In this document: piece after piece, positions 1 to 64,000 of the stretch
Position numbering within the stretch: position 1 is the first letter of the stretch
How the letters are laid out: the number at the start of each line of letters is the position of its first letter
Assembly: GCA_026989535.1 (NCBI GenBank)
Contig: JALSJD010000072.1
Coordinates: 1 to 64,000 of the forward strand
Reading direction: 5' to 3'
Source: Cyclobacteriaceae bacterium
GTDB taxonomy: Bacteria; Bacteroidota; Bacteroidia; Cytophagales; Cyclobacteriaceae
DNA length: 64,000 nt
The notes under the pieces: model-generated
Seen by the model: the letters and a program-made list of their open reading frames with translations, nothing else
What the model was told of the DNA's origin: nothing
Databases searched by the model: none
Translations under genes and position numbers: made by a program

Positions 1-1
1 T

Positions 2-667
2 AATAAAGTTGCCTGGATAGGAATGATGCTTGTTGACCGAAACCATCGAGGGAAAGGCATTAGTAAATTGCTTCTGAATACCATCATTAAAAAGCTCGAC
101 TCTTGCAAATCTATAAAACTGGATGCTACCCCAGCTGGTAAAAAAGTGTATGATAAATTAGGGTTTGTTGAGGAGTATGGCATTGCTCGTATGACCACCC
201 AAAGCTTAGCACCCTTAACTATTATTGGTGCAGCTGAGCCTAAAGAGTTAACACCAGCTAAGCTCAAAGAAGTTACTTTATACGATAAAAAGGCATTTGG
301 GGTTAATCGAGAAAAAGTTTTAAATTTTTTGCTTAAAAATCAAACTGAAAAAGGCTGGTATTTAGAAGGGGAGGATGGAGTTGCAGGTTATATATTAAGC
401 AGGCAAGGCTGTAATTTTACGCAAGTTGGCCCTGTGGTAGCCAATACGTTAGCCAATGCAAAAGTATTATTATCTTATGTGTTAAGTAAAATGAAGGGGC
501 AACCAGTGGTGGTAGATGTAATGGAGGAACACAAGGAATTGGTAGCTTGGTTGGAAGATTCGAATTTTACTATACAGCGGTCGTTTATACGCATGTATTT
601 AAAAGGAAACCCTTTTGGGGGCAATCGCCAGCAGCAGTTTTTAATAGGAGGCCCGGAACTTGGATAG
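2..667 (+). CDS. GNAT family N-acetyltransferase (5' truncated by window edge)
   Basis: Frame is open to the window start (NKVAWIGMMLVDRNHRGKGISKLLL), giving the GNAT acetyl-CoA loop R-x-x-G-K/I-G and a second GNAT-like half. Confidence 0.8.
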   Translation, partial: NKVAWIGMMLVDRNHRGKGISKLLLNTIIKKLDSCKSIKLDATPAGKKVYDKLGFVEEYGIARMTTQSLAPLTIIGAAEPKELTPAKLKEVTLYDKKAFGVNREKVLNFLLKNQTEKGWYLEGEDGVAGYILSRQGCNFTQVGPVVANTLANAKVLLSYVLSKMKGQPVVVDVMEEHKELVAWLEDSNFTIQRSFIRMYLKGNPFGGNRQQQFLIGGPELG

Positions 668-866
668 ATGGTTGCCTAATCAATTTAAATTTTAAGCAGA
701 AATGCACAATAGTTTGCTTAGTAGTCGGACGAGTTATTTCCATAAATCTCGAATAAATAAAATGTTTTTAGAACGTTTTATTAGCATACTTGCCCGACCA
801 TTATTTAAAAATGAGTGAGAAGAGTAACATCCCGTGTCATAAGTTAGGGAGTGTGCTATAGTTGGT

Positions 867-2045
867 TTAACCTTTCAATTCATTAATTGCCAACCATGCC
901 ATGAGTCCTGCACCAGTTTCTAAGGCACGCTCATCAACATCAAAAGTGGGGGTGTGAAGCCCCGAATTAATGCCAGCCTCCTTATTTTGTACACCCAGTA
1001 AATAAAAGGTAGATGGGGCGAGGTGAGAGTAATAGGCAAAATCTTCAGAAGCCATCCATATTTCCTGATCAAGCACATTTTCTTTTCCTAAATAATCTTC
1101 GGCAAGCAATTTAGCACGGCTAGTAAGCTCCTCACTATTAAACACAAAAGGATACCCATTTATAATTTTTATCTCACAACTTCCTCCTAACCCTTCGGCT
1201 ATAGAGGTTGCCATCTTTTTAAGTTTAGCCAAAGCTTCCTTTCTCCAGACCTCATCCACTGTTCTAAAAGTGCCTTCTAAATACACTTCATTAGGAATTA
1301 CATTTACCGAGCCATTGCCAATTATTTTGCCAAACGACAATACGGTAGGTGTTTTTGGGTTAGATACTCTGCTTACCAGTTGTTGTGCCAAGGTTATAAT
1401 TTGGCAAGCAATAAAAACGGGGTCGATGGTAGTTTCGGGCATGGCTCCGTGGCCTCCTTTCCCTTTTACAGTTATATAAATTTCATCCATACTGGCCATA
1501 AATTTACCCAGCCTAAACCCTACCTTACCCACGGGTATTTGAGGAAAAACATGCTGGCCTAAAACAGCAGAAGGTACAGGTTTAAGTACGCCTTGCTTAA
1601 TCATCTCTGTAGCTCCGCCCGGCATTTTTTCTTCTCCCGGCTGAAAAAGCAATCGTATGATTCCTGAAAACTCCTTTTTAAGCTCGTTTAGTATAGAAGC
1701 AGCAAATAGTAAGGAGGTGGTGTGTACATCGTGCCCACAGGCATGCATCACATGTTCGTTTTTAGATTTATAATCGGTTTGTAGCTCGGTATTAATGGGC
1801 AGGGCATCTATATCTGCCCGAAGCAAAATTGTTTTGCCCGGTTTTTCCCCTTTTATTATTCCTAAAACACCCGTTTCTCCAATTTGATTTACTTCATCAA
1901 TGCCTATTTTTTTTAAGTAATCTTTAATAAATGCGCAAGTATTATACTCTTTAAACGATAATTCAGGATTGGCATGCAAATGTCTTCGAACGTTAACAAA
2001 AGTGCCTAATTGATTGTTAGCTATTTCCTTTATTTTCTTAATCAT
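867..2045 (-). CDS. M20 family amidohydrolase (N-acyl-L-amino-acid amidohydrolase-like)
   Basis: RRHLHANPELSFKEYNT, HACGHDVHTTSLL and QPGEEKMPGGA motifs typical of M20D peptidases. Confidence 0.92.
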   Translation of the reverse strand: MIKKIKEIANNQLGTFVNVRRHLHANPELSFKEYNTCAFIKDYLKKIGIDEVNQIGETGVLGIIKGEKPGKTILLRADIDALPINTELQTDYKSKNEHVMHACGHDVHTTSLLFAASILNELKKEFSGIIRLLFQPGEEKMPGGATEMIKQGVLKPVPSAVLGQHVFPQIPVGKVGFRLGKFMASMDEIYITVKGKGGHGAMPETTIDPVFIACQIITLAQQLVSRVSNPKTPTVLSFGKIIGNGSVNVIPNEVYLEGTFRTVDEVWRKEALAKLKKMATSIAEGLGGSCEIKIINGYPFVFNSEELTSRAKLLAEDYLGKENVLDQEIWMASEDFAYYSHLAPSTFYLLGVQNKEAGINSGLHTPTFDVDERALETGAGLMAWLAINELKG

Positions 2046-2143
2046 GTGCCTAAAGTAAAATAAATATTACTTGTAATTACAAGTTTTTGGAATAGATTTT
2101 TTGATGCCACCTCTTTTTTGCTAACTTGCGCATTCGTATTTCC

Positions 2144-2275
2144 AACCTGTATAATTCCTAACGCAGCGTAGCTGCAAGCAAAAGTCAGTTGCTTTTTTTA
2201 ACAAGGTAATCAAGGTCGGGCGATAGTCAGACCCAAAAACAACAACAATCTGACTCTTGTATGATATATTGTATT
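2144..2275 (+). repeat. Dispersed intergenic repeat, copy A (about 130 bp)
   Basis: Shares ATTCCTAACGCAGCGTAGCTGCAA and TTTTTTTAACAAGGTAATCAAGGTCGGRCGATAGTCAGACC with 9475-9623. Confidence 0.8.
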
Positions 2276-2308
2276 GAAATGAATATAGCCTATTATAATG
2301 TTTATTTA

Positions 2309-2414
2309 AAACCGTTAAAACGGTTTCTGTGGTTTAGTTTGCTAACACATAGCCCACGGTTTAAACCGTGGGCTATGTTAAATTTATAATTTACACAAAT
2401 GGTTTTAACCATTT
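2309..2414. repeat. Cluster of three palindromes (REP-like)
   Basis: AAACCGTT-AA-AACGGTTT (2309-2326); 32-bp perfect palindrome ACATAGCCCACGGTTTAAACCGTGGGCTATGT (2347-2378); AAATGGTT-TT-AACCATTT (2397-2414). Confidence 0.85.
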
Positions 2415-2518
2415 TTCGTAAACTTCAGTCTTCGGGCAAAACTTGCTAGAAAAACAAGTTTTTACGGGGGGATACGTATTTATTAAAGTAGTTAACCTTT
2501 TTACAAAGAACTAAAAAA

Positions 2519-3244
2519 ATGCACACAATTATTTCAGACAACAAAATTAAATTAGGCCAAGAGGCTGCAAATAAAGGCGCAGAACTGATAAAAGAAGCGA
2601 TTCTAAAAAATGGGAAGGCTACTATAATTATAGCTACCGGAGCTTCGCAGTTTGAAATGCTTGAGGTGTTGGTAAAAAAAGATATTGACTGGTCGGTGGT
2701 AACTTGTTTTCATTTAGATGAGTACATTGGTATCCCAGAAACGCATCCAGCTTCTTTTCGAAAATACCTTAAAGAACGTTTTGCAGAAATAGTGAAACCA
2801 CAGGCATTTCATTATGTAAACGGGGAGGGCGATGTGCAGGCTGAATGCCAAAGGCTACATAACTTAATTAGCAAGCACCCCATTGATGTTGCCTTTGTGG
2901 GCATTGGCGAAAATGCACATTTAGCCTTTAACGACCCTCCGGCAGATTTTGAGAGTAAAGATTCGTACCTTAATGTGGAGCTTGATTTGCCTTGTAGAGA
3001 GCAACAAATGGGAGAGGGCTGGTTTAAAAGTATAGATGAAGTGCCAACCAGAGCCATTAGTATGTCAGTAAACCGAATTATGAAATCAACACATATTATA
3101 TGCAGCGTGCCAGATAAGCGAAAAGCCAAGGCTGTAGAAAGCGTAGTGAATGGTGAGGTTACCCCCCAAATACCAGCTTCTATTTTGCAAAAACATGCCT
3201 CAACTTATCTGTTTTTAGATAAGGATTCCGCTTCCTTTTTATAG
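2519..3244 (+). CDS. nagB: Glucosamine-6-phosphate deaminase
   Basis: IIIATGASQFEMLE, FHLDEYIG and GIGENAHLAFNDPP motifs of NagB/6PGL family. Confidence 0.9.
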   Translation: MHTIISDNKIKLGQEAANKGAELIKEAILKNGKATIIIATGASQFEMLEVLVKKDIDWSVVTCFHLDEYIGIPETHPASFRKYLKERFAEIVKPQAFHYVNGEGDVQAECQRLHNLISKHPIDVAFVGIGENAHLAFNDPPADFESKDSYLNVELDLPCREQQMGEGWFKSIDEVPTRAISMSVNRIMKSTHIICSVPDKRKAKAVESVVNGEVTPQIPASILQKHASTYLFLDKDSASFL

Positions 3245-3410
3245 AGCATAAGTTTACTTCAACTTGAAAAGTCACGTCTTTCTTTCATTCTGCAAGCACG
3301 ATGGGCGTGGTTAATATGTTCACCATAACTCTAATTGTGAAATCGAACTGATTTTTCTTCGTGTACTATGAAAAAAAAGCGTATTTATAACGATTTTGAA
3401 AGAGCGTTTT

Positions 3411-4496
3411 TTAGTTGCTAAAAAGTTTTAAATACGCTTCTTTATTGGCTTTTACACTATATATGTCTTCCACCGTTTTTCTTCCTGCTTTGCCTAATTT
3501 CTCTCTTAACTCTTGCGATTCTACCAGTTGAGAGAGGCAACTAACCCACTCTTCTTGTGTGGAGGCCATAAATCCATTAATCCCGTGCTCAATAATTTCA
3601 GTATTAACCCCCACAGGCGACATTACGGTGGGTATGGCCAAACCCATATATTGCAGCCCTTTAAGTCCACATTTTCCTCGTGTCCATTCAATATCGGGGA
3701 GGGGCATAATGCCAATGTCAATGTCCTGCAAGTCCTCCACTTCAGTATTACTCTGCCATTTATTTCCAATAATTTCTAATTCAGTATTTCGATAATTTTC
3801 ATCACCAATTACTTTAAAAGAGACCTTGTTGCCGTACTTATTTTTAATTTCAGCTAAAGCAGCAATGGCGCTTTTAAAATGTTTAATGGTTGTAAAGCTC
3901 CCACTCCAGCCTATAACAACTTGCTCATGTTGTTTTTTACTACCAGGCTTGTACCATTCTGTATCAATTGTGGTAGGAATAATAACTACATTTTTATTGT
4001 ATTGTTTGGCATAGTTTGCTAGGTAATTATTGCCTGCCACAATGGTGTTGCAAAGTGCTATAATAGTTGCTGTTTTAGCAGGGTTCTTTAAAAAAGCAAG
4101 CTTTCCATTCGCTTCATTTTTATCTTCGAGCCAAATAGAATCATCAAAATCGAAGATGAGCTTTGCCGATGACTTTGCCAGCTTTTTTTCGAAATAAGTA
4201 GTGCCCGTCATAAAAGCTTCGCGTTGTATAAAAATGTAATCAAACGAATTGGCTCTCTTTACATCTTTGAGCCGATGCAGCCAGCTTTTAATAAAGATTC
4301 GCAGTTTGCCAACATATTTCCCTGGTGAGTAAAGGATTTTGTCCTCTTTTTCTGAAATTAAATAGGAGAGTTCGCAATACACATTATTGGTCTCTAAAAA
4401 TGAGAAATATTGCTCAAAGCGATAACGTTGAGAGGGAGACCTATCAAAACGGTGCATGCCAATAAATAAAACACGAACTTTATTCATCTTCTTCAA
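3411..4496 (-). CDS. Glycosyltransferase family 1/4-like protein
   Basis: C-terminal GT-B pattern IGWSGSFTTIKHFKSA...GLKGLQYMGLAIPTVMSPVGVNTEII. Confidence 0.85.
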   Translation of the reverse strand: MKKMNKVRVLFIGMHRFDRSPSQRYRFEQYFSFLETNNVYCELSYLISEKEDKILYSPGKYVGKLRIFIKSWLHRLKDVKRANSFDYIFIQREAFMTGTTYFEKKLAKSSAKLIFDFDDSIWLEDKNEANGKLAFLKNPAKTATIIALCNTIVAGNNYLANYAKQYNKNVVIIPTTIDTEWYKPGSKKQHEQVVIGWSGSFTTIKHFKSAIAALAEIKNKYGNKVSFKVIGDENYRNTELEIIGNKWQSNTEVEDLQDIDIGIMPLPDIEWTRGKCGLKGLQYMGLAIPTVMSPVGVNTEIIEHGINGFMASTQEEWVSCLSQLVESQELREKLGKAGRKTVEDIYSVKANKEAYLKLFSN

Positions 4497-4515
4497 TTAT
4501 TGTTTTTAGCCTGCA

Positions 4516-5076
4516 TTATTCATGAATAATGCAGGTTAGCTCTCCATACCAATCTTCTCCATATTTACGGATAAGAGGCTCTTTTAAAAATTTATAAACA
4601 GGCACGCCTAAGGATTTTCCATTACTGCAAGCAGCTTTGCATATATGCCACTGGTCGTAATTTACCGCATCAAATTTAGTATAACTAGAAATTCTGATGG
4701 GATATAAATGGCAAGAAATTGGCTTTTTAAAGCTCGTTTTCCCGTCTAAATAAGCTTGCTCAATACCACATTTTAAAATGCCCCGAGCATCATTAATGGC
4801 ATAGGCACACTCTTTATTGTCGATGGTAGGTGTAGAATAATCACCTTCTTCGTCAAGTATATAAGCACCTTGGTTTTCAACTTCTTTTTTTCCTTTGGGC
4901 GATAAGTATGGAAGTACTACCTGTTGAATGGAATCGATTATGTCCAATTCATCTTCAGTAAGCGGAGCCCCTAAATCGCCTTCTACACAACAAGCGCCTT
5001 TACAGCGCTCTAAGTCGCAAACAAAAAATTCATCTTTAATGTCATCTGATAAGATAACATTGCCAACTTCCATCAT
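4516..5076 (-). CDS. DUF3109 family protein (Cys-rich)
   Basis: [27 protein letters not shown]...CHLYPIRI pattern. Confidence 0.8.
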
Positions 5077-5198
5077 ATTTATAAATTTTTACAAAGCTAC
5101 TATTTTATCTAAAATACATTAATTGACATACAGATTAAGTTAAATATTTAATACGTTCTGTTAGCTTTGTCAATTGATAAAATAGCACAGCAAACTTA

Positions 5199-7475
5199 AT
5201 GGATTATTTAGAAGGATTGAATGAACCCCAGCACAAAGCGGTTACAACTACCGAAGGCCCCATGATGATTATTGCGGGTGCGGGTTCTGGTAAAACACGT
5301 GTTTTAACTTATCGCATTGCCCACCTTATAAAATCAAAATCGATCGACCCTTTTAATATTCTTTCGCTTACATTTACCAATAAGGCCGCTGCTGAAATGC
5401 GTAACCGAATTGAGGGTGTAATAGGTTCGGAAGCACGCAATATTTGGATGGGCACCTTTCACTCTGTGTTTGCACGCATTTTAAGAAGCGAAGCTGCTCA
5501 TATTGGCTACCCCAGCAATTTTACCATTTACGATGCTGATGATTCTAAATCGTTGATTAGAACCATTGTAAAAGAGCTAAACTTAGATGATAAACTCTAT
5601 AAAGCCAATATTGTTTTTAACCGCATTTCAGGCGCAAAAAATCGGTTAGTTTCCTATAAAGAATATAATGCAAACCCTGCTTTTAAAACAGATGATGCCC
5701 AAAATCGAAGACCAGAACTGGGTAAGATTTATAAAATTTATGCCGAACGATGCTTTAAAGCAGGGGCAATGGATTTTGATGATTTATTATTTAACACGAA
5801 CATTCTTTTTAGAGATCATTTAGAAGTACTCAATAAATACCAGCATCGGTTTAAATATGTAATGGTAGATGAGTTTCAGGATACCAATATTTCGCAATAC
5901 TTAATTACCAAAAATTTAAGTGCCGTAAGCGAAAATATTTGCGTGGTGGGTGACGATGCCCAAAGCATTTATGCTTTTAGAGGAGCCGACATTCAGAATA
6001 TTCTTAATTTTGAAAAAGACTACCCAACGCTTAAAGTAATTAAACTTGAACAAAACTACAGATCCACTAAAAACATTGTAAACGCTGCCAACAGCATTAT
6101 TGGTTATAATAAAGCACAGCTTAAAAAAAATGTATGGACCTCCAATGATGAAGGCACTCAGATTGAATTAATAAAGAGTGCGTCTGATAATGAAGAAGGA
6201 AAACTAGTAGCTACTTCCATTTTTGAAGAAAAGGCACAGCACCAATTTCACAATAAAGATTTTGCCGTTTTGTATCGCACCAATAGCCAATCGAGGGCTA
6301 TGGAGGAGTCGTTGCGTAAGCTAAATATTAAGTATAAAATAATTGGTGGGCTGTCATTTTACCAGCGCAAGGAAATTAAAGACCTGCTTGCTTATATGCG
6401 ATTTAGCATCAATCATAATGATGAAGAATCGTTAAAACGAATTATTAATTTACCTAAAAGAGGCATTGGTACTACCACTGTAAATAAACTTATAGTGGTG
6501 GCCAATGAGCATAATAAGTCTATTTGGGAGGTGCTGCAACATGCCAACCAAATTGTGCCGGGTAGAGCCGCTAATGCCATTGGCGAATTTGTTGCCCTCA
6601 TTAAAAGGTTTGCTATAGAGATTGAAAAGAACGATGCCTACGAAGCCGCCAATACCATTGCTAAAGGCTCAGGCTTGCTTCAAGATTTATATGCAGACAG
6701 AACGGTGGAAGGGCTTAATCGGTACGAAAACGTACAAGAACTGCTAAATGCCGTAAAAGAATTTGTTGATAATGAGGAAGAAGTAACGGGTGGCGAAGAA
6801 CCAAAGGATAAACAACTTGGTACATTTTTGCAAGAAATAACCTTGCTTACCGGCCAAGATCGGGATGACGATGATGATAACGACAAAGTTACGTTGATGA
6901 CCATACATATGGCCAAAGGGCTTGAGTTTAAAAATGTGTACATTGTGGGTATGGAAGAAGACCTTTTTCCTTCGCAAATGATGTTAAACTCAAGGGCTGA
7001 TTTAGAGGAAGAAAGAAGGCTTTTTTATGTGGCCATTACAAGAGCCGAGCAAAAAGTGTTTTTGAGTTATGCACTAAGCAGGTATAGGTTTGGCAGGCTT
7101 AAAAGTTGCGAGCCAAGCAGGTTTATCGATGAAATTGACCCTAAATTTATTAAAGAAAGTAGCAAGTTTGGAGGGAGAACTACGCAGCCTGTTACCCAAG
7201 TTACCAGTCAGTATGCTAAGAACTTGGTACGTGGTAGTGCTACAAAACCTTCTATTAATAAGGCCTCACTACAGCATACACCTTCGGCCGATTTTGCGCC
7301 AAGCGATACCTCCAACTTGCAAGAAAGTATGAAAGTGGAGCATCCTAAATTTGGGTTTGGTAAAGTTACTGAAATAGATAATTCGGGTACAAGTAGAAAA
7401 GCTACCGTAGTATTCGATAACTTTGGAGAGAAAACATTATTACTTAGCTTTGCTAAACTAAAAATACACACATAA
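5199..7475 (+). CDS. UvrD/PcrA-type superfamily 1 DNA helicase
   Basis: GLNEPQHKAVTTTEGPMMIIAGAGSGKTRVL, VDEFQDTN, VGDDAQSIYAFRGA, LEQNYRS and EERRLFYVAITRA motifs. Confidence 0.96.
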   Translation: MDYLEGLNEPQHKAVTTTEGPMMIIAGAGSGKTRVLTYRIAHLIKSKSIDPFNILSLTFTNKAAAEMRNRIEGVIGSEARNIWMGTFHSVFARILRSEAAHIGYPSNFTIYDADDSKSLIRTIVKELNLDDKLYKANIVFNRISGAKNRLVSYKEYNANPAFKTDDAQNRRPELGKIYKIYAERCFKAGAMDFDDLLFNTNILFRDHLEVLNKYQHRFKYVMVDEFQDTNISQYLITKNLSAVSENICVVGDDAQSIYAFRGADIQNILNFEKDYPTLKVIKLEQNYRSTKNIVNAANSIIGYNKAQLKKNVWTSNDEGTQIELIKSASDNEEGKLVATSIFEEKAQHQFHNKDFAVLYRTNSQSRAMEESLRKLNIKYKIIGGLSFYQRKEIKDLLAYMRFSINHNDEESLKRIINLPKRGIGTTTVNKLIVVANEHNKSIWEVLQHANQIVPGRAANAIGEFVALIKRFAIEIEKNDAYEAANTIAKGSGLLQDLYADRTVEGLNRYENVQELLNAVKEFVDNEEEVTGGEEPKDKQLGTFLQEITLLTGQDRDDDDDNDKVTLMTIHMAKGLEFKNVYIVGMEEDLFPSQMMLNSRADLEEERRLFYVAITRAEQKVFLSYALSRYRFGRLKSCEPSRFIDEIDPKFIKESSKFGGRTTQPVTQVTSQYAKNLVRGSATKPSINKASLQHTPSADFAPSDTSNLQESMKVEHPKFGFGKVTEIDNSGTSRKATVVFDNFGEKTLLLSFAKLKIHT

Positions 7476-7484
7476 TATTATTAT

Positions 7485-8147
7485 ATGTTTGATTACAACA
7501 CGGGGCGAAAGCATTTAAGATTACGCGAATTTGGACGAAATGTGCAAAAGATAGCAGATCATTTGCTTACCATAGAAGACAAAGAAAAAAGATCGAGGTA
7601 TGCAACAGGCGTTGTGGAGTTAATGCGGCAGATAGTGCCCACCATTAAAGACAACCCCGAAGATACCCAAAGACTTTGGGACGATTTACATATAATGACT
7701 AAACATCAGCTCGATGTTGATAGCCCTTTTGATAAGCCAGATGAGTTTTTGATTAATAAACCTCAACATGTTGGGTATAATACGCACAAAATTAATTTTA
7801 AGCATTATGGTTATAATCTTAAATTAATGGTGCAAGAGGCATCAAAAATGGAAGATGAAGCTCAAAAGCACGATGCCATTATCCATATTGGTAAATTGAT
7901 GAAGAGCTACCATGTAACATGGAATAAAGAAATAGTTGATGATGAGGTACTTGTAAAAAACATAGGAATCTTATCAGAAGGAGCACTTAGCATTGATATT
8001 GCCAAGGTTAAAGACGAGAATCTTTTTGAGCCTTTGTACAAAGAGCGTATTAGAACATCTTCTAATGCTAGTAATTCTTCTAACAGCAGGCATAAGAAAA
8101 GTAGTAGTGGGCACAAAAATCAAAACAGAAATAGAAGAAGAAACTAA
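7485..8147 (+). CDS. DUF4290 domain protein
   Basis: Position between uvrD-like gene and murA and the YNTGRKHLRLREFGRNVQKIADHLL N-terminus typical of Bacteroidota DUF4290. Confidence 0.8.
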   Translation: MFDYNTGRKHLRLREFGRNVQKIADHLLTIEDKEKRSRYATGVVELMRQIVPTIKDNPEDTQRLWDDLHIMTKHQLDVDSPFDKPDEFLINKPQHVGYNTHKINFKHYGYNLKLMVQEASKMEDEAQKHDAIIHIGKLMKSYHVTWNKEIVDDEVLVKNIGILSEGALSIDIAKVKDENLFEPLYKERIRTSSNASNSSNSRHKKSSSGHKNQNRNRRRN

Positions 8148-9454
8148 TGTCTGTATTCGAAATCGAGGGTGGTGTAAAACTCTCAGGCTCTATCGAAGCC
8201 CAAGGAGCTAAAAATGAAGCACTTCAAATATTATGTGCCGTACTACTTACTTCAGAGGAAGTAGTTGTCCATAAAATTCCTGCCATTGTTGATGTAATCA
8301 AACTCATAGATTTATTAAGAGTAATGGGAGTTGAGGTAACTCAATTAGGCGAAGAGTCTTACAAATTTAAAGCCGAAAATGTTAACGTAAATTACCTCGA
8401 AACAGAAGGATATACAAAAAAAGCTTCTGCTTTAAGAGGCTCAATTATGATTTTAGGGCCATTACTGGCGCGCTTTGGCAAAGCAAAAATACCACAGCCT
8501 GGTGGTGATAAAATAGGTAGAAGGAGACTTGATACTCATTTTATCGGGTTTCAAAACCTTGGGGCTAAATTTGTTTTCGAAAAAGAGCTGGGGTATTACT
8601 CTATTGATGCCTCTAACTTAAAAGGGGCTTATATGTTGTTAGACGAAGCCTCGGTTACAGGTACTGCTAATATTATTATGGCAGCGGTTTTAGCCAAAGG
8701 AAAAACCACTATTTATAATGCAGCTTGCGAGCCTTACATCCAGCAATTATGTAAAATGCTAATCAGGATGGGCGCCAATATTTCTGGCATAGGTTCTAAC
8801 CTGTTAACCATTAATGGAGTTACTCAGCTAAGCGGCACCGAACATACTATGTTGCCCGATATGATTGAAATTGGCAGCTTTATTGGTATGGCGGTTATGA
8901 CTCAATCGGAGTTGACCATAAAAAATGTTTCGGTGGAGAACCTGGGATTAATACCCACCATGTTTAGGCGAATGGGGGTTAAACTAGAAATTATTGGAGA
9001 TGATATTTTTGTGCCGTCACAAGAGCATTACGAAATAGAATCATTTATTGATGGCTCTATTATGAATATAGCCGATGCTCCTTGGCCGGGCCTTACCCCA
9101 GATTTGTTGAGCATTATTTTGGTAATGGCCACACAAGCCAAAGGCACGGTGCTTATCCATCAAAAAATGTTTGAGAGCCGGCTGTTTTTTGTAGATAAAT
9201 TAATAGAAATGGGCGCCAAAATTATTTTGTGCGACCCTCATAGAGCTACCGTTATTGGACTTGACAGGCAAGTTTCACTACGTGGCATTACCATGACCTC
9301 CCCGGATATTAGAGCAGGTGTTTCTTTGCTTATTGCAGCATTATCTGCTAAAGGAAAAAGCCGCATTTTAAACGTGGAGCAAATCGACAGGGGCTATCAA
9401 AATATAGATAAAAGACTTAATGCGTTAGGGGCTAAAATTGTAAGGCTAGAGTAG
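8147..9454 (+). CDS. murA: UDP-N-acetylglucosamine 1-carboxyvinyltransferase
   Basis: EPSP-synthase/MurA fold; GAKNEALQILCAVLL, RGSIMILGPLLARFGKA, PGGDKIGRRRLDTH. Confidence 0.95.
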   Translation: MSVFEIEGGVKLSGSIEAQGAKNEALQILCAVLLTSEEVVVHKIPAIVDVIKLIDLLRVMGVEVTQLGEESYKFKAENVNVNYLETEGYTKKASALRGSIMILGPLLARFGKAKIPQPGGDKIGRRRLDTHFIGFQNLGAKFVFEKELGYYSIDASNLKGAYMLLDEASVTGTANIIMAAVLAKGKTTIYNAACEPYIQQLCKMLIRMGANISGIGSNLLTINGVTQLSGTEHTMLPDMIEIGSFIGMAVMTQSELTIKNVSVENLGLIPTMFRRMGVKLEIIGDDIFVPSQEHYEIESFIDGSIMNIADAPWPGLTPDLLSIILVMATQAKGTVLIHQKMFESRLFFVDKLIEMGAKIILCDPHRATVIGLDRQVSLRGITMTSPDIRAGVSLLIAALSAKGKSRILNVEQIDRGYQNIDKRLNALGAKIVRLE

Positions 9455-9474
9455 TTTTTTTTTGCAATTGGTTT

Positions 9475-9623
9475 AACCTGAACTATTCCTAACGCAGCGT
9501 AGCTGCAAATAAGACCTAGATTGAGCGATTTAGTTGTTTTTTTAACAAGGTAATCAAGGTCGGACGATAGTCAGACCAAAAAATAACACCAATCTGACGC
9601 TCGTATGGCATGTTTTATTGAAA
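9475..9623 (+). repeat. Dispersed intergenic repeat, copy B
   Basis: Same conserved blocks as 2144-2275, same orientation. Confidence 0.8.
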
Positions 9624-9736
9624 ATTAAATTACTGGTAATCAGCAGGTTGCAATAATGTTGAAAACTTTTTCAAATTCTTTTAAAAAACACAACTCCCTA
9701 AAAATGAGTAACCTCAGAACAACTGACCCAAGGGAA

Positions 9737-10370
9737 TTAAGCTGACCCCACTTTATAGAATAATGTAAAATTTGAGTCAGGAAATTCAGTTTGAGTTTCG
9801 TTTAATTGTTTGCAGAGTTTTTCTAATACTAGATCGTCTTTGCGATGTGCTAATTTATGTATTTGCACAATTAGAATTTGGTTTTGCTCATCTACCATTA
9901 AATCTGTATCTGTTTTATAAATTTGTTTTAACAAAGCTCTCGATTCATCTTTATGTGCCATATGCTGTTTTATGCTATTACTTAAGGCTGTTTCTGCTCT
10001 ATAGGCGATTAGTTTTATGGTATCTAAAAAGTGTTTTCTTTGATTTATGACATTTTCAAACATTTCATTTTCAGGCAATTCTTTGATAAAAAAAAGCTTC
10101 TGAACCATTTTCTCTATACTTTCTTGTCCAACGTTTTACACTAGAGGCACTTACTCCAAAAGCCTTCACTACTTCTATTTGTTTGGCATTACCGTTTACA
10201 ACAAGTTGGGTGGTAAACATCCTAAAACTCGCATAGTCATTTTCACAATGCTGAAATACCGCCATAGCCCCATTAAAATAATAAACAATACCTGCTTTTT
10301 TTTGAAATCCAATATGATTATTGATTAATTCTATCTCTACAGGGAAAAAAGGAAGGCTGGTTTGTGGCAT
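9737..10370 (-). pseudogene. Internally deleted/frameshifted transposase remnant
   Basis: ORF 10071-10370 is a transposase N-terminal HTH (KQIEVVKAFGVSASSVKRWTRKYRENGSEAFF); ORF 9737-10108 in another frame looks like the C-terminal tail of a DDE transposase (KHFLDTIKLIAYRAETAL...LLKQIYKTDTDLMVDEQNQ); no catalytic core between them; TGACCCCA inverted near both ends. Confidence 0.7.
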
Positions 10371-10753
10371 GTTGGGGTCATTTTAAAATCCTACTACAAA
10401 AATACGACTTTACCGCAAATCATTGAAAATCAATTATATAAAATTTTTCCTGAAGGTATGGGTCAGTTGTTCTGGATTTGCAAGGAGTTAAGAAATTTTC
10501 AACTATTTTTTTATCCGATTGAATTTTCGTCATCACTATATTCAATCGGTGGTTAACAATAAATTATTTAAGAACGTAATTTACTGAATAACAATAACTT
10601 AACCAATTATAATGCAGATATTATTCCTTTTATTTATCTTAGTAAAGTAGAAATAGTTAGTTACATTAAAATTTGTCGCAAACTTACAAGGCATAATTAC
10701 ACTAAACCATCCTCAAAAGGGTAGGTAAACCAACTCTTTTGGGGGTAGTAGGC

Positions 10754-10790
10754 ATACCCAAAAGGGTAAAAGGTCACCCCTTTTGGGTAT
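10754..10790. repeat. 13-bp stem inverted repeat (ATACCCAAAAGGG / CCCTTTTGGGTAT)
   Basis: Perfect 13-bp arms around an 11-nt loop, next to a second CAAAAG...CTTTTG pair. Confidence 0.75.
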
Positions 10791-10855
10791 AAAAGTTTGT
10801 TTAGGCATATTTTGAGTGGGTTTGTGTTCTCTGGTTAAAAAAACTTTTGGCAAGG

Positions 10856-11293
10856 CTATGAGCTGGTTAAATCATCGAGATAGCCTTTTTCTATGGCTAA
10901 TGCCACCAAATGTGTTACATTTTGGGCATTAAATTTAATCATTAAATTTTTTCGGTAGGTTTTAATGGTGTGAATATTCATTTCAGCTTTTACTGAAATA
11001 TCATCAGAAGTACACCCTTTACTTAAGAGGTCAAGTATTTTTATTTCTCTGGGACTTAGTTTCATAATGCCTTTTTGGTTGGTACTATTATTTTTTTGAG
11101 CCAGCTTTTTAAACACCACAGGCGAGTAGTAATTGCCTCCGCCAATTAATGGTATGTATGGCTTTTGCTATTTCATCTGGGTGGTCATCTTTAACCATAT
11201 AAGCCATGGTCACCTGCTTCTATCGCTTGCCGTACATACGCATCTTTATCATAACCCGATAGCACAAGTACTTTTACGGTAGGATACGCTCGT
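10856..11293 (-). pseudogene. Decayed NarL/LuxR-family response regulator
   Basis: LuxR HTH ORF (LSPREIKILDLLSKGCTSDDISVKAEMNIHTIKTYRKNLM) preceded by receiver fragments in shifted frames: RAYPTVKVLVLSGYDKDAYVRQAIEAG / AYMVKDDHPDEIAKAIHTIN / GGGNYYSPVVFKK. Confidence 0.85.
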
Positions 11294-11296
11294 CCT

Positions 11297-11322
11297 CTTG
11301 TTGGTGAAACAACACCAACAAG
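11297..11322. repeat. Solo REP-like hairpin CTTGTTGGTGAAACAACACCAACAAG
   Basis: 10-bp perfect stem, 6-nt loop; identical 26-mer at 30552-30577 and 31326-31351 beside the RAYT gene. Confidence 0.9.
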
Positions 11323-11452
11323 GGGTCGCAACGCTATGAAACTGTTTTTTAACACATAGCAGGCTAAAGAAGGAGGTTTGGGTGGCTAATAGAGAGTTGA
11401 CACGACACTGGTCTTGAGATTTACTTATATAAGAGGTTATCAAAAAACAAGC

Positions 11453-13351
11453 CTACTCCACCACCTCAAATTCAATTCTTCGGTTTTGAGAACGGTTAGA
11501 TTCTGTAGAATTATCGGATATAAAATTAGTAGCTCCATAGCCTTTATAACTTAACCTTGATTTGCTTACACCATTGGCAATTAAATAATTGTAAACGGAT
11601 TTTGCGCGCTGTTTAGAAAGCTCTAGGTTGTAAGCATTACTCCCTACATTATCGGTGTAGCCCGCAATTTTAACTTTAGCGATGGAGCTATCTTTTAAGA
11701 GCAATATCATCTTAGATAATTCAGCTTCTGAAGTACCGGTAAGCTCGTAACTATTAAACGCAAAAAACACATTGCTAAGCACCATTTTAGACCCAATTTT
11801 GATAGGAGCTAAGGCTATATTTACCTCCACAGGTTCAAGTAAAGATTGTTTAAGGTTAAAATTCATACTCTTGTATAGATACCCTTTAGCCTCCGCAAAT
11901 AAACCATACTCTTTGCCCTCTGTAAGCACAATTAAATAGCTGCCGTTAATGGAGTCGGAAGTAACCAATTCAATGGCACTATCTGTCTCTAAATCAATGA
12001 GTGAAATAGCAGCCACCAATGGTGTGTTAGTGCTTTTATCTACCACTAAACCAAATACATAGGTGGTTTTATGTTCGATTTGTAGCGTTGGAGGAATATC
12101 TATTTCGAATAAAATGCTGGTAAAGCTATCTCCTTCTTTTTCTTCATGCGAATAATAACCTTTGTTACCATCGGATGAAATATACATAGAGACCTCATCA
12201 TTATGGGTATTAATAGGATACCCGAAATTAGTGGGTTTTGCCCAGCCCAATTCTTCTTTTTCTGTAAAATAGATGTCGTAGCCACCAAAGCCCAGCCTAC
12301 CATCTGTGGCAAAATAGAGCCGTTGTCCGTTGGGGTGTATAAAAGGCGAAATATCATCAAAAGCGGTATTGATATCTATGCCAACATTTTGTGGTTTCGA
12401 CCACTCGTTTTGCTCAGTTAGCGTAGATACGTAAATATCTCTTCGTCCAAAGCCTCCACGCCTGTTGGAGACAAAGTACAGGGTTCTTCCATCTGCACTT
12501 AAGCTTGGTTGTGAGTCCCATGCAGTTGAGTTAATGTTGCTTCCCATATTTTTGGGTGCTTTCCATTCATCTCCTACTTTAGTACTCTCATATAAATCGC
12601 AACTTCCATAACCTTTTCGCCCCATACAGGAGGTAAAGACCAATTTTCTGCCATCGGCTGAGATGGTGCAAGTGCCCTCGTTAAATTCTGTATTTATATT
12701 GCTGGATATGGAAACAGGATTGCTCCAGTTTCCTTGTTTATCCTTAGTACTCAACATAATTTCCTCGTTTTCTTCACGCTTTACAAAAATTAACGCTTGC
12801 TGGTTAGCGGTTAAAACCGGAAAATACTGCTGTTTAAACTGGTTTACGTTGGGCGGCAATGGCCGTGGGTTAAACTGAAAATCATTGATTTTGTAGGTAA
12901 TTGCAAACTCGCAATTTTCACGCATTAATTTGGCTTTGCTTGCATATTTTCCCTTGTGTGAGGTCAGGCGCTGATATTCACCAAGGTTGGTTAATGCGGA
13001 TTCATACAACCCTTCATTAAAATCGTGTAACCCTAAATAATACCATGCACTTGCAAACCTGGTCGTAGTAGGATATCTGGTAACCACTTCTTTATAGCAA
13101 TTCATTTGCAAGCTGTCTTGAAATCTAATCCGATAAATGGTAGATAACTTTAAATAGGCTTCGGCAAAATTAGGATCCTTGGCAAGAGCAGCTTGCAGTT
13201 TATCAAACGCCTTATCAAACGCCCGAGCCCCCATCAATGTGCGAGCTTCGGTATAAAGTTTTATTGCTTTTTTGTTTTTTGAAGTATAGGATTGAGCGCT
13301 GGCAAAGCCAGTGAACAGTAATGGCAAGAGCAAAATTAATAAATAGCGCAT
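11453..13351 (-). CDS. OmpA-family protein with TPR and PD40/WD40-like beta-propeller repeats
   Basis: N-terminal signal and TPR; repeated ADGRKLVFTS/ADGRTLYFVSNR/PNGQRLYFATDG; C-terminal OmpA peptidoglycan-binding motif (IAGYTDNVGSNAYNLELSKQRAKSV). Confidence 0.92.
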   Translation of the reverse strand: MRYLLILLLPLLFTGFASAQSYTSKNKKAIKLYTEARTLMGARAFDKAFDKLQAALAKDPNFAEAYLKLSTIYRIRFQDSLQMNCYKEVVTRYPTTTRFASAWYYLGLHDFNEGLYESALTNLGEYQRLTSHKGKYASKAKLMRENCEFAITYKINDFQFNPRPLPPNVNQFKQQYFPVLTANQQALIFVKREENEEIMLSTKDKQGNWSNPVSISSNINTEFNEGTCTISADGRKLVFTSCMGRKGYGSCDLYESTKVGDEWKAPKNMGSNINSTAWDSQPSLSADGRTLYFVSNRRGGFGRRDIYVSTLTEQNEWSKPQNVGIDINTAFDDISPFIHPNGQRLYFATDGRLGFGGYDIYFTEKEELGWAKPTNFGYPINTHNDEVSMYISSDGNKGYYSHEEKEGDSFTSILFEIDIPPTLQIEHKTTYVFGLVVDKSTNTPLVAAISLIDLETDSAIELVTSDSINGSYLIVLTEGKEYGLFAEAKGYLYKSMNFNLKQSLLEPVEVNIALAPIKIGSKMVLSNVFFAFNSYELTGTSEAELSKMILLLKDSSIAKVKIAGYTDNVGSNAYNLELSKQRAKSVYNYLIANGVSKSRLSYKGYGATNFISDNSTESNRSQNRRIEFEVVE

Positions 13352-13953
13352 TATCTAATATTCATATACTTATGAGTTTGTAAAGATATTCGCCAAATAG
13401 GAAATTCTTTCACATACTCATTAATACTCTCCATCACTTTGGTGGATTTATCCCACTCAGGCTGCAAAAATAGTTTACAACTTGCCTTTACAGTAGCTGA
13501 CTGTTCTTTGGCCCAGCTAAAATCAGATTTATTAACCACCACTATTTTAAGCTCATCCGCTTTAACCATTTCAGTGTCTAATGGTTTCTTAAATTTTTTA
13601 GGCGAAATGCAAACCCAGTCCCACTTACCCGTAATTTTATAAACCCCCGAAGTTTCTAAATGAGTTTGAATGCCCACCTGCTGAAGTGCTTTTGTTAAAG
13701 CTTCTAAATTATACATGGCAGGCTCACCTCCTGTAATAATAACCCTTTTTGCTTTGTGCAAAACCGCTTCTGCCACCAGCTCATCAACCGATTTTTTTGT
13801 GGCATTTTCAACGCCCCATGATTCCTTTACATCGCACCACGAGCAGCCAATATCGCAACCGGCCAAACGGATAAAAAAAGCAGATTTGCCTGTATGATAG
13901 CCTTCCCCTTGTATAGAGTAAAAGGTTTCCATTACTTTATAACGTTCCATCAC
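13351..13953 (-). CDS. queE: 7-carboxy-7-deazaguanine synthase (radical SAM)
   Basis: FYSIQGEGYHTGKSAFFIRLAGCDIGCSWCDVKESW, including the variant radical-SAM cysteine cluster. Confidence 0.9.
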   Translation of the reverse strand: MMERYKVMETFYSIQGEGYHTGKSAFFIRLAGCDIGCSWCDVKESWGVENATKKSVDELVAEAVLHKAKRVIITGGEPAMYNLEALTKALQQVGIQTHLETSGVYKITGKWDWVCISPKKFKKPLDTEMVKADELKIVVVNKSDFSWAKEQSATVKASCKLFLQPEWDKSTKVMESINEYVKEFPIWRISLQTHKYMNIR

Positions 13954-13958
13954 TTCAC

Positions 13959-14834
13959 TTAAAGATTCATCCTTTTTTTATAGGCAATCATGGTATTCAT
14001 AATAAGAGAGGCAATTGTCATGGGTCCTACTCCACCAGGTACAGGAGTAATATGTGAAGCCTTAGGCTCAACCGAAGCAAAGTCAACATCTCCTTTAAGC
14101 GCAAAACCACTCTTTTTAGAACTATCAGCCACTCTGGTGGTGCCTACATCCACTATTACAGCTCCTTCTTTTACCATATTGCCTGTAATGAGGCCGGGCT
14201 TGCCTACGGCTACAATAATAATATCAGCTTGGCGAGTATGGGCTGCAAGGTTTTTGGTATGAATATGGCAAAGTGTTACGGTTGCATCGCCAGGGCCTGC
14301 TAAAAGAATGCTCATAGGCATACCAACAATATGACTTTTACCTACCACAACGCAGTGTTTTCCTTTGGTTTTAATGACATAGCGTTTTAAAAGCTCAATA
14401 ATGCCCATAGGTGTTGCAGGCAATAAACTATGGTGTTCCTGATCTATTTTGCCAAAATTGGCTGGGGTAAAACCATCCACATCTTTGGTGGTATCTATGC
14501 GGTCAATAATTTTTTCTACAGAAATATGGGCAGGCAAAGGCAACTGAACAATATAGCCATCTACGCCCTCCTCTTTGTTTAACCGATCAACTTCTGCAAG
14601 AATAATTTCTTCGGTAACGGTGGCATCATATCGTATCATCGATGATTTAAAGCCCACTTCATCGCAAGCCTTCATCTTGGCGGTAACATAGGTTTCGCTG
14701 GCGCCATCTTCGCCCACCAGTACGGCCACTAAATGCGGAGGGCGATGCCCATTTTTAGTACAAGCCGATACCTCAGCTTTTATTTCTTCTTCTATCTCCT
14801 TTGATACTTTTCTTCCGTCTAATATTACTGCCAT
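13959..14834 (-). CDS. folD: Bifunctional methylenetetrahydrofolate dehydrogenase/cyclohydrolase
   Basis: YVTAKMKACDEVGF, GYIVQLPLP, VVGKSHIVGMPM, VTPVPGGVGPMTIA-type motifs. Confidence 0.95.
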   Translation of the reverse strand: MAVILDGRKVSKEIEEEIKAEVSACTKNGHRPPHLVAVLVGEDGASETYVTAKMKACDEVGFKSSMIRYDATVTEEIILAEVDRLNKEEGVDGYIVQLPLPAHISVEKIIDRIDTTKDVDGFTPANFGKIDQEHHSLLPATPMGIIELLKRYVIKTKGKHCVVVGKSHIVGMPMSILLAGPGDATVTLCHIHTKNLAAHTRQADIIIVAVGKPGLITGNMVKEGAVIVDVGTTRVADSSKKSGFALKGDVDFASVEPKASHITPVPGGVGPMTIASLIMNTMIAYKKRMNL

Positions 14835-14925
14835 GCCTTATTTTTTATAGATATAAGACGTTAGACAAGAGACACAAGATACAGGCGTTAATCTTGTGTC
14901 TTTTGTCTAATATCCTTCGTCTTTA

Positions 14926-16713
14926 TCAGTCAATTTGTAAAACCGCCATAAATGCTTCTTGCGGAATTTCAACATTGCCAACCTGTCGCATTCTCTTTTT
15001 ACCTTTTTTCTGCTTTTCGAGTAGCTTTCTTTTACGAGAAATATCACCCCCATAACATTTAGCCAGCACATTTTTACGCAATGCTTTTACTGTTTCCCTG
15101 GCAATAATTTTTTGCCCTATCGAAGCCTGAATAGCTATTTCAAACATTTGTCGAGGCACTAGCTCTTTCAGTTTTTCGCACAATCGTTTGCCCCATTCAT
15201 ACGCTTTATCTCTATGCACCACGGCCGAAAGCGCATCCACAGGGTCGCCATTAAGCATTATATCGAGCTTAATCACGTTTGAGCGCCTAAATCCAATAAG
15301 TTCATAATCGAGTGAGGCATATCCTTTTGAAATGGTTTTCAGCTTATCAAAAAAGTCGAAAACTATTTCGCCTAGTGGCAATTCAAACGAGAGTTCTACC
15401 CGGTCCGAAGTAAGATACACTTGGTTTTTAATTTCGCCACGTTTATTCATACACAATGAAATAACAGGCCCTACAAACTCTGCTTTTGTAATTATTTGGG
15501 CAGAGATAAAAGGCTCTTCCATATAGTCGATTGAACCAGGATCTGGCATTTCGGCTGGTGAATTAATATCAACTTTACGCCCATCGGCATATACCGCATG
15601 AAACTGAACCGAAGGCACGGTGGTAATCACCGTCATATCAAATTCACGTTCCAACCGTTCTTGCACAATTTCCATATGCAACATACCTAAGAAACCACAT
15701 CGAAAGCCAAAGCCCAGAGCCACAGAAGTTTCAGGCTCCCACACTAAGGAGGCATCATTAAGCTGCAATTTTTCCATCGAGTTACGAAGCTCCTCGTAGT
15801 CGGTGGTTTCCACAGGGTAAATACCTGCAAAAACCATGGGTTTTACCTCTTCAAACCCTTGAATGGAATCGCTGCAGGGGTTATCTACATGGGTAATGGT
15901 ATCGCCCACTTTAACCTCTTTAGCCACTTTAATACCAGAGATTAAATACCCTACATTGCCAGTTGAAATTTCTTCCTGAGCTTCTTGCTCTAATTTAAGT
16001 ATGCCAATTTCATCGGCATTATATTCTTTGCCTGTATTAACAAATTTAACCTTGTCGCCCTTCCTTACTTTACCCTGCATTACTCTAAAATAGACTTCAA
16101 TCCCTCTAAAGGAATTATAGACCGAATCGAAAATTAAGGCTTGCAATGGTGCATTTACATCTCCCTTAGGTGCTGGAACACGTTCAACAATGGCTTCTAA
16201 AATATCGGTTATTCCTAATCCTTCTTTACCACTGGCATGAATAACATCCTCACGGCTACAGCCCAATAAATCAACTATTTGATCGGTAACTTCTTCTGGG
16301 TTAGCCCCTGGCAGGTCAATTTTATTCAACACCGGAATTATTTCCAAGTCGTGCTCCAACGCTAGGTATAAATTAGAAATAGTTTGTGCTTCAATGCCTT
16401 GCGAAGCATCTACAATTAATAAAGCGCCTTCGCATGCCGAAATGGAACGAGATACTTCATACGAAAAATCAACATGGCCAGGGGTGTCAATTAGATTAAG
16501 TGTGTACTTTTCGTTATCGTACAAATAATCCATTTGAATTGCATGGCTCTTAATGGTAATTCCCCGCTCTCTCTCCAAATCCATATTGTCGAGCAACTGC
16601 GATTTCATATCTCTATCTGCCACGGTTTGCGTGGTTTCTAATAATCTATCTGCCAAGGTGCTTTTACCGTGATCAATATGTGCAATGATGCAAAAATTTC
16701 TAATTCTATCCAT
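14926..16713 (-). CDS. lepA: Elongation factor 4
   Basis: [42 protein letters not shown]; LepA C-terminus [24 protein letters not shown]. Confidence 0.97.
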
Positions 16714-16798
16714 ATAAGGCGTTTTGCGAAACGAGGTGCAAAAATATGGATTTAAATCCGAATTGATGCGAGTAAAATTAATTCTAGGGGCAGAAATC

Positions 16799-16948
16799 GT
16801 AACTCACCCAAAAAAAATATAGCCACCACCCGCTAGCCTAGCGGGCAAAGAACCACAAAATAATAACTTAAAGTACATAACTTTTTGTGAAACTTGGAGA
16901 CTTCGTGCCCTAGTGGCTAAAAAGGTAGCTTTAATGGGTGAATGTTAC
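16799..16948. repeat. Nested inverted-repeat element (about 150 bp)
   Basis: Outer arms GTAACTCACCCA/TGGGTGAATGTTAC, inner TAGCCAC/GTGGCTA, internal hairpin CCCGCTA-GCC-TAGCGGG. Confidence 0.6.
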
Positions 16949-16998
16949 CAGAAATCATTTGAGCTATCAAAATCTACCAATACCTTTGCTTAAAAAAA

Positions 16999-17520
16999 AT
17001 GATAAAGGCAGAGGAGCTTAAGGCTCAAAATATTTCGGAATACATTATACATATGTATAAATCTGAAGATTTAGTGCGAACATTTGAGTTTGATTTAACT
17101 AAAATTACTGATTATTTAATTGCCAATATACCTGTGAGTGCTTCAGAGAAAAAAGAACAAATTTTATGGTATGCTTCCTTAATTGAAAATATGCAAAAGG
17201 AAAAAATTCATACAAAAGGCCATTTGGATGAGTTAAACCAGTTAGTGCTGGAGCTGACAGCACTTCATGAAAATTTACTTAAAAAGGATGAAACGTATAA
17301 AAAACTGGCATTTGAGGCTATGCCCTTTATAGAAAAGCAAATAGAAACCTCAGACTACACCATTACCAATCCTATTGTTGTGTGCTTAAATGGCATTTAT
17401 GGATTTTTGCTGCTCAAAATAAACAGTAAGGCTGTTACCGATATTCAACAAGAAATGCTCAACGCCTTTGGTGGTATTCTGTCGTACTTGAGTTTTAGTT
17501 ATAAAAAAGACAAGAAGTAG
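16999..17520 (+). CDS. Conserved hypothetical protein
   Basis: 173-aa ORF with no recognised domain; converges on birA. Confidence 0.7.
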   Translation: MIKAEELKAQNISEYIIHMYKSEDLVRTFEFDLTKITDYLIANIPVSASEKKEQILWYASLIENMQKEKIHTKGHLDELNQLVLELTALHENLLKKDETYKKLAFEAMPFIEKQIETSDYTITNPIVVCLNGIYGFLLLKINSKAVTDIQQEMLNAFGGILSYLSFSYKKDKK

Positions 17521-17525
17521 CCACC

Positions 17526-18278
17526 CTAAAAAATAAATTCAACTTCCTGATTTTGAAAACATTGCATCCCAGTACTGGTTTCTATCAGCAGCCTCCCCAA
17601 AGGGTCTGTACCTATAATTTTTCCTGAAAATTCATTTTCGGCTCTAAACTTTCTTACTTCATCAAGCCCAAATAAATACTCGAGGTATTCGGTATTAAGC
17701 ACTTGCTCATTCCTGTTTTTTAACTCCTCATAATTTTTTGATATGACCTCCAACAACTCCCCCAAAATAAGGTTCAACTCAACGTGCGAATGTATAATTT
17801 TAAACAAAGAAGTAGCATTAATCAAACCAAAATCTACTTGATTAACATTTAAACCAATACCAATAATTGAATGTTCAATTTCTTTACCTTTTACAATATT
17901 TTGAATGAGGATACCTGCTATTTTTTTATTGCCAACATATATATCGTTGGGCCATTTAATTTTTACAAGCGAAGAAACATAGGATTGAATAACTTGCACA
18001 AGGCTAATGCTAATCACTTGAGTTAGTAAAAACTGCTTAGTTATTGGCAAAAAATCAGGCTTCAAAATCAATGAAAAGGTTAAATTTTTATAGGGCTCTG
18101 TTTTCCAAACATTACCTCTTTGCCCCAATCCGGCAGTTTGGTTATCGGTAATTATCACACTTCCCTCTTCAAAGCCTTTTCTCAACAAATTGGCGGCAAT
18201 CTCGTTAGTTGAATGACAGCTTGGCAGGTAATGAACTAATTTAGACTTAAAGCCTAGCTTGGCAGGGATTTTATACAC
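17526..18278 (-). CDS. birA: Biotin--[acetyl-CoA-carboxylase] ligase
   Basis: GLGQRGNVWKTEPYKNLTFSLIL, KWPNDIYVGNKKIAGILIQ. Confidence 0.9.
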   Translation of the reverse strand: MYKIPAKLGFKSKLVHYLPSCHSTNEIAANLLRKGFEEGSVIITDNQTAGLGQRGNVWKTEPYKNLTFSLILKPDFLPITKQFLLTQVISISLVQVIQSYVSSLVKIKWPNDIYVGNKKIAGILIQNIVKGKEIEHSIIGIGLNVNQVDFGLINATSLFKIIHSHVELNLILGELLEVISKNYEELKNRNEQVLNTEYLEYLFGLDEVRKFRAENEFSGKIIGTDPLGRLLIETSTGMQCFQNQEVEFIF

Positions 18279-18328
18279 TCTTTTTTAGTATTTTTGTAAA
18301 AGTGATTCGAGTAAGCCAAAGTTAGTAC

Positions 18329-18697
18329 ATGAGTAAAAAAGAAGTGTCATTCTCATCTGATAAATTAAGCCAGTTGATTGTGAAAGGAATGCAGGAGAAA
18401 AAAGCAGCTGACATTCGAGTATTAGATTTAAGAAAGGTTAATAATGCCGTAGCTGATTTTTTTGTAGTATGTACGGGCAACTCTGATACGCATATGGAAG
18501 GAATTTCAGAATCAGTAATAAGTGAAGTATTTAAAATAAGTAAACAATCTCCTTGGCATAAAGAAGGCAATAACAATAAATCGTGGGTATTGATCGACTA
18601 CGTAGATGTTGTATCACATATATTTTCGAATGACTCGCGAATTTTTTATGGCATCGAAGATTTATGGGCCGATGCCGAGATAACAGAGGTGGAATAA
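18329..18697 (+). CDS. rsfS: Ribosome silencing factor
   Basis: ADFFVVCTGNSDTHMEGI, WVLIDYVDVVSHIF. Confidence 0.93.
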   Translation: MSKKEVSFSSDKLSQLIVKGMQEKKAADIRVLDLRKVNNAVADFFVVCTGNSDTHMEGISESVISEVFKISKQSPWHKEGNNNKSWVLIDYVDVVSHIFSNDSRIFYGIEDLWADAEITEVE

Positions 18698-18736
18698 CCC
18701 ACCAATATTTTGTAAATTAAGAAAATAAACGCATAA

Positions 18737-20851
18737 ATGGCGACTAATAAAAAGAAAGGAATAACCCCTCCTAAATTACCCCAACCCAAACAAAACTATC
18801 AGTTATGGGTTATTATCACCTTGGTTTTGGTAATCTCATCTATTTTTTGGATGAACAACAGCAATTCTCTGGTGGAAATTTCTGAACGCAGGTTCTCCGA
18901 AATGGCCTTGAGCCACGATGTTGAAAAAGTTACTTTTATTCGTGACCAAAACATTGTGGAAGTGCAACTGAAAAAAGAAGCCCTTTCGAATGTAAAATAC
19001 AAAATGGAGCTTGAAAACAGAGTTACCATTGGTGATGCTGAAACCGGACCGCAGTATAAATTTAAAGTACTATCGGCCGATAAATGGGATGATAAAGTAA
19101 AAGAGCTTAATGCCAAGCTGGGAGAAGATAATAAGATTGATTACGGCATTGAAGAGCGTGGAGACCCTACGGCAATGATTTTTAATTGGGGATTTTTGCT
19201 CTTAATATTATTCGGGTTTTGGTTTATGATGCGTAGAATGACTGGGCAAGGAGGGCCTGGAGGTCAAATTTTTAATATAGGCAAATCAAAAGCGGCTCTA
19301 TTTGATGCCGATAATAAAGTAAAGATTTCTTTTAACGATGTAGCAGGGCTTGAAGAAGCCAAAGAAGAGGTAAAAGAGATTGTAGATTTTTTAAAAAACC
19401 CGGCAAAATTTACAACGCTTGGCGGTAAAATACCCAAAGGAGCTTTGCTTGTAGGCCCTCCGGGTACAGGTAAAACCTTGCTAGCCAAGGCAGTAGCAGG
19501 CGAAGCTGCTGTTCCGTTCTTTACGCTTTCGGGCTCAGATTTTGTTGAGATGTTTGTGGGTGTGGGTGCCGCCAGAGTAAGAGATTTGTTTAAACAAGCC
19601 AAAGAAAAGGCGCCTTGTATTGTTTTTATTGATGAGATTGATGCCATTGGTCGCTCCAGAGGCAAAGGCCAAATGCCCGGTGGTAATGATGAACGTGAAA
19701 ATACACTTAACTCATTATTAGTAGAAATGGATGGGTTTGCAACCGATTCAGGAGTTATTATTTTAGCCGCTACCAACCGCCCCGATGTGTTAGATAACGC
19801 ATTGCTACGACCAGGTCGATTTGACAGGCAAATAGCCATTGATAAACCTGATATTGTGGGCAGAAATCAGATTTTTAAGGTACATTTAAAACCTTTAAAA
19901 TTGAGTAATGAAATTGACTCTAAAAAACTAGCTGCTCAAACACCCGGTTTTGCTGGGGCAGAAATTGCCAATGTGTGCAACGAGGCTGCGCTTATTGCGG
20001 CTCGTAAAGATAAGAAAGCGATTTACATGATTGATTTTCAAGATGCCATTGACCGTGTAATCGGTGGGCTTGAAAAGAAAAACAAGATTATTTCGCCCGA
20101 AGAAAAGAAAATTGTGGCCTACCACGAAGCAGGCCATGCGGTAGCAGGGTGGTTTTTAGAACATGCTGACCCCTTGGTAAAAGTGAGTATTGTACCTAGA
20201 GGATTAGCCGCCTTAGGATACGCCCAGTATTTACCCAAAGAGCAGTTTTTATACCAAACCGATCAGTTAATTGATGAAATGTGTATGGCACTTGGAGGCA
20301 GGGCAGCAGAAGAAATAATTTTCGGTAAAATTTCTACCGGTGCGCTAAGTGATTTGGAAAGAGTTACCCAAGTAGCCTACAACATCGTAAGTATTTATGG
20401 CATGAACGATAAAATTGGCAATGTGTCTTTTTATAGTTCTAAACAACAGGAATATAACTTTAATAAGCCTTATTCAGAAGCTACGGCTCAAATAATAGAT
20501 GAGGAGGCTAAAAAAATTATTACAAATGCCTACGCCAGAACGCTAGAATTGCTTAAGCATAAAGGGAAAGAATTAGAAATTTTAGCCAAGGAACTTTTAG
20601 AAAAAGAAATTTTATATCAGGTAGATCTTGAAAGGCTGATTGGTAAACGTCCGTTTAATCAGCAAACAACGTATGAGGCATTTATTGAAGACGAAGGTAA
20701 ACGAGAAAAAGTGGCGGAAGAAAAAGAAGCTAAAATAAAAAAAGAGGCCGAAGAGAAAGCCACGAATGAAGAGGCTTCTTTAAATGGCAGTACTGAAAAA
20801 GATTCGAAACCAACTACCGATACTCCAGTGGCAGATGCTGAAAAGAGTTAA
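18737..20851 (+). CDS. ftsH: ATP-dependent zinc metalloprotease FtsH
   Basis: [13 protein letters not shown] Walker A, VFIDEID, SRH region, HEAGH zinc site. Confidence 0.97.
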
Positions 20852-20967
20852 CCATAAATAACTTGTTTTGAGGCCATTTGTATAATCAGTTAGGTGCCTA
20901 AAGTGGGTAGCTATAATACAGGTAAGTTACCTGCTTGTTACCTGCCATTGGATTCCCTGATTCAAAT

Positions 20968-21189
20968 CTACTTTCCGAATTTCTTGAAGGTTCTTTCTAA
21001 ATCCTCAAACGACTTATTAATATCCCTAATGGCCTTTTTATTGGAACCCTTGTCGTCCACCAATTGAATACTTTGCCCACAATTGCAACGAACAGATGCC
21101 TGTTTTGAAACTTGCCCAATCGTCACTTTGATCGATCTTTTACAATCTGGACAATTTATTGAAACCCTTTCTTTACTAATATCTATCAT
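20968..21189 (-). CDS. Small zinc-ribbon-like protein
   Basis: CPDC...RCNCGQ; the ORF-track start (21258) overlaps the upstream ORF, and internal ATG at 21189 follows its stop by 1 nt. Confidence 0.6.
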   Translation of the reverse strand: MIDISKERVSINCPDCKRSIKVTIGQVSKQASVRCNCGQSIQLVDDKGSNKKAIRDINKSFEDLERTFKKFGK

Positions 21190-21190
21190 T

Positions 21191-21427
21191 TCAGTGCTTT
21201 TTATCTCTTGGTGGAAATGGATCGTTCCCAAAACTGTTTTTGTTCTGAATTTTTCCATCCCGCTTTAGAATCGTTAATTCAGATTTTTGATTCTTAGCTA
21301 TCTGCGTTCCTAACTTCAAGGCTTCTACTTTTGTGCTAGTCTTAACAGTTAATTTACTATTACCTTGTCCCCGGACGCCCCAACCATTTTCTGTTGGAAC
21401 TACAAACTGATTTTTATTTTTTGACAT
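21191..21427 (-). CDS. DUF2188-like protein
   Basis: FVVPTENGWGVRGQGNSK...KSELTILKRDGKIQNKNSFGNDPFPPRD. Confidence 0.8.
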   Translation of the reverse strand: MSKNKNQFVVPTENGWGVRGQGNSKLTVKTSTKVEALKLGTQIAKNQKSELTILKRDGKIQNKNSFGNDPFPPRDKKH

Positions 21428-21434
21428 AATCCTA

Positions 21435-21779
21435 TTATTTAAAGTTTCTCTTTATTCTATCTCTATCTTCATTTTCCTTATCATTCTTGTGATATAGCTC
21501 TATAAGAACAATTTCTGCCGATTGTTCAAAATGGGCATAAATAAGCCTTAATCCAGTATTCACTCCTTTGCCCTTTAGAGATTTACAAGCAATTTTTTTC
21601 ACCTTGATTATACAGGTTTCTAGCCCAAGTCCATCAATTTGAAAACTGAAAGGTGGACGTGCTTCTGGTTTAATATTTAAAACTCTTTTGGCCGTCTCAA
21701 TATCATCCTTAAGAGTCCTGTATTTCTTAAGAAGTTTCTTTAGATCCTTCTTATACTCATCTAGCTCCTCAAATTCCAC
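21435..21779 (-). CDS. RelE/ParE-superfamily-like toxin
   Basis: YKKDLKKLLKKYRTLKDDIE...GLRLIYAHFEQSAEIVLIELYHKNDKEN; 3' partner of the HTH/Panacea antitoxin with an 11-nt overlap. Confidence 0.7.
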   Translation of the reverse strand: MEFEELDEYKKDLKKLLKKYRTLKDDIETAKRVLNIKPEARPPFSFQIDGLGLETCIIKVKKIACKSLKGKGVNTGLRLIYAHFEQSAEIVLIELYHKNDKENEDRDRIKRNFK

Positions 21780-22572
21780 CCTCTTCTATTTCCTCCCCAT
21801 AATTTCTGACAGAAAACGGAGCTTCTCTATAAAATACAAGTTCATAGTCAATATCCTCTCCTTCCTTGGAAGCCAACCACGGCATATCCTTATGAGAAAA
21901 ATTACTAATTGCTGTGGCCGACCAGTCACTGAATTGTTCAATGACTCTGTCAATCACTTCTTTCTCACTTGCTCTTAGTTCTGTTAGATTCGATTTTTCC
22001 AACGGCAAATAACGTGTTTGTAGGTATCCGTGATAATCAGTTTTTACTCTTTGTAATTGATTGTTAGTAATCATTTGTTGAAGAATAGAATCTAATTTTT
22101 GCGGAACAGGACCAAAAGGAAGCTTTCTGTAATTGGCTCCTGTCAAATGATCTTCATATAACTCGTAATAATTAAAATCAGAAAAATATAGTAGCTTATA
22201 AAGTACTGTCTCCCCAACATTCGGCTTACCCGCACACTTTTCGAGTATGTATAGCAAAACATTCTTAAACTTGTCAACCTTAATTGATGGAACTGAAATT
22301 CTATCTGTCTCAGGTTCTTTGAAAACGGTATCTTCAACATCCTGATCCGTACCAAAATCTCCAGAAACAAAATCATCCAATGAAAACCTAAGTACGATTG
22401 ACAGCCGTTGTAATTCCATAATATTAACGTTTCTATTACCTAACTCAATTTGAGTTATAGAAGACCTTGAAATCTTAACAGCTTTCGACAAATCTTCTTG
22501 GGAAAAACCTCGCCTTTTACGAAGACCCGTCAGTCTTTGACCAATTTTTTCCTGTGATAGTCTGTTTTTCAT
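21769..22572 (-). CDS. XRE HTH + Panacea (SocA-like, DUF4065) antitoxin
   Basis: N-terminal IGQRLTGLRKRRGFSQEDLSKAVKISRSSITQIELGNRNVN; C-terminal VLYKLLYFSDFNYYELYEDHLTGANYRKLPFGPVP. Confidence 0.85.
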   Translation of the reverse strand: MKNRLSQEKIGQRLTGLRKRRGFSQEDLSKAVKISRSSITQIELGNRNVNIMELQRLSIVLRFSLDDFVSGDFGTDQDVEDTVFKEPETDRISVPSIKVDKFKNVLLYILEKCAGKPNVGETVLYKLLYFSDFNYYELYEDHLTGANYRKLPFGPVPQKLDSILQQMITNNQLQRVKTDYHGYLQTRYLPLEKSNLTELRASEKEVIDRVIEQFSDWSATAISNFSHKDMPWLASKEGEDIDYELVFYREAPFSVRNYGEEIEEGGI

Positions 22573-22780
22573 GGTATGATTTTAGCTTTAATACGGTGTA
22601 AAATTAAAAAATGTTTTAAAATAAAACAAATAAATGTTTGATAATAGAACTATATAAACGGCAGGTAACAGACACTATCATCCATAAGCTTACTGAGCTA
22701 TTTGCGAAGGCTAGTGCAATTCGATACTTTAGCGGGAAAAAGAGTCAACCTTTTTCAGGACGGGACAAGTGCCAATAATA

Positions 22781-22841
22781 ATTTCAAATATTTGCCAGTA
22801 AATTTATTTACTGGCGTTTTTTTGATTTCAAATATTTGCCA
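22781..22841. promoter_or_regulatory. Two 17-bp direct repeats ATTTCAAATATTTGCCA, candidate AbiEi-type operator
   Basis: Identical at 22781-22797 and 22825-22841 (44-bp spacing), just upstream of the abiEi-like start. Confidence 0.55.
22794..22823 (+). terminator. Intrinsic terminator/attenuator-like hairpin upstream of the abiE-like genes
   Basis: GCCAGTAAAT-TT-ATTTACTGGC followed by G and T7. Confidence 0.6.
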
Positions 22842-22875
22842 TTATTTACTATCTTTGGCATAAATTAGATTTAAA

Positions 22876-23640
22876 ATGCCGAAAATTATAGAAAATGGAC
22901 TCGTAGAGGAATTTAAAGACAGAGATTCTTTTTCAAGAGAAGAGCTGTTTGATTTTTTTAAGCATTTTGAACCTGACCTGAAAGAGGGAACTTTTGGATG
23001 GAGAATTTATGACCTTAAGAGTAAGAATATTATTAAATCAATACAAAGAGGTTACTACACCATTTCATACAAACCAAAGTACATACCTGAAATTTCTGGA
23101 GACCTTTTAAAACTTACCAAAGTAATTTCTGAACGATTTAAAGAAATTAAATATTGCCTTTGGGACACTGATTGGATAAATGAATTCTCACAACATCAAT
23201 CAGGCAAAAAATTAATCATTATTGAAATTGAAAAAAAATTCGTTGAATCTCTCTATTTTGAGCTCAAAGACTCTTTTCGGTTTGACTTCTATTTAAATCC
23301 TGATAAAAAAACCATTGACTTTTATATTTCAGAAAGCCAAACCCCTGTTATCATAAAAAAACTAATTACAAGGTCACCTATTTTAAAACGGACGGAAAAG
23401 AAAACCAAATTCTACACCCCTTTACTTGAAAAAATACTGGTAGATCTTTTTACCGAAAATAGGCTTTTCTATTTCTACCAAGGAGCTGAATTGGTGTATG
23501 TGTATGAAAACGCACTAAAAAAATATACACTCAACTACACCAAATTATTAAGTTATGCTAAACGAAGAGAAAAAGAGCAAGATATTAAGCAATTTATGAC
23601 CAACCATATGTATCACCTTGTAAAAGATATAATCGAATGA
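22876..23640 (+). CDS. AbiEi-like antitoxin (DUF6577-like)
   Basis: Wing-helix-like N-terminus (SFSREELFDFF...WRIYDLKSKNIIKSIQRGYYTIS); ATGA overlap with a nucleotidyltransferase toxin. Confidence 0.75.
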   Translation: MPKIIENGLVEEFKDRDSFSREELFDFFKHFEPDLKEGTFGWRIYDLKSKNIIKSIQRGYYTISYKPKYIPEISGDLLKLTKVISERFKEIKYCLWDTDWINEFSQHQSGKKLIIIEIEKKFVESLYFELKDSFRFDFYLNPDKKTIDFYISESQTPVIIKKLITRSPILKRTEKKTKFYTPLLEKILVDLFTENRLFYFYQGAELVYVYENALKKYTLNYTKLLSYAKRREKEQDIKQFMTNHMYHLVKDIIE

Positions 23641-24752
23641 TAAAAGAACATTGCTTTACTGAAGAATGGTTGGATGCTTTCAAAAAAGAAAAAGAGCATA
23701 AACGAATAGATAAAGCTATTCTTGAAAAAATGGTTTATGCACTTCACTTGCTAGAGCGTATAAAAACCAATGGACTTGACTTTATCTTCAAGGGTGGTAC
23801 CAGTTTAGTAATCCTACTCGAAGAAGGTAATAGATTTTCAATTGATATTGATATCATTTGTAATACAGACAGAAAAACCTTAGAAGCCATCTTACAAAAA
23901 GTAGTAGAATCATCAAATTTTAATTCATTTGAATTAGATGAACACCGCAGTTATCAATCTGGAGTGCCAAAAGCACATTATTCTTTCACTTTTAATTCAG
24001 CAACAAAAGGAAAATACGCTGGGGCGATACGGCTAGATATTTTAATAGAAAACTCCATCTATCCCGAACTGGCTGAAAAACCTATTCAAACAAAATGGAT
24101 TGAAACTGATGATGAAACATTGGTTACAATGCCAACTATTGATGCAATTACTGGTGACAAACTTACTGCTTTTGCTCCCAACACAATTGGAATTCCATAT
24201 TTCAAAGGGAAAGACAATCAACCATTTTCAATGGAAATTTGTAAACAGTTATTTGACTTGAAGAAACTCTTTGAAAAAATAGATAATATTGAAACTGTTG
24301 CTAAAAGCTTTGACTCTTTTGCTAAACAAGAAATTGAATACAGAAAACCATCCAAGGGTAAATCAGTACTAACACCTCAATTAGTACTCCAAGATACAAT
24401 TGATACCTGCTTAATTTTAGCCAAAAGAGGCAGTGGTACGGCTGATGAAAAATCAAAATTTGCAGAACTTCAAAAAGGGATAAGAGCTTTTGGTACAGGT
24501 TTCTTAATGGTGGGTAATTTTAGAATTGATGATGCGATACCTGCTTCGGCAAGAATAGCTTATTTATCAGCCAAAATTTTACACAAGAATTTATCTCCTA
24601 TTGAATACTACAGCGGGCAAGGTATAAAAGAATTAAGCATTAAAAATCAGGATTTGAACTTCTTAAACCGCTTAAAACGACAGCCTGACAAATCGAGTTT
24701 TTATTATTGGTACAAGACGGTACAATTATTAACAAATAGTGAAGATAGATAA
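23637..24752 (+). CDS. AbiEii-type nucleotidyltransferase toxin
   Basis: FIFKGGTSLVILLEEGNRFSIDIDII = GG-S/T...D-x-D nucleotidyltransferase motif. Confidence 0.85.
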   Translation: MIKEHCFTEEWLDAFKKEKEHKRIDKAILEKMVYALHLLERIKTNGLDFIFKGGTSLVILLEEGNRFSIDIDIICNTDRKTLEAILQKVVESSNFNSFELDEHRSYQSGVPKAHYSFTFNSATKGKYAGAIRLDILIENSIYPELAEKPIQTKWIETDDETLVTMPTIDAITGDKLTAFAPNTIGIPYFKGKDNQPFSMEICKQLFDLKKLFEKIDNIETVAKSFDSFAKQEIEYRKPSKGKSVLTPQLVLQDTIDTCLILAKRGSGTADEKSKFAELQKGIRAFGTGFLMVGNFRIDDAIPASARIAYLSAKILHKNLSPIEYYSGQGIKELSIKNQDLNFLNRLKRQPDKSSFYYWYKTVQLLTNSEDR

Positions 24753-24947
24753 AAAGACCTTCTGGTCAGAAGAAATAGAATGATAATCGATAGACTACAG
24801 CTGCCAACAAAAAATGTAGTTAAAAACTGAAAGTTTATAACTTTGAAGTGCCAAACGCACCATATTCAAACCGCTAATCAAACAGTTTTTTTGTAATTAC
24901 ATTGCCCAATTTATACAGCTTTCCAATTCTTGTACTAATTTTCAGCT

Positions 24948-25718
24948 ATGATCGAAATCCACATAGAACCTTTGCAAGGTAAAAACGTCTATTTTGCTTC
25001 CGATTTTCATTTGGGCACTCCTAATTTAAGCAAAAGCAGAGTAAGGGAGCTTAAAATTATTAGATGGCTCGATTCGATTAAACCAGATGCTGCTGCCATA
25101 TTTTTGTTAGGCGATATTTTTGATTTTTGGTTCGAATACAAAAAAGTAGTGCCCAAAGGGTTTGCTCGCTTTCAAGGAAAAATTGCCGAACTAACCGACA
25201 GTGGAATTCAGGTAGTTATATTTTCTGGCAATCATGATATGTGGATGAATGAGTACCTTTCAGAAGAGTTGGGAGCCATCGTTTATCATGAACCGGCAGA
25301 ACTGCATATTGGCACTACCAAATTACTGGTGGGGCATGGCGATGGACTAGGGCCTGGGGATGGCAAATATAAGTTGCTCAAAAAGTTGTTTAAAAGCAAA
25401 GTGGCACGTTGGCTATTTTCCAGATTACACCCCAACTTTTCGTTGGCATTAGGCCAGTTTTGGTCTAAAAGCAGCCGTATTAATAATGCTGATTTTGAAG
25501 GCGAATCCTTTCAAGAAAAAGAGTTTCTATTTCAATATTGTAAGCAAATTGAAGAGCAAAAACATTTCGATTATTACATTTTTGGGCATCGCCATTTGCA
25601 TTTAGATATGGCAGTAGCAACAAATAGCAGGTATATAAATTTAGGCGAATGGGTTAATCACTCAAGGTATGCACTTATTAAAGATGGAAATTTAGAACTA
25701 ATTGATTTTGAGAACTAA
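24948..25718 (+). CDS. lpxH: UDP-2,3-diacylglucosamine diphosphatase
   Basis: FASDFHLG, LGDIFDFW, GNHDMW, GHGDG, FGHRH calcineurin-like motifs. Confidence 0.85.
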   Translation: MIEIHIEPLQGKNVYFASDFHLGTPNLSKSRVRELKIIRWLDSIKPDAAAIFLLGDIFDFWFEYKKVVPKGFARFQGKIAELTDSGIQVVIFSGNHDMWMNEYLSEELGAIVYHEPAELHIGTTKLLVGHGDGLGPGDGKYKLLKKLFKSKVARWLFSRLHPNFSLALGQFWSKSSRINNADFEGESFQEKEFLFQYCKQIEEQKHFDYYIFGHRHLHLDMAVATNSRYINLGEWVNHSRYALIKDGNLELIDFEN

Positions 25719-26493
25719 ATTATTCTTTCTTATAAGTTCTTTGCTTCCCTCTATTTTGGTTGCACAAAATCCTAACCCAAAGGATTCTATTTGCTTTAAT
25801 AACACCATTATCGACTATTCCAATGATACGTCCGGCAATATTTACCTTTCCTTTAAAGGAGGGACTATTACAAAACTATCGCCCACGTTAGACTCTCTTT
25901 ATACCTACTCTCCGCTTAAAGTAGGCGACACCAAATTATTAGATGCAGGCAATGGCCTCTATATTTTTGCCTTCTATGATTTTTTTCAGGAGTATGTACT
26001 TACCAATCGTTTTCTTTCGAGCCCTACACGCACCAACTTATCAGATATACCGCTGGATTATATTGACATAGCTACACAAAGCCAGGATAATAACATTTGG
26101 GTGATGGAAGCAAGTGGGTTTAGACTTATTAAGTATAATACTATATTAAAAAGAATAGAATCCGAAACACTATTAACCACCATTATAGAAAATGCCGATA
26201 ATGATTTTGTTTATATAAAAGAGTTTCAAAATCAGGTGTTTTTAGTAGATAAAAATTCGGGTATTTATGTATTTGATAACCTTGGTAATTTTTTAAGAAA
26301 AGTGGAAGCTCAAACCTCTAAAGTTAATTTTTACGAAAACTATATGTATTACTTGGAAGACACTCAATTAGTTAAAAAAGAGCTTTACACCAATAAAACC
26401 ATTCGCACAGCTTTTACAAATAGTGCTATAGGCATATTGCTGCATAAAGAAAATAGCTACACTATAACTAGAACTTGCTTGTATAGAAAATAG
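25702..26493 (+). CDS. Hypothetical secreted protein with propeller-like repeats
   Basis: Signal-like N-terminus; TTG start overlapping lpxH. Confidence 0.6.
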   Translation: MILRTKLFFLISSLLPSILVAQNPNPKDSICFNNTIIDYSNDTSGNIYLSFKGGTITKLSPTLDSLYTYSPLKVGDTKLLDAGNGLYIFAFYDFFQEYVLTNRFLSSPTRTNLSDIPLDYIDIATQSQDNNIWVMEASGFRLIKYNTILKRIESETLLTTIIENADNDFVYIKEFQNQVFLVDKNSGIYVFDNLGNFLRKVEAQTSKVNFYENYMYYLEDTQLVKKELYTNKTIRTAFTNSAIGILLHKENSYTITRTCLYRK

Positions 26494-26542
26494 AGGGGTC
26501 CTTTAGTTTATTATCCCTATCTTGTTAATTGAGATTGCAACT

Positions 26543-27919
26543 CTATGTTTTGGCAAGCATCCTTTCCAACCTTTCAGGTCGCCAACTATTAACCCATTTT
26601 TGGTAGTCACCATCAAAACCAACTTTTTCTTGCAGTTCCTTGGTTATTGTTAAAATCCGCTGAATATCCTCGTCAGGGTGTATTTTGCATTGGTCTAGCT
26701 CGGTAACTACAGCACCTAAACTTGTTTCAACACCTGCTTCAATTTTACGAAAATAGTTGCGGTAATTTTCTTCCATTGGATCGTGAAGCTTAATATCAGC
26801 AAAATGACCTTCAATAATTTTACCCGTAATTTCTCTTCCGTGCTTTTTAGAATCTATGATATTACCCTTGCCTGTAACTACATTGCCAATGGCAAACACA
26901 TTATCGAACCCTTCTATTTTATGGCCAAATTCACCATAGGTTTTTAGATAATCTCCTTTGTAAGGGATGCTCGGGAGGGCTTCGGGTAAACTGCCAATGG
27001 ATGAAATAACGAGTTCTGTATCAAATTTGCAGATTTCAGGAGGAGAGTTGTCGCCTTTTCCTGGAACTCTTTCAAAAGTTATTCCTACTAATTTTCCATT
27101 TTTTTCGCTAACCCCTTTGGGTGCACAAGAGCCTTCAAAACGGAATAAATACTTGCTTTGGTAGTTTAATAACAGTTTTTGAGTTACCCGTTGTGCTTTT
27201 TCAATATCGGCAGGCGAGTCGCCTTTACGTGGGTATAAAGGCATATCTTGCACTCTTTTTCGATAAAATAGTGTGCAGCCTTTAAGCCCTAATTCATCTA
27301 AAGAAGTTTTATTTTCTTCCAGTATTTTAGCTACTCCTTTTTTCTCAAAAGTGAACAAATCTATCTCAACCCCTTTTTGTTTTTTGAGGGCTTTTTGGGC
27401 AATTTCAATCATCACCATTTTTACCACATCAATGGAAGCCAAGCCGCCTCCAATAACACACGTGCCATCGGGCAAGCTGTAATTTAGACCTTTATAATCA
27501 GGCTCGTGGCGGTGATTATACCAAAACAATAAGTCGTTTTGGTAAATTAAGCCTTTGTTTCTTAACGCATCAATACCTTCAATTGGCAGTTTGCGGTCGA
27601 GCCAAGCCCCAATGGCAATAATTACGGCAGAAAAACTCCATTCTTTGGCTAATTGGTCTAAAGTTACATCTCGACCTAATCGAACGCCTGGTACAAATCG
27701 TATGTTGGGGTGGCTTAGCCGCTCATCTATCTTCTGCTCTTCTTTATCGCGCAAACCTATATGCCATTTGGGCAAACCATCTTCAATTTTGCCGTATGGC
27801 AAGTTTTTTTGATCGAATACCACAACCCTAAACCCTTTTTCGGCTAAGATAAAAGCCGCTTCGGAACCTGCCACAGATCCCCCAATAATAGCGATAAAAT
27901 GTTTTCCTGAATGTTCCAT
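26543..27919 (-). CDS. FAD-dependent oxidoreductase (ferredoxin-NADP reductase/GltD-like)
   Basis: IIGGSVAGSEAAFILAEKGF, GIDALRNKGLIYQNDLLFWYN, CVIGGGLASIDVVK. Confidence 0.85.
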   Translation of the reverse strand: MEHSGKHFIAIIGGSVAGSEAAFILAEKGFRVVVFDQKNLPYGKIEDGLPKWHIGLRDKEEQKIDERLSHPNIRFVPGVRLGRDVTLDQLAKEWSFSAVIIAIGAWLDRKLPIEGIDALRNKGLIYQNDLLFWYNHRHEPDYKGLNYSLPDGTCVIGGGLASIDVVKMVMIEIAQKALKKQKGVEIDLFTFEKKGVAKILEENKTSLDELGLKGCTLFYRKRVQDMPLYPRKGDSPADIEKAQRVTQKLLLNYQSKYLFRFEGSCAPKGVSEKNGKLVGITFERVPGKGDNSPPEICKFDTELVISSIGSLPEALPSIPYKGDYLKTYGEFGHKIEGFDNVFAIGNVVTGKGNIIDSKKHGREITGKIIEGHFADIKLHDPMEENYRNYFRKIEAGVETSLGAVVTELDQCKIHPDEDIQRILTITKELQEKVGFDGDYQKWVNSWRPERLERMLAKT

Positions 27920-28008
27920 AAAAAATAATTATGCTTCTAAAATAGCTAATAATCTTAGTAGATGGAATATAATTGATGGATATTAGTATGCTAATTATTT
28001 ACCAAATG

Positions 28009-28959
28009 AAAATTTTTACAACACTAATAGTTCTCTTTTGCAGTTTGCAGATGGTAGCACAAGAACATATCAAAATTAGCTTAGCTGATTATGGGATAAA
28101 TGACTTTGAAACCCGAAACTTCTTCTTTAGTCAAATTCAAGATAATACCAATACAGATATTATTGGGTTTTCGAAACTTGATAGCAAAACAAAGGTTTCA
28201 ACATTGAAGTTTGAATTAGGAACCAAACGAGAATTAGAGTCTCTAATTGCAAGATCTTTCCCTCAAGAAGAAGAACAAATTGGGTTGCAATTGTTGATTG
28301 AGGAAGTTGTCGTGACAGAAAAAACAAAACCGTCTAACAGTAGTGTTACAGTAACCTTTCATGCACAAATTAATTTGGAAGATACAATATTGTACTCGAA
28401 TAAACTAGAGAAAACATTTACAGGCAATTTTTATAGCGATGATTATGGACAATTAATAATTACAACAATTAAAGAGTTTATCTATGACTTTGCTTTGGTG
28501 CCTGATGAACCATCGATATATAAAAAAGAAAAGGTAATATTAGAAGACGATGAGAGTACGGTGTTAGGCTCCAGAAATGTGGTTGCTGTTGGATATCAAA
28601 TAGGAGGCTTTTCTCTTATTGGTATCGATTATGAGTTTAGGGCTTCCGATAATATTGGTATTCATGCTGGGGTTGGTTATAGGGGATTCACTGCAGGAGT
28701 TAAAATTCACTGGCGACCGACAAAAGATGGAGGGTTTATAAATATTAGCTATAAAGATGGAGGTTTTGGGAAGATTGTTGGGTGGGCTGTTGAATATGGT
28801 TCTCGAAAATCCTTTCGAAACAGTAAAAGCTCATTCGGATTTCATTACCAAATAGGATTAGTGCTGATTACAGAGCTTAGTGCTGAATTTAGAAGGGCTT
28901 TTGGAGGAGTGGAGCCTCCGTTTCCTTCCATTTCGTTGGGTCTTGGGTTTAGCTGGTAA
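28009..28959 (+). CDS. Hypothetical secreted protein
   Basis: Signal peptide MKIFTTLIVLFCSLQMVAQ (start chosen downstream of track start), repetitive Gly-rich C-terminus. Confidence 0.6.
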   Translation, partial: KIFTTLIVLFCSLQMVAQEHIKISLADYGINDFETRNFFFSQIQDNTNTDIIGFSKLDSKTKVSTLKFELGTKRELESLIARSFPQEEEQIGLQLLIEEVVVTEKTKPSNSSVTVTFHAQINLEDTILYSNKLEKTFTGNFYSDDYGQLIITTIKEFIYDFALVPDEPSIYKKEKVILEDDESTVLGSRNVVAVGYQIGGFSLIGIDYEFRASDNIGIHAGVGYRGFTAGVKIHWRPTKDGGFINISYKDGGFGKIVGWAVEYGSRKSFRNSKSSFGFHYQIGLVLITELSAEFRRAFGGVEPPFPSISLGLGFSW

Positions 28960-28960
28960 T

Positions 28961-30415
28961 CTACCTCAGATAAAAAGTATAATACCCCTTTGTGCCTGAT
29001 TTACTAACTCCTTCAATTCTAATTTTACCTCTTAATTTGGATAAAATATTTGCCAATTTTTGAGGTGTATCAATCTTATAATCGTTTATATAGGTAATGA
29101 TTAAGCCGTTTTCTAAACCTAACCTTGCCAAAAGACCTTGATTATATAGTTTGGTTATTTTAACACCATTATTAATATTAAACATATCTTGCTCTACCTT
29201 GGAAATAATCTCCAAATCTGCTCCTAAATACTCAGAAGTGAACAGTTCACGTTTTAAAATTTTTGTGGTTCCTTCTCGATTGGTGAGTGTTACTCCTTTT
29301 TCAAAATTTTTATTTCCTCTTTTCCATTTAATGGTAATTCGGTCTCCAGGTGAACGATAACTCATTAATTCATCAAATTCGGCCTTGCTATTTACTGTAG
29401 TGCCATCTAAGGATATAATTATATCTTCATTTTTAAGGCCTACTTCTTCAGCCGCAAACCCTTTAATTACAGAAGTAACAAGAACGCCATCGTAATTTTC
29501 TAACTTTAAATCTAACCGATTAGATACGTCTTGGCTTAAGTCTGCCACATCAGCTCCAATAATGGCTTTTTGTACTTCGCCATATTTAATAAGGTCATCC
29601 ACTACTTTTTTAACAATATCCACAGGCACAGCAAAACCATAGCCTGCATACGACCCAGTTCGTGAAAGGATAGCGGTATTAATGCCTACCAATTCACCTT
29701 TTCGGTTAACCAAAGCACCCCCACTATTGCCAGGGTTAATGGCGGCATCGGTTTGGATAAACGATTCAATGGGGAATTTATCTTGTACAATATTTAGTGC
29801 CCTTGCTTTTGCACTCACAATACCACTGGTAACGGTAGAAGTAAGGTTAAAAGGGTTGCCTACGGCAATAACTCCCTCACCTACCTGTAAATCGTGCGAA
29901 CTGCCAATAGGAATGGCTCTTAAATTTTTAGCTTCAATCTTAAGTACTGATAAATCAGTTGAAGGGTCGGTGCCAACTAGTTTAGCTTCGTATGTGTCCT
30001 TGCCAATAATAACTTCCAATCTGTCTGCTTCGGCCACCACGTGGTTGTTAGAAATGATATAACCATCGCTTGTAAAAATTACACCTGACCCACTGCTTAC
30101 CCGTTGGGTGGTGCGGTCTCCATCGTAAAAAAACATATCCATAAACGACATTCGGTAGGTTTGCTCACTTATATTTTTAATGTAAACTACACTTTGCGTA
30201 CTGGTTTTGGAGGCATTAACAAAATCATTATCACTAGAAATAAGCTCTGATAACGGGTTGGTATTGCTAATTATTTGTGCTTTTGGTGTTGAGCTGCTAT
30301 CAGATATAACCGTAAATTCCGGCTTGCTTAATGGTTTGTTTACTTGTTGAAATAAATAGGAGCCAAAAAAACCAGCAGCAGTACTCACCAAAATAATAGA
30401 TATGTATTTTTTCAT
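28961..30415 (-). CDS. Do/DegQ-like periplasmic serine protease with two PDZ-like domains
   Basis: GSGVIFTSDGYIISNNHVVAEAD, TDLSVLKI, NPGNSGGALV. Confidence 0.93.
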   Translation of the reverse strand: MKKYISIILVSTAAGFFGSYLFQQVNKPLSKPEFTVISDSSSTPKAQIISNTNPLSELISSDNDFVNASKTSTQSVVYIKNISEQTYRMSFMDMFFYDGDRTTQRVSSGSGVIFTSDGYIISNNHVVAEADRLEVIIGKDTYEAKLVGTDPSTDLSVLKIEAKNLRAIPIGSSHDLQVGEGVIAVGNPFNLTSTVTSGIVSAKARALNIVQDKFPIESFIQTDAAINPGNSGGALVNRKGELVGINTAILSRTGSYAGYGFAVPVDIVKKVVDDLIKYGEVQKAIIGADVADLSQDVSNRLDLKLENYDGVLVTSVIKGFAAEEVGLKNEDIIISLDGTTVNSKAEFDELMSYRSPGDRITIKWKRGNKNFEKGVTLTNREGTTKILKRELFTSEYLGADLEIISKVEQDMFNINNGVKITKLYNQGLLARLGLENGLIITYINDYKIDTPQKLANILSKLRGKIRIEGVSKSGTKGYYTFYLR

Positions 30416-30542
30416 TGGTATTTAATTTGAGTTAACCTACACTACAACGGATGTTTGCCAAAATTGATGTGTAATCGTGCATTAAATCTAACAAAATTTA
30501 TACCAATGGAATTATTGCCATTTTGTCGTTATTGTTTTCTAT

Positions 30543-30709
30543 TTTGGAGTGCTTGTTGGTGAAACAACACCAACAAGGGGGGGTAAGTGCTTTAATCTAA
30601 CCCAAAGGGGCTTTTTATGAGGATCGTGCTTTTCGTTGTGCTTTCTAGTCAGGCACCAGCCTAGCCTGCCTTTGAAACCACGGCTTGATCACAAACCTCA
30701 TAAAAAGCC
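30543..30709. repeat. 167-bp direct repeat, left copy
   Basis: Matches 31317-31482 except for one extra G in a G-run; contains hairpin 30552-30577 and 14-bp inverted arms GGCTTTTTATGAGG/CCTCATAAAAAGCC. Confidence 0.95.
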
Positions 30710-30714
30710 TACCC

Positions 30715-30738
30715 GTTGTTGGTGTTTTCACCAACAAC
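30715..30738. repeat. REP-like hairpin GTTGTTGGTG-TTTT-CACCAACAAC
   Basis: Perfect 10-bp stem directly 3' of the RAYT gene. Confidence 0.9.
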
Positions 30739-30745
30739 CCTCAAT

Positions 30746-31276
30746 TCAACTTTCATAATATTCCATATAATGAGATAAGAAATGAAAGTCAGTTGTATTA
30801 TCCTGTTCATAAAATCTAACTGAAGAATATTTATAATCAATCAAATTATTTACCAACATCCATTTTCCTTGTACTGGATTGTTATGGATATAGTCTAATT
30901 TTTGTTCCATCACTTCTCTACCAAACATTTCAACAGACAATGATTTTCTTTTCCATAATTGATATTTTCTATCTCTTAAATTTACAAAAAATGGCTCACA
31001 GGCTTTGGGGTCGTTAGCTTTTAAATCCATTAGCATCATTTGACCCGTAAATTTCAAAAAATCTCGTTGCACGTTTTCTTTTTTATGGCTACCACACATT
31101 TGCCATAGCATATGCAAATGATTTGGCATAATAACAAAACCAAAAACTCTACACTTATTTTTAGAAACTAGGTAACTCATGCTGTCTATGATGATATTTT
31201 TGTACTTATCACTTTCCAATAGGTGCAACCATTTCAAAATTGTAGCTGTAAAAAAATAAACTGGCTGAGATTCCAT
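30746..31276 (-). CDS. REP-associated tyrosine transposase (RAYT; Y1/HUH)
   Basis: HLH metal motif in VIMPNHLHMLW and catalytic Y in QKLDYIHNNPVQGKW. Confidence 0.9.
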   Translation of the reverse strand: MESQPVYFFTATILKWLHLLESDKYKNIIIDSMSYLVSKNKCRVFGFVIMPNHLHMLWQMCGSHKKENVQRDFLKFTGQMMLMDLKANDPKACEPFFVNLRDRKYQLWKRKSLSVEMFGREVMEQKLDYIHNNPVQGKWMLVNNLIDYKYSSVRFYEQDNTTDFHFLSHYMEYYES

Positions 31277-31316
31277 AGTGGTAAATTAGTCATTTCTTTC
31301 AAAACAATCAATGTTA

Positions 31317-31482
31317 TTTGGAGTGCTTGTTGGTGAAACAACACCAACAAGGGGGGTAAGTGCTTTAATCTAACCCAAAGGGGCTTTTTATGAGGATCGT
31401 GCTTTTCGTTGTGCTTTCTAGTCAGGCACCAGCCTAGCCTGCCTTTGAAACCACGGCTTGATCACAAACCTCATAAAAAGCC
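31317..31482. repeat. 166-bp direct repeat, right copy
   Basis: Identical to 30543-30709 apart from one G. Confidence 0.95.
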
Positions 31483-31525
31483 AGAGGACACAAGCAATTA
31501 ATAGAGATGCCCTTAACTTTGTGCC

Positions 31526-33022
31526 ATGGGATTTAGATCAGTGCTTAGTAAACCTTTTGCAAAATACGTTATTGGGCAGCAACAAAAATGGGCGTTAGAC
31601 CCCAGCAAATTTCAGCAACAAATTTTAGATAATTTAATTCAAAAAGGGCAGCAAACTATTTTTGGTAAAGATCATAAACTGGCTGGAGTTAATTCTTATG
31701 CCGAATTTAAACAAGCCGTGCCCATCAACGATTACGAAGGTTTAAAGGGGTATGTTGATAAAATATTGAAAGGGGAAAGCGATGTGCTGTGGCCCGGTAA
31801 ACCCGCTTATTTTGCTAAAACATCGGGCACTACATCGGGTGTAAAGTACATTCCTATTACTAAAGATTCCATCCCAAACCATATTAATAGTGCACGCGAT
31901 GCCTTGCTAAATTATGTGCACGAGTCGGGAGACGGTAAGTTTTTGGATGGAAAATTGATTTTTTTATCGGGCAGTCCGGTATTGGGTAAAACGGCTGACA
32001 TTCATACGGGGCGATTATCGGGTATTGTAAACCACCACGTGCCGGGTTATTTAAAAACCAACCAAATGCCCAGCTACCAAACCAATTGCATTGATGATTG
32101 GGAGGAAAAGCTGGAACACATAATTGATGAAACCATCGATAAGGATATGAGCCTGATTTCGGGCATTCCGCCTTGGGTGCAAATGTATTTCGATCGAATT
32201 ATTGAGCGCACAGGGCGCCCTATTAAGGATGTGTTTCCTAACTTTAATATGTTTGTATATGGTGGGGTAAATTTTCAGCCGTACCGTAAAAAACTTTTCG
32301 AATCCATTGGCAAGGAAATTCCATCCATTGAAACCTACCCAGCTTCGGAAGGATTTATTGCGTATCAAGATAGTCAAGAGGCTGAAGGGCTACTTTTGCT
32401 TACCAACAGTGGTGTTTTTTATGAGTTTATACCTGCCGATGAGTATTATAATGAGAGTCCAACCAGACTTAGCATTGAGGAAGTTAAAGTGGGAGTGAAT
32501 TATGCGGTTATCATTAATAGTAACGCTGGTCTTTGGGGATATAGCATTGGCGATACGGTAAAATTTGTATCAACCCACCCTCATCGTTTATTAGTTACAG
32601 GCAGGATTACCCATTTTATTTCGGCCTTTGGCGAGCACGTTATTGGAGAAGAAGTAGAAAATGCGATGCAAGAAACTATCAATAGGTTTCCTGAAGTAGA
32701 GATTGTGGAGTTTACGGTGGGACCTAATGTAGCTCCTGAAAAGGGAATCCCACGGCACGAATGGTTTGTTGAGTTCAGACATCCGCCCAATGATTTGGCA
32801 TCCTTTCAAAATCAGTTAGATTTGCAGCTGCAAAAACTGAATACCTATTATTTTGATCTCGTATCGGGTAATGTGTTATCAGAATTGGAAATTATACCAC
32901 TTAAAAACGACTCGTTTAGAAACTATATGAAATCGATTGGTAAATTAGGAGGGCAAAATAAAGTACCTCGCCTATCCAACGATCGAAAATTAGCAGATGA
33001 GTTAATCGCTTACAGAAAATAA
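31526..33022 (+). CDS. GH3-family acyl-adenylate/amido synthetase-like protein
   Basis: YFAKTSGTTSGVKYIPIT, YPASEGFIAYQ, YSIGDTVKFVS. Confidence 0.9.
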   Translation: MGFRSVLSKPFAKYVIGQQQKWALDPSKFQQQILDNLIQKGQQTIFGKDHKLAGVNSYAEFKQAVPINDYEGLKGYVDKILKGESDVLWPGKPAYFAKTSGTTSGVKYIPITKDSIPNHINSARDALLNYVHESGDGKFLDGKLIFLSGSPVLGKTADIHTGRLSGIVNHHVPGYLKTNQMPSYQTNCIDDWEEKLEHIIDETIDKDMSLISGIPPWVQMYFDRIIERTGRPIKDVFPNFNMFVYGGVNFQPYRKKLFESIGKEIPSIETYPASEGFIAYQDSQEAEGLLLLTNSGVFYEFIPADEYYNESPTRLSIEEVKVGVNYAVIINSNAGLWGYSIGDTVKFVSTHPHRLLVTGRITHFISAFGEHVIGEEVENAMQETINRFPEVEIVEFTVGPNVAPEKGIPRHEWFVEFRHPPNDLASFQNQLDLQLQKLNTYYFDLVSGNVLSELEIIPLKNDSFRNYMKSIGKLGGQNKVPRLSNDRKLADELIAYRK

Positions 33023-33026
33023 CTTA

Positions 33027-34211
33027 TTGGAATCCGCAGATTATAAAGATCGCAAGCATATTGCGATATTAGGAGCCACAGGCTCTATTGGTACACAGGC
33101 ACTCGAAGTGATTGAGGCAAATCAATCTCATTTTGTGGTAGAAGTACTAACGGCAGGCAATAATGCGGACTTACTAATTACCCAAGCTAAACATTTTAGA
33201 CCCAATGTGGTGGTTATTGGCAATGAGGCTAAATATGCGCAAGTCCAAGCCGCACTAAACCCATTGGATATAAAAGTGTATGCAGGCGAAAACGCCTTGG
33301 CTTCGGTAGTTGAAATGGACTCTATCGACTTGGTGTTAACGGCTTTGGTGGGCTATGCTGGCTTGCAGCCTACTTTAAAAGCCATTGAAGCAGGCAAATC
33401 AATTGCCTTGGCAAATAAAGAAACCTTGGTGGTGGCAGGCCAATTGGTAACAAACCTTGCCAAGGAAAAAGGCGTGAATTTATATCCGGTAGATTCGGAG
33501 CATTCGGCCATTTTTCAATGTTTGGTGGGTGAGTTTCATAACCCAATCGAGAAGATTATTTTAACGGCTTCGGGTGGGCCTTTTAGAGGTAAAGATATTG
33601 AATATCTTAAAACGGTAACCAAAGCACAAGCGCTTAAACATCCTAATTGGGATATGGGGGCTAAAATCACCATTGATTCGGCTTCTTTAATGAATAAAGG
33701 GCTGGAAGTGATTGAAGCCAAATGGTTATTTAACTTAAATAGAGATAAAATTGAGGTGATTGTGCATCCACAATCGATTATTCACTCGATTGTGCAGTTT
33801 GAAGATGGCTCTATGAAAGCGCAAATGGGTTTGCCTGATATGAAACTGCCCATTCAATATGCGTTGGGTTATCCAAACCGGTTGCCATCAAAATTTCCTC
33901 GATTTAATTTTTTGAATTACCCATCGCTTACCTTTGAGCAACCTGACTTAAAATCATTTCGCAATTTAGGACTAGCCTACGAGGCAATGGATAAGGGCGG
34001 CAATATGCCTTGTGTGCTAAATGCAGCAAATGAGGTGGCAGTAGATGCCTTTTTACACGATAAAGTAAAATTTTTGGAGATGTCGGATGTGGTGGAAACT
34101 TGCTTAGCAAAAATACCGTTTATAGCATCTCCTAATTATAATAATCTGGTAGAAACAGATACAGAAACAAGACGAATAGCAACAGAATTAATTAGTGAAT
34201 GGAAGGTTTAA
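33027..34211 (+). CDS. dxr: 1-deoxy-D-xylulose-5-phosphate reductoisomerase (TTG start)
   Basis: ILGATGSIGTQALEVI, LANKETLVVAG, PVDSEHSAIFQCL, TASGGPFR. Confidence 0.96.
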   Translation: MESADYKDRKHIAILGATGSIGTQALEVIEANQSHFVVEVLTAGNNADLLITQAKHFRPNVVVIGNEAKYAQVQAALNPLDIKVYAGENALASVVEMDSIDLVLTALVGYAGLQPTLKAIEAGKSIALANKETLVVAGQLVTNLAKEKGVNLYPVDSEHSAIFQCLVGEFHNPIEKIILTASGGPFRGKDIEYLKTVTKAQALKHPNWDMGAKITIDSASLMNKGLEVIEAKWLFNLNRDKIEVIVHPQSIIHSIVQFEDGSMKAQMGLPDMKLPIQYALGYPNRLPSKFPRFNFLNYPSLTFEQPDLKSFRNLGLAYEAMDKGGNMPCVLNAANEVAVDAFLHDKVKFLEMSDVVETCLAKIPFIASPNYNNLVETDTETRRIATELISEWKV

Positions 34212-35518
34212 TAATGGCAGCTCAAATTATTTTGAGCTTATCAATTTTAGTAGGAGTGCACGAGGCAGGACATATGTTTGCTGCTAAATTTTTTGGAATG
34301 CGCGTAGAGCAATTCTCGATTGGGTTTCCTCCCAAAATATTTGGCGTTAAATATGGCGAAACGGAATATACCTTTGGGGCTATTCCGCTTGGGGGTTTTG
34401 TTAAAATATCTGGTATGATTGATGAATCGATGGATATGGAGGCAATGAATGAGGAGCCAAAAGACTATGAATTTAGGACAAAACCTGCTTGGCAACGCTT
34501 AATTGTAATGCTTGGAGGTATTATTGTAAATGTAATTGTAGGCGTACTTATTTTTACTGCTTTGGTATTTGCTTATGGTGAGCAGTATTTTCCGAAAGAA
34601 GAAGTAAATAAATATGGCATTGTAGCACACGAAATAGCCCAAGAAATGGGGTTAAAATCAGGTGATGTGATTGTGAATATTAATGGGAAAGATTACGACC
34701 GATTTAGTGATTTAATGGGCTCTGATGCTTTGTTGGGTGATAACTCTTATTACACCGTACAGCGAGGAGATGAGCAATTAAAGATAGATATTCCAGCTAA
34801 TTTAATCGAAAATTTATCGGATAGAGCCAAGGCCGGCCAATTTATGGAGCCACGTTTTCCATTTGAAGTAGGCGCCATTAGCCCTAGCAGTGCTGCCGAT
34901 AAAGTTGGCTTAGAACCTGGCGATAAAATTATTGCAGTTGGTGGTGTTGCTGTGGATTATTTTGATCAGTTTGAAGAACAAAAGCATAAACACGCAGGAT
35001 CAAGTGTGGAGTTGTCTATTCTTAGAGGAGAAGAAAATTTAAACTTAACTGTTGATTTAGACAGTTCAGCTACGGTTGGTTTTCAGGCCATTCCTTTATT
35101 AAAACTTAAAACAGAGCAATATGGTATCGTTGATGCCGCCAGAATTGGCAGTGGGCAGGCTTTTGCAGCGGTGTGGTTAAATGTTAAAGGCTTGGGCAAG
35201 GTATTTTCAGGCGATATTGATCCTCGGAAAGCCCTGTCAGGCCCCATTGGTATTGCCCGTATTTTTGGCGGTACTTGGGATTGGCATCGTTTCTGGAACT
35301 TAACAGGAATGCTTTCCATGGTGCTAGCTTTTATGAATTTATTGCCAATACCTGCCTTAGATGGCGGTCATGTAGTATTTTTGATGTACGAAATTATTTC
35401 GGGTAGAAAGCCTTCGGACAGATTCTTAGAAAACGCACAAAAAGTAGGAATGGCAATGTTGCTCGCCTTAATGGTGTTTGTGTTTGGTAATGATATTTGG
35501 AATTTGTTTCCTCACTAA
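34199..35518 (+). CDS. rseP: RIP metalloprotease
   Basis: VGVHEAGHMFAAKFFGM HExxH, PDZ, NLLPIPALDGGH. Confidence 0.95.
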   Translation: MEGLIMAAQIILSLSILVGVHEAGHMFAAKFFGMRVEQFSIGFPPKIFGVKYGETEYTFGAIPLGGFVKISGMIDESMDMEAMNEEPKDYEFRTKPAWQRLIVMLGGIIVNVIVGVLIFTALVFAYGEQYFPKEEVNKYGIVAHEIAQEMGLKSGDVIVNINGKDYDRFSDLMGSDALLGDNSYYTVQRGDEQLKIDIPANLIENLSDRAKAGQFMEPRFPFEVGAISPSSAADKVGLEPGDKIIAVGGVAVDYFDQFEEQKHKHAGSSVELSILRGEENLNLTVDLDSSATVGFQAIPLLKLKTEQYGIVDAARIGSGQAFAAVWLNVKGLGKVFSGDIDPRKALSGPIGIARIFGGTWDWHRFWNLTGMLSMVLAFMNLLPIPALDGGHVVFLMYEIISGRKPSDRFLENAQKVGMAMLLALMVFVFGNDIWNLFPH

Positions 35519-35564
35519 AATCCTTAACCCCTCAATCTAGGTATAACTAAATCTCAAGACCAGC

Positions 35565-35773
35565 GTCATTATGGGTGTATAACATTTTGTCGCTAATTAT
35601 TTATACTGTTATTTTAGGAGTAGGTAAGAAAAAAACAACCACTTACGTCATTCCTCCCGAGTACTCGGGAGGAATGACGATTTCTATTTTGCTTTTCTTT
35701 TTAATAATAGGTTAGGGGGCTTGCACAAAATGGTTTAAACTAAAACGACAAAATGTTATGCACCCGTCACTAT
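35565..35773. mobile_element. MITE-like element with about 20-bp ITRs and an imperfect 8-bp target duplication
   Basis: ITRs 35573-35592 GGGTGTATAACATTTTGTCG and 35746-35765 (revcomp GGGTGCATAACATTTTGTCG, 19/20); flanks GTCATTAT/GTCACTAT. Confidence 0.75.
35646..35679. repeat. 34-bp perfect palindrome CGTCATTCCTCCCGAGTACTCGGGAGGAATGACG
   Basis: Self-complementary with no loop, inside the MITE-like element. Confidence 0.95.
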
Positions 35774-36050
35774 TTAAATATTGTCATTTGTTATTTCTGA
35801 AACCATTGAGCAGTGCAGAAAACACTAACATAACAAACTATGCGTATAGTTAAAAAATCTCACGAAGCCATTATGCCCGAACATATAAAAATAATTTTGG
35901 CACTTGCAGAAGGTGTAGCGCATTAAATACCAGAAAAGGGAATGCTGCTTTTGCCCAGCCCAGCCTTGTGTGTAAATTGCGCCTAAAAAAAGAACTGTAT
36001 TTTAGCCATATTTTACTACTGAACACCAAGTTTTTAAGTATTATTGTAGA

Positions 36051-36524
36051 ATGATGGCATGGGCAATCTTAGTATTAATTTTGGCAATAGGCATAGGGCT
36101 TATTATTGTAGAAATAATATTTGTACCAGGCACTACTATTGTAGGAATATTAGGGCTAATTTGTATTATTGCTGGTATTCTATATGGTTTTTCAACCTTT
36201 GGCACACCTATAGGTTGGGGTATTACAGCGGCTACAGTTATTATTTCTACAGCGGCCATTATTATTAGCTTAAAATCGGGCGTGTGGAAAAAATTTGCAT
36301 TAAGTGATACGATGGATAGCAAGGTGAATGAACATTTACCCATTGCCATTAAACCAGGGGAAGAAGGTGTGGCACTTTCGGCATTACGCCCTATTGGCAA
36401 TGCGGAATTTGGTAACGATAAAATGGAAGTTACTACTTTAGGAGAGCTTGTTGAAAGTGGCTCTAAAGTGAAAGTAACTCATATTGAAGGAAGAGTAATA
36501 TATGTTGAACAATTAAATAATTAA
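36051..36524 (+). CDS. NfeD-like membrane protein
   Basis: Hydrophobic N-terminus, C-terminal OB-like [45 protein letters not shown]; adjacent to floA. Confidence 0.9.
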
Positions 36525-36526
36525 AC

Positions 36527-37519
36527 GTGGGAACATCAGGAGTAGGGTTATTAGTAATGATATTTGGAGCGATTGTCTTTTTGGTAATCTTTCTATATTT
36601 CATTCCAATCAATTTATGGATTACGGCCATCTTTTCAGGGGTTCGTGTAGGGCTTTTCGAACTCGTATTTATGCGTATTCGTAAAGTGCCACCAAGTGTA
36701 ATTGTAAATCAAATGATTACAGCTACCAAGGCAGGGTTAAATGTTACAACTTCAGAATTGGAAACGCATTATTTGGCAGGTGGTCATGTGCCATTAGTTA
36801 TTAAAGCATTAATATCTGCCGATAAGGCAAATATAGCACTTGATTTTAAGCAGGCTACGGCCATTGATTTAGCCGGTAGAGAAGTATTTGAAGCAGTTCA
36901 AATGTCGGTTAACCCTAAGGTAATTACAACACCCAAAGTGGCTGCTGTTGCCGCAGATGGTATTCAGTTAATTGCAGTAGCCAGAGTTACTGTAAGAGCC
37001 AATATTGCGCAATTAGTAGGTGGTGCAGGCGAAGACACCATTTTAGCTAGGGTTGGTGAAGGCATTGTAACTTCTATTGGTTCTGCTCAATCGCATAAAG
37101 AAGTACTGCAAGACCCTGATAAGATTTCTAAACTGGTGCTGTCACGTGGGCTAGATGCTGGCACGGCCTTTACCATCTTATCTATTGATATTGCCGATGT
37201 AGATGTAGGCGTAAACATTGGTGCACAGCTACAAACCGACCAAGCTATGGCCGATTTAAAAGTAGCCGAAGCCAAAGCAGAAGAGCGTAGAGCTATGGCG
37301 GTTGCTTACGAGCAAGAAATGAAGGCTGAAGCCCAAAAAGCACAGGCTGAAGTAATTAAAGCTGAGGCAGAAGTGCCCTTGGCAATGGCCGAATCATTTA
37401 GATCTGGTAATTTAGGAATTATGGATTATTACAAAATGAAAAACATAGAGGCTGATACCGATATGAGAGACTCCATCGCTAAAGGTTCTCCAAAGAAAAA
37501 AGGATCGGATAAAAAATAG
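36527..37519 (+). CDS. floA: Flotillin-like protein FloA (GTG start)
   Basis: [22 protein letters not shown]...[23 protein letters not shown]. Confidence 0.93.
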
Positions 37520-37539
37520 CTATTAAAAGGATGTATTAG

Positions 37540-37569
37540 AGGGTAAAGCCATTGGTTTTACCCTTTTTT
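37540..37569 (+). terminator. Intrinsic terminator of nfeD-floA
   Basis: AGGGTAAA/TTTACCCT stem followed by a T run. Confidence 0.8.
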
Positions 37570-37784
37570 GTTTCCAATAAGATACTTATTTTTAGCCATT
37601 AGGGTAAACTCAATAGGGTTGCATCGCTTTAAAACTAAGTTTATTTCTTGTAGTTAATCTCATCAAATCTTTGATTTGTGTCAAATCAAGAGTTTGCCTC
37701 CAGAGGTTACGAAAATTTCGTACTTTTAAATGTCTCTACTGAAATTAATTGTAGGGCGTTGTGTTTCACTCAAAAAAATGAACT

Positions 37785-38393
37785 ATGAATGTATTTAAAA
37801 AGTTAAAATGGTTTTTAGCCATATCCTGTGTTTTTCTAATTATTTTGGCGACCAATCTAATAGACAAAGACAACTTTCAAAGGGTAGAAAAAGCAGTTGA
37901 GAATATTTACAACGAAAGGCTCTTAGCCAAAGAACTTCTTCTTGGTGTCAGTATCCAGTTTCATGAAAAAGAATTGGCCTATGCATTAAATGATAGTACC
38001 TACTTACAATCTAAAAATGATGCAGTGAATGCTAAAATTAGTGAATTACTTCAAATGTTTGACAGAACTGGAGCAACACGAAAAGAGAAAATTATCTTGG
38101 ATGATCTCAATAGAAATCATGCGAAATTGATCCATTTAGAATCAAACATCCAATTAAAAGATACGCTTTATAGCTCAGATTGTGCTGATATTTTTTCGGC
38201 TATCAATACCAATATTAGTGAATTATCTGCGATACAGGTTAAAGAAGGAAAGAACCAAAAATTTTATGCTAAGGATGCGCTGGATACCACAAAACTTTTC
38301 TCAAAAATAGAAATATACGTGTTAATTTTTTTAGCCCTTGTTTTACAGGTTGTTATACTTTATAATCCAAAAGAGGAATCAAACGAGAGTTAA
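37785..38393 (+). CDS. Membrane protein with periplasmic four-helix-bundle sensor-like domain (4HB_MCP-like)
   Basis: Two terminal TM helices around a helical region; no signalling domain. Confidence 0.6.
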   Translation: MNVFKKLKWFLAISCVFLIILATNLIDKDNFQRVEKAVENIYNERLLAKELLLGVSIQFHEKELAYALNDSTYLQSKNDAVNAKISELLQMFDRTGATRKEKIILDDLNRNHAKLIHLESNIQLKDTLYSSDCADIFSAINTNISELSAIQVKEGKNQKFYAKDALDTTKLFSKIEIYVLIFLALVLQVVILYNPKEESNES

Positions 38394-38718
38394 CGAGATT
38401 CTAATTTATAACCTCAGAAGTTTGGAGGCAATAAATATAATTGCTGCAGTTAAGGAGAAAAATGGCAGAAACCCATTTTTACTAAAACATTACACGGAGA
38501 TGAAAGTGGATTTTTTGCAATGTTTTTTTGATAACCCACACTCGCATTGATTTTACTGAGTATTTTGGTTATTAGGTATTAATCAAACTTAGCTTCTTGT
38601 CTCCTTAGGTGGTTTTAGTATTATGCCATTGCTATATCCATTTTTTAAACGGCTTATTTATTGCCCAATTTTTGATTGTATAGCTATAATTCAAAAACTA
38701 AATTCACTAATTTTATAG

Positions 38719-39324
38719 GTGTTGGCTATCCTTTACCGTAGGTGTTTGGTTCAACAAAGCATAAAAATAATGGGTAATCTAACCACACAAAAAATACACT
38801 TAAAAAACTTGCAAAGTAAATGTTGTGTTAGGGCTATTAAATTAGACCTTGAAAGTATAGGTGTAAAAATACTAAGTTTAAACACCTTTTTTGTGGAAAT
38901 ACAGTATGATAAGAACACAATAAGCAAAAAGAAAATAATTGAAATCTTAGCCCTTTCTGGCGTATCCATAATAAACTCACGAGAAGAAAAAATAATAGAA
39001 GAAGCTAAAAAAGCTGTTTACGAGCTTATATTTGAAATGAATAATGTAGATTCTATTGTGAAAAAATCTGAATATATTGTTGAAAAAACAGGCTACAATT
39101 ATCGATTTATATCTAAACTGTTTTCAGATTATGAGTCTATTACATTAGAAAAATACATTATTCAACAAAAAATTAAAAAAATCAAACAATTAATTATTGA
39201 AGGTGAATTTTCATTAAGTGAAATTGCCTATATGATGGACTATAGCAGTGTGCAATACCTTTCTACTCAATTTAAAAAAGAAACTGGCATAACAGTAAGC
39301 CAGTTTAAAAACAGTACTTTTTGA
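38719..39324 (+). CDS. AraC-family transcriptional regulator
   Basis: C-terminal two-HTH AraC domain (FSLSEIAYMMDYSSVQYLSTQFKKETGITVSQFKNS); N-terminal HMA-like fold lacking CxxC; the start may be ATG 38770 (MGNLTTQ). Confidence 0.9.
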   Translation: MLAILYRRCLVQQSIKIMGNLTTQKIHLKNLQSKCCVRAIKLDLESIGVKILSLNTFFVEIQYDKNTISKKKIIEILALSGVSIINSREEKIIEEAKKAVYELIFEMNNVDSIVKKSEYIVEKTGYNYRFISKLFSDYESITLEKYIIQQKIKKIKQLIIEGEFSLSEIAYMMDYSSVQYLSTQFKKETGITVSQFKNSTF

Positions 39325-39521
39325 GTCCACTCCGAAAAACACTCAAAACCAATCGCTGAAAGCTCGGGATGGCAATATTCCCATCTTTCAATTAGCTAAT
39401 ACTCAGGCATCACCTTCGTGTAGCCGCTATGGCAGAGCAAGGCATTGCCGAATCTCGAAAAATGAAAATTTTATCCAAAACAACTCTTTTTGTAAAAATT
39501 GTCTGTTTTCGGAGTGGCCTC
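39323..39521. mobile_element. MITE-like element with 16-bp ITRs and a 7-bp target duplication
   Basis: ITR GAGTCCACTCCGAAAA (39323-39338) vs TTTTCGGAGTGGCCTC (39506-39521); direct repeat ACTTTTT at 39316-39322 and 39522-39528. Confidence 0.88.
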
Positions 39522-39540
39522 ACTTTTTAGTATTTTTCAT

Positions 39541-39582
39541 TTTTGCAAATAGTATAACTCTTTTGCAAAAAAGTGTAATACT
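39541..39582 (+). promoter_or_regulatory. Tandem direct repeat, candidate AraC-type operator
   Basis: TTTTGCAAATAGTATAACT / TTTTGCAAAAAAGTGTAATACT with 20-21 bp period, upstream of TATCTTTG (39601-39608), which fits the Bacteroidota -7 TANNTTTG. Confidence 0.6.
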
Positions 39583-39666
39583 TCTTTTATGTGTCGTTTT
39601 TATCTTTGTGTTATACTAATTAGTGCTACAAATTGTACATAATATTAATTCTTAAAAATAATAATT

Positions 39667-39909
39667 ATGAAAATACGAAATAACATAGCTGTAAGTGAAA
39701 CAGGGTTTGTATTTGACCCTAATAGCGGTGATTCATTCACTTTAAACGAAACAGGAAAACAAATATTAAATATGCTTTCTGAAGGAAAAACAGGATCTGA
39801 AATTAAACATTTTTTTATTGAAAATTTTGAGGTAGAGGTAACCACTTTTGAAAATAACTTTAGCGAATTTTTAATGATGTTACAAGGTTTAAATTTAGTT
39901 GAAGAATAA
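39667..39909 (+). CDS. PqqD-like RRE protein
   Basis: NNIAVSETGFVFDPNSGDSFTLNETGKQILNMLSEGKTGSEI...VTTFENNFSEFLMMLQGLNLVEE, the PqqD winged-helix pattern. Confidence 0.85.
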   Translation: MKIRNNIAVSETGFVFDPNSGDSFTLNETGKQILNMLSEGKTGSEIKHFFIENFEVEVTTFENNFSEFLMMLQGLNLVEE

Positions 39910-39914
39910 ATCTT

Positions 39915-40958
39915 ATGAAACCAAAATATACCATAGCAGTTACAAGCCTTAACAATACAGATAACCCTGGGGCAGGAGTTCCTGTAATTAGAGGATTACG
40001 TGAAGCAAAAAGTTTTGATGTACGCATTATAGGATTGGTGTATGAGAACTTAGAACCTGGTATATATATGGAAAATGTAGCTGATAAAATTTATCAAATA
40101 CCCTATCCTTCAGCTGGTTCTGATGTTTTTATGGAACGTATTGAGTACATCCATTCAAAAGAAAACATAGATGTTATTATTCCAAATTTTGATGCTGAAT
40201 TATTCACCTTTATGAAGTCCGAACACGTCTTAAAGGATATGGGTATTAAAACATTTTTACCAACTATTAAACAATTTGAAGAAAGGCATAAATCAGAACT
40301 TCCAGAGTTTGGCAAAAAATACGGCTTTGACATTCCTTTTAGTAAAACAATAACCAACCTGTCAGATATTAAAAACTTACAGTACGAGTTTAATTACCCT
40401 GTATTAGTTAAAGGAAAATTTTATGATGCTTATTTGGCTTATACACCTGAACAAGTAATCGAATTTTTTAATAAAATAAGTTCAAAATGGGGTGTTCCAG
40501 TAATTATTCAAGAATTTATTAAAGGTACTGAGGTAAATGTTATAGCCTTAGGAGACGGTAAAGGAAACACCATAGGATCAGTACCTATGCGTAAACAGTA
40601 TATAACAGACAAAGGAAAAGCTTGGGGAGGAATTACCTTAGGGGATAAAAATCTAATGAAGATTACAAAAGACCTAATCAAAAAAACAAAGTGGAAAGGT
40701 GGTATGGAATTGGAATTTATCAAAACCCAAGAAAATAAGTATTATATCATTGAGATAAATCCAAGAATTCCTGCTTGGGTTTATCTTGCCGTAGGTGCTG
40801 GGCAAAATTTACCAGAAGCACTTGTTAAATTGGCACTTGGCGAAAATGTAGAGCCTTTTAAATCGTATGATGTAGGGAAAATGTTTGTGCGATATTCACA
40901 AGATATTATTGCTGATATATCTGTGTTTGAAAAATTATCAATGATTGGAGAATTATAA
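39915..40958 (+). CDS. ATP-grasp ligase (CarB-like)
   Basis: NYPVLVKGKFYDAYLAYTPEQ, VIIQEFIKGTEVNVIALGDG, GGMELEFIKTQENKYYIIEINPRIPAW. Confidence 0.92.
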   Translation: MKPKYTIAVTSLNNTDNPGAGVPVIRGLREAKSFDVRIIGLVYENLEPGIYMENVADKIYQIPYPSAGSDVFMERIEYIHSKENIDVIIPNFDAELFTFMKSEHVLKDMGIKTFLPTIKQFEERHKSELPEFGKKYGFDIPFSKTITNLSDIKNLQYEFNYPVLVKGKFYDAYLAYTPEQVIEFFNKISSKWGVPVIIQEFIKGTEVNVIALGDGKGNTIGSVPMRKQYITDKGKAWGGITLGDKNLMKITKDLIKKTKWKGGMELEFIKTQENKYYIIEINPRIPAWVYLAVGAGQNLPEALVKLALGENVEPFKSYDVGKMFVRYSQDIIADISVFEKLSMIGEL

Positions 40959-40982
40959 TATAAAAAATTAAGTAATAAAGAG

Positions 40983-42332
40983 ATGACCACGAAAAAAAGA
41001 TACGAACGACCAATTATTACAAAAATAAATGCAGGTGTAACCGATAAATTTGGTATGCGACCCAAAATGCCTATAATTTCTAAAATTGAGGGTGTTGCCA
41101 TTACAGATATTATTGCCAAATATGGTTCTCCAGCTTTTGTTATTTCTGAAAAAACTATCCGAAAAACATATAATGAAGCCAAAAGAGCTTTTAGCACTCG
41201 CTATCCTAATGTTCAATTTGCTTGGTCTTATAAAACAAACTACCTAGATGCTGTTTGTCAAATATTTCATTCAGAAGGTGCTTGGGCAGAAGTTGTATCA
41301 GGTTTTGAATACGATAAAGCAATAGCAAATGGAATTCCAGGTAATAAAATACTCTTTAACGGGCCAGATAAATCTAAGGATGATTTAATTAAAGCTGTTG
41401 AAAATGGGGCTTTTATTCACTTAGATCATTTTGATGAACTATATGAGTTATTAAGTATTGCAGATACTTCAAAAAAACGACCCAAAGTAGCAATACGTGT
41501 TAATATGGATACAGGTGTTTATCCGTTATGGGATAGGTTTGGGTTTAACTATGAAAATGGGGAAGCTTGGAATGCTTTAAATCGTATAATGCTAAGTGAA
41601 AAAATGGATTTAGTCGGTTTGCACACGCATATTGGAACCTATATGATGACACCAGACCCTTATGCAGTTGCAGCTTCTAAATTGGCCGAGTTAGCTGTAA
41701 GGGTTGATAAAAAATACAATCACAAAATTAAATATATAGATATGGGTGGAGGTTTTGCTTCAAAAAACACCTTAAAAGGAGCTTACTTGCCCGGAAAAGA
41801 TACCTGTCCAAGCTTTGACCAATATGCTGAAGCAATTACCAATGCTTTAATAAATTCAGAGTTAGATCCTAACAAAATGCCAACCCTTTTCTTAGAAACA
41901 GGCCGTGCCTTAATTGATGATGCTGGTTATTTGGTAGGTACTGTTTTGGCTAACAAAAGATTATCTAATGGAAGGCGCTCTATGATTGTTGATGTTGGAG
42001 TTAATATGTTATTTACTTCTTTTTGGTACGAACACGAAATTTACCCTGTAAAAGAAGTAAGTGCAAATGCAGAAGACACTACTATTTACGGACCTCTTTG
42101 TATGAATATTGATGTAATAAGAGACGTTATCAAATTTCCATTGCTACAAAAGGATGATAACTATGTAATAAAAAGAATTGGAGCCTATAATATGACACAG
42201 TGGATGCAGTTTATTACATTAAGACCCAATATTGTTTTAATTGACATTAATGGTAATACACATATTATTAGAGAAAAAGAAACCAATGAAAGTTTAACCT
42301 CTCACGAAAGAGTTCCTGCCTATTTAAAGTAG
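40983..42332 (+). CDS. Fold III PLP-dependent amino-acid decarboxylase (DapDC/ODC-like)
   Basis: FAWSYKTNYLDAVC (PLP lysine), GLHTHIGTYM, IDMGGGFA, LFLETGRALIDDAGYL. Confidence 0.93.
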   Translation: MTTKKRYERPIITKINAGVTDKFGMRPKMPIISKIEGVAITDIIAKYGSPAFVISEKTIRKTYNEAKRAFSTRYPNVQFAWSYKTNYLDAVCQIFHSEGAWAEVVSGFEYDKAIANGIPGNKILFNGPDKSKDDLIKAVENGAFIHLDHFDELYELLSIADTSKKRPKVAIRVNMDTGVYPLWDRFGFNYENGEAWNALNRIMLSEKMDLVGLHTHIGTYMMTPDPYAVAASKLAELAVRVDKKYNHKIKYIDMGGGFASKNTLKGAYLPGKDTCPSFDQYAEAITNALINSELDPNKMPTLFLETGRALIDDAGYLVGTVLANKRLSNGRRSMIVDVGVNMLFTSFWYEHEIYPVKEVSANAEDTTIYGPLCMNIDVIRDVIKFPLLQKDDNYVIKRIGAYNMTQWMQFITLRPNIVLIDINGNTHIIREKETNESLTSHERVPAYLK

Positions 42333-42339
42333 AAAATTA

Positions 42340-44529
42340 ATGTCGATAAAAGTAAAACCTGCTTTAAAAACTACGCTAAATAGCTATTCTCAGATTTTTT
42401 TCTCTGAGAACAACTTCTTGGCATCATTACTTATTGCGGTTAGTTTTTTAGATCCTTGGGTGGGGTTTTATGGCTTAATTTCTGTGCTATTTGTAAATTT
42501 TACAGCAATAAAATTAGGCTACGATAAATTTACAATACAAAAAGGGCTTTATGGTTTTAATGCGTTGTTAACAGGCTTAGGAACAGGAATGATATATCAA
42601 CCTAGTGTATCGCTCACTATCATAGTTTTATGTATAGCCTTGTTAACTTTGTTTATAACCATAGCACTGCAAGGTGTATTAGCTAAATATGCACTGCCTT
42701 TCCTGAGCATTCCGTTTATTATTGGTATGTGGACAATATTATTAGCAACCAAAGATTTTTCGGCATTAGGGTTGGCAGAAAGAGGCATTTATACTTATAA
42801 TGAATTATACGCCTTAGGAGGTAAAAATTTAGTAAATATTTATGACTGGTTTGGTAATTTACAAGGGTTTGAAAGTATTAAAATATACTTTTTGTCACTC
42901 GGAGCCATCTTTTTTCAAAGTAATGTATTGGCAGGAATAATTATTGCTATAGGCTTGCTTAATTTTTCTAGAATAGCCTTTTCTCTTTCCTTATTAGGTT
43001 TTTATTCGGCTTATTTATTTTATCTTTTTATTGGAGCTAATTTTTCCGAACTGGAATATACATTTATAGGGTTTAACTATATTCTAACAGCAATTGCCAT
43101 TGGTGGGTATTTTATTGTTCCTTCAAAAACATCATATACTTGGGTGATTGTTTTACTTCCAGTTACTATACTTATTGCCTCTAGTTTAGAACATGTTTTT
43201 TCGGTATGGCAAATTCCTATATACTCTTTACCCTTTAATATTACCGTATTACTATTTATTTATATTCTCAAATTAAGAATTACTAAAAGTGAGAGCCTTA
43301 ATGATTTATTTGTTAAGCTAGAAACCCCAGAACAAACCTTATACCTCTATAAAACAGTTACCGAAGAATTTAAAAGTAAAAATTATTATCCTATTCACTT
43401 ACCCATAAAAGGCGATTGGAATGTTATGCAAGCTCATAACGGAAAATATACCCATAAAGATAAATGGCGACACGCATGGGATTTTATTATTTTAAATGAA
43501 GAAGGAAATCAGTTTAGTGGTTCGGGCGACTATTGTGAAGATTATTATTGTTATAATAAGCCTGTTTTTTCACCATCTCACGGATACATTGTTGGTATAA
43601 CAGATGGTATTGAAGATAACATTATTGGGGAAGTAAATACTGCCCAAAACTGGGGAAACTCTATTGTTATTAAACATACCGAATTTTTATATACACAAGT
43701 TAGCCATTTAAAAGCTGAAAGTATTAAAGTTAAAATTGGCGATTATGTAAAAAAAGGGAAACTCCTAGGAAATGTAGGTAATTCAGGTCATTCACCATAC
43801 CCTCATTTGCATTTTCAAATACAAGCAACGCCTTATGTAGGTTCAGAAACCTTAGACTATCCTTTATATAATTATATTGTTAAAAATCAATCTGAAATTG
43901 AATTAATTACTTTTGGTAAACCCCAAGAAAATCATTTAGTTGCCCCTGCTGAGTTAGATGAGATACTTAAAAATGCATTAAATTTTATTCCAGGAAAAAT
44001 ATTGCAAGTTTCGGAAGAAGGTAATATCTATAAAACAGAGATGTGGAAAATTCAAAAAAATGCGTACAATCAGACCTATATTTCAGACGAAAAAAGCGAC
44101 TCGTCTATTTTCTTTTATACCACAGAAGCAGGAGTGTTTTTTGCAAATTTTAAAGGAGATAAAGGGAGTAATTTATTTATATTTTTCAAATCACTGTACA
44201 ACATAAATAAGTCATTTTATAAAAACATAGAAATTAAAAATAACATAAGACCAGATTTGTTTTTTAGCAAACCTGTAATGTGGATGCAAGATATTATAGC
44301 ACCCTTTTATCTTTTTTTGGAGGTTAAATTCTCTTTAAACTACATAGAAAAGGATGATGAATTTATGCCTAATGCTATAAATATTAAAACAAAAAACACC
44401 AAATATTTCTTAAAAAAATCTATTAATGAGGAAGTTTTTGAGATTACTATTTTTAGAAAAGGGACTATCGATATACAATCTAAAAACACATCAAAAAAAA
44501 TAAGAGTTGAAACATTGAAAAACGTATAA
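42340..44529 (+). CDS. Urea-transporter-like membrane domain fused to M23 metallopeptidase
   Basis: N-term FTIQKGLYGFNALLTGLGTGMIY (UT family); C-term M23 residues KWRHAWDF, SPSHGYIVGI and GNSGHSPYPHLHFQIQ; further about 200-aa C-terminal extension. Confidence 0.88.
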   Translation: MSIKVKPALKTTLNSYSQIFFSENNFLASLLIAVSFLDPWVGFYGLISVLFVNFTAIKLGYDKFTIQKGLYGFNALLTGLGTGMIYQPSVSLTIIVLCIALLTLFITIALQGVLAKYALPFLSIPFIIGMWTILLATKDFSALGLAERGIYTYNELYALGGKNLVNIYDWFGNLQGFESIKIYFLSLGAIFFQSNVLAGIIIAIGLLNFSRIAFSLSLLGFYSAYLFYLFIGANFSELEYTFIGFNYILTAIAIGGYFIVPSKTSYTWVIVLLPVTILIASSLEHVFSVWQIPIYSLPFNITVLLFIYILKLRITKSESLNDLFVKLETPEQTLYLYKTVTEEFKSKNYYPIHLPIKGDWNVMQAHNGKYTHKDKWRHAWDFIILNEEGNQFSGSGDYCEDYYCYNKPVFSPSHGYIVGITDGIEDNIIGEVNTAQNWGNSIVIKHTEFLYTQVSHLKAESIKVKIGDYVKKGKLLGNVGNSGHSPYPHLHFQIQATPYVGSETLDYPLYNYIVKNQSEIELITFGKPQENHLVAPAELDEILKNALNFIPGKILQVSEEGNIYKTEMWKIQKNAYNQTYISDEKSDSSIFFYTTEAGVFFANFKGDKGSNLFIFFKSLYNINKSFYKNIEIKNNIRPDLFFSKPVMWMQDIIAPFYLFLEVKFSLNYIEKDDEFMPNAINIKTKNTKYFLKKSINEEVFEITIFRKGTIDIQSKNTSKKIRVETLKNV

Positions 44530-44531
44530 TT

Positions 44532-45842
44532 ATGAAAAAAATAATGTATATAGTTTTACTATTATTTTTCGTAAATAATAGTGCTGCCCAAATAGTGCAA
44601 AATGTTCCTTCTGTTGATAAAAAAACCTACGAATTATACCTAGCAAAAGATTGGGATAAGTTAATAAAAATAGGGAAAAATGCATTAAGAAATGGCATTG
44701 ACTTTTATTACCTAAACTACAGATTAGGTATTGCTTATTATGAAAAGCAAAATTATGCACAGGCAATAAAATACTTTAAAAAAGTAAACCTATCCAATCC
44801 AAATGATGATACCATAAAAGAATATTTGTATTATTCGTATTTGTTATCTAGTCGTTATGATGATGCTAGACTACTAGGAAACAACTTTTCTGATAAAATG
44901 AAAAAGCGCTTGGGCATAAGAATAGCAAACCCGTTTTTTAGTGCCATACATCTTTCGGCTAAATTTGATATTGTTGAAGATTATACTTACACATCTCAAT
45001 CAAATGAAAAAATAGACCAACAGGTAGTTCAAAAGCAATCTTGGTATAGTTTTGGCGCTGAGCATTTAATAGGGAATAACATTACTCTAATGGGCGTTTT
45101 TAGCAAAACAAATATCGAAAATGCAGTTAATAATACTAATCCTGATTTGCCAGAAAAATACACAGGTAAAGTCAATCAAAATCAGTATTATGTATCTTTA
45201 AAATACCATTTAGGAAATGGATTTAATACCGCTTTAGGCTTGCACTATTTAAGTACAGAATTGTACGCGCCAACAACTAGAACTCAAGGCAATGGCAAGT
45301 CTAGAAATTTTAACTTATATTCTTATAAAGAAAAGTCATTTGTAGTATCAGCCAATATTAGCAAATCATTCTCCATATTTAATGCCACTTTAGAGACCTC
45401 TATTGCCAACTTAAATAATAAAACCCAAATACAGCCTTCTCTAAGCTTGAGAATTTATCCTTTTGGAAACAATACGTTCTTTTTAGAAACAAAGGGAATT
45501 TATATAGCTGAAACCGATGGGGTAATAAGCACAAACTATTCGACTATAAAGCAGAGTTTTGGCTTTAAAATTAAGAAATACTCTTTTATCAGCCCATCCA
45601 TTACTTATGGCGAATTACTTAATTTTACGGATTTTAATGCATTTATAGTTAATAACGATATAGATAAAACAAAACTGAGGATTGAGAACTATATTAACAT
45701 AGGATTTAACGAAGGCTATTTTAATGTGTTTTTTAATTATAGATACAATATTAAAGAGAATACCTATAAGATAAACAATGCTAATAAGGCCATAGATTAT
45801 AACTCACAAAATATTTTATTAGGCATAAAATGGTACTTCTAA
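44532..45842 (+). CDS. TPR protein with C-terminal outer-membrane beta-barrel-like region
   Basis: Signal peptide, TPR (NYRLGIAYYEKQNYAQAIKYFKKVNLSNPNDD), alternating amphipathic strands, terminal GIKWYF. Confidence 0.8.
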   Translation: MKKIMYIVLLLFFVNNSAAQIVQNVPSVDKKTYELYLAKDWDKLIKIGKNALRNGIDFYYLNYRLGIAYYEKQNYAQAIKYFKKVNLSNPNDDTIKEYLYYSYLLSSRYDDARLLGNNFSDKMKKRLGIRIANPFFSAIHLSAKFDIVEDYTYTSQSNEKIDQQVVQKQSWYSFGAEHLIGNNITLMGVFSKTNIENAVNNTNPDLPEKYTGKVNQNQYYVSLKYHLGNGFNTALGLHYLSTELYAPTTRTQGNGKSRNFNLYSYKEKSFVVSANISKSFSIFNATLETSIANLNNKTQIQPSLSLRIYPFGNNTFFLETKGIYIAETDGVISTNYSTIKQSFGFKIKKYSFISPSITYGELLNFTDFNAFIVNNDIDKTKLRIENYINIGFNEGYFNVFFNYRYNIKENTYKINNANKAIDYNSQNILLGIKWYF

Positions 45843-45864
45843 AAAAATAAACAAATAAATAAAT

Positions 45865-46482
45865 ATGAAGCTGCTAAATATCACAATAATTGCTTTGTTC
45901 TTAAACATAAATTTTGCTTTTGGGCAAACAAATAAAGAAATAATCAATGCTTTTAAAAAAAGTTATGAGCTGGAAGCAACGGGTTCGTATAAAGAAGCAT
46001 CGAATGAATTAAAAAAAGTATATGCTGATGATTCTTATGAGATAAACCTACGTTTAGGCTGGTTAGAGTATAATGCTGGTATGTTTCAAGAATCTGCTGC
46101 CTATTACCAAAGTGCACTAAATTTAAAACCCTATTCAGAAGAAGCAAAATTTGGATTAATCAATCCAAAAGTAGCTCAAGGAAAATGGAATGAGGCTATA
46201 AAAATATATAATAACATATTGTCTATAAATTCATTAAATACAGTAGCAAACTACCGTCTTGGGCTTATTTATTTCGGACAAAAAAAGTATTTAAATGCTA
46301 AAGAGTACTTTGGGAAAGTAGTAAACTTATACCCTTTTGATTATGACAGTTTACTGATGCTTGCTTGGACTAACTACTATCTAGGAAAATATAGTACTGC
46401 AAAGGTTTTATTTAACAAAGCACTTATGAATAGACCTAATGATAAATCTGCTCAAGAAGGACTTGATTTATTAGACCTATAA
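45865..46482 (+). CDS. Periplasmic TPR protein
   Basis: Signal MKLLNITIIALFLNINFAFGQ and several TPR units. Confidence 0.85.
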   Translation: MKLLNITIIALFLNINFAFGQTNKEIINAFKKSYELEATGSYKEASNELKKVYADDSYEINLRLGWLEYNAGMFQESAAYYQSALNLKPYSEEAKFGLINPKVAQGKWNEAIKIYNNILSINSLNTVANYRLGLIYFGQKKYLNAKEYFGKVVNLYPFDYDSLLMLAWTNYYLGKYSTAKVLFNKALMNRPNDKSAQEGLDLLDL

Positions 46483-46517
46483 GAGACCAATAATTTGCTA
46501 GCAACAAAAAAACAACT

Positions 46518-47405
46518 ATGAGAAAAAGCCTAACTTATTATATTACTTTATTTATTATTAAATTAAAAGGTATAAAAAAAGAGTTTAGTAAAGCCCCCAT
46601 AGACTATAAAAAAATAAGAAAAGAAGATATTCACCAACCGAAATCCAAGTTTTTTAGGAAGTATTTAGTGCGTAATTTTAAAATTTCGAACACCTCAATT
46701 ACTGAGGTAAATCGAAACAAAACATCTTCTAACTTATTAATATTTATTCACGGAGGAGCTTTTATTTCAGGTCCAGCAAAACATCATTGGGATACATTAC
46801 AAGAAATTTCTAAACGAACAAAATATACAATTTGGATGTGTGATTATCCAAAAGCACCTGAAAATAATATTTCAGAATTATCGAAAAATATTGATTTGGT
46901 ATATAAGACTGCTTTAAAAACTTACCAACCTAAACAAATTTCACTTATTGGCGACTCTGTTGGTGGAACGTTGATTATAGCTCTTACACAGCGATTAATT
47001 AAAAAACAAATTGAGTTGCCTCTCAAAATAATACTCGTTTCTCCAGTTATGGACGCCACTATGTCTAATCCTCAAATAGATGCGATAGATAAAACAGACC
47101 CTATGTTAGCGAAAGTTGGAGTACTTAGTGCGAAAAAAATGTGTGCTGAAAACGATAATTTGAAAGATGTGATGATCTCACCAATAAATGGAAGCTTTAT
47201 TGGTTTTCCAAAGATAGTTTTATTTATAGCTGACAATGACATTACTTACCCTGACCAACAATTAACAATACAAAAAATGATTAAGGATAAAGTAAATATT
47301 GAAGTAATTATAGGAAAAGGGATGCCACATATTTGGCCATTTTTGCCTGTTATGAAAGAAGCAAAATTAGCTTTAAATGAACTAATATTTAAATTGAACA
47401 GCTAA
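46518..47405 (+). CDS. Alpha/beta hydrolase (HSL/steryl-acetyl-hydrolase-like)
   Basis: FIHGGAFISGPAKHHWD oxyanion HGG and GDSVGG nucleophile elbow. Confidence 0.9.
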   Translation: MRKSLTYYITLFIIKLKGIKKEFSKAPIDYKKIRKEDIHQPKSKFFRKYLVRNFKISNTSITEVNRNKTSSNLLIFIHGGAFISGPAKHHWDTLQEISKRTKYTIWMCDYPKAPENNISELSKNIDLVYKTALKTYQPKQISLIGDSVGGTLIIALTQRLIKKQIELPLKIILVSPVMDATMSNPQIDAIDKTDPMLAKVGVLSAKKMCAENDNLKDVMISPINGSFIGFPKIVLFIADNDITYPDQQLTIQKMIKDKVNIEVIIGKGMPHIWPFLPVMKEAKLALNELIFKLNS

Positions 47406-47439
47406 CCACAATCAGCATAGCACCAGCGAATACTATAGG

Positions 47440-48669
47440 CTATTTTGTAGCAAATCCAACCTTTTTTAAATCAGCCCAATAGCTAGGGTACGATTTGTTA
47501 ACTACTTCTGGAGATTCGATACTTACAAAAGGTAATACACAGGCCAATGGAGCAAAAGCCATAGCCATTCTGTGGTCATGGTAGGTGTTAATGTAAACAT
47601 TCTTTGTTTTCCAATCTCCTTTGGGTGGTATTACCGTCCACTGTTCATTTTTTTCGATAAAATCAGCTCCCAGTTTTTGCAGTTCTTGTTGAATGGCTAA
47701 CACCCGGTCTGTTTCTTTAATTTTTAAGGTGTGTAATCCTGTAAAAACACAACTGTGCTCTAATGCTGCGCAAATTACCGCAAAGGTTTGTGCTAAATCG
47801 GGGTTGTTTATAAAATTGATGGAAGCAGGCATTTTTTTGGGTTGCTTGGTTAGTATTGCTCCCATTTTATCAAAAGTAGTTTTTACACCAAAGGGCTCCA
47901 TAAGTTGCACCAAGGCACTATCTCCCTGCAACGAATTTGCTCGGTAGCCTGCCAAAGTTAACTTCTCTGCCCCTGAAAGCACAAAAATGCTATACCAATA
48001 ACTAGCACTGCTCCAGTCGGGTTCAACGGTAAATTCTTTAAAAATATAGTTGGCAGGGCTCACAACATACTTGTTTTTATCAATTAGTACTTCCACACCA
48101 AAATGTTTCATTAACTCAATCGTCATAAGCAAGTACGGTTTGCTTGTTGCTCCGTTTTCAACGTTAAGTGTAAGCCCTTTTTCTAAGGTAGGAGCCAACA
48201 TAAGCAATGCAGATAAATACTGGCTACTTATAGAGCCATCTATACTAATGGTATTGGTAAGTTGTTTATTAAACCCTTCTATTTTGTGGGGTGGATAGCC
48301 TTTTTTATGCTGATATTTAATTACTACACCAATTTTTTGCAAGGCATCTACTAAAAGTTTAATAGGGCGTTCCTGCATTCGTTTAGTGCCAGTCATTAGT
48401 TTTTGCTGGTTTGTTAGTGCAAAAAAAGTAGTTAAAAATCGCATCACAGTACCCGCATCCATCACATCAATTATTGGCTCGGTTGAGTTGATTAAAGCCT
48501 CCATTAACTGCGTATCTCTTGCAGAGGATAGGTTATTAATTTTACCCTGTGCTGCACATAGTCCATTAATAAGCAGGGCTCTATTGCTTTCACTTTTAGA
48601 GCCCGGAATTTGAATTATTCCTAAATCACTCGATTTATTTTGGTACGATATATGTACTTCTCTTTTCAA
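47440..48669 (-). CDS. aroA: 3-phosphoshikimate 1-carboxyvinyltransferase
   Basis: IPGSKSESNRALLI, DAGTVMRFLT, KETDRVLAI, YHDHRMAMAFAPLA. Confidence 0.94.
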   Translation of the reverse strand: MKREVHISYQNKSSDLGIIQIPGSKSESNRALLINGLCAAQGKINNLSSARDTQLMEALINSTEPIIDVMDAGTVMRFLTTFFALTNQQKLMTGTKRMQERPIKLLVDALQKIGVVIKYQHKKGYPPHKIEGFNKQLTNTISIDGSISSQYLSALLMLAPTLEKGLTLNVENGATSKPYLLMTIELMKHFGVEVLIDKNKYVVSPANYIFKEFTVEPDWSSASYWYSIFVLSGAEKLTLAGYRANSLQGDSALVQLMEPFGVKTTFDKMGAILTKQPKKMPASINFINNPDLAQTFAVICAALEHSCVFTGLHTLKIKETDRVLAIQQELQKLGADFIEKNEQWTVIPPKGDWKTKNVYINTYHDHRMAMAFAPLACVLPFVSIESPEVVNKSYPSYWADLKKVGFATK

Positions 48670-48797
48670 ACGTTCTAAAATTTGTGCAAATCAAACTCAA
48701 TTTAAAAGATTACTTGAATCTTTATTGGTTTTTTTGCGTATATTGTATTGAACCTTTTTAGGTTTAAATTGTGTTATAAGATTAAACTATATAAAAA

Positions 48798-48989
48798 ATG
48801 ACAACAACAAAAACAAAATTAACCTTAGGGTTACTAGCAGGTGTTGCAGTAGCAGCTTTTGCGGTTAGCAAGCTAGGGCAAAATTCGATTAAAGAGTTAG
48901 GAGAACGAACAGCCGATTTGCGTGAAGCACTCAACCAGCAATTAAATCAATTGCGAAATTTTAAAAGAACCGATAAGCGATTTATTTAG
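48798..48989 (+). CDS. Small YtxH-like protein
   Basis: TM helix then charged helix; converges on aroB. Confidence 0.6.
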   Translation: MTTTKTKLTLGLLAGVAVAAFAVSKLGQNSIKELGERTADLREALNQQLNQLRNFKRTDKRFI

Positions 48990-50028
48990 TGCCGTAAAAT
49001 GCTAATGCTTCTGCTACTTCATCTTTAGTAATTTTAATAGAATGTACGGCTGCTCCAAGTTTGTGTAGCAGTACTGCCTGTATTTGTGTGTATTCATTTT
49101 TTTTATCCTGTGCCAAATTTGTTAGTATTTCTTCCATTCCGCTTTTCGGAATATCCTTTCTTTCAAAATAGGTGTCAATAATGCGGATTAATTCGTTTTT
49201 ATCAGTTGTACTCAATCCTGATTTTTGTTCTGATAAATGCGCTTCCGCAACCATGCCAATAGCTACCGCCTCACCGTGCAAAATTGGCATGTTATTAGTT
49301 AAAAAATAAGTTTCAACAGCATGCCCAATAGTGTGGCCAAAATTTAAAAATTTTCGTTCATTTTTTTCCAATGGGTCGGCTGTTACAATATTGTTTTTTA
49401 TAGTTACAGACTTGCCAATATACATACCCCAATCAGTCTGCTCAATTTTTAGTGTAGCCAGTTCCTTCAAATGGTTTACATCCTGAATAAAACCGTGTTT
49501 TAACATTTCGGAAAATCCTGATTTTAATTGCTCTAACGGGAGTGTATCTAAAAAAGAAGGGTCAATAATTACTTTGGTGGGTAGGTTAAATAGGCCAATA
49601 TGATTTTTAAACCCATTAAAATCGATTCCTAATTTACCTCCTATACTTGCATCTACTTGTGATAATAAGGTGGTTGGAATATTTACAAAATCAATCCCAC
49701 GTTTATAGGTACTGGCACAAAAACCTCCCATATCGCCAATAACACCACCGCCTAAATTAATAAGTAAAGCATTTCTATCTGCATTAGCCTCGGTAAGGCG
49801 TTGCCAAATATGAGTGCAAGTGGTTAATGTTTTATGTTGTTCACCGCTTTTAATTTCAATAATATCTGCATTTTTAAAACAGGGTTCGACTAGAGGCAGG
49901 CAATTTTTCTTGGTATTTTCATCTACCAATACAAAAACTTTTGAATACGAACTCTCCTTTAAAAATCCATCAATACATTCTTTCGAATTTCGAGTAATTT
50001 CAATATAACCAGGAAGCTTTCCGTGCAT
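48982..50028 (-). CDS. aroB: 3-dehydroquinate synthase
   Basis: LINLGGGVIGDMGGFCASTYKRGIDFVNIPTTLLSQVDASIGGKLGIDF, NFGHTIGHAVE. Confidence 0.96.
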   Translation of the reverse strand: MHGKLPGYIEITRNSKECIDGFLKESSYSKVFVLVDENTKKNCLPLVEPCFKNADIIEIKSGEQHKTLTTCTHIWQRLTEANADRNALLINLGGGVIGDMGGFCASTYKRGIDFVNIPTTLLSQVDASIGGKLGIDFNGFKNHIGLFNLPTKVIIDPSFLDTLPLEQLKSGFSEMLKHGFIQDVNHLKELATLKIEQTDWGMYIGKSVTIKNNIVTADPLEKNERKFLNFGHTIGHAVETYFLTNNMPILHGEAVAIGMVAEAHLSEQKSGLSTTDKNELIRIIDTYFERKDIPKSGMEEILTNLAQDKKNEYTQIQAVLLHKLGAAVHSIKITKDEVAEALAFYGTK

Positions 50029-50169
50029 TCTATCTGTTTTTGTAATGGATTTTCAAAGGTAGTAATCTTCTAATGATTATAGGTTTTTCTCTTAGGGATT
50101 ATTTCGTAATAGACCTTTAGAATAAACCACAAAACCTACATTATATTTGCCGCATTAAACAGCACAGTT

Positions 50170-51360
50170 ATGACTAGTATCGTGAATAATTCTTTTGAAA
50201 ATACAGCGTTGGCTTTTGTGGCTAAATCTGATTGGCAACTAAAAAAGGCTTATTGGCTTTTTAGAGTGGTTAATAATAGCTTAATGGCCAGCATTGGTAC
50301 AAAAGCAGCCAACTTATCCTTAAAAATGCACTTGCCTGTAAAAGCAATCATTAAAAAAACAGTATTTGAGCATTTTTGTGGAGGCGAAAGTATAGAAGAA
50401 AGTAAGGAGGTAGTGCATCTTTTATCAAAATATAAAGTGCGCGCAATATTGGATTATTCGGTAGAGGGCAAGCATAACGAAGAAGCTTTTGATGCAACGT
50501 TATTGGAAACTTTACGGACTATTGAAAATGCGAAAGGAAATGACGAAATACCTTATTGTGTTTTTAAGCCAACAGGGGTAGGTTCTGCTGAGCTAATGGA
50601 AAAGGTTCAGCTAAAACAACCACTGACAGAGGAAGAAAAAAAAGCATTTGAGAAAATAAAAAATCGATATAAAGCTATTTCACAAGCGGCTTATGATAAT
50701 GATGTACGCTTATTAATTGATGCCGAAGATTCTTGGTACCAAGAAACGATTGATGCTTTGGTATATGAAATGATGGAGCAATTTAATAAAAAACGAGCCA
50801 TTGTTTTTAACACCTACCAAATGTACCGCTGGGTTAGTTTGCAAAATATGAAAGAGGCTCATAAAAAAGCCAAAGAGGCTGGTTATATACTAGGAGCCAA
50901 GTTGGTGCGTGGCGCTTATATGGAAAACGAACGAGAGAGAGCACAGATTAAAGGTTATCAGAATCCTATTTGTACTGATAAAATGGCTACCGACAGAAGC
51001 TATGATGAAGGCCTTAAGTACTGTGTTGAGAACATTGATGAAATAGAGTTATTCAATGGTTCGCACAACGAACACTCTAATTTGTACTTAACTGAGCTGA
51101 TGAAGAAACACACTATTGCAAAAGAGGACAAACGCATCTTTTTTGCCCAACTCTATGGCATGAGCGATAATATTTCGTTTGTATTGGCTGATGCCGGCTA
51201 TAATGTAGCCAAATATGTGCCTTACGGTCCTGTTAAATTTGTGATGCCTTATTTAATAAGACGAGCCGAAGAAAATACTTCGGTAGCTGGGCAAAGTAGC
51301 CGAGAGCTAAAGTTATTAAAAACTGAAATAGAAAGAAGAAAGAGGGACAAAAATTATTAA
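50170..51360 (+). CDS. Proline dehydrogenase
   Basis: ILDYSVEG, LIDAEDSWYQ, KLVRGAYMENER, SHNEHSN, PYGPVKFVMPYLIRRAEENTS. Confidence 0.92.
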   Translation: MTSIVNNSFENTALAFVAKSDWQLKKAYWLFRVVNNSLMASIGTKAANLSLKMHLPVKAIIKKTVFEHFCGGESIEESKEVVHLLSKYKVRAILDYSVEGKHNEEAFDATLLETLRTIENAKGNDEIPYCVFKPTGVGSAELMEKVQLKQPLTEEEKKAFEKIKNRYKAISQAAYDNDVRLLIDAEDSWYQETIDALVYEMMEQFNKKRAIVFNTYQMYRWVSLQNMKEAHKKAKEAGYILGAKLVRGAYMENERERAQIKGYQNPICTDKMATDRSYDEGLKYCVENIDEIELFNGSHNEHSNLYLTELMKKHTIAKEDKRIFFAQLYGMSDNISFVLADAGYNVAKYVPYGPVKFVMPYLIRRAEENTSVAGQSSRELKLLKTEIERRKRDKNY

Positions 51361-51468
51361 CCATCTAACCAGTAACTTAAGAACTATTAACCCAATAACC
51401 AATAAGCAATCCGTTTTCTTGCTTATTTTTGCACCCCGATAACCATAGGGTTTTAAAATTTTTAGATT

Positions 51469-53187
51469 ATGCAATTAAGCGAGCAAGAAGTAGGACGAAG
51501 AAACGCTAAACAACAACTTGAACAACTAGGCATCAATCCGTATCCATCGGAGCTATACTCGGTAACGCATTATGCAAAGGGCATCAAAGAGGAGTTTGAT
51601 GAAAATAAACCTGAAGAGTTTAAGGAAGTAACCCTAGCGGGCCGTATGATGAGCCGAAGAATTATGGGATCTGCTTCGTTTGCCGAATTGCAAGATTCAT
51701 CAGGCCGTATTCAGTTTTATGTACGAAGAGATGATATCTGCCCGAACGAAGACAAAACTTTATACAATACCGTTTTTAAGAAGCTTTTAGATATTGGTGA
51801 TATTATTGGCATTAAAGGGTTTGTGTTTAAAACACAGGTTGGCGAAACTTCGGTACACGTTACTGAATTAAAGGTGCTTACCAAATCGTTAAAGCCATTA
51901 CCAATTGTAAAAGAAACCATAGATAAAGAAGGTAATAAGCAATTGCACGATGCTTTTACTGACCCTGAAATGCGGTACCGCCAGCGTTATGTAGATATGA
52001 TTGTGAACCCCGAAGTGCGCGAAACATTTAAGCAACGCACCAAAGTGGTTAACACCATGCGAAACTTTTTGGCTGAAAAGGACTACCTGGAGGTGGAAAC
52101 CCCAATCCTTCAACCTTTATATGGTGGCGCGGCCGCACGCCCGTTTAAAACACACCATAATACCTTAGATATGACTTTGTATCTACGCATTGCCAATGAG
52201 CTTTACCTAAAAAGGTTGATTGTTGGAGGTTACGATGGGGTTTTTGAGTTTTCTAAAGATTTTAGAAACGAAGGAATGTCACGTTTCCACAATCCAGAGT
52301 TTACCCAGGTGGAGCTTTATGTAGCTTATAAAGATTATAACTGGATGATGAATTTGGTGGAGGAGATGATTGAGCGTGTGGCTATGGAGTTACATGGTAC
52401 TACTAAAGTACAAGTGGGCGATAATGTAATCGACTTTAAACGACCTTGGAAACGATACACCATGTTCGAAGCTATTGAACATTTTACAGGCATCGATATT
52501 TCTAAAATGGAGGAAGCAGAACTAAGAGCTACCGCTACCAAACTTAATGTGCCCATTGATGAGTCGATGGGTAAAGGAAAATTGATTGATGAGATTTTTG
52601 GCGAAAATTGTGAGGCACAGTTAATACAACCCACTTTTATTACCGATTACCCCGTAGAGATGTCGCCACTAGCAAAAAAACATAGAGATAAGGATGGGTT
52701 AGTAGAGCGATTTGAAGCCATTGCCAATGGCAAAGAAATTTGCAATGCCTTCTCCGAACTAAACGACCCTATTGACCAGCGTGCTCGTTTTGAAGAGCAA
52801 TTAGAATTAGGCAAGCGTGGTGATGATGAAGCGATGGTGCTTGATGAAGATTTTTTGCGTGCGATTGAGTACGGCATGCCACCAACCGCTGGTTTAGGTA
52901 TTGGCATCGATCGGCTATCAATGATTATGACCAATTCAAACTCCATTCAGGATGTACTGTTTTTTCCTCAAATGAAACCTGAGAAAAAGCAAACGGTGGT
53001 ATTAACGGAGGATGAAAACTTGGTGTTTGAACTACTTGAGAAGAACTCTAAAATGGAGTTGAATAAACTCAAAGAAGCTGCTGGCCTGAGTAATAAAAAA
53101 TGGGATAAAGCCATAAAAGGGTTAACAGCCAATAAACTGGCCAAGGTAACAAAAACAGACGAAGCCTTAGAGGTGGAAATAGGTTAA
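51469..53187 (+). CDS. lysS: Lysyl-tRNA synthetase, class II
   Basis: [67 protein letters not shown]. Confidence 0.97.
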
Positions 53188-53356
53188 TAAAGCATCTGGG
53201 CTGCATAATACAGCATCCGATAACCATCCGGGTTCAATAATTTAAAATAAAGTCAGTATGCTTTTGATAATGACAGAAAACAGCTTGACGCCATTCTTGC
53301 CTGCTAGGCAGTACCCCTCTATGCTGTTTTAGCAGCGAATGTTGGCATTTCGTTGT

Positions 53357-53761
53357 TTATCCCTTCGTCCAGTTTTCAATTCTTAGATGCTGTATTCTGT
53401 TAAACTCCTTTTCATTATTTGTAACTAAAGTCAGCCCAGTACTCTTGGCATGAGCACCAATCAAAGTATCTAATGGCCCAATTGGTGTCCCTCTCTTTTC
53501 TAGCTCTGCTCTTATAAATCCGTATTCAATCGATGCATTGTAGTCAAACTCAATTATCTCAAGTGGAATAATAAATTGGTTTAATGCACTAAGATTTTTT
53601 TCTGGATTTGAACTTTTACGAACTCCAAATTGCAATTCGGCTAATGTTATAGTAGAAATTCCGATACTACCAAGAGGAAACTTCTTAAATTTATTAAGGA
53701 CAATTTTAGGTTTCTTTTTAATTATGTAAATGCAAATATTAGTATCGAGCAAATATTCCAT
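53357..53761 (-). CDS. vapC: VapC-like PIN-domain toxin
   Basis: YLLDTNICIYIIKKKP, TLAELQFGVRKS, GPLDTLIGAHAKSTGLTLVTNNEKEFNRI. Confidence 0.93.
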   Translation of the reverse strand: MEYLLDTNICIYIIKKKPKIVLNKFKKFPLGSIGISTITLAELQFGVRKSSNPEKNLSALNQFIIPLEIIEFDYNASIEYGFIRAELEKRGTPIGPLDTLIGAHAKSTGLTLVTNNEKEFNRIQHLRIENWTKG

Positions 53762-53997
53762 CAGTCGAAGGTTTCGCGTATTTGATTTTCTGGTTGATTC
53801 CTTTCATTCATAAAATCTGTTGTGAATGTGTCAAGGCTTTCAATTAGGTTCTGCCAAGGATTATGAAAAGGAATGATATAAATAGAATTACCAATCTTTT
53901 TTAGATACGCCTTACTATCATTTATTTTTAGTTTTTCAGGAATTCTAATTGCCTGAAAGCCTTTTTGTTCCTTTATGTCAATTGTTTCGAATTCCAT
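53761..53997 (-). CDS. vapB: VapB-like antitoxin (AbrB/SpoVT type)
   Basis: GFQAIRIPEKLKINDSKAYLKKIGNSIYIIP; start chosen at the internal Met MEFETIDIKEQ. Confidence 0.85.
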   Translation of the reverse strand: MEFETIDIKEQKGFQAIRIPEKLKINDSKAYLKKIGNSIYIIPFHNPWQNLIESLDTFTTDFMNERNQPENQIRETFD

Positions 53998-54108
53998 GTT
54001 TTTATTAGTTTTGTTAATAACAAATTTACGAATAAAACTAATCAACTAACTATTTTGTGCAAATCATTCCCAAATGAATGCCAACGCTGTTATAACTAGG
54101 AGTTAGCC

Positions 54109-57081
54109 TTAAAAATTAAAGCTATCAGAGGCATTTCTTTTCCTTGATAGTTTTAAATCTTGAAGCAAAGAAGACTTGGCTTTAATAGTAAAATTATACG
54201 ATTGGTATCGACCAAAGGGCACCCAGCTTAAGGTCATATCCCAACAATGCAAATCTCGCACAACATTAAACCTGGCTTCGGTAAATTTCTTTCTTTCAAA
54301 ATCATAGCCTGATTGGTAAGTGAGTTTCCATTTTTCGGTAATACTTATATCACCGTTAAATCGGAGCGATTGCGTAACCTTACCTTCATCAAATCCTTTT
54401 CGTGTAAAGTTTACATTATAGGTAAGCCGAATGCTCCAGGGTATATTAAAATCAACATACAAATCTGGATTGGCAATAAACTCACTTAATTCAGCTTCTT
54501 CTTTGGCAGTGTTAGTATTAATATTATCTGTACCCATACCCATATTTCTGCCTGTAGAACCCGTTGCACCTCCACCTTTTTTATTGCCTTGAAAGCCGGT
54601 ATTCATCGCAATATTAAATTGCGAAAACCGTCCTAGGCCTTGGCCGTTATTCCAAGCAAACTGGTCTAGTTTAACCTGATATACTTTTTGATTTTCACCG
54701 CCTTCATCTGTAATGCTATCCAGTTGATATACATAGGGATCGATGGAGCTGTTAAAGTTTATACTAAGGCCCGTTGTTTTAATAGATTTGCTTAGCTCTT
54801 TGTTTTTAAGTAAATCGGTAGTGGCTCTTAGCGAAATATTAGAAAGCTTAAATTGCTCTGCGGCCAAATTATAACTTGTACCCACTCCAAAATTTCTAAG
54901 TATAGCAATTTTTTGAGCTTTACCAGTTGTATCGCTTCTACTTTTGTATTTCATTTCTAGCGTATTGGTAATGCTTAACGAAATACTCGAACTTTCGCCC
55001 ATACCGGGCCCTTGCCCATACACAAAGCCAGCATATCGCGAAAGTGTTTTTGTGTTGCCAAGGCTATCACTTTGTACGGTTTGGTAATAATCGTATTTTT
55101 CATCTCCAAAATCTGGGCGATACGAATACGAAAGAGAAGGAGTCATCATATGCCGAATGGCTTGCACCCCATACTCTCTATCAAACATTACAGTTCCATA
55201 AACCCTTGTATTTAAAGAGGCACTTGTGCTATACGATCGAATGGCATTAAAACCTTTGATGGTATCAGTTTCAATTTCTTTAAGTGCTTCGTTATAGCTG
55301 TAATCTAATTTTTTAAAATACCATAATTCATCGTAGTTAATGGATGGGCTTATGGTAAACTGTTTTAATAATTTAAAAGAAGCCGATATTGGAATACTAT
55401 GTTTTACTCCGTTTGAACCTTGGCTTAACAAAAATGGGATGGTTTCGGAATTAATATCGAAAACAGAGTCTTTTATAATTGTTTCTTCTTTTTTAAGGCG
55501 GGTTCCTTCGTCATCAAAAACAGCTTCGGTGGTTACAGGCATCTTTAAGCGATTGGTAGCTTTGTTGGTAGCTTGCATGGCATACCTAACGTTTATCTTT
55601 TCGTACCATTTATTGCCTGAACTTCCTTTTTTCTTAAAAGGATAAATATTTTGTACGTTAAAAGTTAAGTCAGGCAATAATAAATCGGCCTGTTTCGTGC
55701 TTAAGTTTTGGTTAAATCGACCACTTATGCCCATGCTAAAAGGTGTGCCGGCAAATGTTTTAGAATAATTAACAGAAGAGCTTAGCGTTGCTCTCATTTG
55801 ATCGTTTTGATTATTTAATAGATTGTTTGTATTATAAGAGTTGGTCGCATAATTAATATTGGCACTAAACCTGCCTGTTCCTTTTGCTTCCGGGGTGTGC
55901 GACCATTGTAATCTAAAATCATTAGAAATGTCATCTTCAAGCGTAGTTTCATTCTCTCGCTTAAACTTAGAGAAGGTAGCAGCAAAATTCCCTCGGAATT
56001 TGTAACGCACAATATAAGTTGATTTTGCTCTAACAGCCCAGCCACCTTTAGTGTATAAGTCGCCTGTTAAATCAAGATTAATATAATCGCTAAGTGCAAA
56101 ATAATAACCGCCATTTTTTAGGTAATACCCTCTTACTGTTTCTTCTCCAAAATCAGGAAATATAACCCCGGAGGTTCTGCTTTGCTGATCCGGAAACATT
56201 CCAAACGCAAAACCAAGTGGGGTAGGCACATCATTAATAATCATATTAAAAGGCCCTGCAATCATTGCTTTATTAGGGATTACCTTTACTTTTCTGGCTT
56301 TAATGCTGTAATGCGGGTGTGCTAAATTACAAGTAGTGTATAAAGTTGTTTGGTTAAAAAGTTCGCCTTGGGCATTTTTAAATACTTTATCAGAATGAAT
56401 AAAGCCATCACCCTGGGTTGTTACTAATCCTGTAATAGCTGCTTTTTCTGTTTTAAAATTATATTCTATTTCATTGGTTTCATATACTTCATTGCCGTTC
56501 TTAAACAGAGGCTTGCCGTGCACTTTTCCGGTAGAGTCTGCCACTCCACTGGCTTGCATAAAATTTTTCTCCCAATTAACGGTAATTTCTTGCGCATCTA
56601 ATTGTATGGGGTTGTAATCAATAACGCCACTGCCATAAATTTTTACATTTTTAGTAAGCATATCTATGGTAATAGAATCTTCTGCGTTATATTTTACAGT
56701 AGTTTTTATATCGCCAGGTGGTAATTTAGCAACCGAATCTACTTTGTCTAAAAGTGTAGAGTCTGAATTTAGTAAAGGAATGGAGTCTAAGTTGGAAAGC
56801 AATGCGGAGTCTAATTTAAGTAATTGAGTAGAGTCCAGATTATTTAAAATAGTAGAATTTAAGTAATTAGTGCTAACAGAATCAATTTTACTAACTATGT
56901 TTATTGCAGTACTATCTGATAGTACTTGAGAGTTGGCTTGAATATTGAGTATGGTAAGTAGTAGAGCCGATAAAAAAAAGGGTCGAAATAATGCGAAATT
57001 GTTCAATTTTTTGTGCGTATCCTTCTGATTCTCGGTTTTTTTAAGAAATTTGTGTAAAGATATTTCATTAACGTTGAACAT
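54109..57081 (-). CDS. LptD/OstA-like outer-membrane LPS-assembly protein
   Basis: OstA-type N-terminus (YNAEDSITIDMLTKNVKIYGSGVIDYNPIQLDAQEITVNW), long beta-barrel; start chosen at MFNVNEIS. Confidence 0.85.
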   Translation of the reverse strand: MFNVNEISLHKFLKKTENQKDTHKKLNNFALFRPFFLSALLLTILNIQANSQVLSDSTAINIVSKIDSVSTNYLNSTILNNLDSTQLLKLDSALLSNLDSIPLLNSDSTLLDKVDSVAKLPPGDIKTTVKYNAEDSITIDMLTKNVKIYGSGVIDYNPIQLDAQEITVNWEKNFMQASGVADSTGKVHGKPLFKNGNEVYETNEIEYNFKTEKAAITGLVTTQGDGFIHSDKVFKNAQGELFNQTTLYTTCNLAHPHYSIKARKVKVIPNKAMIAGPFNMIINDVPTPLGFAFGMFPDQQSRTSGVIFPDFGEETVRGYYLKNGGYYFALSDYINLDLTGDLYTKGGWAVRAKSTYIVRYKFRGNFAATFSKFKRENETTLEDDISNDFRLQWSHTPEAKGTGRFSANINYATNSYNTNNLLNNQNDQMRATLSSSVNYSKTFAGTPFSMGISGRFNQNLSTKQADLLLPDLTFNVQNIYPFKKKGSSGNKWYEKINVRYAMQATNKATNRLKMPVTTEAVFDDEGTRLKKEETIIKDSVFDINSETIPFLLSQGSNGVKHSIPISASFKLLKQFTISPSINYDELWYFKKLDYSYNEALKEIETDTIKGFNAIRSYSTSASLNTRVYGTVMFDREYGVQAIRHMMTPSLSYSYRPDFGDEKYDYYQTVQSDSLGNTKTLSRYAGFVYGQGPGMGESSSISLSITNTLEMKYKSRSDTTGKAQKIAILRNFGVGTSYNLAAEQFKLSNISLRATTDLLKNKELSKSIKTTGLSINFNSSIDPYVYQLDSITDEGGENQKVYQVKLDQFAWNNGQGLGRFSQFNIAMNTGFQGNKKGGGATGSTGRNMGMGTDNINTNTAKEEAELSEFIANPDLYVDFNIPWSIRLTYNVNFTRKGFDEGKVTQSLRFNGDISITEKWKLTYQSGYDFERKKFTEARFNVVRDLHCWDMTLSWVPFGRYQSYNFTIKAKSSLLQDLKLSRKRNASDSFNF

Positions 57082-57088
57082 TTGTAGT

Positions 57089-57874
57089 ATGTCAAAATAT
57101 TTTAGCATCATAGCCCTCTCGGCAATAACCGTGCTAAGCTCCTTTGGTACGCTAAATAAAAGGGTTAATAAGGTAGATAAAGTAGTTATTGATGCTGGGC
57201 ACGGAGGCAAAGACCCTGGTACTCACGGAGATGTATCAAAAGAAAAAGATATTGCCCTAAATATTGCTTTAAAACTTGGTAAAATCATTGAAGAAAATTT
57301 ACCTGATGTTGAGGTGATTTATACAAGAGATGATGACAACTTTGTAGAGTTAGAAGGTAGAGCATACATTGCTAATAAAAATGGAGCTGATTTATTTATT
57401 TCCATTCATTGCAATGCGGTTTCTAATAATGCCATATACGGAACCGAAACCTATGTAATGGGGTTGGATAAAGTGGGAGGCAATATGAGGGTGGCCAAAA
57501 AGGAAAATTCGGTTATTTTATTAGAAGAAAATTACGAAGATACCTACGAAGGCTTCGATCCTAATTCTCCAGAAAGTATGATATTACTCACTTTGAGCCA
57601 ACATGCCTATCATGAAAAAAGCATAGAACTGGCAGCAAGAATTGAGCAACAGTTTAAGGAAAGAGCAGGACGAAAAAGCAGAGGGGTTAAAATGGGGCCA
57701 TTTTGGGTGTTATGGCGCACCTCTATGCCAAGCGTATTAGTGGAAACAGGCTTTTTAACAAATTCGAAAGAAGAATTAGACTTAAACGACCCTTTAAAGC
57801 AAGAATATATCGCTTCTGGAATTTTTAGGGCCTTTAGAGACTATAAACATGCAATTGATACATCGAATAATTAA
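57089..57874 (+). CDS. N-acetylmuramoyl-L-alanine amidase (Amidase_3)
   Basis: VVIDAGHGGKDPGTHG, YTRDDDNFVELEGRAYIANKNGADLFISIHCNA. Confidence 0.94.
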   Translation: MSKYFSIIALSAITVLSSFGTLNKRVNKVDKVVIDAGHGGKDPGTHGDVSKEKDIALNIALKLGKIIEENLPDVEVIYTRDDDNFVELEGRAYIANKNGADLFISIHCNAVSNNAIYGTETYVMGLDKVGGNMRVAKKENSVILLEENYEDTYEGFDPNSPESMILLTLSQHAYHEKSIELAARIEQQFKERAGRKSRGVKMGPFWVLWRTSMPSVLVETGFLTNSKEELDLNDPLKQEYIASGIFRAFRDYKHAIDTSNN

Positions 57875-57878
57875 TTAA

Positions 57879-58826
57879 ATGGCAATATCTAAAGAAGTAA
57901 AAGTTGGTGCATTTGCAGTATTTGCAATTACTATTTTATACCTGGGCTTTAATTATTTAAAAGGCATAGATTTTTTATCAAATACCAGTAAATATTATGT
58001 TATTTACGAGGATGTGGCAGGATTAACAAAGTCTAACCCCGTTAAAATAAGTGGCTACAGCGTGGGGCGAGTTTCTAACATAAAATTATTGCAAAATCAA
58101 CGAAATCAAGTGTTAGTTGAACTTGACATCGATTCTGAAATTGTATTGGGCGATACAGCCTTGGCCAAGCTCAATTCTGATTTATTAGGCGGTGTATCCA
58201 TTATACTTTTTCCTGGTAGTTTAGAAAAAATGCTAACACCGGGTGATACCTTAAATTCCAGAATAGACCCCGACCTTACAGAACTTTTTAAAGAAAGTGC
58301 CCAACCAATATCGGATAACTTGCAGGTTACCATGCGTAAGCTTAATATTTTGTTAGACGACCTTTCGGGCAGTGGAGCCGAACTAAAAAAATCGTTGGCT
58401 AGCTTTACCAAACTATCCGATAATTTAAATGCACGTATTTATGAAAATAGAACGTCTTTAAAAACAACGTTAACTGAGTTCGCAAAGCTTTCAAAAAACC
58501 TAAATCAAACGGTACTTGATTTAAAACCAACCCTTGATAATTTCAAGGTTTTATCCGATTCGTTAACCCATCTGGAGCTAAACACTACCTTGCAAAAGGT
58601 CGATGCTTTGCTGGCAGAGTTTACTAAAACTGCCCAAATATTACAAAACGATAGCAGCACTATTGGCAAATTAATGACAGATGACCAATTATATGAATCG
58701 ATGAGTAGAGCCATGGCTAATTTAGATTCCTTGCTGGTGCATATTAATGAAAACCCGAAACACTTTTTTAGCCCTTTGGGTAAGAGTAAGAAGAAGATTG
58801 AAAAAGAGGCAAAAAAACAATACTAA
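57879..58826 (+). CDS. MlaD/MCE family protein
   Basis: Single TM N-terminus, YEDVAGLTKSNPVKISGYSVGRVSNIKL MCE motif. Confidence 0.9.
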   Translation: MAISKEVKVGAFAVFAITILYLGFNYLKGIDFLSNTSKYYVIYEDVAGLTKSNPVKISGYSVGRVSNIKLLQNQRNQVLVELDIDSEIVLGDTALAKLNSDLLGGVSIILFPGSLEKMLTPGDTLNSRIDPDLTELFKESAQPISDNLQVTMRKLNILLDDLSGSGAELKKSLASFTKLSDNLNARIYENRTSLKTTLTEFAKLSKNLNQTVLDLKPTLDNFKVLSDSLTHLELNTTLQKVDALLAEFTKTAQILQNDSSTIGKLMTDDQLYESMSRAMANLDSLLVHINENPKHFFSPLGKSKKKIEKEAKKQY

Positions 58827-58842
58827 TTTTTAAGAGATTTAT

Positions 58843-60471
58843 ATGAACCTAGCGTTTAATAAAAACGAGGATGCGAACAAGCTACTGAGTTCGGAGTTAA
58901 CAACTCGATTAATAAAAGTAAAAAAAGGAGGGGGTGATAAGCGAATTGAAAGTCAACATAAAAAAGGCAAACTTACCGCTCGGGAGAGAATTGATTTTTT
59001 AGTTGATAAAAAATCTAACTTTTTAGAAATAGCCGCATTTGCAGGAGATGAGATGTATTCCGAAGTAGGAGGATGCCCTTCAGGAGGAGTTGTAACAGGA
59101 ATTGGTTATGTAAGTGGGCGGCAATGTGTAATTGTAGCAAATGATGCCACCGTTAAAGCAGGAGCCTGGTTTCCTATTACGGCTAAAAAAAACCTTAGGG
59201 CTCAAGAGGTGTCTATTGAAAATAAATTGCCAATTATTTATTTAGTGGATTCTGCGGGTGTTTTTTTACCTATGCAAGACGAGATTTTCCCTGATAAAGA
59301 ACATTTTGGGAGGCAGTTTAGAAATAATGCGGTTATGTCATCTATGGGTATCGTGCAGGTAGCCGCCATTATGGGTAGTTGTGTGGCCGGAGGTGCGTAT
59401 TTACCCATTATGAGTGATGAGGCGCTTATTGTGGACAAAACAGGCTCCATTTTTTTAGCAGGCTCGTACCTCGTAAAATCAGCCATTGGCGAAATGATTG
59501 ATAATGAAACATTGGGAGGTGCCACCACACAATGCGAAATATCGGGTGTTACAGATAATAAATTTCCCAATGATGAGGCTGCTTTAGATTATATTAAAGA
59601 CATTTTTTCGAAAATTGGAGAGGCTAACTCAGCAGGATTTAACAGAGCTAAGCCAAAAACACCTGCATTAAAGGAGGAGGAGATATATGGGCTATTTCCT
59701 TCGGATAGAACCAAACCGTACGAAATGAAAGATATTATCAATCGATTGATTGATGATTCTGATTTTACCGAATACAAAGCAGCCTATGGTAAAACCATTA
59801 TTTGCGGTACAGCCCGAGTCGATGGTTGGGCGGTTGGCATTATAGCCAACCAACGCAATGTTGTAAAAACAAAAAATGGTGCAATGCAAATGGGGGGTGT
59901 AATCTATTCAGATTCTGCCGATAAAGCTGCTCGTTTTATAATGAATTGCAACCAACGCAAAATACCGTTGGTTTTTTTACAAGATGTGAGTGGCTTTATG
60001 GTAGGTAGCCACGCAGAGCATGGGGGCATTATTAAAGATGGAGCAAAAATGGTAAATGCCATGGCTAATTCAGTAGTGCCAAAATTTACTTTTATATTAG
60101 GCAACTCGTATGGAGCAGGCAATTATGCCATGTGTGGCAAAGCCTATGACCCACGATTAATTTATGCTTGGCCTACAGCACAAATGGCGGTTATGAGTGG
60201 GGCAGCGGCAGCAAATACTTTATTGCAAATTAAAATAGCCTCTGCCAAAAGTAAAGGCGAAGAACTAACCGAAAAGGCGAAGAATAACGAATTAAAGAAT
60301 ATTACTGATCGGTATAATAGGCAATTAAGTCCTTATTATGCAGCAGCTAGGCTATGGGTCGATGGGGTTATCGACCCACTTGAAACACGAAAAGTGATTT
60401 CGATGGGCATTGAAGCGGCTAATCATGCCCCCATTGAAAAGCCATTTAATGTGGGTGTTATTCAAACCTAA
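58843..60471 (+). CDS. Acyl-CoA carboxylase beta subunit (carboxyltransferase)
   Basis: KGKLTARERIDFLVD, GSCVAGGAYLPIMSDEA, GSYGAGNYAMCGKAYDPRLIYAWP. Confidence 0.95.
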   Translation: MNLAFNKNEDANKLLSSELTTRLIKVKKGGGDKRIESQHKKGKLTARERIDFLVDKKSNFLEIAAFAGDEMYSEVGGCPSGGVVTGIGYVSGRQCVIVANDATVKAGAWFPITAKKNLRAQEVSIENKLPIIYLVDSAGVFLPMQDEIFPDKEHFGRQFRNNAVMSSMGIVQVAAIMGSCVAGGAYLPIMSDEALIVDKTGSIFLAGSYLVKSAIGEMIDNETLGGATTQCEISGVTDNKFPNDEAALDYIKDIFSKIGEANSAGFNRAKPKTPALKEEEIYGLFPSDRTKPYEMKDIINRLIDDSDFTEYKAAYGKTIICGTARVDGWAVGIIANQRNVVKTKNGAMQMGGVIYSDSADKAARFIMNCNQRKIPLVFLQDVSGFMVGSHAEHGGIIKDGAKMVNAMANSVVPKFTFILGNSYGAGNYAMCGKAYDPRLIYAWPTAQMAVMSGAAAANTLLQIKIASAKSKGEELTEKAKNNELKNITDRYNRQLSPYYAAARLWVDGVIDPLETRKVISMGIEAANHAPIEKPFNVGVIQT

Positions 60472-60474
60472 ACA

Positions 60475-61308
60475 ATGGATGCAAAAGAGCTAAAAGCGTT
60501 GGTTTCGTTGCTGGAGGATGATGAACTTCGCCCTCAGATAGAGGAGCGGATATTTTCGATGGGCAATGAAGTTATTCCTTTTTTAGAAGAAGAGTGGGGC
60601 GCAAGTTTTGATGCTTCGGTGCAAGAGCGAATTGAAGAAATTGTACATACGCTTCAGTTTAACTTACTCAAAGAGCGTTTGCACGCATGGAAAACAAGCG
60701 AGTCGGATGATTTGCTCAAAGGCATGTGGTTAATAGCCACCTATCAGTACCCCGATTTAAGTTTAGAAAAAATCACTCGGGATTTTGAACAATTATACTA
60801 CGAAATATGGGCCAATTTTGAGCCCAAAGCGCACCCCTACGATCAAGTAAAAACCATTAGCCACACCTTATTTAGCAAGCTACGGTTTAAAGCAAATACA
60901 GCACATTTTCATTCGCCAGCCAACTCCATGATTAATTCGGTGTTTGAATCTAAAAGAGGGAATCCCATTGCACTAAGTGTAATTTATATGCTTGTTGCAC
61001 AAAAACTTAAAATGCCTGTTTTTGGCGTTAATTTGCCTAATTTCTTTATTATTACGTATATTGATGAAGCCAAAGAGTTGCAATTTTACATTAATGCTTT
61101 TAATCGAGGGCTAATTTTTACCAAACAAGATATAGACCATTATTTAGGGCAAATAAATATTAATCCACACCCTCGGTTTTACCAACCCTGTACCCATACT
61201 GATATAATAGCACGGGTACTGCGCAACCTAATTATAAGTTTTGAAAAGCTTGATGAGCACCATAAAGCCGATGAGGTAAAGCAATTACTGGCAATTTTTG
61301 GTGATTAG
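60475..61308 (+). CDS. Transglutaminase-like (SirB1/YchA-type) protein
   Basis: NSMINSVFESKRGNPIALSVIYMLVAQKLKMPVFGVNLPNFFII. Confidence 0.88.
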   Translation: MDAKELKALVSLLEDDELRPQIEERIFSMGNEVIPFLEEEWGASFDASVQERIEEIVHTLQFNLLKERLHAWKTSESDDLLKGMWLIATYQYPDLSLEKITRDFEQLYYEIWANFEPKAHPYDQVKTISHTLFSKLRFKANTAHFHSPANSMINSVFESKRGNPIALSVIYMLVAQKLKMPVFGVNLPNFFIITYIDEAKELQFYINAFNRGLIFTKQDIDHYLGQININPHPRFYQPCTHTDIIARVLRNLIISFEKLDEHHKADEVKQLLAIFGD

Positions 61309-61473
61309 CACACAACTGATGATGAATTGTGCAAAACTGTAATTGCTGGCAAAAAGTTTGAGAATCCAACAGCAAAAGAAGTTATAAGTTGCTATGTTGT
61401 GGTTCTGTAACCTTTATGGTTATGCTTTTTCGGGCGAATAGTAACTTTAAATAATGTAAAAAACAGTACAAAT

Positions 61474-62337
61474 ATGAAATGTAACTTATTATTGGCATTT
61501 TTATTTTCACTAATCAATATTTCTTATGGACAAAAAATTATTGAAATCCCAAAGAATGATATAGTTGAAAATTTTGTAAACCAATTGCCTGAAAACTTGA
61601 CTAAATATGGCTTGGATGATTTACGAAATTCGTCAGGCTCCTTAGACATTAGGATTTGGAGAACGTCTGATATATTTACATTAAGTTCAGGCGATTCGCT
61701 TTCTTGTAATTATAAAATACATATTGAAAATGACAAGCCATTAGTTACAAGTTCTGATTTTTCAGAAAATACATCTTGGAATATTTTGGACTCTTTAATA
61801 TCATATAGAATTATGGAACTGCAAGACGAACCATACCGAGGGATTGATGGCAGTTTTGTTTTTTTTGAAATATCAACAACGGATAAATATAGAATTTTTA
61901 GCTATTGGTCGCCACAGTTGTTAAGCCGAAGTGAAGATTGTAAAAGTGTTGTTCAAATATTGAACACTTTAGACAGGGCATTAAACACAAAAAAAATACG
62001 TGATGAATTTCTAAATTCATTGGAGCCAGGCGAATATCGTTGGGGAATGTCAAATATTCGAGTTGACAGATTATTGAATGAGGAAATAGCGAAAACCGAT
62101 TTTTATTTAATTGCCGAAAACCGAATTAAAAAAGAATTGAATATTGCCTATGGCACAAGCCATTTAGAGTATCCATTAGTAATAATTAATGGCAAACCAG
62201 CAAGTATAGCTTCTCTAAATCAATATTCGGAGAAAGATATAGTGAGTTTTAATGTTTTAAAACCAGGTAATCCGGCAATAGTAATATATGGGACAAATGG
62301 GAGTAATGGAGTAGTAAAATTAGAGACAAAGGAATAG
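61474..62337 (+). CDS. Secreted hypothetical protein ending in a TonB-plug-like segment
   Basis: Signal peptide; C-terminal YPLVIINGKPASIASL...IVSFNVLKPGNPAIVIYGTNGSNGVVKLETK. Confidence 0.75.
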   Translation: MKCNLLLAFLFSLINISYGQKIIEIPKNDIVENFVNQLPENLTKYGLDDLRNSSGSLDIRIWRTSDIFTLSSGDSLSCNYKIHIENDKPLVTSSDFSENTSWNILDSLISYRIMELQDEPYRGIDGSFVFFEISTTDKYRIFSYWSPQLLSRSEDCKSVVQILNTLDRALNTKKIRDEFLNSLEPGEYRWGMSNIRVDRLLNEEIAKTDFYLIAENRIKKELNIAYGTSHLEYPLVIINGKPASIASLNQYSEKDIVSFNVLKPGNPAIVIYGTNGSNGVVKLETKE

Positions 62338-62374
62338 AGTACATACAATAACCTATGCTCCTTTCTAAAACGCA

Positions 62375-62800
62375 TTACCCCAACGGCTGCATGTCAATTT
62401 CATAGGTAAGCTCCGATGATTTTGAAAGCATAAAACTTACGCCACAATATCGCTCTTGTGAATAATTAACAGCCTTTTCAACTTTAGCTCGGTCGGCTTC
62501 GTTTGCTTTAATTGCATAGGTTAAATGAATTTTATTATAATATTTAGGATGTTCTTCTGTCATTTCAGCATCCACTTTAATTTCAAAATCTTTAAACTCA
62601 ACACGCATTTTATTTAATAACGAAACCACATCCATGCCCGTGCAACCAGTAAGCGCATTTAACACAAGCGGTTTGGGTTTTGGACCCAAATCCTTACCAC
62701 CAAAGGCTGAATCAGCATCGATAATTAGCTTATGGTTACCAAACTTTGTTTCGAAGGACATGCCTCCGGTGTATTTGGTTAAAATGGACTCTTTTGACAT
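62375..62800 (-). CDS. OsmC family protein
   Basis: PKPLVLNALTGCTGMDVVSLLNKMRVEFKDFEIKVDAEM...RYCGVSFMLSKS. Confidence 0.93.
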   Translation of the reverse strand: MSKESILTKYTGGMSFETKFGNHKLIIDADSAFGGKDLGPKPKPLVLNALTGCTGMDVVSLLNKMRVEFKDFEIKVDAEMTEEHPKYYNKIHLTYAIKANEADRAKVEKAVNYSQERYCGVSFMLSKSSELTYEIDMQPLG

Positions 62801-62887
62801 AATAATTAACTGTTAATGGGTTTCAAAAATATAATTTGTTTGCATTTGCAAATGTGACGAAAGGTACAAATAAGATGTTATAAAATT

Positions 62888-63532
62888 TTAAAGTGTGTAA
62901 ACCAATATATGATTTTTAAACTGTTCATAGTTAAGCGTTATGCTAGTAACATTATTTTCCAGTTTAAGTTCACTGCTTATGCTTCCCTCGCTTTTAATGG
63001 AGTCCAGCCTTTTAAGGAATATGTTTTCTTTAAAGATTAACCGTTTTCTTCCGTAAAATTTATAAACAGCCTCTTTTGCTCCCCAAGCTAATGCCAGAGC
63101 ATCAATGTTTTGGTTGGTTTGGTCGAGCTCATCTTGTGTTAAAAATTTGGGGGCAAGCCGTATTAATTTTTCTTTTTTTTCTTCAATATCAACTCCGCAT
63201 GGCTTGCTTTTATGCACCAATACGGCCACATAAGGTTTGGCATGCGAAATGGAAATTTGCAGGTTAGAGTTTTTAATATGAGGTTTATTATGCGAATCGC
63301 TCCAAACACCTTCGCATACACCTTCCATATCTTTAGCAATGCTCCAGCCAAGAAACCTGCTACAAAGCCATTCCCTTCTTCGTTGCGCTACATGTATTTC
63401 GTCTAATTTTTTAGGACTAGCCGAAAAATGAGCTTTATCTCTACTAAAAAAAGGTTCAGGTTCAGTAAGATGCCAAACCACAAGAACAAAGTTTTTATCA
63501 ATTATTTTCTTAAACAATGGCATGCAATCCAA
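62888..63532 (-). CDS. 4'-phosphopantetheinyl transferase
   Basis: ISISHAKPYVAVLVHKSKPCGVDIEE, ALAWGAKEAVYKFYGRKRL. Confidence 0.92.
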   Translation of the reverse strand: MDCMPLFKKIIDKNFVLVVWHLTEPEPFFSRDKAHFSASPKKLDEIHVAQRRREWLCSRFLGWSIAKDMEGVCEGVWSDSHNKPHIKNSNLQISISHAKPYVAVLVHKSKPCGVDIEEKKEKLIRLAPKFLTQDELDQTNQNIDALALAWGAKEAVYKFYGRKRLIFKENIFLKRLDSIKSEGSISSELKLENNVTSITLNYEQFKNHILVYTL

Positions 63533-63576
63533 AGTTGAATTATTTTTAACTGACAGGCAAAATTCTGTCGTAAATT

Positions 63577-64000
63577 ATGATAATATTAGCTGCTAATTTT
63601 AACGGCCACCAAGGAGCAGTAACAACTTTAGCTCTATCAGAAAATGACCACTCGTTTTTTTCTGGAGGTGCAGATGGCCTTGTTGTAAGGTGGAGTTTGA
63701 AAATGCCCAACGAAGGAGAGGTTATTTTAAAATTGCAAGGGTACATTGCTTGCATTACGTATGATGCTGAAGAAGAACTGCTTTATGCCTCTGTTAACCA
63801 TAAGGGGGTTTACATAATAAGCTCTAACCGAAAAATTTTAGAATTTATTGATATTCCTGCTACTTCCTTTGGCAAGATGAAATTAGTGCTAAACAGTATT
63901 ATTCTCTCAACCAACATAGGAGAAATATTAATTTTGGAGAAAAAAGGAGGCAAAGTTCAACATCGGATAACTACAGGATTAACAAGCTATCCGCCTTTTG
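63577..64000 (+). CDS. WD40-repeat protein (3' truncated by window edge)
   Basis: MIILAANFNGHQGAVTTLALSENDHSFFSGGADGLVVRWSLK; open to window end, missing from the ORF track because there is no stop. Confidence 0.75.
   Translation, partial: MIILAANFNGHQGAVTTLALSENDHSFFSGGADGLVVRWSLKMPNEGEVILKLQGYIACITYDAEEELLYASVNHKGVYIISSNRKILEFIDIPATSFGKMKLVLNSIILSTNIGEILILEKKGGKVQHRITTGLTSYPPF

Follow-up and report, generated by a model that had tools for sequence, protein, structure and literature searches.

MITEs have been described before in the Bacteroidota: BrickBuilt, MITEPgRS and MITE239 of Porphyromonas gingivalis carry inverted ends common to full insertion sequences, and they have two further likenesses to the element described here (PMC4596501), namely an intergenic placement and, for BrickBuilt, ends that also start with GAG. 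They are set apart by ends that match IS5 (of the GAGACC...TTGCA type), by otherwise different sequence and by internal tandem repeats (PMC4596501). In Coxiella burnetii, the MITE QMITE2 lies at the 3' end of enhC, whose product gains 33 residues from it in one strain (PMC5896051). This case resembles our locus in that a MITE placed at a gene's 3' end affects the translation stop, and differs in that the protein end considered here would stay unchanged. Among transposases, the likeness is to IS1182-like insertion sequences (DUF772 plus DDE), with similar transposase domains, short inverted ends and a staggered-cut duplication. The ISDol1 group of ISNCY, with duplications of 6-7 bp and a length of 1.6-1.9 kb, would fit. 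Our literature search, which covered titles and the opening parts of abstracts, returned no IS1182-related MITE and no case of a MITE-made stop codon, the 16-letter end sequence was not found in print in the literature searched, and the term 'stop codon' is absent from the main text of one review (PMC10969869).

The element under study lies in a window of 64,000 nucleotides, the whole stretch of DNA that was analysed, and spans 199 bp (39323-39521) as delimited by sequence reading, BLAST, flank reconstruction and copy alignment. Its left inverted end, GAGTCCACTCCGAAAA (39323-39338, plus strand), recognized by reading and by an end-sequence search of the genome, is answered with one mismatch by the right end at 39506-39521, which reads GAGGCCACTCCGAAAA on the reverse strand and TTTTCGGAGTGGCCTC on the forward strand. 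Both sides are bounded by ACTTTTT (39316-39322 and 39522-39528, plus strand), so that reading the window bears out the original prediction of 16-bp inverted repeats matching at 15 of 16 positions inside a perfect 7-bp target duplication. The element holds no open frame of 60 aa on either strand and is in this respect, as in its inverted ends and duplication, a short, transposase-free sequence within the 50-1000 bp range of MITEs.

The insertion falls into the stop codon of an AraC-type regulator gene (38719-39324, plus strand; an open frame with HTH_18 and HTH_AraC domain matches), which probably starts at ATG 38770 and not at GTG 38719. The gene ends AAC AGT ACT TTT TGA, and its TGA (39322-39324, plus strand), located by sequence reading, frames and flank joining, straddles the junction just as had been proposed: the T closes the left duplication and the GA is contributed by the element, as its first two bases. 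Joining the flanks with one duplication removed gives the same last residue followed by TAG, the predicted ancestral ending. We infer that the ancestral gene ended with TAG and that the insertion, which most likely left the protein unchanged, would have been close to neutral.

The element is far from unique. A BLAST search with the 199 bp gave 59 matches within the genome, which totals 3.82 Mb over 252 contigs, and the 16-bp end occurs there 212 times with at most two mismatches (101 and 111), as against three occurrences (2 and 1) of the same pattern written backwards. Such a high copy number is characteristic of MITEs. The best full-length match to the window copy is only 84% identical, and the insertion therefore need not be recent. 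From 85 stretches around listed end positions together with the window copy, a partial set drawn from among the matches listed, we obtained 79 complete copies, defined by ends with at most three mismatches and a length below 260 bp. These measure 53-199 bp, most commonly 160 (22 copies), 73 (11) and 159 bp (10). Exact duplications are of 6 bp in 41 copies and of 7 bp in four, 45 of the 79 in all, with a 9-bp match in one more and none in 33; among 6006 pairings of flanks from different copies, a 6-bp agreement arises in 0.85% and a 7-bp agreement in 0.05%. The 7-bp duplication thus stands for the window copy and fails as a norm of the family, whose usual length is 6 bp. The targets are not random in sequence: T precedes the left end in 67 of the 79 copies, A follows the right end in 71, and 31 of the 41 six-base duplications fit ANNNNT. 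As many as 72 copies lie outside open frames of at least 80 codons, though such frames cover 78% of the DNA.

The distribution of the ends across genomes is patchy. With at most one mismatch they number 0-1 in each of four genomes of the same genus (G001-G004), and 24 and 25 in two genomes of the same order (G026 and G029); ends without mismatch occur in five of the 390 genomes of the order, the window genome among them. Searching GTDB contigs for the end sequence plus GT returned at least 118 stretches, and among the matches listed all but about ten titles name Bacteroidota lineages. The loci from other genomes comprise 75 short end pairs and 79 single ends.

What could have moved the element? 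Another Bacteroidota genome carries an intact insertion sequence of 1842 bp (L269:4353-6194) whose ends match with 0 and 2 mismatches, which is flanked by the duplication AAAATT and which contains one frame of 574 aa. It supplies the autonomous partner with common ends; the window genome itself holds only a truncated relative. In Pfam, the protein scores 49.2 bits for DUF772, above the cut-off, and 19.6 for DDE_Tnp_1, below the required 23. Against the IS1182 model NF033551 of NCBIfam it reaches 84.4 bits and falls short of the curated cut-off of 270, which is why we call it IS1182-like without placing it in the IS1182 family; the ISNCY_1 model is touched only weakly (22.1 bits, cut-off 325). 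An end sequence widespread in the Bacteroidota is in this way tied to an IS1182-like transposase.

A search of 39 genomes with the 574-aa protein had a single match, at C51:421-1128 in the window genome, an open frame that lacks its first part and runs into an end with one mismatch. This truncated protein scores 58.1 bits for NF033551 and 24.1 for DDE_Tnp_1_6, below the cut-off of 25.1. With it as query, the own genome contained no further copy (each of two queries found one truncated match), and a plasmid search gave one record, 24% identical. Past the inverted repeat its end differs from the MITEs, and it counts as a relative without being a proven parent. Its frame (L287:130-1314) extends through the element's inverted end and terminates just beyond the element.

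The original prediction also called for an allele of the araC locus without the insertion. The search yielded no close empty site: across 39 genomes, the best AraC match outside the own genome (by E-value) is 36% identical. The ATP-grasp gene of the downstream operon is present in 35 of 390 genomes of the family, and in two of the 29 relatives' ATP-grasp loci examined an AraC gene lies directly upstream, its product 39-41% identical to that of the window. Both of these genomes keep the order AraC, PqqD, ATP-grasp without the element, and their AraC is about ten residues longer. The gap between araC and pqqD measures about 198 and 90 bp in these relatives, compared with 342 bp in the window with the element and one duplication, and 136 bp without them. 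These spacings would agree with an insertion, at a divergence too great to reveal the junction.

A closer comparison is provided by other members of the family. The T/GA junction forms the stop of an open frame of at least 80 codons in six of the 79 copies. In three of them (araC of the window, L077 and L125) the reconstructed empty site keeps the stop at the same codon; in two others the reconstructed frames are 3 and 9 codons longer. For the SIS-domain copy at L077, protein ends vary among relatives and allow no comparison. The sixth lies at serS (L083), identified by Pfam as a seryl-tRNA synthetase gene, and has no exact duplication, hence no reconstruction by its removal. In the window genome serS ends EMIS-TGA with its stop within the element, and in the same-genus genomes G001-G004 (80-91% identical) it stops after the same residue with TAA, TAG, TAA and TAG. 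In G002 the stop is followed by a different element, L339:2775-3037, of 263 bp with ends GGGCTTGCTGAAAAA and the duplication TAATTA, which rebuilds TAG as TA/G, and G002 is for that reason not an empty site; the 127 bases 3' of the stop in G001, G003 and G004 contain no such element end. The same serS codon thus hosts different elements in two sister species, and both restore a stop. This comparison shows that a MITE can replace a stop codon while the protein end stays put, and together with the reconstruction at araC it supports the predicted exchange of stops without protein change, as judged from the sequences. When a target of this family, with its final T, is joined to an end that opens with GA, the junction itself makes a stop, so that TAG would become TGA and the protein would stay the same. 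Stop codon choice sets the release factor, RF1 or RF2. The exchange is always towards TGA, and it changes the release factor used.

Alongside the observed anatomy, family, duplications, target preference, matching insertion sequence elsewhere and the same exchange at serS, we consider it very probable that the element is a MITE from a family moved by an IS1182-like DDE transposase acting in trans, and that it entered the araC stop through a staggered cut of 6-7 bp, turning TAG into TGA with the same protein. The cut would fall between T and AG of the stop, and a transposase of the IS1182-like kind would have moved the present copies as non-autonomous elements. Copy number, ends, duplications and the matching insertion sequence support the assignment of 39323-39521 to the MITEs, as one member of a large family of ordinary mobile DNA.

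Could the stops themselves be the target? The transposase, or selection acting on the ends, might favour insertion after the T of TAA or TAG, with the element supplying a harmless stop, but we regard this as very improbable. The counts do lean that way: there are three exact exchanges among the 79 copies (four counting an 84-codon frame), where 0.72-1.10 would be expected under a null model in which copies may sit at stop junctions or in intergenic positions, with weights from the target preference (P 0.02-0.05), and in G002 the same stop of serS is likewise rebuilt, by the element with GGGCTTGCTGAAAAA ends. The three to four hits include, however, the serS copy, joined without duplication removal, and the very araC copy that prompted the question, without which two of 78 remain here and two of 75 elsewhere. 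The 75 complete copies from other genomes, with two exact hits against 0.79-0.92 expected, give P 0.19-0.23, and copies are mostly intergenic there too (68 of 75, compared with the 72 of 79 here). Taken together, the 154 copies, among them that of the window, yield five exact hits where about 1.7 would be expected under neutrality, and this does not show targeting. We conclude that stop exchange recurs as a side effect of joining targets that finish in T to ends that start with GA, and that harm acts as the filter, as indicated by the scarcity of copies within called frames in both samples. The family offers a countable test of stop codons as safe harbours for mobile DNA. A wider version, in which several Bacteroidota IS1182-like families with matched ends and targets (T/GA, and TA/G for the GGGCTTGCTGAAAAA family) would repeatedly enter stops as safe harbours, as at serS, seems to us unlikely.

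It is very improbable that the element has been retained for an effect on expression, be it as an RNA hairpin that ends or stabilizes the araC message or through the spacing between araC and an operator. To the right of the element lie two copies of TTTTGCAAA 20 bp apart (39541-39569, plus strand), a candidate operator, followed by the PqqD-like first gene of the operon (39667-39909, plus strand; frame and domain match) and its ATP-grasp gene (39915-40958, plus strand; frame, domain match and search of relatives); further downstream are a PLP-dependent decarboxylase and a urea transporter/M23 peptidase. The predicted separation of araC from the candidate operator by about 200 bp is correct as geometry, and an effect of the element on the operon is unsupported: because a regulator of this kind presumably works in trans, the extra spacing may be of no consequence. 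The element folds better than its shuffles (z -3.1 as DNA, -3.4 as RNA), a result that the inverted ends alone could explain. Of the copies whose neighbours are called to the left and to the right, 65 in number once 14 at the edges of stretches are set aside, 18 lie in convergent gaps; among other gaps, 18 of 130 are convergent. Such an excess is also predicted by avoidance of harm. Moreover, the interiors of the 53-199 bp copies differ widely, and Rfam has no match for the element. The weakest alternative, an inverted repeat that arose by chance or was made locally and is not a transposon copy, is contradicted by the copy number, the duplications and an insertion sequence with the same ends, and we give it almost no credence.

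The interior of the MITEs varies between copies. Among 35 copies aligned out of the 50 with a length of at least 150 bp, the window copy, L076, L084, L130 and L134 carry an additional unit, G+C-rich and about 35 bp long, that lies between copies of GGCAT. The 32-bp unit GCCTTCGCGTAGCCGCTATGGCAGAGCAAGGC (39412-39443, plus strand, in the window copy), is absent from most copies of the class of about 160 bp and occurs nine times genome-wide with at most three mismatches, at least one occurrence, C79:11711 (L094), lying outside the MITE family; the unit also stands in L330 near 1655. This suggests that the unit is a small repeat in its own right. Different G+C-rich hairpins occupy the same inner positions in other copies: in L070, L082, L085, L105, L109 and L325, inner A+T-rich hairpins are singly swapped for unrelated G+C-rich palindromes at the same position, for example ATCCCGAG...CTCGGGAT.

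Two further features of the window deserve mention. The ATP-grasp gene is up to 66% identical to genes of other genera, compared with 52-54% within the genus, hinting that the operon may have been acquired by transfer. A perfect 34-bp palindrome, CGTCATTCCTCCCGAGTACTCGGGAGGAATGACG, is located at 35646-35679.

Follow-up and report, generated by a model that had tools for sequence, protein, structure and literature searches.

A conserved six-gene cassette of Bacteroidota in which a lasso-type RRE most likely docks the tail of a PLP decarboxylase

The window analyzed here is a stretch of 64,000 nt (positions 1 to 64,000 of contig JALSJD010000072.1) from a Cyclobacteriaceae bacterium (GCA_026989535.1). 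Seven open reading frames occupy positions 39667–47405, all on the forward strand and separated by gaps of 5, 24, 7, 2, 22, and 35 nt, in agreement with the preliminary description of seven co-directional genes with gaps of 2–35 nt. They encode a PqqD-like free-standing RRE (39667–39909), an ATP-grasp ligase (39915–40958), a fold III (alanine-racemase-fold) PLP decarboxylase (40983–42332), a fusion of a urea-transporter fold with an M23/LytM domain and a C-terminal beta-rich region (UT-M23; 42340–44529), a protein with a signal peptide, a short TPR domain, and a predicted outer-membrane beta-barrel (44532–45842), a secreted TPR protein recognized by TPR Pfams (45865–46482), and a hormone-sensitive-lipase-like alpha/beta-hydrolase (46518–47405; PF07859, 3e-32). 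HMM searches bore out the families first proposed for these genes (PqqD, ATP-grasp, PLP decarboxylase, UT plus M23, and TPR), and AlphaFold did so for the TPR barrel.

Six of the genes, from the RRE to the secreted TPR protein, form a conserved cassette. The order PqqD, ATP-grasp, decarboxylase, UT-M23, TPR, on one strand, is kept in 55 of the 62 loci with room, far beyond chance, and the secreted TPR protein lies near UT-M23 in 58/66. The seventh gene of the operon as originally drawn falls outside it, with no homologue of the alpha/beta-hydrolase adjoining the cassette at other loci. The full-length decarboxylase, the ATP-grasp ligase, and full-length UT-M23 occur in an identical set of 27 of 297 phylum genomes and are absent from the rest of the sample; carriers make up ∼9% of the sampled genomes of the phylum and 19% of those of the class. 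Where genes are unlinked, UT-M23 is still encoded elsewhere in 7/8 genomes. The earlier division between cytoplasmic synthesis and an envelope module is matched by this distribution, the two modules always occurring together across genomes, and none of the components reported as missing (precursor peptide, radical SAM enzyme, or kinase) is conserved with the cassette. A role in anti-phage defence was set aside, PADLOC having given no meaningful match. Searches of the open-access literature turned up no account of this operon.

RREs normally grip the precursors of peptide antibiotics, and genome mining uses their presence to flag peptide natural products. The cassette RRE, the single PF05402 protein of its source genome (8.8e-10), has lasso RREs as its closest PDB relatives in profile comparisons (TbiB1, 6e-11; TfuB1, 3e-7; PbaB1). 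LppB contacts its leader (PMC13381572) with D70, through a hydrogen bond to the Tyr, with N33, which holds the Pro kink in place, and with F74 in the lining of the cleft; RRE residues N27, N64, and F68 show the same spacings of 37 and 4, the correspondence being one of spacing, not superposition. Across 165 RRE/decarboxylase pairs, N27 is kept in 164 and F68 in 155. Fold, lasso B1 similarity, and these leader-reading residues together support the view that the protein has the residues of a working RRE. An amino-group carrier of the LysW kind was rejected, the C-terminus of the RRE varying in length and sequence without a conserved motif flush with the terminus.

A candidate ligand lies within the cassette itself. 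The decarboxylase bears an N-terminal extension of ∼30 residues, outside the FslC and LysA alignments, with the conserved pattern K-x-x-[YF]-E-R-P-x-I-x(5)-G-x(3)-K-F-G (residues 4–24, 40992–41054; Lys22 at 41046–41048). Over the 165 pairs, P10 is invariant, K22 and G24 are each present in 164, and E8 and G18 each in 162. Its YERPxI segment fits YxxPxL, the leader motif read by lasso RREs; B1 recognition reportedly depends on the Tyr, Pro, and Leu of this motif (PMC10368454). Among HMMs the tail matched DUF5972 alone, below cut-off (E 0.03), with no match in NCBIfam and none in the PDB. A six-frame search of 15 cassette genomes with the motif profile returned good E-values for the decarboxylase alone in 15/15, and in the 297-genome sample the profile found exactly the 27 decarboxylase genomes plus one frame in genome G076, rejected as a precursor because it is a chance antisense match. 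Neither search yielded a second convincing motif carrier, such as a short precursor with leader and core, and the flanks hold no conserved small gene of at least 50 aa. The negative precursor search is tied to this leader motif; a precursor could carry a different one.

The link between RRE and tail is visible in their covariation. Decarboxylase residue 7 is Tyr in 114 of the 165 pairs, every time with Asn or Asp at RRE residue 64 (114/114), and Phe in the other 51, every time with neither (51/51); at this locus codon 64 (39856–39858) specifies Asn. This pair of positions ranks first among 22,464 RRE–decarboxylase pairs by MI-APC (z 11.1) and again by mean-field DCA. RRE residue 64 is the sole column that separates Tyr from Phe: 874 other columns from the RRE, the ligase, and the decarboxylase core fail, the next best reaching 89%. 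The switch changed five to six times on the tree, each time with the matching RRE change, although few of these changes fall on well supported branches. Shared ancestry alone is disfavoured, because other columns would then also separate the two states. Since the covarying RRE residue sits, by spacing, where the leader Tyr is hydrogen-bonded in solved RRE complexes, the RRE most likely docks the N-terminal tail of the decarboxylase rather than a free precursor. The initial reading, of a leader-binding RRE with no precursor in sight and of an amino-acid- or peptide-derived product, is upheld as to the working RRE and revised as to its ligand, the decarboxylase N-terminus taking the place of the missing precursor; a peptide-derived product is then not required.

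By family, the enzymes suggest chemistry on a small-molecule conjugate. The nearest PDB match of the decarboxylase is N-citrylornithine decarboxylase (7kh2, 1.9e-59), and the NCBIfam model FslC scores best (6.9e-70, 236 bits), yet well under its curated cut-off of 500 bits, which speaks against N-citrylornithine decarboxylase proper. Meso-DAP decarboxylase was likewise rejected: the LysA score (4e-65, 219.9 bits) is under the cut-off of 297.9, and GPLCMNID stands in place of the CES-type motif with which LysA holds the distal amino group. The ligase matches PF15632 (1.5e-10) and is closest to PRK12767/PylC-like proteins, with profile matches to the carbamoyl-phosphate synthase (CPS) large chain and, more weakly, to PylC (4ffl, E 0.007); its E280, N282, and R284 are kept in 178/178.

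In UT-M23 (PF03253, 4.9e-61; PF01551, 1.8e-13), AlphaFold (pLDDT 89) places the UT fold at residues ∼10–310 and M23/LytM at ∼350–500, followed by the beta-rich region. The UT domain resembles UT-B and dvUT (target-normalised TM ∼0.8) and is full-length, but below the Yut equivalog cut-off, and the M23 part resembles LytM domains. Evidence on the membrane topology of the fusion is ambiguous. H456, H489, H491, and D381 are invariant; H372 is conserved and would be the first zinc ligand, lying nine residues ahead of D381, unlike HxxxD. The model of the 44532–45842 product (pLDDT 89.8), with Foldseek matches to FadL, OmpG, and BcsC, predicts a TPR domain followed by an outer-membrane barrel, as in TPR-barrel exporters.

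Taken as a whole, the locus is best explained, and we think likely so, as a self-contained six-gene synthesis-and-transport cassette in which the RRE docks the decarboxylase tail. The PqqD-like protein would act as a lasso-type RRE and docking subunit whose ligand, strongly supported by sequence, is the leader-like tail of the cassette's own decarboxylase; operon linkage suggests that the ligase probably joins the same complex. Judging from the families, the ligase would activate a carboxylate and join it in an amide bond; the FslC/BtrK-type decarboxylase would then strip a carboxylate from the resulting conjugate. The urea-transporter-fold channel may let the small product across the inner membrane and the TPR-barrel let it across the outer one, while the M23 domain would clear peptidoglycan, anchor the assembly there, or release the product. 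On this reading, the product is probably exported.

A bolder version, possible though doubtful, moves the leader–core logic of RiPPs onto a metabolic enzyme, with the decarboxylase N-terminus as a fused leader and mini-core. The RRE would hold the leader and present Lys22 to the PylC-like ligase, which would attach an amino diacid at the epsilon-amine of this lysine; the PLP domain would decarboxylate the residue while tethered to this swinging arm, and a hydrolase, possibly M23, would free the product where the channel opens, for export through the UT fold, a sequence of events that we put forward tentatively. Lys22-Phe23-Gly24 is near invariant, though lasso RREs need YxxPxL alone, and the Tyr-to-Lys spacing is fixed at 15 in 180/180, like a leader-to-core ruler. 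PylC, which couples Lys through its epsilon-amine to an amino acid, is among the distant ligase matches, though the similarity is weak. A precedent is BtrK, which decarboxylates glutamate borne on the 87-residue BtrI (PMC7857480). The C-terminus of the UT domain, cytoplasmic by homology and positive-inside counts, also favours this scheme; against it, the nearest free M23 relatives carry signal peptides, so the M23 domain may be periplasmic. Lys22 could instead be structural, or touch the RRE or the ligase, and its covariation with the ligase is lost under tree control: the coupling of ligase I285 to decarboxylase residues 20, 21, and 25, considered as evidence for charging of Lys22, traces back to one tree change and does not appear in DCA. 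A butirosin-type acyl carrier was rejected as well, the small protein being an RRE and the cassette holding no ACP with a phosphopantetheine serine.

Somewhat less probable is uptake, with barrel, TPR protein, and UT channel importing a urea-like or amino compound for the ligase and decarboxylase. UT proteins are passive channels in which the gradient sets direction, and the fold and a conserved GxYGFNxLLxG region are retained. BcsC-type TPR-barrels, however, export, and the cassette barrel matches that fold; ligase and decarboxylase form a biosynthetic pair, and the cassette has no conserved catabolic enzyme.

We consider it very unlikely that this is a conventional RiPP cluster with its short precursor encoded elsewhere and the decarboxylase tail a mimic or remnant: a lasso-type RRE beside an ATP-grasp ligase is a RiPP-like pair, but the six-frame searches of the 15 cassette genomes and of the 297-genome sample gave no second convincing carrier, the flanks hold no further conserved gene family, and the covariation is perfect with the decarboxylase itself. 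Just as improbable is a purely structural extension covarying through shared ancestry, which the few, mostly weakly supported tree switches would allow, but which is opposed by the 0/874 other separating columns, by the identity of the covarying residue as the known reader of the leader Tyr (by spacing match to LppB), and by the position of the extension outside the FslC and LysA alignments.

Compared with known systems, the lasso B1/leader pairs (TbiB1/TbiA and TfuB1/TfuA) and LppB/LppA share with the cassette a free PqqD-like RRE, a YxxPx[IL] ligand, and, at matching spacing, the Tyr-reading Asp/Asn, the Pro-fixing Asn, and the cleft Phe. Unlike lasso systems, the cassette has its candidate ligand fused to a PLP decarboxylase, lacks a precursor peptide, B2 protease, and lasso cyclase, and, where the motif begins with Phe, shows a matching change in the RRE. 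Butirosin BtrI/BtrJ/BtrK likewise places a small protein, a ligase, and a fold III decarboxylase in sequence, and BtrK is related to the cassette decarboxylase, but BtrI is a phosphopantetheine carrier whereas the RRE has no carrier feature. The nearest characterized decarboxylases (FslC/FigC, SbnH, and AcsE) use amide or ester conjugates; the cassette differs in its putative docking tail and in having no NIS synthetase or citrate chemistry. With PylC it shares the ATP-grasp fold and a weakly similar N domain and profile, below the Pfam cut-off, but not PylB, PylD, or PylS. Its UT domain has the fold and full length of UT-B and dvUT, but is fused to M23 and always accompanied by the biosynthetic trio, with no urease context. 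Like BcsC/PgaA-type exporters, it sets TPRs ahead of an outer-membrane barrel and adds a periplasmic TPR protein, but the TPR region is very short, there is no polysaccharide synthase, and the inner-membrane channel is of the small-solute kind.

The sole partner of this RRE, which has canonical reading residues, appears to be a metabolic enzyme. If confirmed, leader recognition would be usable for enzyme docking, RREs without precursor peptides would be explained, and the way would be open to a small-molecule pathway not yet described, one that includes an unusual channel–peptidase fusion; the one-residue code between RRE and motif makes the claim directly testable.

A promoter scan gave no more sites than shuffled sequences. 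An AraC-type protein encoded just upstream of the cassette (38719–39324, forward strand; PF12833, 1.9e-12; likely start 38770) has an HMA-like N-terminal half in which NM-x3-CC is conserved in the alignment. Homologues precede the cassette in about a third of the loci with room (24/72), and this protein is the probable regulator of the cassette.

All seven co-directional genes reported in the preliminary description, from the PqqD-like RRE (39667–39909) to the alpha/beta-hydrolase (46518–47405), are present as ORFs on the forward strand with gaps of 2–35 nt, and each family call was borne out by Pfam and NCBIfam. The decarboxylase scored best against the N-citrylornithine decarboxylase FslC model (236 bits, cut-off 500), followed by LysA (220 bits, cut-off 298). 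The ATP-grasp protein is nearest to PRK12767/carbamoyl-phosphate-synthase-like ligases, and its PylC-like N domain scores below cut-off. The PqqD-like gene is the sole PF05402 member in this genome, and its nearest solved relatives are the lasso RREs TbiB1 (6e-11), TfuB1 (3e-7), and PbaB1 (7e-4).

Scanning genome contigs for the decarboxylase gathered at least 580 related loci, the best 80 of which belong to Bacteroidota and, as judged from record titles or taxonomy, to Chlorobiota, Ignavibacteriota, Rhodothermota, and Marinimicrobia. Of the loci whose flanks are long enough, the PqqD-like and ATP-grasp genes are each present in 87 of 88, UT-M23 (a urea-transporter fold fused to an M23/LytM domain) is present in 78 of 84, the TPR protein in 58/66, the fused TPR-barrel in 47/66, and the AraC regulator in 24/72. 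The neighbourhood check suggested earlier found the genes co-occurring elsewhere, with the same-strand order RRE–ligase–decarboxylase–UT-M23–TPR kept in 55 of 62 such loci. Divergent members (48–57% decarboxylase identity, including L101–L111) lack the fused TPR-barrel, and a separate barrel-like gene of ∼280 aa adjoins several of these cassettes (L101, L105, L109). No conserved extra gene family was found in the flanks, which vary from locus to locus; the cassette is thus self-standing, and of the seven-gene operon first proposed six genes are conserved, whereas the alpha/beta-hydrolase is a neighbour.

Of 297 genomes sampled from the phylum, one shared set of 27 carries the decarboxylase, the ATP-grasp, and full-length UT-M23, and nine additional UT-M23 matches span the M23 domain alone; in a class sample, 73/388 genomes carry the decarboxylase. 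Where UT-M23 does not follow the RRE–ligase–decarboxylase trio on the contig, it is present elsewhere in 7/8 genomes. In one genome, G181, the decarboxylase region is present twice, as identical copies at opposite ends of one contig, and in one of them the UT-M23 frame is broken.

About 30 residues ahead of the decarboxylase catalytic domain fall outside the FslC and LysA alignments. Across 165 non-identical RRE–decarboxylase pairs, this tail has the consensus K(4)xx[Y/F](7)E(8)RP(10)xI(12)x5G(18)x3K(22)F(23)G(24), with P10 conserved in 165, K22 and G24 in 164, and E8 and G18 in 162; the Tyr-to-Lys distance is 15 in 180/180 sequences. Discrete lasso RREs recognise the motif YxxPx[L/V/I] (PMC10368454, PMC13381572, PMC12710340). 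In agreement with the earlier failure to see a free precursor peptide, a six-frame search with the tail profile matched the decarboxylase alone in 15/15 cassette genomes (E ≤ 3e-6; next match 0.026), and across the 297 genomes it hit all 27 that carry the decarboxylase and, beyond these, only a single antisense frame within a sensor-kinase region.

RRE residue 64 is Asn/Asp in 114/114 pairs with Tyr7 in the decarboxylase and in 0/51 with Phe7; in the latter, Tyr predominates at residue 64. This is the pattern expected from direct contact, since Tyr gives a hydroxyl to the acceptor and Phe cannot. The pair ranks first of 22,464 RRE–decarboxylase pairs by MI-APC (z 11.1) and first by mean-field DCA; no other column of the RRE, ligase, or decarboxylase tells the Tyr7 and Phe7 pairs apart, and the runner-up predicts the residue at 89%. 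On the tree, both traits change six times in the 85-row set and five in the 165-row set, always together. Because few of these changes lie on well supported branches, the counts alone leave some room for shared ancestry as the source of the pattern. Much of this gap is closed by the structure of LppB, in which the leader Tyr is hydrogen-bonded by D70, F74 forms part of the cleft lining, and N33 holds the Pro kink in place (PMC13381572): cassette residues N27 (nearly invariant, 164/165 pairs), N64, and F68 match N33, D70, and F74 in spacing (37 and 4). We infer that the RRE docks the decarboxylase through its tail.

At the level of sequence, the cassette, RRE type, docking motif, and matched residues are established. 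The ligase may share a complex with the RRE and decarboxylase, forming an amide first, after which the conjugate would be decarboxylated. The analogy is with FslC, SbnH, and BtrK, whose clade is associated with specialised metabolites and not with polyamines (PMC7857480). Free DAP is a disfavoured substrate, as the LysA CES motif is replaced by GPLCMNID. Charging of Lys22 by the ligase, with Lys22 then carrying the substrate, is a rather doubtful extension, suggested by its near-invariance at a fixed distance and by the parallel of PylC, which charges a lysine side chain. When this was probed by ligase–decarboxylase covariation, the apparent signal traced to one event on the tree and lends it no support.

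All parts of the cassette belong to known families. We found no description of the combination, nor any prior characterisation of the operon, in the open-access literature searched; as far as we know, an RRE–leader pair docking a metabolic enzyme would be new.

The UT-M23 AlphaFold model (pLDDT 89) comprises a UT fold resembling UT-B and dvUT (target-normalised TM ∼0.8) followed by a LytM domain, whose presumed M23 zinc and catalytic residues are conserved in the variant spacing TH-x8-D. Known UTs have cytoplasmic termini, which, with the charge pattern (C-terminal flank net +1.8, inter-half loop net −1.0), would place M23 in the cytoplasm; however, two free M23 relatives (G321:C40, G206:C5; L266, L268) are secreted proteins of ∼320 aa with signal peptides, which speaks against this. 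The location would decide the function of M23, either product release or passage through peptidoglycan. The predicted barrel (pLDDT 89.8) matches FadL, OmpG, and BcsC in fold, and export is the likelier direction of transport.

Upstream, the AraC-type regulator (38719–39324) has an HMA-like N-terminal half with a conserved NM-x3-CC, which suggests a response to a metal or thiol signal; its gene is divergent from the cassette in some loci (L054, L055, L085). Between it and the PqqD-like gene, an inverted repeat (39307–39537; 32-nt arms, 75% complementary, 167 nt apart, core CCACTCCGAAAA/TTTTCGGAGTGG) looks like the remnant of a small insertion element. Elsewhere in the window, a PIN-domain ORF (53357–53761), VapC-like by eye, has no obvious adjoining antitoxin, and a four-helix-bundle MCP-type sensory module (PF12729, 37785–38393) ends past its second membrane segment and is apparently a truncated sensor.

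Follow-up and report, generated by a model that had tools for sequence, protein, structure and literature searches.

A leader-like N-terminal tag on a PLP decarboxylase and its probable docking on a neighbouring PqqD-like protein

RRE–leader recognition is familiar as the step with which RiPP biosynthesis begins. Here we describe an operon in which such a module appears to serve a metabolic enzyme: a PLP-dependent decarboxylase carries a leader-like motif at its N terminus and, as an earlier note on this DNA had reported, a PqqD-like RRE is encoded two genes upstream. The operon lies in a 64,000-nucleotide stretch of the genome of a Cyclobacteriaceae bacterium (assembly GCA_026989535.1, contig JALSJD010000072.1, positions 1 to 64,000 of the forward strand), hereafter the window. 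The same note had proposed that the decarboxylase docks on the RRE through its own leader-like tag; conservation of the tag, retained leader-binding residues in PqqD and covariation between the two strongly support this idea, and an RRE–leader module redirected to an enzyme is the best reading of these sequences. A literature search (most subscription journals not covered) returned no report of the operon or of an RRE with an enzyme client. If the reading is correct, orphan PqqD genes merit re-examination for enzyme clients, the termini of large proteins are worth searching for leader motifs, and position 64 of PqqD offers a natural code by which RREs distinguish Tyr from Phe, open to direct test. 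It would also point to a new and widespread pathway for decarboxylating conjugates, equipped with an export system of its own.

The operon and its spread among genomes

Window open reading frames (ORFs) and profile matches define a six-gene operon on the + strand (Table 1). Directly upstream in the window, at 38719–39324, lies a gene for an AraC-type regulator; the 23 fetched loci show no homologue of it (E ≤ 1e-5) in the neighbourhood of the operon.

Table 1. Features of the operon, in window positions
Feature	Position	Strand	Evidence or remark
PqqD-like discrete RRE, 80 aa	39667..39909	+	PF05402 match; AF2 pLDDT 93.3; Foldseek matches to lasso RRE–leader complexes
PqqD Asn27 codon	39745..39747	+	Equivalent to LppB N33; N in 142/143 operons
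PqqD residue 64 (Asn) codon	39856..39858	+	Helix-3 position covarying with tag residue 7; aligns to PbaB1 Q79 = LppB D70
ATP-grasp ligase (PylC/carbamoyl-phosphate-synthase-like), 347 aa	39915..40958	+	PF15632, PF02655; NF009405 at 100 bits, far under its cut-off of 390
PLP fold-III (alanine-racemase-fold) decarboxylase with tag, FslC/FigC-like, 449 aa	40983..42332	+	PF02784/PF00278; Foldseek best match 7kh2
Docking tag (putative), decarboxylase residues 7–24, YERPIITKINAGVTDKFG	41001..41054	+	Y7, P10 and I12 as RRE-leader element; K22 and G24 as second conserved element
Linker, decarboxylase residues 25–34	41055..41084	+	Sequence variable, length fixed
Urea-transporter (UT) channel domain fused to M23 peptidase domain	42340..44529	+	PF03253 4.9e-61, PF01551 1.8e-13
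TPR protein, N-terminal signal-like sequence	44532..45842	+	Profile scan; probably outer-membrane
TPR protein, N-terminal signal-like sequence	45865..46482	+	Profile scan; probably periplasmic

A protein search of 293 relatives placed the decarboxylase (E ≤ 1e-60) in 24 genomes, the window's included. All 23 fetched loci have PqqD, ATP-grasp and decarboxylase genes in the same order and a tagged decarboxylase, with UT and TPR genes where the contig permits. Homologues of the UT–M23 gene are present in 22 of them, of the first TPR gene in 21 and of the second in 20; the exceptions are loci that end too early (L049, which ends within the decarboxylase, for all three genes, L039 for both TPR genes and L042 for the second). 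A contig scan found at least 584 decarboxylase relatives, mostly in Bacteroidota and neighbouring groups to judge by record titles. Among the best 80 of these at least 584 relatives, 79 match the tag regular expression, the only non-match (L151) differing at one position (YESPSIKQINAGITSKFG), and PqqD adjoins the decarboxylase locus in 74. A phylum sample of 395 genomes gave decarboxylase matches at E ≤ 1e-45 in 36, with 34 at E ≤ 1e-170; the two most distant matches (G434 and G601, about 1e-47) align only from residue 31 or 33. Twenty more loci from the phylum sample, the most divergent included, all have PqqD, ATP-grasp, tag and UT, and PqqD lies within the fetched stretch in 29 of 31 additional loci. 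The ligase was detected in 27 of 296 genomes, every one of them also positive for the decarboxylase.

The window, the 23 fetched loci, the best 80 of at least 584, the 20 and the 31 make up 155 loci, some of them drawn from one and the same genome; 143 operons remain once this redundancy is removed. Across syntenic operons the tag is conserved (155 of 155 loci), and it is not equally common where an RRE is missing: PqqD is adjacent in 147 of the 155, window counted, and is encoded elsewhere in the same draft genome for four more (L115, L094, L127 and L137). At the remaining four (L112, L120, L272 and L294) the contig breaks near the decarboxylase gene, and a search of the incomplete draft genomes of L112 and L120 found no PqqD. 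In one genome (G293, loci L115 and L162) the operon is split, with the tagged decarboxylase alone and PqqD and ATP-grasp on another contig; the Tyr–Asp pairing of tag and PqqD, described below, is kept there. At one locus (L050, genome G088), the decarboxylase is broken into two ORFs of 304 and 164 aa, through either a frameshift or a sequencing error.

The N-terminal tag of the decarboxylase

The extension described in the earlier note is real: the decarboxylase ORF starts MTTKKRYERPIITKINAGVTDKFGMR, 26 residues encoded at 40983–41060, and its N terminus reads MTTKKRYERPIITKINAGVTDKFGMRPK. About 30 residues, not the roughly 40 then given, precede the homology to PLP-barrel enzymes, because the FslC and LysA matches start at residues 31–34 and the solved FslC aligns from profile position 28. 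The motif is [YF]E[RK]Px[IL]xK...GxxxK[FY]G. Residue 7 is Tyr in 97 of the 143 operons and Phe in 46; P10, K22 and I/L/V/M12 occur in 143/143 and G24 in 141/143, although the tag regular expressions require P10, K/R22 and G/A/S24, so that conservation at these positions is in part imposed by the search. Every locus fitted the pattern used to locate the tag, and L151 failed only a stricter one. Mean column entropy over the 143 operons is 1.26 bits for the tag, 1.15 for the catalytic body and 2.56 for the linker, and the distance from the end of the tag to the GSP motif is 23 residues in 140 operons and 25 in three. An AF2 monomer model built on a 50-sequence alignment gives residues 1–25 a pLDDT below 50, against a mean of 86.7 for the decarboxylase. 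The tag is therefore about as conserved as the catalytic domain yet predicted to be disordered, a combination that fits a docking motif.

The tag is no chance resemblance and is specific to this family. FslC, DapDC and both paralogues encoded in the genome of the window have no such start, in line with the earlier expectation that DapDC/ODC proteins outside the operon would lack the motif. The tag pattern occurs near the N terminus of none of 5,533 other ORFs at the best 80 of at least 584 loci. A tag-only profile recovered 33 of the 34 genomes with this decarboxylase family among the 395 of the phylum sample and found nothing else convincing there at E ≤ 0.01; in the one genome missed (G538), the tag is visible at its locus L213. 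Compared with NCBIfam and Pfam, the bare tag resembles a crocagin precursor in one of 15 cases (E 0.074) and DUF5972 in three of 15 (best E 0.025), all weak matches that we set aside as evidence. A stop-broken, tag-like stretch, LLEKLNGGLPSKFG, at 12818–12874 of contig C7 in genome G051 (L067) may be a remnant; no convincing operon gene lies alongside it.

In the available part of PMC13381572, the lasso RRE leader motif is given as [Y/W]xxPx[L/V/I/A/F/Y]. Tags with Tyr (97/143) fit this consensus and those with Phe (46/143) fall outside it, and the K22/G24 element is unaccounted for by known RRE contacts. A reading compatible with docking, which we judge unlikely, makes the tag itself a substrate: PqqD would offer it to the ATP-grasp enzyme, which would acylate or aminoacylate K22 or a nearby residue, as a carrier arm or a regulatory modification. 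The near-invariance of K22 and G24, neither of which the lasso RRE contacts need as far as the accessible part of that source describes them, speaks for it, as does the constant spacing to the enzyme; so does the precedent of MccE and BtrK, which decarboxylate peptide- or carrier-attached groups (PMC7857480, available part). The sequences show no sign of modification, however, and the ligase profile is of the small-molecule carbamoyl-phosphate-synthase (CPS)/PylC type.

PqqD as a probable leader-binding RRE and its covariation with the tag

The PqqD of the window scores 39.2 bits against PF05402 (cut-off 23.4), and PqqD set A4 matches in 18 of 18. The closest Foldseek matches to its model are the leader-bound lasso RREs 6jx3, 5v1u and 5v1v (TM 0.86–0.92), and its profile matches TbiB1 (8.1e-11) and TfuB1 (4.4e-9). 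A gapless alignment to PbaB1 (9x90), whose register uses an inferred offset of 18 in the deposited chain, equates PqqD residues 27, 64, 68 and 72 with PbaB1 G42, Q79, F83 and L87. G42 and Q79 correspond to N33 and D70 of LppB (PMC13381572, in part), and F83 and L87 would by spacing be LppB F74 and M78. According to the available text of that paper, LppB D70 hydrogen-bonds the leader Tyr and D70A weakens binding; N33 holds the leader in its kink at the conserved Pro, and N33A nearly abolishes binding; and PbaB1 G42N/Q79D gains binding of Tyr leaders. In PqqD, F68 is kept in 138 and L72 in 131 of the 143 operons, and with Tyr tags residue 64 is D, N or H in 97 of 97. By profile, fold and leader-binding residues the protein is an RRE of the PF05402 type, and it is predicted to bind peptide.

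The discrete lasso RREs TbiB1 (5v1u/5v1v), TfuB1/FusB1 (6jx3) and PbaB1 (9x90) and the LPP RRE LppB (9x8z) thus share with this PqqD the RRE fold and, as far as the accessible sources go, the Asn at the Pro kink, a polar helix-3 residue for Tyr and the cleft Phe; their clients share [Y/W]xxPx[L/V/I] with the tag. Here, by contrast, the predicted client is a 449-aa metabolic enzyme bearing the motif at its N terminus, not a precursor peptide, and Phe may replace the leader Tyr with a matching change in the RRE. PqqD of PQQ biosynthesis (3g2b, 5sxy) is likewise a PF05402 protein and a discrete adaptor beside its client, whereas the present operon lacks PqqA and PqqE, and its PqqD is closer to lasso RREs in sequence and structure.

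That matching change was visible at position 64. Tyr tags pair with D (82), N (13) or H (2), and Phe tags with Y (37), S (7), F (1) or H (1), such that a rule assigning D/N/H to Tyr and Y/S/F to Phe is correct in 142 of 143 operons. It holds in 27 of 28 operons that were not used in finding it; the sole exception among these (L299) has a Phe tag with His64. Across 848 columns in the three proteins, PqqD64 explains 100% of the Tyr/Phe entropy of the tag in 115 non-redundant operons (runner-up 60%), and 98% against 61% for the next best in the 143. By APC-corrected mutual information, tag 7–PqqD64 ranks first of 214,829 inter-protein column pairs (Z 14.1).

On a tree of 119 operons built from ATP-grasp and the decarboxylase body, with tag and PqqD left out, the tag changes four times and the PqqD64 class four times, and three of three supported independent pairs agree; with 143 operons the changes number four and five, and on average 3.7 of 4 independent pairs agree. 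Sign tests on these pairs give p 0.25 (119 operons) and 0.125–0.25 (143 operons), and are unable to reach 0.05 because only about four to five switches underlie the pattern. This scarcity of switches is what would favour phylogenetic hitch-hiking without any contact, which we nevertheless consider extremely improbable: the runner-up among columns with the same phylogeny explains only about 60% of the entropy, the PqqD64 column holds the leader Tyr in crystal structures (as described in the accessible part of the source), and on the 119-operon tree Tyr was regained with three different residues, D, N and H. The weight of the covariation comes from its top rank over columns that share its history and from the fact that this column is a structurally known Tyr contact. 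Tag and neighbouring PqqD seem to evolve together as if in contact.

Two other high-scoring pairs were rejected. ATP-grasp 285–tag 20, the strongest pair between ligase and tag (Z 11.4), has one of six independent pairs in agreement, and the ligase residue changes once on the tree; the signal is a single deep event, so we claim no contact of the ligase with the tag, and it does not help the reading of the tag as a substrate. PqqD64–tag 21 (Z 12.2) is unsupported by independent pairs.

The same statistics bear on whether the N-terminal arm is structural, for example swapped across the decarboxylase dimer, while PqqD serves another client. A contact made only in the dimer would appear disordered in the monomer run, and the fixed distance to the enzyme suits such an arm. 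The strongest partner of the tag is PqqD64, whereas its best pair with a column of the decarboxylase body reaches Z 9.0; the motif is that of RRE leaders (in the accessible part of PMC13381572), and FslC and DapDC chains do without it. We therefore hold a structural arm to be highly improbable.

Precursor search, substrate class and proposed pathway

In published systems a precursor is the usual client of a discrete PqqD-like protein, and the gene for such a protein, when it lies close to enzymes and transporters, is taken to indicate a RiPP cluster (PMC7470986, available part); discrete RREs bind the leader and recruit modifying enzymes (PMC13381572 and PMC7470986, both in part). An ordinary RiPP cluster, in which PqqD would serve an overlooked free precursor with the same leader and the tag would bring a tailoring decarboxylase into the complex, would agree with this habit and with decarboxylases such as MccE, which work on peptide products (PMC7857480, in part). 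We find it very unlikely. The surroundings of 123 operons contain 1,856 small ORFs on the same strand; none of these matches the tag profile and they form no family present in more than five loci, which bears out the earlier observation that a free precursor is absent. Searches of 195 and 395 genomes with the tag profile returned the decarboxylase and otherwise only weak or broken matches; of those read singly (L068–L074, L078, L242–L246 and L067), none is a precursor. No lasso cyclase or leader peptidase was found among the nine window genes scanned. In place of a short core, the tag is followed by some 420 residues of enzyme in which K84, C373 and D377 are conserved, a departure from the leader–core arrangement. 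With neither precursor nor core, the operon does not look like a RiPP cluster; on present evidence the module would work like an RRE–leader pair outside a RiPP pathway.

Graspetide loci of Bacteroidota also encode an ATP-grasp enzyme with a small helper protein (PMC8939145, in part), and the word 'decarboxylase' does not occur in the main text of that study. Unlike the microviridin-type ligases of graspetides, which act with a precursor, the ATP-grasp here has CPS/PylC-like profiles and no precursor was found near the operons; its E280, N282 and R284 are each kept in 143 of 143 operons.

As for the enzyme, its best NCBIfam match is FslC (NF041039), at 236 bits below the cut-off of 500, and LysA (TIGR01048) also falls below, at 219.9 bits against 297.9. 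K84 is present in 143 of 143 operons, C373 in 139, and M374 and D377 in 140 each, with three gaps at each of the last three positions. The FslC/FigC N-citrylornithine decarboxylase (7kh2), of the clade of SbnH, MccE and BtrK, is the best match in both sequence and structure, and its C354–M355 aligns with C373–M374. Met374 stands where LysA has an acidic residue after the catalytic Cys; in FigC, M355 stands in for the acidic residue that binds the free side-chain amine (PMC7857480, available part). An identity as DapDC or ODC was accordingly dropped, given the sub-threshold LysA score, the solved FslC as nearest relative and the non-acidic Met374. The FigC-type Met points to a conjugated amino acid as the probable substrate, and the ATP-grasp ligase may be what makes it; the relatives MccE and BtrK decarboxylate amino acids attached to a peptide-nucleotide and a carrier, respectively (PMC7857480, in part). 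Two differences from FslC/FigC remain: the solved FslC has no tag, and the partner is here an ATP-grasp ligase and there an NIS synthetase.

We think it highly probable that the disordered tag docks the decarboxylase in the PqqD cleft, most likely beside the ATP-grasp enzyme, where a conjugate would be made and decarboxylated and its product then exported. Residues 1–24, with [YF]xxPx[IL] of the lasso/PQQ leader type, would lie in the leader cleft, and PqqD would presumably bind them physically. It would act as an adaptor, as in discrete-RRE pathways, with a catalytically intact enzyme as client in place of a precursor peptide, and would hold the decarboxylase adjacent to the ligase, which adjacency and co-occurrence suggest as its natural second partner. 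The ligase would make an amide or peptide conjugate, which would be decarboxylated in the same complex. The contact between PqqD and ligase and the order of the chemistry are put forward more tentatively, as is export; its supposed route, by way of the UT/M23 channel and both TPR proteins, is guessed from the order of the genes.

In butirosin biosynthesis, the ATP-grasp enzyme BtrJ loads the carrier BtrI. The BtrK/BtrI system resembles the present one in that BtrK, an AR-fold decarboxylase like ours, acts on a protein-bound amino acid (PMC7857480, in part), and differs in its separate carrier protein, of which none was identified among the operon genes. In a further reading, which we take to be unlikely, the decarboxylase would be its own 'precursor': PqqD would present the arm, the ATP-grasp enzyme would load an amino acid on K22 and the arm would swing into the active site. 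The invariance of K22 and the constant spacing of 23 residues (140/143) leave room for such a built-in carrier, in which RiPP parts would follow carrier-protein logic and the enzyme itself would play the carrier.

Several features of the operon vary or depart from known families. The UT–M23 protein retains the HxH motif (PHxHF) in the 22 aligned members. The canonical M23 motif is HxxxD; the same 22 members read W-x-x-A-x-D and so lack its His, four residues ahead of the metal-binding Asp, which may mean an altered metal site. In L097, L102, L108 and L110, mutually similar and apparently secreted proteins, 259–260 aa where intact, are encoded between ATP-grasp and decarboxylase. Four other loci (L130, L139, L154 and L158) have an extra gene of about 276–315 aa between decarboxylase and UT; its products are mutually similar and, we assume, resemble eIF2B-like/sugar-phosphate isomerase proteins.
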